From the NCBI GenBank assembly GCA_947631045.1, contig CANRJV010000014.1, positions 1-33,352 of the forward strand: DNA of 33,352 bases, written 5' to 3'. The notes beneath the pieces were generated by a model. The model saw only the letters and a program-made list of their open reading frames with translations, was not told the origin of the DNA and ran no database searches. Origin of the DNA: an uncultured Bacilli bacterium. GTDB lineage: Bacteria; Bacillota_I; Bacilli_A; RF39; UBA660. Shown piece after piece: positions 1 through 33,352 of the stretch. A program made the position numbers and the translations under genes. The number at the start of each line of letters is the position of its first letter. Positions within the stretch are counted from its first letter, which is position 1.

Positions 1-73
1 TCCCTAACACTTCGTCGATACTTACGTGTGTATTGGACTTTCACCAACTAGATACATGCCATGCACGGCACAC
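1..73 (-). mobile_element. 5' end of a group II intron (partial, runs off the window)
   Basis: Read on the minus strand, the segment starts at position 73 with GTGTG, which matches the GUGYG 5' consensus of bacterial group II introns. It continues with a domain I-like stretch (GGTGAAAGTCC near 25-45) typical of intron 5' regions. The 5' exon ends in a T-rich run (82 to 74 on the minus strand) directly after a strong hairpin (81-106), as is known for class C introns, which insert after terminator-like stem-loops. The rest of the intron and its reverse transcriptase lie outside the window. The exact class is inferred. Confidence 0.75.
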
Positions 74-80
74 AAAAATA

Positions 81-106
81 AATTGGTCAGACGCGTCTGA
101 CTAATT
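81..106. repeat. GC-rich palindrome / hairpin at the intron insertion site
   Basis: GTCAGACGCGTCTGAC (86-101) is a perfect 16-bp palindrome. It extends to 81-106 with one G-T step. On the minus strand it is followed by a TTTATTTTT run and then the intron, so it resembles an intrinsic terminator used as a class C intron target. It also lies only about 20 nt before the start codon of the plus-strand DUF1016 gene, so an operator role is possible. No minus-strand gene reads into it from this side. Confidence 0.6.
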
Positions 107-121
107 TCAAAAGGAGCAATT

Positions 122-1150
122 ATGATAGAAAAAGCCAACAATAAAATGATTACAGAAATTACTAATTTAGTAGAAGAAACTAAATCTAATTTAGCTAATC
201 AAATCAATAAATCTATTATTTATGTGTATTGGAATATAGGAAGAATAATAGTATCAAACGAAAATGAATTTAACAACCGATTAGAATATGGTAAAGAAAT
301 TTTAAAAGGGTTATCAGATGAACTTACTAAATATTTAGGAAAAGGATATTCTATATCTAATTTGAAATATATGAGAGCTTTCTATAAAACATATCCAAAC
401 TTTGATGAATTAAATGAAAAATTAAGCTGGTCACATTATTGTGAATTGATGATTATTAAGGACATAGATAAACGTAATTTTTATGAAAAAGAATGTATTA
501 ATTCAAATTGGTCTGTAAGAGAATTAAAAAGACAATTAGATACTTCATTATTTGAAAGATTACTTCTTTCAGATGGTAAAATTAATAAAGAAAAAGTTTT
601 AGCATTATCAAAAGAAGGTCAAATTTTAAATAAACCTAGTGATATTGTTAAGCAACCTTATGTTTTTGAATTTCTTGGAATCAAAGAACAAAAACCAATT
701 TTAGAAAAAGATTTGGAATATAAACTAATAAGACACATTGAAGATTTTTTACTTGAACTCGGTAAAGGATTTATGTTTGTTGGATCACAACAAAGAATTA
801 CACTTAATAATACAGATTATTATGTTGATATGGTATTTTATAATAAATTTTTAAAATCATATGTACTAATTGATTTGAAAATGAATAATCTTAAAGCTGA
901 AAATCTAGGACAAATGAATTTGTATTTAAACTATTACGAACAAGTTGTAAATTCCGAAGATGATGGAAAACCTATTGGTATCATTTTATGTGCTGAAAAA
1001 GATAATATAATGTTAGAGTTTGCTTTAGGTGGCTTATCCAATAATATTTTTGCTTCTACTTATACTTACTATATTCCTAATAAAGAACAATTAATTAATG
1101 AAGTAGAAAAAGTTTTAAATGAAAACAAAAAAGATGATATTGAGCATTAA
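122..1150 (+). CDS. DUF1016 / YhcG-family PD-(D/E)XK nuclease
   Basis: This 342-residue protein has the two-part layout of the DUF1016 (YhcG) family. The N-terminal helical/wHTH domain spans about residues 10-150, with the family-typical YVYWNIGRII (34-43) and LSWSHYCELM (101-110). The C-terminal nuclease-like domain spans about 190-335. Its putative active site is Asp236 in YYVDMVFYN and the D-x-K motif Asp251-Leu-Lys253, followed by Gln264 and YLNYYEQ. The length is normal and the gene is intact. The start follows AAAGGAGC at good spacing. YhcG-like proteins are often found beside restriction systems or in defence islands, but no methylase or specificity subunit is visible here. A GC-rich palindrome sits just upstream. 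The family assignment is strong; the biological role is not established. Confidence 0.9.
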   Translation: MIEKANNKMITEITNLVEETKSNLANQINKSIIYVYWNIGRIIVSNENEFNNRLEYGKEILKGLSDELTKYLGKGYSISNLKYMRAFYKTYPNFDELNEKLSWSHYCELMIIKDIDKRNFYEKECINSNWSVRELKRQLDTSLFERLLLSDGKINKEKVLALSKEGQILNKPSDIVKQPYVFEFLGIKEQKPILEKDLEYKLIRHIEDFLLELGKGFMFVGSQQRITLNNTDYYVDMVFYNKFLKSYVLIDLKMNNLKAENLGQMNLYLNYYEQVVNSEDDGKPIGIILCAEKDNIMLEFALGGLSNNIFASTYTYYIPNKEQLINEVEKVLNENKKDDIEH

Positions 1151-1181
1151 TACATTGTATATCACCTTTTATTTTTAATTA

Positions 1182-1721
1182 TTAATTATAATTTCTAAGT
1201 TCTTTAAAAAACAAATCTGATTCTATAAAGTAATTATCAAATTTTTTAAATTGCTTTTTTACTTGCCCTCGACTAGTTTTAACCTTTATTTTTACTTTTT
1301 CATTCCTAAATTTTTGCGGTCCGTACATTACCAAAAACATTTGCTCAGAACATAATCCATTTATATTAATTGGAAATCTAATAGAATATATTTCCTTTCT
1401 TCGTATTACTTCTTTTCCTCTATTGGTTTGACCTTCCAATAATAGTCTTGGTGATTTTATAAAAGAATAATTTTCTTTTTTATAATTTATAGTTATTTCA
1501 TTAATTGCAATTGGTAATCTGGATTTGTTTGTAATGGTTACATTAAAATAATAAAACTCTTTATCATGTACTTTTTCCTTTGTATAATTATCTATTTTTA
1601 AAACAATTTTCTTTTTATTGGTAATTATTAAATAAATTAAATTAGTTATTGATATGATTAAAGCAATAATAGATATAATAATACTTAAATTTTTTACAAT
1701 AAAATCTAAAACTTCCTTCAT
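1182..1721 (-). CDS. Membrane-anchored protein of unknown function
   Basis: The protein has 179 residues. One hydrophobic helix (about residues 7-33) is followed by a basic KKK stretch, giving an N-terminal anchor. The rest looks like a beta-sandwich: alternating hydrophobic strands such as YYFNVTITNKSRLPIAINE (about 57-75) resemble the Ig-like domains of accessory or phage-associated membrane proteins. I do not recognise a named family. The start is preceded by AAGGGA. Upstream lies copy 1 of the promoter repeat also found before the nuclease gene at 6480 and the UDG-like gene at 15503, so this gene probably belongs to the same kind of accessory cassette. It converges on the DUF1016 gene with about 30 nt between. 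Confidence 0.65.
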   Translation of the reverse strand: MKEVLDFIVKNLSIIISIIALIISITNLIYLIITNKKKIVLKIDNYTKEKVHDKEFYYFNVTITNKSRLPIAINEITINYKKENYSFIKSPRLLLEGQTNRGKEVIRRKEIYSIRFPININGLCSEQMFLVMYGPQKFRNEKVKIKVKTSRGQVKKQFKKFDNYFIESDLFFKELRNYN

Positions 1722-1742
1722 ATACTTTGTCCCTTCATATAA

Positions 1743-1871
1743 ATTTTATCATAAAAATGAATTTTCTGAGATATTAAGATGAATTTGAGCTAAAAATATA
1801 TTAATAATGATAGATATTTTATACATCGAATTGTTATGAGTAAGTTGTAAATATCTTACGCAATCGCTCCA
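1743..1871 (-). promoter_or_regulatory. Shared promoter repeat, copy 1
   Basis: On the minus strand the core reads CTCAGAAAAT-7 nt-TATGATAAAAT, ending about 20 nt before the start at 1721. TGATAAAAT fits an extended -10 element (TGnTATAAT-like). Farther upstream, 1813-1871 matches 6567-6627 at 52 of 61 aligned positions with one 2-nt gap. See copies at 6500-6627 and 15520-15582. Confidence 0.7.
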
Positions 1872-1947
1872 ATGCTATATCGAACTTATTAAGTTTAGGC
1901 TCTGGTAAAAATATATATTATATGTTAAAATAAAATTGATTGATTTA

Positions 1948-2335
1948 CTATATATCATCTTTTTTATGTTCGTCTGTTCTTAATTTATCTAATAATTTTT
2001 TCATTTCTATATTTTTAGATTGTAGCATAAGTACTGGTTCCTCTACCACAAGTTTATCATTAATTAGAATGTTGTGATTTTGTTCTGCATTATTAAAAAT
2101 CGAAAAGCATCTATCCAACTTAGTTTTACAACATTTTTATATTTTTTGCCTGATCCACAAGGTAAAATATTAAAACAACCAGATAATTTTTTCCTTTTAA
2201 TTTGGTATTTTTTATTTAAAAATTCATAATTTTTTGTTTAATAATTGGAAGTTTTTTTCACACAACTTATCTAAAAACTTATCTAAATTAATAAATATTA
2301 ATTTATTATTAGTAGTAATTCTAATTTTTATATTA
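1948..2335 (-). pseudogene. Decayed SEC-C-motif gene (two frameshifts)
   Basis: Three consecutive minus-strand frames join into one plausible C-terminal region. The first (about 2335-2245) encodes KLIFINLDKFLDKLCEKNF and related residues. The second (2237-2064) encodes PCGSGKKYKN, the first half of a SEC-C zinc motif. The third, one frame off, encodes CCKTKLDRCF and a Lys-rich tail ending in KKDDI and TAG at 1948. Restoring one base would rebuild the canonical CGSGKKYKNCC. No start codon or intact N-terminus is visible, so the gene looks dead. Another SEC-C protein lies nearby at 3509-4513 but its sequence differs. The upstream limit is approximate. Confidence 0.6.
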
Positions 2336-2336
2336 A

Positions 2337-3302
2337 CTAATCATTTCTTTTTCTTTTTTTTATAATTACCATTATAATTGCTATTGGAGATAGCATTATT
2401 AAAGCAGTCAATCCATATATAAGGAAAGAATATATAATGGAAGCATTTTTAACTGTTATCTCATATACATTTTCATTATCATTTTCATCAACAACAACTA
2501 AATTTATTATATCATTTTCTTTTAATAACTTAAATTCTGTAGTTTCTTCTCCGTTTAAATACATTATTAATTTTGCATTCTTATCACTTAATACATATGA
2601 ATAATCTAAAGAAGATTCATTCTTTAATTTAGTTATAGTAGCTTTATTATCTCTAAAATCAACCTCACCGGCACCTAATACAAATTTTTTAATTACTGCT
2701 GATCCTTTACTTTTTAATTTATTAATTGTTAAAGTATAATCCTTTTTATCTCCATTTTCAGCAGTAACAATTATACTTATGATGTTTTCTCCTGATATTA
2801 AATCTTTGTTTTCATAATTAACTTTTGCATTTAAATCTGTTGTCTCAATTTCAATCGAAACTTTTTTCTTATTTGTTTCAAACTTCATATTATCAGAAAT
2901 CTCAATTTCTTCATCATCTATAATAACTCTTTTTAAAGAATTATCATTGCTCTTTTCTAATATGGATTCTTTCCCGGAATTACTCTGTACACTATTATTA
3001 TTCATAGAATTATTAGTCGATGTATTATTACCATCTGTAGATCCAGCAGTTCCTTGGTTTTTATCATATCCTGGACATGGATCACTATAAATTGCATCTC
3101 CATCTGCAAAATAATTATTTCCGTTTGTAACAGCAACGTGCCAATGTGTTCCTCCATGACCATCACTATGCATTCCATAAGTAATTCCATTAGGACATGT
3201 TTTTAATGAATTTTTTCTCAATCCTCCACCAGTAGCATAGACGGTTATTGGTAGTAGCATTACTAACGACAAATAAATAATTACTGTTGATTTTATTTTC
3301 AT
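2337..3302 (-). CDS. Secreted YHYH-motif protein with cadherin-like domains and C-terminal TM anchor
   Basis: The chosen start (3302) has AAGAGGTG upstream and gives a clean signal peptide, with the hydrophobic core at about residues 5-22 and probable cleavage after VYA. A longer frame exists but has no comparable site. Residues about 27-75 carry the YHYH-type pattern GLRKNSLKTC...GGTHWHV, found in secreted or lipoprotein-like Firmicute proteins. A Ser/Asn/Thr-rich linker (about 85-115) follows. Two cadherin-like beta-sandwich repeats come next (about 145-195, ending in KKDYTLTINK, and about 205-285, ending in NVYEITVKN). A C-terminal membrane helix (about 288-313) with a KKRKR tail anchors it. 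The role is probably extracellular binding, but no substrate can be named. It lies between a dead SEC-C gene and the terminator of the DUF4238 operon. Confidence 0.75.
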   Translation of the reverse strand: MKIKSTVIIYLSLVMLLPITVYATGGGLRKNSLKTCPNGITYGMHSDGHGGTHWHVAVTNGNNYFADGDAIYSDPCPGYDKNQGTAGSTDGNNTSTNNSMNNNSVQSNSGKESILEKSNDNSLKRVIIDDEEIEISDNMKFETNKKKVSIEIETTDLNAKVNYENKDLISGENIISIIVTAENGDKKDYTLTINKLKSKGSAVIKKFVLGAGEVDFRDNKATITKLKNESSLDYSYVLSDKNAKLIMYLNGEETTEFKLLKENDIINLVVVDENDNENVYEITVKNASIIYSFLIYGLTALIMLSPIAIIMVIIKKRKRND

Positions 3303-3470
3303 TCTTACACCTCTTAAAAAGATTATATCACAATATTTAATATTATAAAATTGCTCCGTCAAATAATATTTTTTAGTAAATTTAACGCTTAATTGACTTT
3401 CAAAACCTTATCTAAAACTTATCTAATCGCTATTTTCTATTAAAAAATACCTAAAAATTGGAACAAGAAA

Positions 3471-3510
3471 AAACTCGTTTTGCCCTTATTTTACGAGGCT
3501 TTACGAGTTT
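3471..3510 (-). terminator. Intrinsic terminator after the DUF4238/SEC-C gene
   Basis: On the minus strand AAACTCGT (3510-3503) pairs with ACGAGTTT (3478-3471), followed by TTTTC. The 24-nt loop contains a further CTCGT copy. The 5' arm overlaps the stop codon region of the gene ending at 3509. It closes the minus-strand operon that starts near 5675. Confidence 0.7.
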
Positions 3511-4513
3511 ATTTACCACAACAGTTCTTATACTTCTTTCCACTTCCACAAGGGCATTTTTCATTTACTTTAGTATTTCTATAATCTTTACTAGCCCAGG
3601 ACATAGACTCATAGTAATTACAAAGATCATATTGATCTTGAGTTAGAAATACTTCATTTTTAATTTTATAACTAATTACTTGTCCATTGGAATAAACCAT
3701 ACTTGTAGTAATATCACCATATGATGAATATTTTTTTTCTAAAGTATTCATATTTGTATTTATATGAGATACAACTTTTTCATAAGCATTATTATATATT
3801 ATTTCGTTAATTTTAGTTACTTGTTCAGAGTTTAAAACATTTATAACTTCTTCTTTTAATTCAAATCCATCTACATCATCACTAAAAAAAATAATATAAT
3901 AATAACAATTGATCGGAAATAAAATAATTGTATCTCTAACGCCAATATCTCTACTGCTAATATTAGTAAATCTTCCTTTGTATTTCATTGAACAAGTTGC
4001 AATATATTGATCGCACATTATAAAGTCACCATTTATTGCCTTTATTATAGAAAATTTATAACCTTTATTTAAAATATACGCTAATCGTTTAATATAGTTT
4101 TTATTTAAAATTCTTGAAAGCATTTGAAAAATAGAGGTATTATCAGTTTTCGAATTGTCTTTTCCTAATCTAATTAAACTAGTAATACTTTTATAATTAA
4201 CAAGATATAAATGTATTCCCGAAAAAAACAATTTGTAAACTTCTTCAATTTTACAATCATTTTTGTTTAATAAATAAATTATCTCCCGATTTAATTTTGC
4301 AGTATCACCATCAACATTTTTAGCGAAAAAATCCTCTAGAAAATTGTCTTTTAATAAGAAAAATTCATAAGAATTATTTTGACACATGCTATTTTCAAAA
4401 GAAGTTTTATATATTTTTTTAGGATGAATTCTACATTCATATATATCTTCATTATCAACAAATATCTTTAATAAACACTGGGCAATATAATGCTGTTTTT
4501 TAGTACGACTCAT
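3509..4513 (-). CDS. DUF4238-family protein with C-terminal SEC-C zinc motif
   Basis: The protein has 334 residues. The N-terminus KKQHYIAQCLLKIF (5-18) is the signature opening of DUF4238 proteins. The middle is typical of that poorly characterised family, and the last 15 residues form a SEC-C zinc-binding motif (CPCGSGKKYKNCCGK). The domain order DUF4238 then SEC-C is intact, and there is no signal peptide or membrane helix, so it is cytoplasmic. It starts 5 nt after the broken NTF2-like gene (4519) and appears to be the last gene of an operon with the broken MBL-fold gene. It is the only unbroken member, which may mean it is still under selection. DUF4238 proteins often occur in variable regions; a defence role is possible but not shown. 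Confidence 0.85.
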   Translation of the reverse strand: MSRTKKQHYIAQCLLKIFVDNEDIYECRIHPKKIYKTSFENSMCQNNSYEFFLLKDNFLEDFFAKNVDGDTAKLNREIIYLLNKNDCKIEEVYKLFFSGIHLYLVNYKSITSLIRLGKDNSKTDNTSIFQMLSRILNKNYIKRLAYILNKGYKFSIIKAINGDFIMCDQYIATCSMKYKGRFTNISSRDIGVRDTIILFPINCYYYIIFFSDDVDGFELKEEVINVLNSEQVTKINEIIYNNAYEKVVSHINTNMNTLEKKYSSYGDITTSMVYSNGQVISYKIKNEVFLTQDQYDLCNYYESMSWASKDYRNTKVNEKCPCGSGKKYKNCCGK

Positions 4514-4518
4514 ATTTA

Positions 4519-4862
4519 TTATTTAACCATTTCCCAACTTTTAAAATAGATACATTCTAAATTGTCATTAAATTTTATTTCGTAAATTCCATCATAATCC
4601 TTGTCATTCTGCTTTAAAATCCATTGGGCAATAAGAGTATAATTATCTATTGCTAAAATTTTAATGTCTATTTTTTGAATATTCTCATTTTTTATATGTT
4701 GCCATTCGTTTATTATTTCATCAAATGTTGTATATGGTGCCATAAAAGGTGTTTCTTGATAAAATTTGTATTAGAAAATAAAGATACTGCATTTTCTATA
4801 TCTTTATTAAACCAAAAAGTCTTTAATTTTTCTAACCATGTTTTTGCAAATTCTTTATCCAT
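4519..4862 (-). pseudogene. NTF2/SnoaL-like protein gene split by one frameshift
   Basis: A start at 4862 behind AAGGGTGA gives MDKEFAKTWLEKLKTFWFNK and continues in frame to about 4770, where the frame shifts by one base in an AAATTTTATC stretch. The second frame continues through FYQETPFMAPYTTFDEII to the stop at 4519. Read across the shift, the product is about 114 residues with the pattern of the NTF2-like superfamily: an N-terminal helix with Trp residues, then a FW-rich beta sheet ending YFKSWEMVK. A missing T in a homopolymer is the simplest cause. A sequencing error is possible, but the adjacent gene carries several lesions. Second gene of the operon with 4879-5675 and 3509-4513. Confidence 0.7.
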
Positions 4863-4878
4863 AAATCTTCACCCTTTA

Positions 4879-5675
4879 CTATAATATTATTTCTTCTAAA
4901 TCATTTGGTACTATGACATTTCCATTAAAGTATCGTTTAGCTTCTTTAGTATATAGTTCCTTTTTATTTTCATGGGTATCTTCAGTATGATAAAGAATTA
5001 AATTTTTAATGTTTAAAGATTCCATGATTTCACATACCGATTTTACAGTTGAATGATGTTTTTCATAAGCTTTGAAAATAGGTTCCTCTTCATCTAAGCA
5101 AAATGCTTCATGCATAATATAGTCAGCATCTCTTAATCTATCATATAATATTGGATTACAGGTTTCGTCGCCTAAAAATAATAATTTTTCCCATTATTTA
5201 AAGTTGTTTCAAATCCATATAATTGATTACCTTTTGGATGTACATCAAAAAAAGTAATTTCTTCGCCAGCAATTGTTAATTTTTCACCATCATATAATGT
5301 ATGAATACTTATCTTTTCGTCTATTGCTTTTACTCTAACATCTGGAAATACTGAAGAATATAGTTTTTTAATTGCATCAGTTACTTCTTGATTACAATAA
5401 ATATTAAATGGCTCATTATATCCTTTACTAAATAACCCTGACATTCTTTTTAAAATCTAGAGCAAACCTAATATATGATCAGTATGACAATGGGATATAA
5501 AAATATTATGAATATCAGTTAATTTATAATCTTTTTCTTCTAGCCTTCAAACTATATCTATACTTCCTCCGGTATCAACTAATAAACTTTCTTTTCCATT
5601 TTCTAATAAAAAACAGGTATTATATAAATTCCAAACAAATCCATGTCCTGTTCCTAACATAATTAATTTTTCCAT
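4879..5675 (-). pseudogene. MBL-fold metallohydrolase (RNase Z-like) with three inactivating lesions
   Basis: From ATG at 5675 the frame encodes MEKLIMLGTGHGFVWN and VDTGG, then an in-frame TGA at about 5551 before RLEEKDY. Further on comes the metal-binding motif SHCHTDHILG (about 5500-5470), then TAG at about 5458, where TGG is expected. The frame continues through MSGLFSKGYNEPF to about 5175, where one missing A in GGGAAAAATT shifts it. The last frame runs LFLGDETCNP, then MHEAFCLDEEE and HHSTVKSVCEI. The order HxHxDH, then GDE and HHST matches RNase Z-like beta-lactamase-fold hydrolases. Two nonsense changes plus one indel indicate true decay rather than a single read error. First gene of the operon. 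Confidence 0.85.
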
Positions 5676-5730
5676 GATTTTCTAACTCTGTTATTTTTAC
5701 TTACATTAATTCAAGTAATGCAATTTATTA

Positions 5731-6480
5731 CTAATGCTTAACAATAATGACTTTTACATTTCCAGATGCTTCAATATCTCTTTTAAATTCAGTAATGTCA
5801 TTTATAACGCCTATATCATATATTAAAAATAAAATTTCATTATATTGTTTACTATATGCTGTTATATCCGCATTTATTTCTTCAATTGTTTTTGATTTTT
5901 TCGCCTTTTCTTTTAATAATTTTACTTCTAAACAGGTTTTTAAATTGGGAAATATGAAATCAGGTATGTATTCTCTACCAGAAAAATTAAATTTCCCAGT
6001 TTCCCTATCATAATCAACCCCTTTATTCATATTATTACCAATAAATAAACGCTCTAGGTTATCTTGAACTTCTTTTTCACTTTTTGGAGTTTCAGTAAAC
6101 ATAAGTCGTATTTTAGAATTAATAAAATTTTCTAAATTATTGATTTCGTCTTCAACATAATCATAATTTCCCTCTAATGTTGCTATTAATAATCTTGTAG
6201 ATGTTAAAACTGATTGAAAAATTGTCATTTGTTCAATTCCTGTTAGATCAAAAACGTTTTTTAAATTTTTTACATCATAAGAGTTATATATTCCTGGTAA
6301 ACTAATGTATTTTTTTGATTCTTCTACTATACTTTGATAATGTTTTGCAAAATCGTTACAAGAAGAATAATTAAATCCTATTTTATTTGCATTATTATTT
6401 AATATTTCATCCATTGTTTTTTCTAACCCTTTTGCTTGTTCAATTAAAATCTTTAAAGCTCGTCTATTTTCTTTAGCCAT
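5731..6480 (-). CDS. PD-(D/E)XK nuclease-like protein, DpnII/MboI type
   Basis: The protein has 249 residues. The first ~130 residues are helical with no recognised family. The C-terminal ~110 residues form a PD-(D/E)XK core: NLERLF (141-146), PDFIFPNL with Pro173-Asp174, then CLEVKLLK with Glu185-Val-Lys187, and a helix INADITAYSKQYNEILFLIYD (about 203-222). This arrangement resembles the DpnII/MboI-type restriction endonuclease fold domain seen in many stand-alone proteins. No methyltransferase gene is adjacent, so it is not a normal type II pair as far as this window shows. The start at 6480 has GGTGAC upstream, and the shared promoter repeat copy 2 lies directly before it. The nuclease fold is well supported; specificity and role are unknown. 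Confidence 0.75.
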   Translation of the reverse strand: MAKENRRALKILIEQAKGLEKTMDEILNNNANKIGFNYSSCNDFAKHYQSIVEESKKYISLPGIYNSYDVKNLKNVFDLTGIEQMTIFQSVLTSTRLLIATLEGNYDYVEDEINNLENFINSKIRLMFTETPKSEKEVQDNLERLFIGNNMNKGVDYDRETGKFNFSGREYIPDFIFPNLKTCLEVKLLKEKAKKSKTIEEINADITAYSKQYNEILFLIYDIGVINDITEFKRDIEASGNVKVIIVKH

Positions 6481-6499
6481 AATATGTCACCATGAAAAT

Positions 6500-6627
6500 A
6501 TTTTATCATAAAATTCTTAATTTTCCGAGACATTCGAGGCAATTTGCTAAAATATTGTTAGTGACTGATATTTTATATATCAAATCGTTATGAGTAAAAG
6601 TTGGAGATATCTTCCACAATCGCTCCA
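6500..6627 (-). promoter_or_regulatory. Shared promoter repeat, copy 2
   Basis: Minus-strand core CTCGGAAAAT-9 nt-TATGATAAAAT ends about 20 nt before the ATG at 6480. The upstream half (6567-6627) matches copy 1 at 52 of 61 aligned positions, including GTTATGAGTAA and CAATCGCTCCA on the plus strand. It is the most complete copy in the window. Confidence 0.75.
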
Positions 6628-6670
6628 TTTGTATTTTAGCCGATTTTTTCATTCCTTACACCTTACTAAT

Positions 6671-9600
6671 TTATTTAAAATCAATTAAATTTTTAATATC
6701 TTCTTCTGATAAGCTAGATAAAGCAATATTCCCCGCCGAGCCTTTTTCGATTAATTCATCAGCTAAAGCTTTTTTCTTTTGTTGTAATTCTAAAATTCTT
6801 TCCTCAATGGTACCACTGGCAATCAGCTTAATAACTTCAACACTTTTTGTTTGCCCAATGCGGTGAGCACGGTCAGTAGCTTGATTTTCTACTTGAGGAT
6901 TCCACCATAAATCTAAGTGAATGACAATATCGGCACTAGTTAAATTAAGCCCTGTACCTCCACTTTTTAAAGTTATTAAAAATACATTCGTATCATCTTG
7001 GTTAAAATTATCTACAAGCATTTGTCTCGTTTTACCATTTACATCTCCATCAATAGTATAGTAAGTAATTTTTTTACTATCTAGAGCTTTTTTAATGGTT
7101 GGTAATATTGATTTAAAAGTTGTAAACATTAAAATCTTGTGTTCATTAGCTACATTTTCAACAATAGTTTTTACTAAAGTTTCTATTTTAGTACTAGTCC
7201 CTTGATAATTTTCGTATATTAACTTAGGGTCAATACAAATTTGTCTAAGTCTTGTAAGTAAAGACAAGATTTGAAATCGTTTCTCTCGGAAAGAACTTCC
7301 CTTTAATAACCCATCAATTTCTTCTTTAACTTTCTTAACTTCTAAAGCATATATTTTCTTCTGCTCTTCATCTAAATCTACATAAATAACATTTTCATAT
7401 TTTTCAGGCAATTCTTTAACTACATCTTTCTTTTTTCTTCTTAATATAAAAGGAGAAGTTAAAATTTTTAATTTACTTATTTTTTCTTTTGATGTATCAT
7501 CTTGATCTTTAAAAGAAAATTTTTCATTAAACTTAGAAATGTTATTTAAATATCCAGGCATAATAAAGTCAAAGATGCTCCATATTTCCACAAGGGCATT
7601 TTCCAAAGGAGTACCTGTTAAAGCTATTTTGGTATCAGCTTTAATTTTTTTTACAGCTCGAGTTATTTTAGCAAAAGGATTTTTAATATTTTGAGCTTCA
7701 TCAAGAGTACAAACTTTAAAAACAATATTATCATATAAATCAATATCTTCTCTTAAAGTACCATAACTAGTTATATATACATCAGCACTCATCTTTTCAA
7801 GTATTTGCTTTCTTAATAATTTATAACCTGATAAGATAGCAACTTGAAAATCTTGACCAAATGTTTCAAATTCTTTTAACCAATTATAAACTAACGCTGT
7901 AGGACAGACAACTAAAAACTTACTTTGACTATCTTCTTTTTTTAATTTACGCAAGAAGTAAATAGTTTGAATGGTTTTCCCAAGACCCATTTCATCAGCT
8001 AAAATACCTCCAAAATCACATTTATGGATATTATATAACCATTCTACTCCTTCAATTTGATAAGGTCTTAAAATACTTTTTTCATCTTCACTAAAATCTA
8101 TTTTAACATTTTTATACTCATTAAAATTTTTAATAAAATCATTAAATTTATTATCCGTTTTAATATGTGGATATTTTTCTTTCTTTAAATAATCTAAATA
8201 AATTGCTTGGTATTTAGGAATAATTCCAGAAGCTTTATTATCATCGATATTTAAATCATCTAATAAATTAGTTATTTCTTCAATATTATTATCTTCTAGG
8301 GCAATGATATCCCCATTTTTTAATTTATGATATTTTTTCTTCTTGCGTAATGATTTAATTAAATCATCCATTTCATCATCACTAACATCATTCATATTAA
8401 ATGTATAATGCATGATATTATCTTGCCCAATAGAAAAATTACTATTTATATTTATTTTCTTTCTAATGTTGGTATTTTTTAATTTTTCAGATGTATAAAC
8501 TTCATACTTATTAGATAAATCATTTATATCATTTTCTAGAAAATTAACTATTCTATCTAAATCTAACAATAAAAATTGTTTATTACTATTAATAAAACCA
8601 TAATTGTTTAAATCATTAATTATATTATTTTCATATTCAATATCGCGTAATTCTTCATTACTTAAATCAAAGTAGTTAGTTTCTTTATTACCATACACTA
8701 ATTTTATATCACAAACAATATTATCTTCTTCAATATCAAAATATAGTTTAGCTGTTGGGTTCATATAAAGTTTTATTTCTTCCATATCACTAGCTATTTG
8801 TAAATTATTTTTAACAATTGGTAAAATACCTTTATTAAACGCAGGAATGTCTTCTTTATTAAATTCTAATTCTTTTATATTATAACTTCTTAAAGTTTCT
8901 AATAGTCTTTGATAATCTTTATTTATGTGATACACTTCCTTATTATAGATAATGTATTCATAATTTTCAGTTAAAGGTTCAATATTATCATATTTAATGT
9001 TTAATTTATATATATTATCTTTTTTATCCAAGCTAATAGAAAATGGTATTCCTTCTTTTATTCCATGAATAGCTCCCACATCTTTGATAGAAAAATCTCT
9101 ATCTTTTAGTAAGTTTAATAATTTAGTCAAAATATTGTCACTAAGATAAATGCTATCATAATGAACTGAACCATAATTAAAAACAAAATCTAAAACATTT
9201 TTATCTTCATCAGTAAAGTAATATAGATTAGGGTCATAAGTAAAAAATTTACCCAGTTCTATTGGACCCATTTCTGATTCATATACACGCATAAATTTTT
9301 TTAATTTTGATGCCGTTAGAATATAAAGCTTATCATAACCAACTTTTAATTTTAAATAAACACTAAGGCCATAGTAATCATACATTTTTAAGTTATACAC
9401 ATCTAATTGATATTCAACTTTTAATTTTGTTTTAATGTTATTATTCTTTTTTGCGGAGAACTCTTCTAAAATATGTTTGGAAAGATCTTGAATATTATTT
9501 TCTACGTTAAATTCCGCATAATTCATAATTACGGCAGGAATATGTTCACAAGATTGCATACACTTAAAAGTATAGCAATTACAATAAATGCTTCTTATGT

Positions 9601-9799
9601 TGTTATTATAAAAAGTTAGTTTAACCACTGATGTATCAGATATACTACTATCTTTTCTTTTAACATTAAATGAATAACCAATAAGATTGCTATGCTTGTC
9701 TTTTATTAATAATCGGATATCTTTACTCGTGTATTCTTTAGCTCTGGCAAAATGTATAGTATTAATATGGGATTTTATTTGATCAAGTAAATTATACAT
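6671..9799 (-). CDS. SWIM-SNF2 family helicase/translocase
   Basis: The protein has 1042 residues. A SWIM zinc-binding motif lies at about 73-86 (CNC...CEHI). A long divergent middle region (about 90-570) is followed by the two RecA-like lobes of an SNF2 ATPase: Q-like motif RPYQIEGVEWL (578-588), Walker A DEMGLGKT (602-609), Walker B LDEAQ (699-703), ALTGTPLEN (726-734), and in lobe 2 TLKSGGTGLNLT (943-954), WWNPQVENQATDRAHRIGQ (965-983). It should use ATP hydrolysis to move along or remodel nucleoprotein. Its length and SWIM-SNF2 order are normal for the Firmicute family. It has its own promoter (9821-9849) and follows the SAP-domain gene by 57 nt on the same strand, so the two probably work together. 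The start follows AAAAGGAG. Confidence 0.93.
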   Translation of the reverse strand: MYNLLDQIKSHINTIHFARAKEYTSKDIRLLIKDKHSNLIGYSFNVKRKDSSISDTSVVKLTFYNNNIRSIYCNCYTFKCMQSCEHIPAVIMNYAEFNVENNIQDLSKHILEEFSAKKNNNIKTKLKVEYQLDVYNLKMYDYYGLSVYLKLKVGYDKLYILTASKLKKFMRVYESEMGPIELGKFFTYDPNLYYFTDEDKNVLDFVFNYGSVHYDSIYLSDNILTKLLNLLKDRDFSIKDVGAIHGIKEGIPFSISLDKKDNIYKLNIKYDNIEPLTENYEYIIYNKEVYHINKDYQRLLETLRSYNIKELEFNKEDIPAFNKGILPIVKNNLQIASDMEEIKLYMNPTAKLYFDIEEDNIVCDIKLVYGNKETNYFDLSNEELRDIEYENNIINDLNNYGFINSNKQFLLLDLDRIVNFLENDINDLSNKYEVYTSEKLKNTNIRKKININSNFSIGQDNIMHYTFNMNDVSDDEMDDLIKSLRKKKKYHKLKNGDIIALEDNNIEEITNLLDDLNIDDNKASGIIPKYQAIYLDYLKKEKYPHIKTDNKFNDFIKNFNEYKNVKIDFSEDEKSILRPYQIEGVEWLYNIHKCDFGGILADEMGLGKTIQTIYFLRKLKKEDSQSKFLVVCPTALVYNWLKEFETFGQDFQVAILSGYKLLRKQILEKMSADVYITSYGTLREDIDLYDNIVFKVCTLDEAQNIKNPFAKITRAVKKIKADTKIALTGTPLENALVEIWSIFDFIMPGYLNNISKFNEKFSFKDQDDTSKEKISKLKILTSPFILRRKKKDVVKELPEKYENVIYVDLDEEQKKIYALEVKKVKEEIDGLLKGSSFREKRFQILSLLTRLRQICIDPKLIYENYQGTSTKIETLVKTIVENVANEHKILMFTTFKSILPTIKKALDSKKITYYTIDGDVNGKTRQMLVDNFNQDDTNVFLITLKSGGTGLNLTSADIVIHLDLWWNPQVENQATDRAHRIGQTKSVEVIKLIASGTIEERILELQQKKKALADELIEKGSAGNIALSSLSEEDIKNLIDFK

Positions 9800-9820
9800 A
9801 TATACTCCTTTTTTAGGTAT

Positions 9821-9849
9821 ATAATAACATTCGTTTGCTAATGTGTAAA
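9821..9849 (-). promoter_or_regulatory. Sigma-A-type promoter of the SNF2 gene
   Basis: Minus strand: -35 TTTACA (9849-9844), 17-nt spacer, -10 TATTAT (9826-9821), then a short leader with AAAGGAG before the ATG at 9799. Confidence 0.6.
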
Positions 9850-9856
9850 GAAAAAA

Positions 9857-11509
9857 CTATTTATTTTCTAGATTACAGAAAATTTTTTTACTTTCCAAAG
9901 CTTTTTTAACTTCTTTTTGATCTTTTTTATTTATTACTATTATTTCATCTGTTTTACATGAAGCACTTTGTACTTTTTTGATATCTTTAATTATACCTGC
10001 AAATTCTTTCGGATACTCTAATATAGTTACTTCTTTAATTTTAACTTTATTTAAAATGCTTTTGTAGTAATTAAAATCATCAACAATTTTAGATGGTATA
10101 TTACTTGTATTATCTTTTAAATAATTAAATATTTCATCAAGAGTTATTCCTAAATCAAGAGCTTTAGCAATACCTTTAAAATCAAGATGATATACTATAC
10201 AATCATTATCTTTTTCCTTGCTTAAGAAACGATCAAAGAATAATGTATGTTCCATATTGCTCATGTCATCAAAAACTATAATTTTATCATCAACAATTTT
10301 TAAAGGAATATTATTAATAATTAATTCATTGGTGTATTCCGCTAATCCTAAAACTTGAGCCCCAAAATTTGTTAATTTAACATAACTATTTACTAAATAT
10401 TCTCGATACCCATAATCATCATATTCACTATCTATTACTACATCAATAATGCCTAAGGTAGCAAAATATTGCATTAAACATACATCTATTAATAGATAGT
10501 CAAATTCATCATATGAACATCCATAATACCAATTATCATAATCACTTTTTTTCAAAACAGTTCCTAAAGCATTTCTAATAAAGTTGCCATTTTTCATTCG
10601 AATTTGTTCTCTGAATTCATTAATATCGACCCATTCATCAATAGGTAATTTTTTTATGGCTTCTAAAAGGAAATCTCTTATAGGATAAAAATTTTTAAAA
10701 TCATATTTATAAATTCCTGAACGCATTCTTTCTACTTCATTAATTTCATTAGAATCAATATAACTATCTAATAATAACTGAATCTTTTCAATTTTATTTA
10801 GTCTTAAATAATTTTTATAATTGCTTCCTAAGGTAATAACATCTTTAGTATTATTAATAACTTTAGCGCTTACTAGTAAATCAATAAGTCCCTTCATAAT
10901 AACCGTATCATCTGTCGTTTTAAAATCTTCATCAACTCTTTTATTTATTTCTTGAATGTTAAAAATACCGATAAATCTTAAGCAATCTTTTTTAAGTATT
11001 TCCTTTTTTTTATCCGATAATTTTATTTTAAATTCATTAACATATTTAATAAATTCATCAAAATAGAAAACACTTTCATCTTCTATTTCAATATTACCAT
11101 AATGGTCAGTAAGATTAATAGTATCCTTAGTCTTAATATAGCTTATTTCATATGGAGGAACTATTTCATCAAGAACTTCTCTTATAAATTTAGGAATCTT
11201 TTTGCCAATAAAAAAATAATTAACTTTCTTAAGAAATTGACCACTATACTTATATTTTTGGGTAATTTCATTAAGACTTTTTTCTAAAGGATTGTATCTT
11301 TGTTTAACAATGGTATCAATATATTCTTTTTCATAATCATTAAGTTCATTATAGGTATTAATAACAAAATCAGGTTGATTATAAAACTCTATGATTCGTT
11401 CCATTAATTCCAGCTTGCGGCCATTTCTATCTAATTTTAAATTAGAAGCTACTTTCCGTAATTCATCACAATTCATATTATTTAATATAAAGTTTAATTC
11501 TTCGATCAT
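9857..11509 (-). CDS. SAP-domain protein, partner of the SNF2 helicase
   Basis: The protein has 550 residues, is Lys/Asp/Asn rich and has no signal peptide or membrane helix. Residues about 10-45 (MNCDELRKVASNLKLD, then GRKLELMERIIEF) match a SAP-type helix-extended-loop-helix that binds DNA in other proteins. The remainder looks like repeated winged-helix or helical segments, such as DYEKEYIDTIVKQRY (58-72), but I recognise no further family. It is transcribed from a strong promoter (11537-11565), with GAGGTAG before the start, and is followed by the SNF2 gene on the same strand. The pairing suggests that it targets or regulates that translocase; this is inference from context. Confidence 0.7.
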   Translation of the reverse strand: MIEELNFILNNMNCDELRKVASNLKLDRNGRKLELMERIIEFYNQPDFVINTYNELNDYEKEYIDTIVKQRYNPLEKSLNEITQKYKYSGQFLKKVNYFFIGKKIPKFIREVLDEIVPPYEISYIKTKDTINLTDHYGNIEIEDESVFYFDEFIKYVNEFKIKLSDKKKEILKKDCLRFIGIFNIQEINKRVDEDFKTTDDTVIMKGLIDLLVSAKVINNTKDVITLGSNYKNYLRLNKIEKIQLLLDSYIDSNEINEVERMRSGIYKYDFKNFYPIRDFLLEAIKKLPIDEWVDINEFREQIRMKNGNFIRNALGTVLKKSDYDNWYYGCSYDEFDYLLIDVCLMQYFATLGIIDVVIDSEYDDYGYREYLVNSYVKLTNFGAQVLGLAEYTNELIINNIPLKIVDDKIIVFDDMSNMEHTLFFDRFLSKEKDNDCIVYHLDFKGIAKALDLGITLDEIFNYLKDNTSNIPSKIVDDFNYYKSILNKVKIKEVTILEYPKEFAGIIKDIKKVQSASCKTDEIIVINKKDQKEVKKALESKKIFCNLENK

Positions 11510-11536
11510 TGTACTACCTCAATTTCTATTAGTTAT

Positions 11537-11565
11537 ATTATAACCGAAGTAATACTTATTTTCAA
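11537..11565 (-). promoter_or_regulatory. Sigma-A promoter of the SAP-SNF2 unit
   Basis: Minus strand: TTGAAA (11565-11560), exactly 17 nt, TATAAT (11542-11537). The ATG at 11509 follows after a leader with GAGGTAG. This is one of the best sigma-A matches in the window. Confidence 0.8.
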
Positions 11566-11580
11566 AGCTTATTCTATGTT

Positions 11581-11760
11581 TTTTTGACAACATTTAATCT
11601 TAAGGCAGGAGAATCTAAAGAAATAAAATTAAGTTGGAAAAAAGGCTATGGCAAATTAGCAAGCAAAACATACAGAATTATAAAAAATATTCTTTATGAA
11701 AAAGAAGAATCAAATTTTGAAACATTTAATATAGTAACAGAATTGGCGACCTGCATTTAG
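11581..11760 (+). pseudogene. 3' remnant of a bacterial Ig-like domain protein
   Basis: An open plus-strand frame without a start encodes TFNLKAGESKEIKLSWKKGY, then GKLASKTYRII and ends NIVTELATCI-TAG. This is the typical C-terminal end of a bacterial Ig-like domain (pattern LkpGEskeikl.W...YGkL..g.YRIik). Everything upstream is replaced by the promoter of the divergent SAP gene, so the original gene was truncated, probably when the SAP-SNF2 module or its neighbour rearranged. The remaining 323-nt gap between genes (11510-11832) holds only this fragment and the promoter. Confidence 0.55.
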
Positions 11761-11832
11761 AAAATTTGATAATATGCTTTTATTTTTTATAGGCAAGCAA
11801 TTATTGCTACCCCCACATATGTGTAATTTTTT

Positions 11833-12684
11833 CTAAATATTATTAATAATAATTTTCCTTAATTGCTCATACCTATTTGTGTATGAGTGATCTGCCCCTT
11901 TAATAACCTGTATATCACAATCATTTATATTATTATTTAAATAACTCATAACAATATCAATAGGTTGAGTCAAAACACATTCATCAACATCTCCAAATAT
12001 AACTAATACTGGAATATCTATACTATTAAGAACTTCACTTTTTCCATCCGCATATCTAATAAAGTCATTTTCACCACCAGGTAAAAAGTCATAATGATAC
12101 GTTCCTGCTGCAATTTTACCATTAGCCATAACTGAAAAATCTATTAATTCCTTTTCTCTTCCTTCATTTACTAATCTTGTTGATTCTTCTTTAGCAATTT
12201 GATATTCTTCTTCACTTAAAAATTTCTTTCCTACAGAAGGAATATCACAAGGAGCAAGTAAAACTATTTTTTTAATGCTTTCATCTTTTTTGTTATTGTA
12301 GTAATACAATACTTTATTGCAACCATAGCTATGCCCTTCAAGTATTATTTCTTTATATCCCTTTTCTTTTACCCAATTTATAACTCCTTCAATATCTAAT
12401 AAGCAGTCTTTAAATCTTTCTAAGCTTCCACCAATAATTATAAAATCATTTCCTTTATGTAATTCCGTAATAAAATCTCTGCCTCTATTATTAAAGGTTA
12501 AAAAAGCATAATTCTTATCTGTATAAGACTTTGCCAGTGTATCTAAAAAACGATTTTCATAGAAATTTCCATTTAATCCATGAACATGAATAACAATTTT
12601 ATCAGTACTATTCTTTGGTGTAAATAAAATTCCTGGTTGTTCTATTTCATCAATAGACATAATTCTTACTAATTCTTGATTCAT
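11833..12684 (-). CDS. Alpha/beta hydrolase (S33/DUF1749-like)
   Basis: From the chosen start (12684) the protein has 283 residues; GGAAGGA lies 8 nt upstream, while a start 30 nt earlier has no ribosome site. The alpha/beta hydrolase elements are in order: the oxyanion region HVHGLNGN, the nucleophile elbow GHSYG with Ser119, an acidic residue in FGDVDE (Asp232 or Asp234), and His266 in GADHSYT. A lid-like insert lies at about 150-210. There is no signal peptide, so it acts in the cytoplasm. The ester or amide substrate cannot be read from the sequence. It stands alone, separated by about 190 nt from the HD/kinase fusion upstream. TATAAT near 12723-12728 on the minus strand may be its -10. 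Confidence 0.85.
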   Translation of the reverse strand: MNQELVRIMSIDEIEQPGILFTPKNSTDKIVIHVHGLNGNFYENRFLDTLAKSYTDKNYAFLTFNNRGRDFITELHKGNDFIIIGGSLERFKDCLLDIEGVINWVKEKGYKEIILEGHSYGCNKVLYYYNNKKDESIKKIVLLAPCDIPSVGKKFLSEEEYQIAKEESTRLVNEGREKELIDFSVMANGKIAAGTYHYDFLPGGENDFIRYADGKSEVLNSIDIPVLVIFGDVDECVLTQPIDIVMSYLNNNINDCDIQVIKGADHSYTNRYEQLRKIIINNI

Positions 12685-12874
12685 ACTAATATCCTTCCTT
12701 TCATATGTTTTCATTTATTAGAATTATATAGTAAAAACAAAATATTATCCTTACACATAAAAGTTAATCATTTATCAAAACGTATACTATTTTTGCTTCA
12801 TGTAATATTTTAGTCAAACTTTTAGTTCATTTTTTAATGTAAAAAGAACTATGGTCAATGCATTGATACTTTTT

Positions 12875-14830
12875 TTATTTTAATTCATACTTTTGTTGAA
12901 ATGCTTTAATATATCTTCTTCGCATAACAGGAAGAACTTGAGAGGCAACTTCAATAGATACATCATTCATACTCATAGTAGAAGTATCTAATAACATATA
13001 AGAATCTACACTTTCAGCAAATAATCCTTGTAATGAATTTAAACAATTATTATACTCATCAATATTCTCTTTATTTAAGAATGATCTTGGTTCTAAAGCT
13101 AAACTAGAAATATAATCTCTTCTTAAAGAAATTAATGAATCAGCATAAGTAATTACCAAAAAGTCTATTAATTGTTTAGAAAGTTTTGAATATTTTTCTC
13201 TAGCTAATAAATATTGTTCTTCTGGCATATCACCACAAATAAATCTTCTATAATTCCATATTTGCCTATCATTTATAGATCTATCAATTAAAATAATATC
13301 TTTTCCCGAAGTAAGAGCTTTCTGTAATTGGCTATATACTTCATCAATAATAGCAATATTGCCATCTGCTAATCCCATTTTATTAATCTTACTTTTTAAA
13401 TTTTCTTTATAATATTTTGATGTTGTAAATTCTTCTATTAAAGAAACATCAAAACCACCTTTTTTAAAGAAATCGCACAAATTATTTATGGTAGTAGTTT
13501 TTCCAGTTCTAGGAGTTCCACTAAATTCAATAACAAAAGGTTTAGAAAGTGTTACTAATGATTTTAATCTTTGCAATTCAATCTTTTGGGCATGTAATTT
13601 TCTTAATTTTGCATAATAGCCTTGATTATCTACAAAGATTGTATCTCTTAAAAATAAATCTTCTTTTTTATAAAATACTTTATCTAAAATGTCTTTTAAT
13701 CTTAAAAATATAGGTAAATCTTTATCTTCTCCAGATATTAGACATTCATACATACTTGTATAGTACCATTTTTGTGATTCTTCTCCTCTTTTAAAAGCAC
13801 TAAAGTCTCTACTACCACTTTTCTCAAATTTTAAAAATAAGTCTTCTAAATTATTTATTTTATCAGCACAAATTACTAATTTATTTCTAAGCGGTAATTT
13901 TTTAGTTTCTTCTATAGTATGTTTCTTTCGCTCTTCCCAAGACAATGATTTATTGGGTTCAGAAGCAGACATTACTAAAGTAGCAATATCCTTACCAAAT
14001 TCTTTTTCAATATCTTGGATAGTATATTCTGTATCTTCTACAACATCATGTAAATAACCCGCTGCTATAACATTATCATCATATCCAAATGATTCTAATA
14101 ATTGGCCAACTCCAAGTGGATGCATTATCATTGGCTTATCAGGTTCACTTTTTCTAACTTGTCCCATATGGGCTTGTATCGCAAAAGATAAAGCTTTTTC
14201 TCTGATATCCATAATTTCATTTACCTCCATATATTTTACTGCAAACCTATATTTATCTTTTAATATTTCTTCCACCCTTTTTTTAAAATCTTCAAATTCT
14301 TTGTCATAACAATAACTTTTAGCATAACCATCGGTTCCAAATTTTTTTGATATATGTTTATATGCTCTCTTAATCATTTCTTCTAAAGCCAAGTCAGGAT
14401 AATGCTTAGTTGTATAAGCATGAGTTCTTTTTAAAGCTGAAATTAAATCAACATTCCTATCAGCAGATGAAATAATTTTCCCATAATTACTTCTTGGTTC
14501 ATATTCTAAACTTGCTCGATGATCTTCTATTGCTTCTTTAATTATTATCCTTTGCTCATCAGTAAAAAACTCTTTCATCTTTCCATTTTCATAAAATAAT
14601 TTAGCTGATAGCACCTCATGATTATCTTTATCAATATGATGAGCTATATCATGATATGAAGCAATTACATAAACCATATCCAAATTGATATTATCAAATT
14701 GTTTTGCAAATTCTAGGCTTCTTTTAATAACATATTTTATATGTTCAATTCCATGTCCAGAATCATTTTTCTGATATATAGGAAATATATTTTTTTCAAT
14801 ATATTCAACTAGTTGCTTTCTTATTTGCAT
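12875..14830 (-). CDS. Three-domain fusion: HD hydrolase + SpoT/MESH1-like HD + P-loop kinase
   Basis: The 651-residue protein has three catalytic-looking parts. First, an HD domain (about 1-190) with HGIEH (26-30), His60-Asp61 in SYHDIAHH, and Asp124. Second, a RelA/SpoT hydrolase-like (MESH1-type) domain (about 205-385) with His221, His237, the HD motif YLHDVVEDTEY (259-269) and Asp323 in CADKINNLED; no synthetase domain is seen. Third, a P-loop nucleotide kinase-like domain (about 430-640) with GTPRTGKTT (438-446) and LIDRSINDR (514-522). Likely substrates are nucleotides or alarmones. The gene follows the UDG-like gene by 25 nt with GGGAGG before the start, forming an operon. A strong internal site, GGAGGT, precedes Met207, just where the second domain begins. 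The domains are clear; the combined role is unknown. Confidence 0.85.
   Translation of the reverse strand: MQIRKQLVEYIEKNIFPIYQKNDSGHGIEHIKYVIKRSLEFAKQFDNINLDMVYVIASYHDIAHHIDKDNHEVLSAKLFYENGKMKEFFTDEQRIIIKEAIEDHRASLEYEPRSNYGKIISSADRNVDLISALKRTHAYTTKHYPDLALEEMIKRAYKHISKKFGTDGYAKSYCYDKEFEDFKKRVEEILKDKYRFAVKYMEVNEIMDIREKALSFAIQAHMGQVRKSEPDKPMIMHPLGVGQLLESFGYDDNVIAAGYLHDVVEDTEYTIQDIEKEFGKDIATLVMSASEPNKSLSWEERKKHTIEETKKLPLRNKLVICADKINNLEDLFLKFEKSGSRDFSAFKRGEESQKWYYTSMYECLISGEDKDLPIFLRLKDILDKVFYKKEDLFLRDTIFVDNQGYYAKLRKLHAQKIELQRLKSLVTLSKPFVIEFSGTPRTGKTTTINNLCDFFKKGGFDVSLIEEFTTSKYYKENLKSKINKMGLADGNIAIIDEVYSQLQKALTSGKDIILIDRSINDRQIWNYRRFICGDMPEEQYLLAREKYSKLSKQLIDFLVITYADSLISLRRDYISSLALEPRSFLNKENIDEYNNCLNSLQGLFAESVDSYMLLDTSTMSMNDVSIEVASQVLPVMRRRYIKAFQQKYELK
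14210..14228 (-). promoter_or_regulatory. Internal ribosome binding site and start codon within the HD fusion
   Basis: GGAGGT (14228-14223) lies 10 nt before ATG at 14212, which is Met207 of the fusion. It is exactly at the linker between the first HD domain and the MESH1-like domain. It could yield a 445-residue MESH-kinase product, or be a relic of two separate genes that fused. Confidence 0.5.
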
Positions 14831-14855
14831 TACCCCAAACCTCCCAATCGTTTAT

Positions 14856-15503
14856 TTATAAACGTTTCATTATCCATTTAATATCTTCAATAGATTTATC
14901 AATATTGAATCTCCCATTACCTACGGGATAGTATACAGAATAAAAGTTATATGTTTTTCCGTTTATTTTCTTTTCAAAAAGTTGTTTTCTTACCTGTGAA
15001 ACTGATATTTTTCTATTTAATACAATCGAACTTACTTGATTACCAAATAAGACAATTACTTTAGGATTAATTATTTCCAATTCTTTTTCTAACAAATGCA
15101 AATATTGTTTATAAACATTATCAGATAATTCTCTAGCATCTACTTGAGTACATTTTCCTAAATTTGTAATAAAGTATTTGTGTTTTTCAACATCTTTATA
15201 AACTTCTTCAGCAAATTTTTCCGTCCAATCTGAACTTTTAATTTCTTTTACCTTTTTATAAATATTTCTATCCATCAAATTTAGTTCAAAAAATAAATCC
15301 CATATATTTTTAGTTCCAATCCAAGGAGATTTAATTCCTTTCCAATTTTTAGAAGATGCTATATTTCGGCCAGTTGGATTCATAAAAACAAAACAAATAT
15401 CGGGATTGTTTTTACAACCACCATTATAAATTGAATCTAATTCTTTTGCGCCATATTTTAATTGAAGTTTATCATATTCAATTTTTAGATCTTCTAGCTG
15501 CAT
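14856..15503 (-). CDS. Uracil-DNA glycosylase superfamily protein
   Basis: The protein has 215 residues from ATG at 15503. A longer frame reaching 15557 would translate the shared promoter repeat, so it is rejected. UDG-superfamily landmarks are present: motif 1-like FVFMNPTGRN (about 37-46), the central YFITNLGKC (about 108-116), a strand PKVIVLFGNQV (about 145-155), and a motif 3-like YYPVGNGRFN near the C-terminus. The usual catalytic Asp/Asn of classical UDGs is not clearly placed, so activity and base preference are uncertain. It is first in an operon with the HD-MESH-kinase fusion, which points to a nucleotide or DNA base-related task. Promoter repeat copy 3 lies directly upstream, with GGTGG before the start. 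Confidence 0.7.
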   Translation of the reverse strand: MQLEDLKIEYDKLQLKYGAKELDSIYNGGCKNNPDICFVFMNPTGRNIASSKNWKGIKSPWIGTKNIWDLFFELNLMDRNIYKKVKEIKSSDWTEKFAEEVYKDVEKHKYFITNLGKCTQVDARELSDNVYKQYLHLLEKELEIINPKVIVLFGNQVSSIVLNRKISVSQVRKQLFEKKINGKTYNFYSVYYPVGNGRFNIDKSIEDIKWIMKRL

Positions 15504-15519
15504 TGTAACCACCAATACA

Positions 15520-15582
15520 ATTTTATCATAAATTTTTTTATTTTCCGAGCCATTCAAGGTAATTTATTCTAAATTATTATTT
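15520..15582 (-). promoter_or_regulatory. Shared promoter repeat, copy 3 (truncated)
   Basis: Minus-strand core CTCGGAAAAT-9 nt-TATGATAAAAT lies about 17 nt before the ATG at 15503. Similarity to copy 2 continues through about 15582 (CATTCAAGGTAATTT against CATTCGAGGCAATTT on the plus strand), then stops where the remnant of another gene begins. Confidence 0.7.
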
Positions 15583-15588
15583 TAAATT

Positions 15589-15693
15589 TTATTCTTCCAC
15601 AGGCCATATTTCCGATAAGTCTTTCATACTTACTTTTTTAAACTTTCCTATATGATAAAAAAGTTTTCTTCTTATGATGAAATTAAGGATTGA
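15589..15693 (-). pseudogene. C-terminal fragment of an unknown gene
   Basis: A minus-strand frame between two stops encodes about 34 residues ending KKVSMKDLSEIWPVEE. It has no start and no ribosome site. The ending reads like a real protein C-terminus, so it may be the remnant of a gene cut off when the UDG cassette with its promoter repeat arrived. I do not recognise the family. Confidence 0.35.
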
Positions 15694-15767
15694 TTAAACT
15701 TTTTAATAAAGAATAAAACTATATTAATATTTAATTTCATGTTAAAATAATAAACAGGTGATGCTTT

Positions 15768-16562
15768 TTGAATATCTATAAAAGCTTAAATGAAATAACA
15801 AAGTATATTGATGAAAACTTAGAAGAAAAAATTAACTATGAAGACTTAGCCAAATTTCTTGGTGTAAATGTCTATACTATGCAAAGATTATTTACCATGC
15901 TTACCAATATTTCTCTAGCAGAATATATTAGAAAAAGAAGGCTATCCAATGCGGGTTTTGACTTATATGAAGGAAAAGAGAAAATAATTGATATAGCCTT
16001 AAAATATCAATATGAAAATGCTACTTCTTTTTCCCGGGCTTTTGAAAAATTTCATGGCATTAAACCTAGTCTAGTAAATAAAGAAACAAAACTTAAAAAT
16101 TTTCCACGAATAACTTTCAATGAAGATATTAATGTTACCACCGAGCTAGATTATGAAATAATTACTATGGAAGAAATAAATTTATACGGGATTAGTATAA
16201 AAACTAATAATGCAAAAATAAGGACTGATGCTCCAACGTTTTTTCAAGAAGTTCAAAAGAAATATTTAAATAAGTATGGAGATATAAACTACGGAATGAC
16301 TACTTATGATATGGAACGAGAAGAAACTCAAAAATATTATTGTTTATATGATAAAAAGATAGACGAATTTGAACATATCAAAATACCATCTAGTAAATGG
16401 TTAAGGTTTAGAATTAATTCTCAAGATGCCAAAGATATTCAAGAAATAACTTGCAAATTTTATGAGGAATTTTTACCATCAACTAAATATAATTTAAAAG
16501 AAATTCCGGAACTTGAATATTATCATGATAATATAACTGATTTTTTAGTAGCAATTTATTAA
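15768..16562 (+). CDS. AraC-family regulator with GyrI-like effector domain
   Basis: The protein has 264 residues and starts with TTG behind AGGTGA (6 nt spacing), a pattern shared by tspO and the GNAT gene. Residues about 8-105 form the double HTH of AraC proteins: EDLAKFLGVNVYTMQRLFTM (26-45) and the second helix pair IIDIALKYQYENATSFSRAF (65-84). Residues about 125-264 form a GyrI/AraC_E_bind-like effector domain, with the typical lead-in YEIITMEEINLYGIS. It should be a one-component sensor that binds a small hydrophobic ligand and controls transcription. No obvious target gene is adjacent; the following ATPase has its own leader after a terminator. Confidence 0.9.
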   Translation: MNIYKSLNEITKYIDENLEEKINYEDLAKFLGVNVYTMQRLFTMLTNISLAEYIRKRRLSNAGFDLYEGKEKIIDIALKYQYENATSFSRAFEKFHGIKPSLVNKETKLKNFPRITFNEDINVTTELDYEIITMEEINLYGISIKTNNAKIRTDAPTFFQEVQKKYLNKYGDINYGMTTYDMEREETQKYYCLYDKKIDEFEHIKIPSSKWLRFRINSQDAKDIQEITCKFYEEFLPSTKYNLKEIPELEYYHDNITDFLVAIY

Positions 16563-16598
16563 ACTGACAAAATTGATTGTTAAAAAGTCAGTTTTTTT
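16561..16598 (+). terminator. Intrinsic terminator of the AraC-family gene
   Basis: AAACTGAC (16561-16568) pairs with GTCAGTTT (16587-16594), followed by a T run to 16598. It starts at the stop codon. Confidence 0.8.
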
Positions 16599-16638
16599 AT
16601 TTCCTATTTTGCTATACTTATAACCGAGGTGACGGATT

Positions 16639-18492
16639 ATGGGGTTAACGTCAGAAATATATCTAACCAAAAAATATGTAATGAAAGAAGAATGGTTAGA
16701 ATTAATTAAAACAATATCCAATTATAATGGCATTTTAAGAAAATGGCAAATAATTATTACTAATGATAAAAATCAAATAAGATATTTTGTTAAGACAAGA
16801 TGTACTCTACCTGCTACCATCAATAATTTAAATTCCTTTTTATTAAAAGCTACTCAGGAAATAACTAAGCCAAAAGCAACTTTAACATTTCTAACTGGGT
16901 CAAAAATTAGTAATAACATAATTGACTTAATAAATTATAATGAAATAAAAAATAAAGGAACTCTTGAATATTTAGAAATTAATTTTTTAAAACTATACGA
17001 TGACAAAATTAAGGTAAATATAAGCTATTATTTAAATAAAAATGGCATCATTAAAAAATATAAAATGATTTTAGGAATTCCTGCCAATATCTTATCTGTA
17101 GATTTTGAAGGAAATAAAAGATATTTTTATAAATCAGCCCCAAAATATTTAGAAATAAATAAAGTATTACATTTACTCGGTAGTGATACTAATAATTCTT
17201 TATTATCTATTGATACCTTTCCTTATTTACAAGGAAACTTCTACTTAAATCAAAACAATTTTAGTTTTGATAAACATTCTATTATCTTTGGCTCTTCTGG
17301 ATCCGGAAAATCTAAATTAATAAGTTTATTAATTAATAATATAAGCAAAAGTGAAAATTTACGTCAAAAATATAAAGTAGTTGTTATAGATCCCCATGCT
17401 TCTTTAGAAAATGATATTGGAGGATTAGGAAAAGTCATTGATTTTAAAAATAATTTAGATAGCGTTGATTTATTTATTAACAATACAGATGATATTATTT
17501 CATCAACTGAACTTTTATTAGATTTATTTAAATCTTTAATTGCTGATCAATACAATTCCAAATTAGAAAGAGTTTTAAGACATTCCATTCATCTCCTCTT
17601 AACTAATGAAACATTTAATTTTTGTAATTTAAGAAAGCTTTTATTAGATTTAGAATATCGAAATGATTTGATAAGAAAATTAAAATATAATTTACCTGTT
17701 AGTGTTATTGATTTCTTTTTAGCTGATTTTAACGATTTAAAAACTAAAGCTTATGGAGAGGCAATATCTCCCATTATCAGTTTTATTGATGAAATGGAGA
17801 TGATACCAGTATTTAATGAAGAAAATAATACTGAGAATCTCAAAAATACTATTCATAATAATTTTTTAACTTTATTCTCTCTTGATAGAGCAAAACTGGG
17901 AGACAAAGTAACCAAAACTATTGCAGGGCTCATCATGCAACAATTATTAACTATCATGCAAAAGCAAGAAATAGATGAACATATTATATTTATAATTGAT
18001 GAAGTAGCAGTTGTTGAAAATCCTATATTATCTAGATATTTATCAGAAGCTCGAAAATATAATTTATCCTTAATTTTGGCCGGTCAATATTTTAATCAAA
18101 TATCTGATGAACTAAAAAATTCTATATTTGCTAATGTTATTAATTATTTTATATTTAGAGTATCAAAATTGGATGCGAACATCCTAGTCGATAATTTTAA
18201 TATGAAAATTCCTTTAGATGATTCCAAAGAACAAAAAATTAAACTCCTAACTGAGTTACAAACTCGAGAGTGTATAGTGAGAATAGATTCAAATGGAATA
18301 TTACTCCCAGCATTTAAAGGAATTACTCTAGATTATACAAGTATTCCCCGAATTAAAACAACTAATCTAAATGATAATAACAAACTTTCCAAAGATAAAC
18401 CGAATAATTTTAAAACTAATTTTAAAATAAATACTAATGTCAGTTTAAAAGATATTTTAATATCTAATTCTACCAATAAGAAAGGAATGTAA
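16639..18492 (+). CDS. HerA/VirB4-like (DUF87-type) P-loop ATPase
   Basis: The protein has 617 residues. The N-terminal ~200 residues carry no clear family match. The ATPase core has Walker A GSSGSGKS (218-225), VVIDPHASLE (248-257), and Walker B IFIIDEVAVVE (450-460) with Asp454-Glu455. The HerA/VirB4-type Gln motif ILAGQYFNQI (479-488) comes next. The last ~45 residues are polar and low complexity, ending NVSLKDILISN. Such ATPases usually form hexamers that move DNA or proteins. No relaxase, VirB6, VirB8 or coupling protein is in the window, so a full conjugation system is not shown. GAGGTGA precedes the start. It is followed after 3 nt by the Cys-rich gene, so the two are co-translated and probably act together. 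Confidence 0.8.
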   Translation: MGLTSEIYLTKKYVMKEEWLELIKTISNYNGILRKWQIIITNDKNQIRYFVKTRCTLPATINNLNSFLLKATQEITKPKATLTFLTGSKISNNIIDLINYNEIKNKGTLEYLEINFLKLYDDKIKVNISYYLNKNGIIKKYKMILGIPANILSVDFEGNKRYFYKSAPKYLEINKVLHLLGSDTNNSLLSIDTFPYLQGNFYLNQNNFSFDKHSIIFGSSGSGKSKLISLLINNISKSENLRQKYKVVVIDPHASLENDIGGLGKVIDFKNNLDSVDLFINNTDDIISSTELLLDLFKSLIADQYNSKLERVLRHSIHLLLTNETFNFCNLRKLLLDLEYRNDLIRKLKYNLPVSVIDFFLADFNDLKTKAYGEAISPIISFIDEMEMIPVFNEENNTENLKNTIHNNFLTLFSLDRAKLGDKVTKTIAGLIMQQLLTIMQKQEIDEHIIFIIDEVAVVENPILSRYLSEARKYNLSLILAGQYFNQISDELKNSIFANVINYFIFRVSKLDANILVDNFNMKIPLDDSKEQKIKLLTELQTRECIVRIDSNGILLPAFKGITLDYTSIPRIKTTNLNDNNKLSKDKPNNFKTNFKINTNVSLKDILISNSTNKKGM

Positions 18493-18495
18493 AAA

Positions 18496-19194
18496 ATGAA
18501 TGATGTAAAAGCCTTAGAAATTGTCAATAAAATATTTCAAAGTGTATTTGATAAAAATAACCAATATTCTCTAGATGTATTATTAGAAAAATTTGCCTTT
18601 GATATTAAGCTGCCTAAAGAAGTAAATGATTCTACTACCAATGAAATAACTTGGGCCGATTCCATCCATAGTGGTAAATTTATTACCAATGAAAATATGA
18701 AAAAAAGAGATGAAATAGACGGATGGATGCTACCCAAAAAAGAAATTAATAATCTCCAAGAATTAATTGATATCTGGAATACCATCAATCTAACTACAAC
18801 CGAAAGAGTTTACGATTCAATTAATGTCGCTAAAAGTGATACAATTTATAGATGTGATAATATATATAGAAGTACAGATTGTAGTGATTCTAAAAACTTA
18901 GTTTATTGTGATTCATGTGGAAATAGTGAATTTTTATTAGCGTCACAAAGATCAGGAACTTGCAATTTTTGTATAAGATGTGATGATTCCAAAGATTGCA
19001 GTAACAGTTATAGTGTTATATGTTCTAATAAAGTAAGTAATTCTTTATTTATTCAAGATTGCTTTGATTTATATGAATGCATATTTTGTTCCCACATAGC
19101 ATCTAAAAGATTTTGTATCGCTAATATGCAATTTGAAGAACAAGAATACTATGAAATTAAAAAATTAATTATTGAATGGATTCTAAATTCCTAA
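18496..19194 (+). CDS. Cysteine-rich repeat protein coupled to the HerA-like ATPase
   Basis: The protein has 232 residues. The N-terminal ~100 residues are an ordinary mixed domain. Residues 120-207 contain 13 cysteines in short irregular repeats of the type YCDSCGNSEF, CNFCIRCDDSKDC and CIFCSH. The end, RFCIANMQFEEQEYYEIKKL, strongly recalls the ending of Cys-rich, beta-helix-like proteins in candidate phyla bacteria (CFGC...KxYCI.NKQY..EEY). I know no defined function for them. The spacing suggests stacked turns with inward Cys, possibly binding metal, but this is inference. There is no signal peptide. It starts 3 nt after the ATPase stop, with AAAGGA inside the end of that gene. A terminator-like hairpin follows. 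Confidence 0.7.
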   Translation: MNDVKALEIVNKIFQSVFDKNNQYSLDVLLEKFAFDIKLPKEVNDSTTNEITWADSIHSGKFITNENMKKRDEIDGWMLPKKEINNLQELIDIWNTINLTTTERVYDSINVAKSDTIYRCDNIYRSTDCSDSKNLVYCDSCGNSEFLLASQRSGTCNFCIRCDDSKDCSNSYSVICSNKVSNSLFIQDCFDLYECIFCSHIASKRFCIANMQFEEQEYYEIKKLIIEWILNS

Positions 19195-19204
19195 ATTAAA
19201 GCCC

Positions 19205-19236
19205 AAGATAGCTTGGATTACCCTATGCTATCTTTT
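19205..19236 (+). terminator. Intrinsic terminator of the ATPase/Cys-repeat operon
   Basis: AAGATAGC (19205-19212) pairs with GCTATCTT (19227-19234), then TT. The T run is short, so the efficiency is uncertain. Confidence 0.6.
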
Positions 19237-19302
19237 ATAAATCATTAGTCAAATCTTAGGTTATCATAATTTAAAACAGCAGAAAAGCCATTTTCTAAAT
19301 AT

Positions 19303-20031
19303 TTATTTACAAGAGATAAATTTTCTCTTTAAATAAATGCCTTTGTTAAAATCATATTTTTGAGAAACATTTTCAATATTATCAAACACTTCATTTAAAC
19401 GATGAGCATCGCTTCCAATAGTAACTTTACTACCACCCATTTGTTGATATAATTTTAATTTTTCATCATTAGGAAAAGAAAATTCATTTATTCTTCTGGA
19501 TGCAGATGAATTGATTTCTAAAGCCATATCATTAGAAATAATAGTATCAAAAATTTCTTCAATAATTCCTATAGGAAGGATTACTTCATCTATTCTTCTT
19601 CTAATATAATCTAAATGAGCAACCGCATCAATTCCACCATTTTTAACCATTTGCAAAATTCGCTTATAATATAATAAAACTTCTTTTTTGCTATATTCTC
19701 TTGGCAATAAATGATTACTCCCTAATATATAATCCAAATCAAGATTATTTAGGGTTTGGAGTTCATCTATATGTCTTTCAGGATTAGAAACTTCCATACC
19801 TTTAATTAATTTAATATTAGGATATTTTTCTTGTAAAATTTCTAATTCTTCACAATAACATTTATAACGATTTACTACTTGTTTAAGAGTTATTTGATCT
19901 AATTCAATGTGCTCCGTGAAAGCTAAATATTTTAACCCTAATTCTAACCCTCTTTTTATGACAGATTCTATTCTCATCTGTCCATCATATGAATAAATTG
20001 AATGAATGTGCATATCCGCCAAATAAGCCAT
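19303..20031 (-). CDS. PHP-domain histidinol-phosphatase-like phosphoesterase
   Basis: The protein has 242 residues. The PHP metal-site motifs appear in order: DMHIHSIYSYDG near the N-terminus, FTEHIELD (about 38-45), GMEVSN (about 78-83), LGSNHLLP (about 103-110), VAHLDYIRR (about 137-145), LEINSSA (about 171-177) and TIGSDAH (about 205-211). This is the HisK-type histidinol phosphatase family, which removes phosphate from histidinol phosphate or related small phosphates. No his genes are nearby, so the substrate is open. Of two close ATGs, the one at 20031 has AGGAGA at 8 nt; the one at 20037 is too close. The gene is divergent from the LysR regulator. Confidence 0.87.
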   Translation of the reverse strand: MAYLADMHIHSIYSYDGQMRIESVIKRGLELGLKYLAFTEHIELDQITLKQVVNRYKCYCEELEILQEKYPNIKLIKGMEVSNPERHIDELQTLNNLDLDYILGSNHLLPREYSKKEVLLYYKRILQMVKNGGIDAVAHLDYIRRRIDEVILPIGIIEEIFDTIISNDMALEINSSASRRINEFSFPNDEKLKLYQQMGGSKVTIGSDAHRLNEVFDNIENVSQKYDFNKGIYLKRKFISCK

Positions 20032-20126
20032 ATCCATTTCTCCTTTTCTAATTAAAATATATCATATTTATAATCATAAAAAAAATATATATTTATTATA
20101 ATATCTATTACTTTTAGTTATGGATA

Positions 20127-20135
20127 TGGTATAAT
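20127..20135 (+). promoter_or_regulatory. Extended -10 promoter of the LysR gene
   Basis: TGG-TATAAT (20127-20135) is a perfect extended -10 element. The expected transcript start near 20142 excludes the ATG at 20140 and supports the ATG at 20152. Confidence 0.65.
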
Positions 20136-20151
20136 TTAAATGGTGATAAAT

Positions 20152-21027
20152 ATGTTTACAAATCTAAATTTAAACAATTTAAAATATTTTTATGAAATCG
20201 TAAATACAGGAAATATTACCAAAGCTAGCAACAATTTATTTTTATCTCAACCTGCTTTAACTAAAGCTTTGAAGCAACTAGAAAAAGAATTAAATACTCG
20301 TCTTTTAATTAGAAGCAAGAAAGGCATTGTTCCAACTCCAGAGGGAGAAATTCTCTATGAATATGCCAAAAATATTTTTCAAAATTTAGATAAGGTTGTA
20401 AAAACCATTAATCAGCCTAAAGAAGATAACCATATTTATGTCGGAGCTACTACCACTAATTTTTTAGAACCCCTTCTTCCTAGTTTAAAAAAATTCCAAA
20501 ACAAATATCCTGATGTTAAAATACATATAACTTTAGAAGAAATAAATGTGTTAGAAAAATATCGTAATTTGAATAAATTAGATATTTTAATCAAAACAGA
20601 TTATGAACAAATTGATAATTTTAAAAAAATTAAATCTTTTGAAATAAATGATTGTTTTGTCGCTTCCAAAAAGAAATTTCCCGAGCTAGAAAATAAAACA
20701 ATATCAATTAATAAGCTTCTTCAATATCCTTTTGTACTTTTATCAAATGTTACTCATGGGCGAAAAAATTTTAATAACTATTTAAAATCCCAAAATTTAA
20801 AATTAACACCAGCCTATGAATTCAATAGTTACAGTCTATGCCGTGAACTCATAAGAAATGGTTTTGGGATTGGGGTTGGCAACCCTATTCATTATCAAGG
20901 CAAAGAATTTATTGTTCTTAAAACGGATTTTAAATTACCCTTACGAAAATTTGATATATGCTTTAATACTAAATCAAATAATAAATACTTAGAAGATTTG
21001 ACCGAATTTATAAAAAATTATCAATAA
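20152..21027 (+). CDS. LysR-family transcriptional regulator
   Basis: The protein has 291 residues from ATG 20152, with GGTGAT upstream. An ATG at 20140 lies only 5 nt after the -10 box and is unlikely. The N-terminal winged HTH is classical: NLKYFYEIVNTGNITKAS, LFLSQPALTKALKQLEKEL, and RSKKGIVPTPEGEILYEYA, followed by a linker helix. The C-terminal substrate-binding region (about 85-290) has two Rossmann-like lobes, with the strand IYVGATTTNFLEPLLPSL starting the first. It should respond to a small metabolite, and LysR proteins commonly regulate the divergent gene, here the PHP phosphatase; this link is inferred from position only. Confidence 0.92.
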   Translation: MFTNLNLNNLKYFYEIVNTGNITKASNNLFLSQPALTKALKQLEKELNTRLLIRSKKGIVPTPEGEILYEYAKNIFQNLDKVVKTINQPKEDNHIYVGATTTNFLEPLLPSLKKFQNKYPDVKIHITLEEINVLEKYRNLNKLDILIKTDYEQIDNFKKIKSFEINDCFVASKKKFPELENKTISINKLLQYPFVLLSNVTHGRKNFNNYLKSQNLKLTPAYEFNSYSLCRELIRNGFGIGVGNPIHYQGKEFIVLKTDFKLPLRKFDICFNTKSNNKYLEDLTEFIKNYQ

Positions 21028-21152
21028 TAATTTTATAATATTTAAGTTTAATATCTTCTTTCTGGGCTTTTTTTCTATGAACTTTTTAATATTTCGCATA
21101 AATTATAAGCGGGAGAACAATAACTATTTTCCCCAAAAAAGGAGACATATAT

Positions 21153-21638
21153 ATGCATGATAAATTAATAATCATCATTGTCTTTTTTATAACTATTCTA
21201 ACCATGGCAGTGGGCTATTCAACTTTTGCCACTGATTTAAATATAGATGGAAATGCGGAAATTATTGGCGAATGGAATGTCCGCATTGCGGACATCAAAC
21301 CCATAAGTGTTCCTAAGGGATGTGATGCTGGTACTCCTACTTTTTCTGATACAAAACTAGAATTTGAAGCTAAATTAAATAAACCGGGTGATGAAATAAT
21401 TTATGAAGTTACAGTAGAAAATGTTGGCACTATTGATGCCAAATTACAAACCGTCGTCTTTTTAGAAGAACCAGAAGGAACAGAGGCCATTAACTATGAA
21501 ACGACTTCGCTTGCAGAAACCCTCAATGTGGGTGAAAAAACAACTTTTAATATCATTGTTACTTATTTAGATGTTTCCACACCACCAGCTAAAACGACCA
21601 AAACTTTAACGGGCATTATTGAATATGTCCAAAAATAA
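21153..21638 (+). CDS. TasA/camelysin-like secreted protein, likely SipW substrate
   Basis: The protein has 161 residues. The N-terminal hydrophobic segment (about 5-22) is followed by VGYSTFATDLNIDGNA, the conserved opening of TasA/CalY-like SipW substrates; cleavage is likely near FAT or shortly before. The mature part is a beta-sandwich, with KPGDEIIYEVTVENVGTIDA (about 75-95) typical of the family. It ends EYVQK with no wall anchor. It should form or decorate an extracellular matrix or fibre. The start follows AAAAGGAG. The next gene, a SipW-type signal peptidase, overlaps its last codons, so processing enzyme and substrate are made together. Confidence 0.82.
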   Translation: MHDKLIIIIVFFITILTMAVGYSTFATDLNIDGNAEIIGEWNVRIADIKPISVPKGCDAGTPTFSDTKLEFEAKLNKPGDEIIYEVTVENVGTIDAKLQTVVFLEEPEGTEAINYETTSLAETLNVGEKTTFNIIVTYLDVSTPPAKTTKTLTGIIEYVQK

Positions 21639-22710
21639 ATTATTAATAATTTTAATCATTTATTCTTTTACTAATATTTTTTTTACTAGTCATTATTTCA
21701 ATATTTATTTTAATTACTTTCAAATAATCTTTTGGCTTATCTTTTTATTTAATAACTATTATCCTCTAATTCAAAATATTAAAGCCAAAAAAGAAGTAAA
21801 AATCACTTTCATTATTTCCCTAATTTTTATCTTTCTCTACTTTTTAAGTGGTTTTATTTTAGGCTTTAGTAAAAGCCCTTATAATCATTCTTTCATTCAA
21901 ATGTTTAAAAATATTTTAGAAAATATAATTCCTATTTTAGGAATAGAAATTATGCGTTACAAATTAATTAAAAATAATCGGCATAATAAAAAACTAATTA
22001 TCTTTATAACTATTTTAATATTTCTTGCCGAACTAAATATAAAATCAATCTTTGTTTTTAACAAAACTCAACTATTTCATAATTTAGTCTCTATTCTTAT
22101 TCCCCTTTTATTTCGCCATAGCTTATTTACTTATCTTTCTTTAAATACTAACTATTACTTACCTCTAGTATTTAAAATAATTGATCAAACAATTATTTTA
22201 ATATTACCTATAATTCCTTATAATAATTGGTATATTAAAGGTTCTTTAGAAATTATTAAAGTTATGATTATTTATTTTCTTTTTAAATATTTTATTTTTT
22301 CCAAAAGAAAAATAAAGAAGAAAAAAACGATCTTAACTTATATTTTATTTTTAGGAATAGCTATCTTAATTGTTAGTTTTAAAATGGGACTTTTTAAATA
22401 TGAATCCATTGCCATAATTTCTAATAGTATGAGTCCAATATTTACAAGGGGGGATTTAGTAATTTATAAAAAAGATACTAACATTACAAATCAAGATATT
22501 ATCATTTTTGAAAGTGAAAACAAAATAATTGTTCATCGCATCATAAGCCAAAACAACAATTATTATATTACTAAGGGAGACGCTAATAATAGTCCTGACT
22601 CAAGTAAAGTATCAAAAGAAGATATAAAAGGGGTTTATAAATTTCATCTTAAATATTTAGGCTTTCCTGCCATCTGGTTAAAAGAATTTTTAGATAAGGA
22701 GGCAAGTTAA
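21625..22710 (+). CDS. sipW: SipW-like signal peptidase with extra N-terminal membrane domain
   Basis: The protein has 361 residues from ATG 21625; a TTG at 21619 is also possible. The C-terminal ~105 residues are a type I signal peptidase of the SipW/ER class: Ser268 in SNSMSP, GDLVIYKK, His304 in IIVHRIIS instead of the usual Lys, and Gly318-Asp319 in KGDANNSPD. SipW proteins are normally about 190 residues. Here about 230 additional N-terminal residues form several membrane helices (about 6-21, 33-45, 62-80, 126-138, 155-168, 182-198, 211-225), giving an unusual polytopic enzyme. The gene overlaps the TasA-like gene by 14 nt and abuts the DUF5305-like gene, giving a three-gene operon for making a secreted fibre-like protein. 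Confidence 0.87.
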   Translation: MSKNKLLIILIIYSFTNIFFTSHYFNIYFNYFQIIFWLIFLFNNYYPLIQNIKAKKEVKITFIISLIFIFLYFLSGFILGFSKSPYNHSFIQMFKNILENIIPILGIEIMRYKLIKNNRHNKKLIIFITILIFLAELNIKSIFVFNKTQLFHNLVSILIPLLFRHSLFTYLSLNTNYYLPLVFKIIDQTIILILPIIPYNNWYIKGSLEIIKVMIIYFLFKYFIFSKRKIKKKKTILTYILFLGIAILIVSFKMGLFKYESIAIISNSMSPIFTRGDLVIYKKDTNITNQDIIIFESENKIIVHRIISQNNNYYITKGDANNSPDSSKVSKEDIKGVYKFHLKYLGFPAIWLKEFLDKEAS

Positions 22711-23580
22711 ATGAAACAAACTAAAATGCTAACTTTCTTAATTATTATATCTTTTTTAAGTTTTCTTATTTTTCTAACTAAATCTTTAATCAATGATAAA
22801 ATTAATTCATCTTCTTATATCATTAATAATAAAACAAACTATCAAGTTATTTTAAAAGATAATGAGTATTTTCAAGAAGAAACTGATTATTATGTTTCTA
22901 AAGCTATAAAAGAGGTTTTAGTAAATTTTAATTATGAACTTAATAATCAAAATAATAAAAATATTTTATATTCTTACACTATTGATGCTACTTTAAAAGG
23001 ACTAACCGATAATGAAACAAAATTAGTGTGGCTTAAAAAGAAAAATTTAGAAAAAGAAAATAATTTAAAAGATTCAAAAATAAAAATAGAGAAAAACTAC
23101 CCAATCGATTATGATTATTACATTTCTTATGTTAAATCTTTTGAAAACACTTATAATTTAAAAATAGATGCTTTTTTAGAAATTAATTTAGCCATAAAAA
23201 GTAATGATAAAAAAATAGATACTGATGTAAAAGTAACTATTCCCATAAATGACAAAGTAAGTGAAATAACTATTAATGAAGATAAAGAATTTTTAAACGA
23301 TAAAAAAACTAATTATGATAATGTTTTAACATTTATTTTTTTAATTTTATTTATAATTCTTATTATTTTCCGAAATAAACCCCAAAATATTTTAAAAGAA
23401 TATCAAGATTCCATTATTAAATTATCTAAAGAACCAAATCTCAATAATCTCAATTTAATAGTTTTAGATAATTTAAAAGATTTATTCCAAGTTATGGAAG
23501 ATAATAATACTTTAATTTTTAATTACCAAAATAATTATTATTGCTTTATTAATAATACAATTTATTTATATTCATCATAA
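22711..23580 (+). CDS. DUF5305-like membrane protein of the SipW operon
   Basis: The protein has 289 residues. The N-terminal membrane helix spans about 7-25 and a second helix about 205-222. The segment between is extracellular and contains NYQVILKDNEYFQEETDYYV and ILYSYTIDATLKG, the pattern of DUF5305 proteins that sit beside SipW genes in many Firmicutes. The C-terminal ~60 residues are cytoplasmic. It starts directly at the stop of sipW, with AAGGAGGCA inside that gene, so translation is coupled. It may assist the signal peptidase or assembly of the TasA-like product; this is inferred from operon conservation. It converges on the GNAT gene with no gap. Confidence 0.75.
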   Translation: MKQTKMLTFLIIISFLSFLIFLTKSLINDKINSSSYIINNKTNYQVILKDNEYFQEETDYYVSKAIKEVLVNFNYELNNQNNKNILYSYTIDATLKGLTDNETKLVWLKKKNLEKENNLKDSKIKIEKNYPIDYDYYISYVKSFENTYNLKIDAFLEINLAIKSNDKKIDTDVKVTIPINDKVSEITINEDKEFLNDKKTNYDNVLTFIFLILFIILIIFRNKPQNILKEYQDSIIKLSKEPNLNNLNLIVLDNLKDLFQVMEDNNTLIFNYQNNYYCFINNTIYLYSS

Positions 23581-23985
23581 TTATTTTTTCATCCACATAT
23601 ACATTCCCGCATCAATCGTATCTTTTATTTTAAAGCCAAATTTTTCATAAAAAGGACTTTTTCCTTTAGCAGCCAGTAATTGAAACATTACTTCTTCACC
23701 ATCTTCTAAAGTATCTTTCAAACGTTTAATTAAATTTTCAATCATTAAAGTGCCTATTCCTTGATTTTGATATTCTGGTCTTACAACTACATCCGCTAAA
23801 AAAGCAAAATAGCCTTGGTCTGTTATAAGCCTTGCCATTCCAACTGGTTTGTTAGAAATGACATATTTCACTGTAAAACTATTTTCTAGACTTTTTTGAA
23901 GTAACCTCTTTGAGGGACATTTCCAATCAACAGATGCCGCAATAGACATATATTCTTCATAAGTTAAATTATTTTCCTCTAACAA
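23581..23985 (-). CDS. GNAT-family N-acetyltransferase
   Basis: The protein has 134 residues from TTG at 23985, which sits 5 nt after GGTGA like the TTG starts of the AraC-like gene and tspO. A GTG at 23994 overlaps that site and lies very near the predicted transcript start. The GNAT core is clear: strand FLADVVVRPEYQNQGIGTLM, with the acetyl-CoA loop QNQGIG, and the ending PFYEKFGFKIKDT followed by DAGMYMWMKK. This family transfers an acetyl group from acetyl-CoA to an amine. The acceptor is unknown. TATAAT lies just upstream. Confidence 0.88.
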   Translation of the reverse strand: MLEENNLTYEEYMSIAASVDWKCPSKRLLQKSLENSFTVKYVISNKPVGMARLITDQGYFAFLADVVVRPEYQNQGIGTLMIENLIKRLKDTLEDGEEVMFQLLAAKGKSPFYEKFGFKIKDTIDAGMYMWMKK

Positions 23986-24014
23986 TTTAATCACCCATTT
24001 ATATTATAACAAAT

Positions 24015-24914
24015 TTATTTCTTTTTTTCTTCTTTAATAAAAATCGGTTGTCTTAAATTGTTACTCTTGGTTCTTTCAATATATTTTACTTGTACCATTA
24101 TCGTTGGTTTAAGATAGTTAATATTAGGAAATTCTTCTGTAAAAGGAGAATTTTTTAAAGTCTTTAATTTTTGTAATTTGGAATATAAAGGATTTTTCTT
24201 AGCCATATTAACTTTCCCAATTAAATGTAATTCGTTATTTTGATACTCTCCTAAATAAAGAGTGACGACATAATTTTTCGAAATATCTTCATAACCACCT
24301 ACTAAAAAAGATGCTACTTGATAATTTTTAATTTTAATCCAGTTATCACACCTCGTATTAATTAAGTACTCACTATTTTTTCTTTTGGCAATTATTCCCT
24401 CTAAATTAGCCTTTTTGACTTCTTTAAAAAGTTTTATTCCTTCGCCTTCAATATATTTGGTTTTCATAAAAATATCATTATCTGGATATTTACTTAAAAT
24501 GTCTTTCCTCTTTAAAAGAGGTTCTTTTGTTAAGTCTTTTCCTTCGTATAAAATATCAAAACAAATAAAGACTATTGGGCTATTAAGAGAAGCCTCTTTT
24601 ATTTTTAATACATTTTTTAAATGGGCTCTTTCTTGAAGTTTGCCAAAATTAGGTTTACCATTTTCAAAATAAACTATCTCCCCATCAAATATTGTTTCTT
24701 TTTTCACTAATTTTTTTAAAAATTGAAGTTCCGGATAAAGATAAGAAACATCTATTAAATTTCGACTTTGAATGATAACTTTATGGGGACTTGCAAAAAT
24801 TAAGGTTCGATGACCATCAAATTTTATCTCAAAAAGATAATCATTAGAATTAAAAGGCCTCTCTATTTCTTCTAAAAGCATTGGTCCCCATTTTTTATTT
24901 TGCCAAATATTCAT
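24015..24914 (-). CDS. ligD: ATP-dependent DNA ligase of the NHEJ pathway (stand-alone LigD ligase)
   Basis: The protein has 299 residues, only the ligase domain of LigD; the polymerase and phosphoesterase domains are absent. Nucleotidyltransferase motifs are in order: motif I EIKFDGHR with Lys31 as the adenylated residue, DGEIVYFENGKPNF (motif III region), FICFDILYEGK (motif IIIa), LEGIIAKRKNSEYL (motif IV) and NWIKIKNY (motif V). The C-terminal OB-fold, about 200-299, starts near SFLVGGYED. It seals DNA breaks held by Ku. Its start overlaps the ku stop (ATGA), so the two are co-translated. A minimal NHEJ pair of this kind is known in Firmicutes. Confidence 0.92.
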   Translation of the reverse strand: MNIWQNKKWGPMLLEEIERPFNSNDYLFEIKFDGHRTLIFASPHKVIIQSRNLIDVSYLYPELQFLKKLVKKETIFDGEIVYFENGKPNFGKLQERAHLKNVLKIKEASLNSPIVFICFDILYEGKDLTKEPLLKRKDILSKYPDNDIFMKTKYIEGEGIKLFKEVKKANLEGIIAKRKNSEYLINTRCDNWIKIKNYQVASFLVGGYEDISKNYVVTLYLGEYQNNELHLIGKVNMAKKNPLYSKLQKLKTLKNSPFTEEFPNINYLKPTIMVQVKYIERTKSNNLRQPIFIKEEKKK

Positions 24915-25657
24915 TTCTTTTTTAAGCTCTTTTCTAAAGCTTCCATCAAATCATTAATTTGATTTTTATTTCTTTTCTTAACACTTTTAATTTTCTTTCC
25001 ATCTAGTTTATCAGATATAGCTTCTCTAATATTATTCTGATATTCATCTTGATATTTATCCGGTTCAAATTTACCACTTCGCTCTTCAATTAATTTAATC
25101 GCTAATTCTAATTCTTTTTCACTTGAATTACTATTTTTTAAATCATCAGGTAACATTACTTCTTCTTTAAAAAATAAAGTTGTCATAACTATTCCATATG
25201 AAGCAAATCTTAAAATACAATAATAAAATTTACTGCCAATAACCGTTTTGGCTAAAGCCACCTTTTTGGCCTTTTTTAAAGCTTCACAAAAAAGATTATA
25301 GGCTTTACTTGTTTTTTCTGTTTCTAAAACATAACTTCTTTCAAAATAAATAGGATCAATATCTTTAATATCAATAAAAGAAACAATTTCAATTTCTTTT
25401 TCATTTTCTGGTTTTAATTTATTTAACTCTTCTTTCTGAAAAGTTAAATATCGATCTTTTTCATATTCGTAACCTTTAATAATATCTTTTTCTTTAACTT
25501 CACTCTTACAATGATCACAATATTTGATATAATGAATTCTATTTAAGCACTTTTTATGAAGTTGATTAAAAGATGTATCATTATCTTTTATTAAAGGATT
25601 CATTACGACTGGAATATTTACTAAACCAAAAGAAATATTACTATGAATATTAGGCAT
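24911..25657 (-). CDS. ku: Bacterial Ku protein
   Basis: The protein has 248 residues, a normal size for bacterial Ku. The opening SNISFGLVNIPVVMNPLI is the family signature, followed by FNQLHKKCLNRIHYIKYCDHC, a central barrel with DIKDIDPIYFERSYVLE, and the C-terminal Lys-rich tail. It forms a homodimer ring on DNA ends and recruits the ligase. It overlaps the ligase gene by 4 nt. It is divergent from a stress-type SDR gene, with about 100 nt of AT-rich spacer. NHEJ genes often serve in sporulating or stressed cells, but no sporulation gene is seen here. Confidence 0.93.
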   Translation of the reverse strand: MPNIHSNISFGLVNIPVVMNPLIKDNDTSFNQLHKKCLNRIHYIKYCDHCKSEVKEKDIIKGYEYEKDRYLTFQKEELNKLKPENEKEIEIVSFIDIKDIDPIYFERSYVLETEKTSKAYNLFCEALKKAKKVALAKTVIGSKFYYCILRFASYGIVMTTLFFKEEVMLPDDLKNSNSSEKELELAIKLIEERSGKFEPDKYQDEYQNNIREAISDKLDGKKIKSVKKRNKNQINDLMEALEKSLKKK

Positions 25658-25756
25658 AACTTTTTCACCATTTTTAGTATTTCCTTTCTAATTTGTTTTT
25701 ATGTATTTAACACAATAAACAAAATATATACATAAACTAAAAAAGGAGGAAAGATA

Positions 25757-26677
25757 ATGGAATACGATTATCAATTTGGCAATAATTATTACAAATATGG
25801 AAAAGATATCGGTATTAAAAGTACCGTTTATCAAATTTTGGCTCCTGAACAAGAGCAAGATGGCCAACCCGCAATGGAATATGAAATGAACCCTTTGCCC
25901 ATCTTCGATAATCCCGAATACCAAGGAAGTGGTAAGTTAAAAGATAAAGTAGCCATAATCACAGGTGGTGATAGTGGTCTTGGCCGAAGTGCTGCCATAT
26001 TCTTTACTAAAGAAGGCGCTAAAGTAGTCATTCCTTACTTTGATGAAGATAAAGATGCGGAATTTACGAAAAAGTATATTGAAGCTCTTGGAGGAGAATG
26101 TCTTTTAATAAAAGGTGATTTAAGAAATCCAGAATTTTCTAAAGAAATTGTGGAAAAGACTTTAGCCAAATACGGCAAAATCAATATTTTAGTTAATAAT
26201 GCTGGCGTTCAATATCAACAAGATAATTTAGAATGTATCTCTAATGAACAATTAGATAAAACCATGAAAGTTAATGTTTATTCAATGTTTTATTTAACCA
26301 AAGAAGTCTTACCCCATCTTCATAGTAAAGATAGTATTATCAATTTAACTAGTGTAACAACATTCTTTGGTGAACCTCAATTAATCGATTATGTCGCATC
26401 TAAAGGAGCCATTGTTGGTTTTACTAGAAGTCTCGCCCGTAATTTAGCATTAAAAAATATTAGAGTTAATGCCATTGCCCCAGGATTTTTCTGGACCCCT
26501 TTACAACCAGGATGTTGGGTTAAAGAAAAAATACCATCTTTAGGAAGTGATGCCGCGATGGCAAGAGGAGCAATGCCATATGAACTAGGGCCCACTTTTG
26601 TTTTTCTAGCAAGTGATGATTCTAGTTACATGACTGGACAAGTAATGCACGTTAATGGTGGCCAAGTAATGGGTTAA
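25757..26677 (+). CDS. SDR oxidoreductase, general stress / YghA-like subgroup
   Basis: The protein has 306 residues. The ~50-residue N-terminal extension with PLPIFDNPEYQGSGKLKDK is typical of the YghA/YdaD/YhdF-like subgroup of short-chain dehydrogenases. The cofactor motif is TGGDSGLGR (about 68-76), then NNAGVQ, and the catalytic Tyr and Lys are in YVASK. The ending SSYMTGQVMHVNGGQ is standard. It should be an NAD(P)-dependent oxidoreductase acting on a small alcohol or aldehyde. GGAGG lies 7 nt before the start. It is divergent from ku. Confidence 0.92.
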   Translation: MEYDYQFGNNYYKYGKDIGIKSTVYQILAPEQEQDGQPAMEYEMNPLPIFDNPEYQGSGKLKDKVAIITGGDSGLGRSAAIFFTKEGAKVVIPYFDEDKDAEFTKKYIEALGGECLLIKGDLRNPEFSKEIVEKTLAKYGKINILVNNAGVQYQQDNLECISNEQLDKTMKVNVYSMFYLTKEVLPHLHSKDSIINLTSVTTFFGEPQLIDYVASKGAIVGFTRSLARNLALKNIRVNAIAPGFFWTPLQPGCWVKEKIPSLGSDAAMARGAMPYELGPTFVFLASDDSSYMTGQVMHVNGGQVMG

Positions 26678-26680
26678 AAA

Positions 26681-26712
26681 AAATTAAGTTCTTATTTTGA
26701 ACTTAATTTTTT
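26681..26712. terminator. Bidirectional intrinsic terminator
   Basis: AAATTAAGTTC (26681-26691) pairs with GAACTTAATTT (26699-26709), flanked by A and T runs on either side. It serves the SDR gene on the plus strand and the large surface-protein gene on the minus strand, which converge here. Confidence 0.85.
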
Positions 26713-26718
26713 ATTAAT

Positions 26719-28311
26719 TTAAACGTTAGTTATATAATATGGATCTCCAATAATACCGGTTCCTTTTAACTTAATCATAGATGAATCGATATAAAAGACT
26801 GGACGAACCGCATACGTAGTAGTCAAACCGGTGTTGTACGCAGCCCCTTTACCCACATCCCACGCATAGTAATGGACGTCGTTGTAACCATACCTGGTCA
26901 TTGTCCATTCTGCCCCTGCAGAAGGAGCTGCCGATCCGGGTGGTGTATTTTGCTGATCATTTAATCCATTTTGGATAAATAACCAATTGTTTGTGTTTGC
27001 ATCGCTGGCATATAAATAATCACTTAAGTACATTAATCCTATTTTATCCCCATTTGTTATATTGTATCCTCTCTCTTTTTGAAACAATGACGGATTGGTA
27101 TTATCAGTTGAATCTCCGATATACCATTTATCTGGTTTTACAATTAAGTTTGTCCATTGAGTATCTTTCATATAACTATATTCACTACCACTTCCAAAGC
27201 ATTGATTACATGTATAGGTATCACTACTTTTTGGACTTTGGCCATTTAATCCTTTGTATAAATCTGCATCATTCCATTTTGTATCATAATACGTATTATG
27301 CCAACTAAAGGTACTTTGACTACCCTTTTTTACTTTTGTTGCTTTGATTAATTTTAATCTATTATTTGTATCTATTCCTATTATTCGATACATATAGGTA
27401 TCCATATTATTTTTACATTGAGTTTGATCTGTTGTTCCAAAACAGATAAAGTTATCGATTACTTTAGTTTTATCTCCAACAAATCTCCTTAAATCATCTT
27501 CTACATTTCCTCCAGCGGATTTTATTTGAGCATTCCTTGTTTGCATTTCTTCTTCTGACTCAAGACTCTTAGAATTAGCAACTACCACATCTTTAGCAGT
27601 TTTTGATTCTGTTGTAAATTGTTTTTGTGTTGGATTTGCTTTATTATCATTGCCAGCATTATCTATTAAGTAAAAATAGAATGTATATTCTTTTCCTGCA
27701 CTTAAATTGCTAAATGTATGATTGCTAGAATCTGTACATGTATAATCATTTTGACTTGTTCCATAACAATATTGTTTTATTCCATTAGCATCACTTCCGG
27801 TTACACTAACTGTTATTGTTGTCTCAGTTATTTCTGTTGATGTAACATTACTTATTGTTGGTGCTGTTGTATCTAATGTTATACTACTACTTTTAACTTC
27901 TGATATATATCCATACTTATTTTTTATATAAGCATTTACTGTATGGTTTGTTTCACTATTTAACGTTATTTGGTTGGTTACAGTTATACTTTTATTATTT
28001 GGCTCTTGGATGTTTTTAAAATCAGTACATGTACTTTCAGTTGTTACACAATATTCAGTTATATTATCATCAGTCCATTCTATTGTGACACTTGGATTTG
28101 GATTATTGGTGTATTGTTTATTTTCATCTTCAATATATACTTTATCTATTGTGGGTTTTAATTTTCCTATTGTAGCTTCTATTATTGGTAATTCATTACT
28201 ACCACCATAATAAGCATAGGAGTCTTTTAAAGTTAACAATAAAATTAAAAATATTATTATTGATATCAAACTAACAATTATTACTTTTTTATTCTTTAAC
28301 TTTTCTTCCAT
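26719..28311 (-). CDS. Large secreted/anchored surface protein with Ig/FN3-like domains
   Basis: The protein has 530 residues. An N-terminal signal anchor (about 9-28) is followed by YAYYGGSNELPIIEATIGK, which resembles the start of SipW-processed proteins. Two beta-sandwich domains follow: Ig-like (about 50-145) and FN3-like (about 148-235, ending YFYLIDNAGNDN). The C-terminal part (about 285-530) carries a Trp/Tyr-rich domain resembling DUF6273, with YRIIGIDTNNRLKLIKA and, at the end, AVRPVFYIDSSMIKLKG. Cys pairs such as CVTTESTC and CNQC suggest disulfides. No C-terminal wall anchor is seen. It is probably displayed at the surface, and its promoter contains a G9 tract in the spacer. AAGGAG precedes the start. 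The ligand is unknown. Confidence 0.8.
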   Translation of the reverse strand: MEEKLKNKKVIIVSLISIIIFLILLLTLKDSYAYYGGSNELPIIEATIGKLKPTIDKVYIEDENKQYTNNPNPSVTIEWTDDNITEYCVTTESTCTDFKNIQEPNNKSITVTNQITLNSETNHTVNAYIKNKYGYISEVKSSSITLDTTAPTISNVTSTEITETTITVSVTGSDANGIKQYCYGTSQNDYTCTDSSNHTFSNLSAGKEYTFYFYLIDNAGNDNKANPTQKQFTTESKTAKDVVVANSKSLESEEEMQTRNAQIKSAGGNVEDDLRRFVGDKTKVIDNFICFGTTDQTQCKNNMDTYMYRIIGIDTNNRLKLIKATKVKKGSQSTFSWHNTYYDTKWNDADLYKGLNGQSPKSSDTYTCNQCFGSGSEYSYMKDTQWTNLIVKPDKWYIGDSTDNTNPSLFQKERGYNITNGDKIGLMYLSDYLYASDANTNNWLFIQNGLNDQQNTPPGSAAPSAGAEWTMTRYGYNDVHYYAWDVGKGAAYNTGLTTTYAVRPVFYIDSSMIKLKGTGIIGDPYYITNV

Positions 28312-28414
28312 ACCTTTTCTCCTTGTTTATAATACTGAATACCAATATCAAACAAAAAATAATTTATGTTAATAACTACATAAATACTTCTTACTATCTA
28401 CATCTTATATGCTT

Positions 28415-28442
28415 ATTATATAACACCCCCCCCCGGAGTCAA
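28415..28442 (-). promoter_or_regulatory. Promoter with a G9 tract in the -35/-10 spacer (probable phase-variable switch)
   Basis: Minus strand: -35 TTGACT (28442-28437), a 16-nt spacer containing nine G in a row (28434-28426 on the minus strand; C9 on plus), then -10 TATAAT (28420-28415). The predicted leader is about 95 nt to the ATG at 28311. One added G would give the ideal 17-nt spacer. Such a homopolymer is exceptional in this AT-rich window. It lies after the terminator of the upstream SDR gene. Confidence 0.8.
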
Positions 28443-28466
28443 GTTTTTGAAAAAAATTTGTTACAT

Positions 28467-28496
28467 CAAAAAAACATAGGCATTATTACCTATGTT
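28467..28496 (-). terminator. Intrinsic terminator of the FabG-like SDR gene
   Basis: Minus strand: AACATAGG (28496-28489), 8-nt loop, CCTATGTT (28480-28473), then a T run to 28467. It separates the SDR gene from the surface-protein promoter. Confidence 0.85.
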
Positions 28497-28508
28497 TATA
28501 AATAAAAA

Positions 28509-29252
28509 TTAGTTTCTCGCAGCCCCATCGACTTGTAAAATAATACCGGTGATATAACTAGCCATGGGACTAGCTAAGAATAGAAAGGCATTCGCAATAT
28601 CTTTAGGTTCGCCAATTCTTCCTAAAGGAATGGTTTTAATTAAAGGTTCAATCATTTCCTTTGGTAAACTGGCAACCATATCCGTATTAATAATTCCTGG
28701 AGCAACCGCATTTACTCTTATATTAAAGGGTGCTAATTCTCTTGCTAATGATTTCGTTAAACCATTAACAGCAAACTTTGATGCCGGATACCCAACTCCT
28801 GAAGGTTGGCCATAAATACTAACCATGGAACTAGTATTTAAAATAACTCCTTCTTTTTTTTCTTTCATATAAGGCACAACGGCTTTCGTAACATTAAACA
28901 TCGCATTAACATTTAAACTCATAATGCTTTCAAAGTCTTCACTAGTAGTATCTTCAATTTTTTTATTCGCGGAAATTCCCGCATTGTTAATTAAGACATC
29001 TATTTGACCATATTTGGTAATTACTTTTTTAATAACTTCTTCTATTTCTTCATAACTATTTAAATTAGGAAAGTATCCTTCTGCCTTAAGACCTTCTTCA
29101 TTTAAAGTAGCTAAGGATTTATCTACTGACTCTTTTTTTGAACCAAATAAAATAACTTTCGCTTTTTCTTTGGCAAAAGATCTTACTACTTCTAAGCCTA
29201 TTCCCCTTGTTCCCCCAGTAATAACCACAATTTTATTTTCTAAGTTCAACAT
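28509..29252 (-). CDS. FabG-like SDR oxidoreductase
   Basis: The protein has 247 residues, a classical single-domain SDR. Cofactor motif TGGTRGIG (about 13-20), NNAGIS, catalytic Ser in NTSSM, and Tyr-Lys in YPASK; the ending YITGIILQVDGA is standard. This size and motif set fits 3-oxoacyl-ACP reductase-like or other NAD(P)-dependent alcohol dehydrogenases; no fatty-acid genes are adjacent, so I do not call it fabG. The start lies within the end of the GDPD gene, with GGAGGT there, so translation is coupled. A terminator follows. Confidence 0.9.
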   Translation of the reverse strand: MLNLENKIVVITGGTRGIGLEVVRSFAKEKAKVILFGSKKESVDKSLATLNEEGLKAEGYFPNLNSYEEIEEVIKKVITKYGQIDVLINNAGISANKKIEDTTSEDFESIMSLNVNAMFNVTKAVVPYMKEKKEGVILNTSSMVSIYGQPSGVGYPASKFAVNGLTKSLARELAPFNIRVNAVAPGIINTDMVASLPKEMIEPLIKTIPLGRIGEPKDIANAFLFLASPMASYITGIILQVDGAARN

Positions 29253-29980
29253 TTTTTACCTCCAAAAATTTCTTCTTCAAAAATATAATTATCACAATAT
29301 TCCTTTGCATATTTTATATCATTTTTATTTTTTATTGTCCATCCTAAAATAAGATGGTTTTCTCTTAATTGACAAATTTTCGGATGCTTAATTATTTTTA
29401 AATGACAAGAATAAAAATCTGGCTTAGAAAATTTACCATAAAAAATTCTTAAATAAAAGAATAAGGTATAAAAAACATTACGGTTATCTGAAAGTAATTG
29501 CCCTCTTATAACCTCGGGAGCATGTTTTTTAAAATATCTAATTGATTTCGCTCGAAAACTTTTAACCGCCACTAAGCCTGAATAATTTTGTAAAAGAGTT
29601 ATTACTTCTTTTTCCAATTTGCCTACTCTTGCATCATATTTTAATTCAATTATAATAGGTACTTTTCCTTTAACTAAATCTAAGACTTCGCTAAATGCGG
29701 GAATAGTGTCTTCAGTATGCGGAAATTTATAATTTTTTAATTCTTCTAAAGTTAAATTTTTAATTTTTTTATCAATATTAAATAGTCTTTTTAAATTATC
29801 GTCATGGATAACCACTACCTTATTATCCTTAGTCAAATGAACATCTAGTTCAATAAGATAATCATTATCTAAAGCGCTCTTAAAAGATGATAAAGTATTT
29901 TCAAATATTTCTTTATCTTGATTATGTAATCCACGATGGGCGATAGGTCTATTTAATAAATAACTTAAATCTCTTTCCAT
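29246..29980 (-). CDS. Glycerophosphodiester phosphodiesterase family protein
   Basis: The protein has 244 residues from ATG 29980. An earlier TTG at 30016 is the TTG of the -35 box, so it is rejected. GDPD motifs are clear: AHRGLHNQ with the catalytic His, ENTLSSFKSAL, ELDVHLTKD with the metal ligands, and VIHDDNLKRL with the second His. IIELKYD and the late GWTIKNKND complete the TIM barrel. No signal peptide is seen, so it should be cytoplasmic and cut glycerophosphodiesters to glycerol-3-phosphate and an alcohol. It overlaps the FabG-like gene by 7 nt. Its -10 box ends 7 nt before the ATG, so the mRNA may be leaderless. Confidence 0.9.
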   Translation of the reverse strand: MERDLSYLLNRPIAHRGLHNQDKEIFENTLSSFKSALDNDYLIELDVHLTKDNKVVVIHDDNLKRLFNIDKKIKNLTLEELKNYKFPHTEDTIPAFSEVLDLVKGKVPIIIELKYDARVGKLEKEVITLLQNYSGLVAVKSFRAKSIRYFKKHAPEVIRGQLLSDNRNVFYTLFFYLRIFYGKFSKPDFYSCHLKIIKHPKICQLRENHLILGWTIKNKNDIKYAKEYCDNYIFEEEIFGGKKC

Positions 29981-29987
29981 ATAAATT

Positions 29988-30016
29988 ATTATAATACCTT
30001 TTTCCCAATTTGACAA
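29988..30016 (-). promoter_or_regulatory. Sigma-A promoter of the GDPD gene, leaderless arrangement
   Basis: Minus strand: TTGTCA (30016-30011), 17 nt, TATAAT (29993-29988), then AATTTAT and ATG at 29980. Transcription would start about at the start codon, and there is no ribosome site in between. Confidence 0.7.
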
Positions 30017-30126
30017 TTTATGGTATCTTCATTTTTAGCCCTAAATATGGGCATTTTTAAGATAAGGTGAAAAGTATAAAAAAACAAAGAGAGGGAAAAA
30101 ATAGTAGTATGGAAGGAGGATAACAA

Positions 30127-30870
30127 ATGAACAAAAAATTATACTTAGGACTAGCATTATTTTTAATAGCAATAGTTTTAATGCCAATTATGAATGTCCA
30201 TGCCGAAAGTTATACAGTTAAAAATCAAGCAGAATTAAAAAGTGCATTACAAAATAATGATATCGATACCATTATTTTAGGGGAAGATATTGAAACAACG
30301 GAAAAAATCAATATAACAAGAAGTGTAACTATTGATGGCGCTAATCACATGATTAAATATGTAGGAACTTTTGGTGCAGAAGGCGGTAAAGATAATACAG
30401 TTTGGGCAGGAATTTATGTTCTACAATTCTATAAAACTACTGGTACTTTAAAAAATATTAAATTAACTGGTGGTAATGCCGGCCTTCTTATAAATGGTTC
30501 TGATGTAACTTTTGTGGGAACAATTGATGTTTCAGGAAATGGCTTTGGAGGAATTGAACTTGGTCAAGGAGCCAATGTTACTGAAACGAATAAATTAACT
30601 TTAAATGATGCTGATATAGTTAATACTACCGAAAACGACGATCATCCTACTCTATGGGTTCCAAATGATAGTGATGATGCTGTTATGACCGTAGATGGTG
30701 AAACTGAATTAATCCATTCTGGTGATGAATTAACTTTAATAGAAATGAATGAAATTTTTGATTTAGGAACACCAAATACATTAGATAATATTGCCGCTTT
30801 TGAAAGTACTTTTATTATTTCTTTATTAAGTATTTTAGGCGTAGCAGTATTAAATAAAAGATATAATTAA
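30127..30870 (+). CDS. Secreted beta-helix-like protein with sortase-type tail
   Basis: The protein has 247 residues. The signal peptide, about 1-26, ends VHA. The mature part has short repeats with periodic Asn/Gly/Val, such as SVTIDGANHMIKYVGT, TLKNIKLTGGNAGLLINGSD and IDVSGNGFGGIELGQG, the look of a right-handed beta-helix (pectate-lyase-like) domain. The C-terminus has TPNTLDNIAA, a hydrophobic helix (about 225-240) and KRYN. This resembles NPxTxDN-type wall-sorting signals seen in Firmicutes, but the motif is not a canonical LPxTG. No catalytic residues for a lyase are obvious. GGAAGGAGG precedes the start. It is likely a surface adhesin or carbohydrate binder. Confidence 0.78.
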   Translation: MNKKLYLGLALFLIAIVLMPIMNVHAESYTVKNQAELKSALQNNDIDTIILGEDIETTEKINITRSVTIDGANHMIKYVGTFGAEGGKDNTVWAGIYVLQFYKTTGTLKNIKLTGGNAGLLINGSDVTFVGTIDVSGNGFGGIELGQGANVTETNKLTLNDADIVNTTENDDHPTLWVPNDSDDAVMTVDGETELIHSGDELTLIEMNEIFDLGTPNTLDNIAAFESTFIISLLSILGVAVLNKRYN

Positions 30871-30876
30871 TTCTAG

Positions 30877-30914
30877 AAAGAAGACCTAAAAAAAGAAAAA
30901 GAGGTCTTCTTTTT
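30877..30914. terminator. Bidirectional intrinsic terminator
   Basis: AAAGAAGACCT (30877-30887) pairs with AGGTCTTCTTT (30902-30912), followed by Ts on plus. It separates the surface-protein gene and the convergent sigma-like gene. Confidence 0.85.
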
Positions 30915-30926
30915 CTTTGAAATAAA

Positions 30927-31355
30927 CTATCTATGTAAATCAGTACTAGGCTCTACTTCGTCTTCAAATAAAATACCAGAAGTAATTAAACTAGCTCTTT
31001 CTGTTTCATTTAAGTCAATTATGGAACTTAAACTACTTAGCCATTTCTTTTGACCATAACGTTGTAATTCATCAGTCATATAATTTTTAATTGTTATATC
31101 AATTATTGGTCCAAATGAATTATCGGTTACATTTTCTAAATCACATGTATTAATGGCTTCGATTAAGCCTAGATTACCAGCTGATATTAAATCAGTGATA
31201 GGAAGACCTAAACCTAAGAATTCTTTAGCAATCTTTCTTACGCGCCACATATTACAAATAATAAGCATGTCATAAGCACTAGTATCACCAGTAGCCCGGT
31301 AAACTCTTAAGCATTTTAAAGATTCTTCATCACTTATTTTTCTAAATTTTCCCAT
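30927..31355 (-). CDS. Lone sigma-70 region 2-like protein
   Basis: The protein has 142 residues. It matches only region 2.1-2.2 of sigma-70: MLIICNMWRVRKIAKEFLGL and LPITDLISAGNLGLIEAI, the core RNA-polymerase-binding segment. The part where region 2.3-2.4 should melt and read the -10 is weak (DNSFGPIIDITIKNYMTDEL), and there is no region 3 or 4. It could be a divergent sigma factor, a modulator competing for RNA polymerase, or a relic. AAGGGGG lies upstream of the ATG. The acidic tail (FEDEVEPS) is not seen in ordinary sigma factors. It stands alone between two terminator/promoter regions. Confidence 0.75.
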   Translation of the reverse strand: MGKFRKISDEESLKCLRVYRATGDTSAYDMLIICNMWRVRKIAKEFLGLGLPITDLISAGNLGLIEAINTCDLENVTDNSFGPIIDITIKNYMTDELQRYGQKKWLSSLSSIIDLNETERASLITSGILFEDEVEPSTDLHR

Positions 31356-31435
31356 AATTTTAATCCCCCTTTTTGAGTTGCTTATTACTTTAACACATTT
31401 TTTCTTATTTTACAAGCATTTTTTTCTTAAATACG

Positions 31436-31444
31436 TGTTATAAT
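31436..31444 (+). promoter_or_regulatory. Extended -10 promoter of the GH3 gene
   Basis: TGT-TATAAT (31436-31444) is an extended -10 element with no good -35 at 17 nt. AGGTGA and the ATG at 31467 follow at normal distance. Confidence 0.6.
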
Positions 31445-31466
31445 AGAAATACTTAGGTGAAAATAC

Positions 31467-32780
31467 ATGAAAAAAACAATATATAGTTTAATATTAGGAA
31501 TTTTTTTAATAGCCATTATTATTTTGGCTTTAAATAGTCATAAAGCTCAATTTAAAAGTGATAAAATCGTTACTATTTCGGGTGTTATTGTAAATAAAGA
31601 AGATACGAAAACGATTATTAAAGATAGCCAAAATAAAAGATATGCTTTCGAAAATATTAAAGAAGACATTGGAACGAAAGTAGATTTAACTTTTTTAAGT
31701 AATACAGAAGAGGTTCTTAATTATAAAGTTCTTGAAGCATCTTCCATACCTTCTTCTTGGTTAGATAAGGGAATTTTTAAAGAATTTTATTATGATGCTT
31801 ATCAAAAATTACAAGAAATGTCTTTAAGTGAAAAAATTAGCCAAGTTTTACTTGTTCATTATCAAAATAAAAACAATGTTGAACTTCAAGAGAAATACCA
31901 ATTCGGTGGATTTATCTTCTTTGAAAAAGATTTTAAAGATAAAACTAAAGAAGAAGTTCTAAATATGATTACGGAATTACAAACAGCTTCCAAAATTCCC
32001 GTTTTAACGGCGGTAGATGAAGAGGGTGGCACTGTAACTAGAATTAGTCATAATAAAAACTTAGTTGAATCTCCCTTTAAATCTCCTCAAGAATTATATC
32101 AAGAAGGGGGACTAGAAAAAATTCAAGAAGATGTTAAGTATAAATCCCAAATTTTAAAAGAATTAGGTTTAAATTTAAATTTAGCTCCGGTTGTTGATGT
32201 TTCTACTGATAAGAATGATTATATTTACAAAAGAACTTTAGGCCTTCCAACGGAAGAAGTATCTAAATATGCGGAAGCCGTTATTGAAACTAGTAAAAAC
32301 ACAGGCGTTTCATACACTTTGAAACATTTTTCGGGATATGGCAATAATGCTGATACTCATAAAGGAGCTAGTGAAGACTATAAAAGTTATGAAGACATAG
32401 TTAAATATGATTTACCACCTTTTGAAGCAGGCATAAAAGTAGGAGCCGAAGCCATAATGAATAGTCATAACATTGTTATGAGTATCGATTCCGAAAATCC
32501 CGCTTCTCTATCCAAAAAAGTTCATGATATTTTACGACAAGATTTAGAATTTACTGGTATTATTATTACAGATGATTTAAATATGGGAGCGTTAAAAAAT
32601 ATTCCTAATAAAGAGGTTAAAGCCTTACTGGCAGGAAATGACTTATTAATTACTTCTAACTATGAAGAAAGTTATAATAATATTTTAAATGGCATTAATA
32701 ATAATTTAATTAGTGAAGAGGAATTAAATCATTCTGTTTTTAGACTATTGGCTTGGAAATATTATAAAAAATTAATCTAG
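31467..32780 (+). CDS. Glycoside hydrolase family 3, NagZ-like, membrane-anchored
   Basis: The protein has 437 residues. An N-terminal signal anchor (about 4-22) has no lipobox Cys, then a short beta-rich linker domain (about 28-90). The GH3 barrel follows, about 105-430: GGFIFFEKDF, AVDEEGGTVTRI, NLAPVVDVST, KHFSGYGNNADTHKG (the NagZ-type His/Asp loop), EAIMNSHNIV, and ITDDLNMGAL with the nucleophile Asp. It most likely removes N-acetylglucosamine from cell-wall fragments outside the membrane. There is no second GH3 C-terminal domain, which fits the NagZ subtype. AGGTGA precedes the ATG. tspO follows after about 40 nt. Confidence 0.9.
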   Translation: MKKTIYSLILGIFLIAIIILALNSHKAQFKSDKIVTISGVIVNKEDTKTIIKDSQNKRYAFENIKEDIGTKVDLTFLSNTEEVLNYKVLEASSIPSSWLDKGIFKEFYYDAYQKLQEMSLSEKISQVLLVHYQNKNNVELQEKYQFGGFIFFEKDFKDKTKEEVLNMITELQTASKIPVLTAVDEEGGTVTRISHNKNLVESPFKSPQELYQEGGLEKIQEDVKYKSQILKELGLNLNLAPVVDVSTDKNDYIYKRTLGLPTEEVSKYAEAVIETSKNTGVSYTLKHFSGYGNNADTHKGASEDYKSYEDIVKYDLPPFEAGIKVGAEAIMNSHNIVMSIDSENPASLSKKVHDILRQDLEFTGIIITDDLNMGALKNIPNKEVKALLAGNDLLITSNYEESYNNILNGINNNLISEEELNHSVFRLLAWKYYKKLI

Positions 32781-32823
32781 CATATTTTTATCATCTGAAA
32801 ATAATATATATTAGGTGATATAT

Positions 32824-33285
32824 TTGCAAAAAGAATTTTTTCGAAATATTTTTTATTTATTCTTTCCCCTTTTATTAGGGTCAATCGTTGGCTTAATTAT
32901 TTCTTCTTCCCTAGATTATGGACCATTACTTAAACCACCTTTATCACCACCGGGGTATATCTTCCCTATTGCTTGGAGTATCTTATATCTTCTAATGGGA
33001 ATATCTTACTTTCTTTTTAAAAAAAGTAATAATCCCGATGATGACGAAAGTATTATTTATTACAGTCAATTAGTAGTTAACCTTCTTTGGAGTATATTCT
33101 TCTTTGTTCTAAAATGGCGTTTATTTACTATTTTATGGACTATTCTCCTTTTGGGATTAGTAATTTATTTACTTTATTTATTCTATCAAAAGTATAAGCC
33201 ATCTTTTTATTTAAATATTCCTTATCTTTTATGGCTCATTTATGCAACTTATTTAACTATTGGTGTTTATTTTTTAAACAATTGA
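32824..33285 (+). CDS. tspO: TspO/MBR family membrane protein
   Basis: The protein has 153 residues from TTG 32824, which sits 5 nt after AGGTGA. A GTG at 32815 is part of that site and is rejected. Five membrane helices are predicted. The family motif LKPPLSPPGYIFPIAWSILY (helix 1-2 junction) is clear, with Trp in the second helix; WSIFFFVLKWR and the ending LWLIYATYLTIGVYFLNN complete the fold. TspO proteins bind porphyrins or sterol-like ligands and affect tetrapyrrole or stress physiology. The stop codon TGA (33283-33285) lies at the boundary with the group II intron, so the original C-terminus may have been changed. Confidence 0.9.
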   Translation: MQKEFFRNIFYLFFPLLLGSIVGLIISSSLDYGPLLKPPLSPPGYIFPIAWSILYLLMGISYFLFKKSNNPDDDESIIYYSQLVVNLLWSIFFFVLKWRLFTILWTILLLGLVIYLLYLFYQKYKPSFYLNIPYLLWLIYATYLTIGVYFLNN

Positions 33286-33352
33286 GTAGAGAGAAATAAT
33301 TAAATTATTTCGTCCCTCTCACACCACCGTACATACGGTTCTCGTATACGGC
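33286..33352 (-). mobile_element. 3' end of a group II intron (domains V-VI, partial)
   Basis: On the minus strand, positions 33352-33326 fold as domain V: GCCGTA pairs with TACGGT, TACG with CGTA, with a two-base TG bulge and an AGAAC loop. Domain VI follows with GAAATAATT pairing with AATTATTTC (about 33310-33292). The intron ends within about 33281-33286. The orientation is the same as that of the 5' intron fragment at the left edge. The exact 3' splice site cannot be fixed from this window. Confidence 0.8.

Follow-up and report, generated by a model that had tools for sequence, protein, structure and literature searches.

The run of nine G residues between the -35 and -10 hexamers of a surface protein gene from an uncultured Bacilli bacterium is probably (at a rough probability of 0.85) a contingency (phase variation) element, one of a lineage-wide set of such promoters, here placed on a gene whose product is varied by a diversity-generating retroelement (DGR). 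The gene lies on a stretch of DNA of 33,352 nucleotides (nt), analyzed in full and termed the window herein, which is contig C14 of a genome of 1.31 Mb in 81 contigs.

The G9 promoter and its gene

The promoter is predicted to be of a near-consensus sigma-70 type. On the minus strand (28442-28415) it reads TTGACT-CC-GGGGGGGGG-TGTTA-TATAAT, with the G9 tract inside a spacer of 16 nt, exactly as originally described, and the ATG of the gene (at 28311) lies 103 nt beyond the end of the -10 hexamer. The features of the region are as follows (class A is defined in the next section).

26719..28311, minus strand: gene for a 530-amino-acid (aa) surface-type protein, the DGR variable protein, with an N-terminal hydrophobic helix, an Ig/FN3-like region (~50-235), and a predicted C-type-lectin-like C-terminal half
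26770..26895, minus strand: DGR variable repeat (VR) at the 3' end of the gene, 77% identical to the C21:6460-6639 template repeat
28312..28414, minus strand: class-A-type leader with an AAGGAG ribosome-binding site at 28324-28319 (by eye), near-identical upstream of the paralogues on C1, C26, C30, and C67
28415..28420, minus strand: -10 hexamer TATAAT, 16 nt from the -35 hexamer (sequence, promoter scan, and shuffle test)
28426..28434, minus strand: G9 tract, the proposed slippage site that would fix the spacer length (sequence; G7 to G10 in near-identical promoter copies of relatives)
28437..28442, minus strand: -35 hexamer TTGACT, common to the four listed class A promoters (sequence and promoter scan)
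28472..28497, minus strand: terminator-like hairpin 3' of the upstream SDR gene (sequence scan)
28509..29252, minus strand: upstream SDR (FabG-like) gene

The hexamers alone are weak proof of a promoter, because a scan of positions 20000 to 33352 as a whole gave 68 promoter-like sites, no excess over shuffled sequences (mean, 85.9); among these 68, the site discussed here is one of the two best, with 11 of 12 matches. The full promoter pattern, with up to three mismatches allowed, had a single occurrence in the window and none in any of 100 dinucleotide shuffles, and runs of G9 or longer are expected 0.007 times per window under an order-1 Markov model, results which together rule out a chance origin. 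The claim that GC homopolymers are otherwise absent from the window was borne out as well, the next longest C/G runs after the single run of nine being one of six and four of five. The terminator-like hairpin (28497-28472) fits a surface gene with a promoter of its own, and the homopolymer lies in the -35/-10 spacer of this predicted promoter.

The product had been described as large, secreted, and Ig/FN3-like, which agrees with its length of 530 aa, its hydrophobic N-terminal helix, and a beta-rich region at residues ~50 to 235, with an fn3 match (E value, 6e-4) that falls below the Pfam cutoff. Confidence in the full-length fold model was limited to this beta-rich region; therefore, the C-terminal half was modeled separately, and on its own it was predicted to adopt a C-type-lectin-like fold, which places the VR within a predicted C-type-lectin-type domain. 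A Foldseek structure search gave no match at an E value of ≤0.001. Both the lectin-like half and the variable repeat had been overlooked in the original prediction. The protein has 51 matches in its own genome, counting itself. Elsewhere in the window (24015-25657), a Ku domain protein adjoins an ATP-dependent DNA ligase, which gives this 1.3-Mb genome an end-joining set of two genes.

Poly-G promoters in the genome and its relatives

Across the genome, 26 tracts of G7 or longer were observed (9.1 expected), and 21 of G8 or longer (1.6 expected), with both expectations taken from an order-1 model of the window composition (24-29% GC). Among the 26 tracts, 13 lie, as G7 to G9, in the spacer of TTGAC..TATAAT promoters, which fall into two sequence classes. 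Class A (TTGACTCC-Gn-TGTTATATAAT) comprises five promoters, on C1 (G8), C14 (G9; the window), C26 (G9), C30 (G7), and C39 (G9). Class B (TTGACAAATTGAATAC-Gn-TATAAT or a one-base variant, with G8 or G9) comprises eight, seven of them arrayed on C6 and one on C41. The tract on C23 belongs to an additional promoter with TATACT as its -10 hexamer, one tract belongs to the hybrid on C67 described below, and the remaining 11 of the 26 are found in coding frames or other settings.

A paralogue on C19 (L042, 5117-5155) has no promoter tract in view and carries G9 after its tenth codon; in the assembly, its start frame meets a stop just past this tract, and a different frame is open through the remainder of the gene. 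Judged from its position, the coding-start tract would be a translational counterpart of the promoter device. On C67 (L050, ~1778), a G8 run is the exact point at which a C19-like coding start meets the -10 half of a class A promoter, with no -35 hexamer seen; this hybrid arose by recombination at the run or through a mis-join.

Several further arrangements were noted in the same genome. On C73 (L052, 1536), G8 lies within coding sequence that resembles a nudix box by eye, and the frame changes at the tract. A GC-rich repeat, ATAAATAGGGGGCCCCGC-G7/G8-AGGGAGGAAG (L041, L048, L049, and L051), occurs twice on C13 and on C49, C64, and C69; it is not a -35/-10 spacer, one copy has AAAAATA for ATAAATA, three copies are near contig ends, and wherever the contig includes the gene, the repeat is upstream of TasA/CalY-like genes (by eye). 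Tract-free paralogues of the surface gene (upstream regions of L257, L260, L261, and L263) show palindrome-like sequences within or next to the promoter and adjoin apparent divergent XRE-type regulator genes (by eye); the surface family is perhaps controlled in a second way as well.

The poly-G promoter pattern was found in at least 27 of the 38 genomes of the genus, a lower bound in that the pattern needs G9 in most class A promoters (those with two bases before the run); 11 of the 38, including 8 of the 16 best-quality ones, gave no match. It also occurred in 50 of 291 family genomes and in 29 of 395 class genomes, 8 of which belong to the same family and 21 to other families (10 to one further family). 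A reversed-pattern control gave 0 in every genome of the genus, family, and class scans and of the GGG-pattern scan described below, and the poly-C version of the promoter was found in 0 of the 38 genus genomes, which rules out a generic homopolymer accident. In a wider search, at least 119 stretches had matches, other lineages included, and a check for a phage device gave three matching stretches in viral_contigs. Faecalibacterium MAG loci (L094, L101, L105, L117, L126, L184, and similar) contain promoters of the form TTGACACC-G8/G10-TATGC or TATGT-TATAAT, with a lipoprotein-like gene that begins 80 nt downstream where an ORF is readable (L117, L126, and L184), so that the device seems to be present outside the Bacilli.

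Tract length, taken as assembled, varies within genomes among paralogous promoters with constant flanks. When the pattern required only GGG, it gave at least 150 sites, and all 150 listed class-A-type sites carry G7 or longer (149 uninterrupted); six of the 15 positive genomes, that of the window included, lie outside the sites listed. Among these sites, the sister genome G009 has 12 tracts of G8, 13 of G9, and 1 of G7; G011 has 17 of G8 and 2 of G9; and G014 has 14 of G8, 11 of G9, and 1 of G7. G022 has 34 near-identical copies among the sites listed (29 G8, 3 G9, 1 G7, and 1 G10), and tract length is the main difference between them; near-identical copies, as the term is used here, tolerate one or two base differences before the run and one after it.

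In class A, longer tracts go with a shorter non-G part of the spacer (rho, -0.36; P = 0.0017; 74 flank types), and the coefficient in class B (rho, -0.30; 39 flank types) was not significant (P = 0.06). Class A spacers cluster at 15 to 16 nt (mode of 16 in 91 of 175 copies) and class B spacers at 18 to 19 nt (mode of 19 in 19 of 43 copies). The usual spacer optimum for sigma-70 is 17 nt, which is plausible here. The two classes appear to lie on opposite sides of this value, and class A promoters would therefore go up by a gained G and class B promoters by a lost G.

In G023 (G9) and G033 (G7), the homologue of the SDR gene is also followed by a poly-G promoter, with cargo different from the window gene, and in the close relative G016 the region upstream is tract-free, with another promoter and gene after the SDR gene; promoter modules and cargo thus seem to be exchanged at this site. 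The variation in tract length that the original prediction looked for among related genomes was found in part: length varies among near-identical paralogous copies, and a search in the closest species for a strict orthologue whose tract had changed was negative, since the promoter and gene after the SDR gene differ in G016.

With regard to cargo, the fetched loci, which include matches from other lineages, contained 211 distinct promoters, of which 38 were excluded because they have no usable downstream ORF. A strongly hydrophobic N terminus was present in 141 of the 173 first ORFs behind the tracts versus 182 of 586 control ORFs, some of which may be non-genes (Fisher P = 8e-33). Genes driven by poly-G promoters appear mostly to encode secreted or membrane proteins, and the cargo among the rows listed includes, by eye, long VRPVFYL-tailed proteins, proteins with LPxTG-like tails, and proteins with TasA/CalY-like starts.

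The DGR and its target genes

The known parts of DGRs of the BPP-1 type are a reverse transcriptase (RT), the protein Avd, a template repeat (TR), and a VR. The genome contains both a DGR-type RT and an accessory Avd: contig C21 carries the RT, an Avd-like ORF, and four template repeats of ~175 bp. The RT (C21:7923-9065), the single one found in a search of the genome, matches RVT_1 (E value, 2e-17) and phrog_1423, and its best solved match is 8ub7 ("Reverse transcriptase"), which we take to be a phage DGR RT; its best NCBIfam match, a group II intron model, is below the cutoff of that model. A GNMTSQ motif, presumably of the DGR type, is visible in the protein. The adjoining Avd-like ORF matches phrog_3206 ("Avd protein of DGR"; E value, 3e-16) and, below the curated cutoff in both cases, NF033474 (1e-9) and bAvd (2e-6).

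Directly upstream of these two genes on C21 is a 129-aa ORF (L255, 7201-7590) with a match to MutS domain I (E value, 8e-6), and a similar small ORF precedes the Avd gene of G009 (L316, 4764-5150; from a look at the sequence only). MutS-like DGR accessory proteins may exist, and none was found among the papers listed in a literature search for them. A divergent XRE-like ORF is also visible on C21.

Differences between VRs and templates lie mostly at template adenines. In the window VR, 15 of 43 template A positions are changed versus 10 of 83 non-A positions, and pooling of 13 VRs, spread over contigs, gave 218 of 487 versus 87 of 923, after removal of duplicate loci and with the best-matching template as the reference for each repeat. 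Among the six class A or hybrid sites of the genome, those on C14, C30, and C67 have a gene containing a template-like repeat immediately behind them, and downstream of those on C26 and C39 the sequence runs off the contig. The site on C1 leads to a gene that has no such repeat and is followed by a VRPVFYL-tailed ORF, also with no template match. G009 has a template repeat, an Avd-like ORF, and an RT together, and 24 of its 26 poly-G sites were fetched (25 rows, with one site represented twice; three rows lacking a complete ORF were excluded). Of the 22 complete ORFs retained, two of which are short and end early, 13 score higher against the template than the maximum from shuffles, and the other 9 stay at or below it. 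The nine best-aligned ORFs show changes at 168 of 331 template A positions versus 82 of 675 non-A positions.

The tracts are not confined to DGR targets, an idea ruled out by class B genes and others (LPxTG-like and TasA/CalY-like, by eye) that carry them. Strong RT homologues (E value below 1e-60) were found in 16 of the 38 genus genomes, several of the RTs having stops, and occur in 13 of the 27 genomes with the poly-G pattern versus 3 of the 11 without it, a distribution which indicates that the DGR is not needed for the promoter system.

Readings of the tract and known systems

From these comparisons we infer slippage of the tract within a clone, an effect of it on transcription, the direction of ON/OFF change, and a biological role. 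Replication slippage would add or remove a G, the changed count would alter the spacing between -35 and -10 and thereby the contact with RNA polymerase, and transcription of the surface protein would shift between low and high states. While the DGR would rewrite the lectin-like tip, the tract would set the display of that version, and a population would show mixed display of family members, which may serve in evasion of immunity or phages or in a change of ligand. Loss of mismatch repair as a cause of slippage was considered and is unsupported, since MutL is present in 33 of the 38 genus genomes; the usual slippage of long runs would need to be enough.

The proposal of a probable phase variation switch is consistent with the recurrence of the promoter, the length differences among near-identical copies, the spacer offset of class A, the missing poly-C version, and the coding-start tract on C19. 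To call it a switch for a surface gene understates a system that is genome- and family-wide, as well as the status of the gene as a DGR target. The comparison gives good support to a putative contingency system of uncultured gut Bacilli that would act on the promoter spacers of multiple loci and in part overlies surface proteins diversified by a DGR.

We weighed two other readings of the tract. The promoter might be constitutive or regulated by a factor, with the G run serving as a fixed structural or protein-binding spacer whose length changes are incidental and of little effect. Conservation of the run as G7 to G10 in one strand orientation would suit a binding site, and the tract-free paralogues with palindrome-like promoters and XRE-type neighbors (by eye) suggest that regulated promoters exist in the family. 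However, the spacers of classes A and B share little except the tract, its length differs among otherwise near-identical copies, and a similar tract inside a coding start would act on the reading frame. We regard this reading as improbable. Alternatively, the tract could be a passive junction at which repeated 5' regions recombine and trade promoters and leaders, with the length differences being assembly noise. The exact fusion at the G run on C67, the many sites near contig ends, and the differing cargo after the SDR gene in related species are what would be expected of such a junction, which nevertheless leaves unexplained why tracts are placed in the -35/-10 spacers of unrelated leader families at a modal spacer of 16 or 19 nt and why the poly-C version is missing; in addition, many G8 and G9 copies are well inside contigs. 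We hold this reading to be very improbable.

If the tract is taken as a contingency element, the presence of the G9 promoter and the VR on one gene seems to combine two localized diversity generators, DGR mutagenesis and poly-G switching. We lean, by a narrow balance, towards a two-layer arrangement in which the DGR rewrites the lectin-like tips across a large family of paralogues and the members displayed are chosen stochastically by poly-G promoters and one coding-start tract, most of them being off the optimal spacing at any one time. If so, silent members would be a reservoir in which DGR variants could build up unseen before being switched on. Genomes of the lineage carry as many as dozens of these promoters (among the sites listed), so that the question can be tested with existing metagenome reads, and the rule that relates spacing to expression may be readable from metatranscriptomes, since tract length is the main difference between near-identical promoters.

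The class of mechanism is already known (porA and opc), and what is new is a multi-copy promoter-spacer device across a lineage of uncultured gut Bacilli together with its coupling to DGR targets. Among the papers listed by literature searches, outside which most subscription journals and preprints lie, there was no link between DGR targets and homopolymer switching, no report on phase variation in RF39, and no comparable switch in gut metagenomes or MAGs. The main text of a DGR survey (PMC8144416) does not contain "phase variation" or "promoter."

Several known systems bear comparison with the one described here. In porA, expression reportedly depends on the spacing between -10 and -35 (work attributed to van der Ende in 1995). 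According to PMC4235727, transcription of the Neisseria meningitidis genes porA (12G) and opc (11C) is switched between high, intermediate, and low states. As in porA and opc, a homopolymer lies between the -35 and -10 of a surface protein gene; unlike there, many loci per genome carry near-identical promoter modules (34 in G022, among the sites listed), the host is an uncultured gut member of the Bacilli, and DGR variable proteins are among the cargo. The Vlp system of Mycoplasma switches multiple lipoprotein genes, and vlp promoters contain homopolymers of poly-A. The system described here would resemble it in the combinatorial switching of a surface protein family, and differs in using poly-G, in placing several unrelated protein families on one promoter device, and in the presence of a DGR. 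With known DGRs it shares the RT, an Avd-like ORF, template repeats, adenine-directed VR changes, and a predicted C-type-lectin-like target domain. DGRs with multiple targets are already described (PMC6642488). Unlike typical DGRs, however, the one described here has four template repeats, at least 13 VRs over contigs, and, adjoining the Avd-like ORF, an ORF with a MutS domain I match; unlike in known DGRs, several of its target genes lie behind poly-G promoters.
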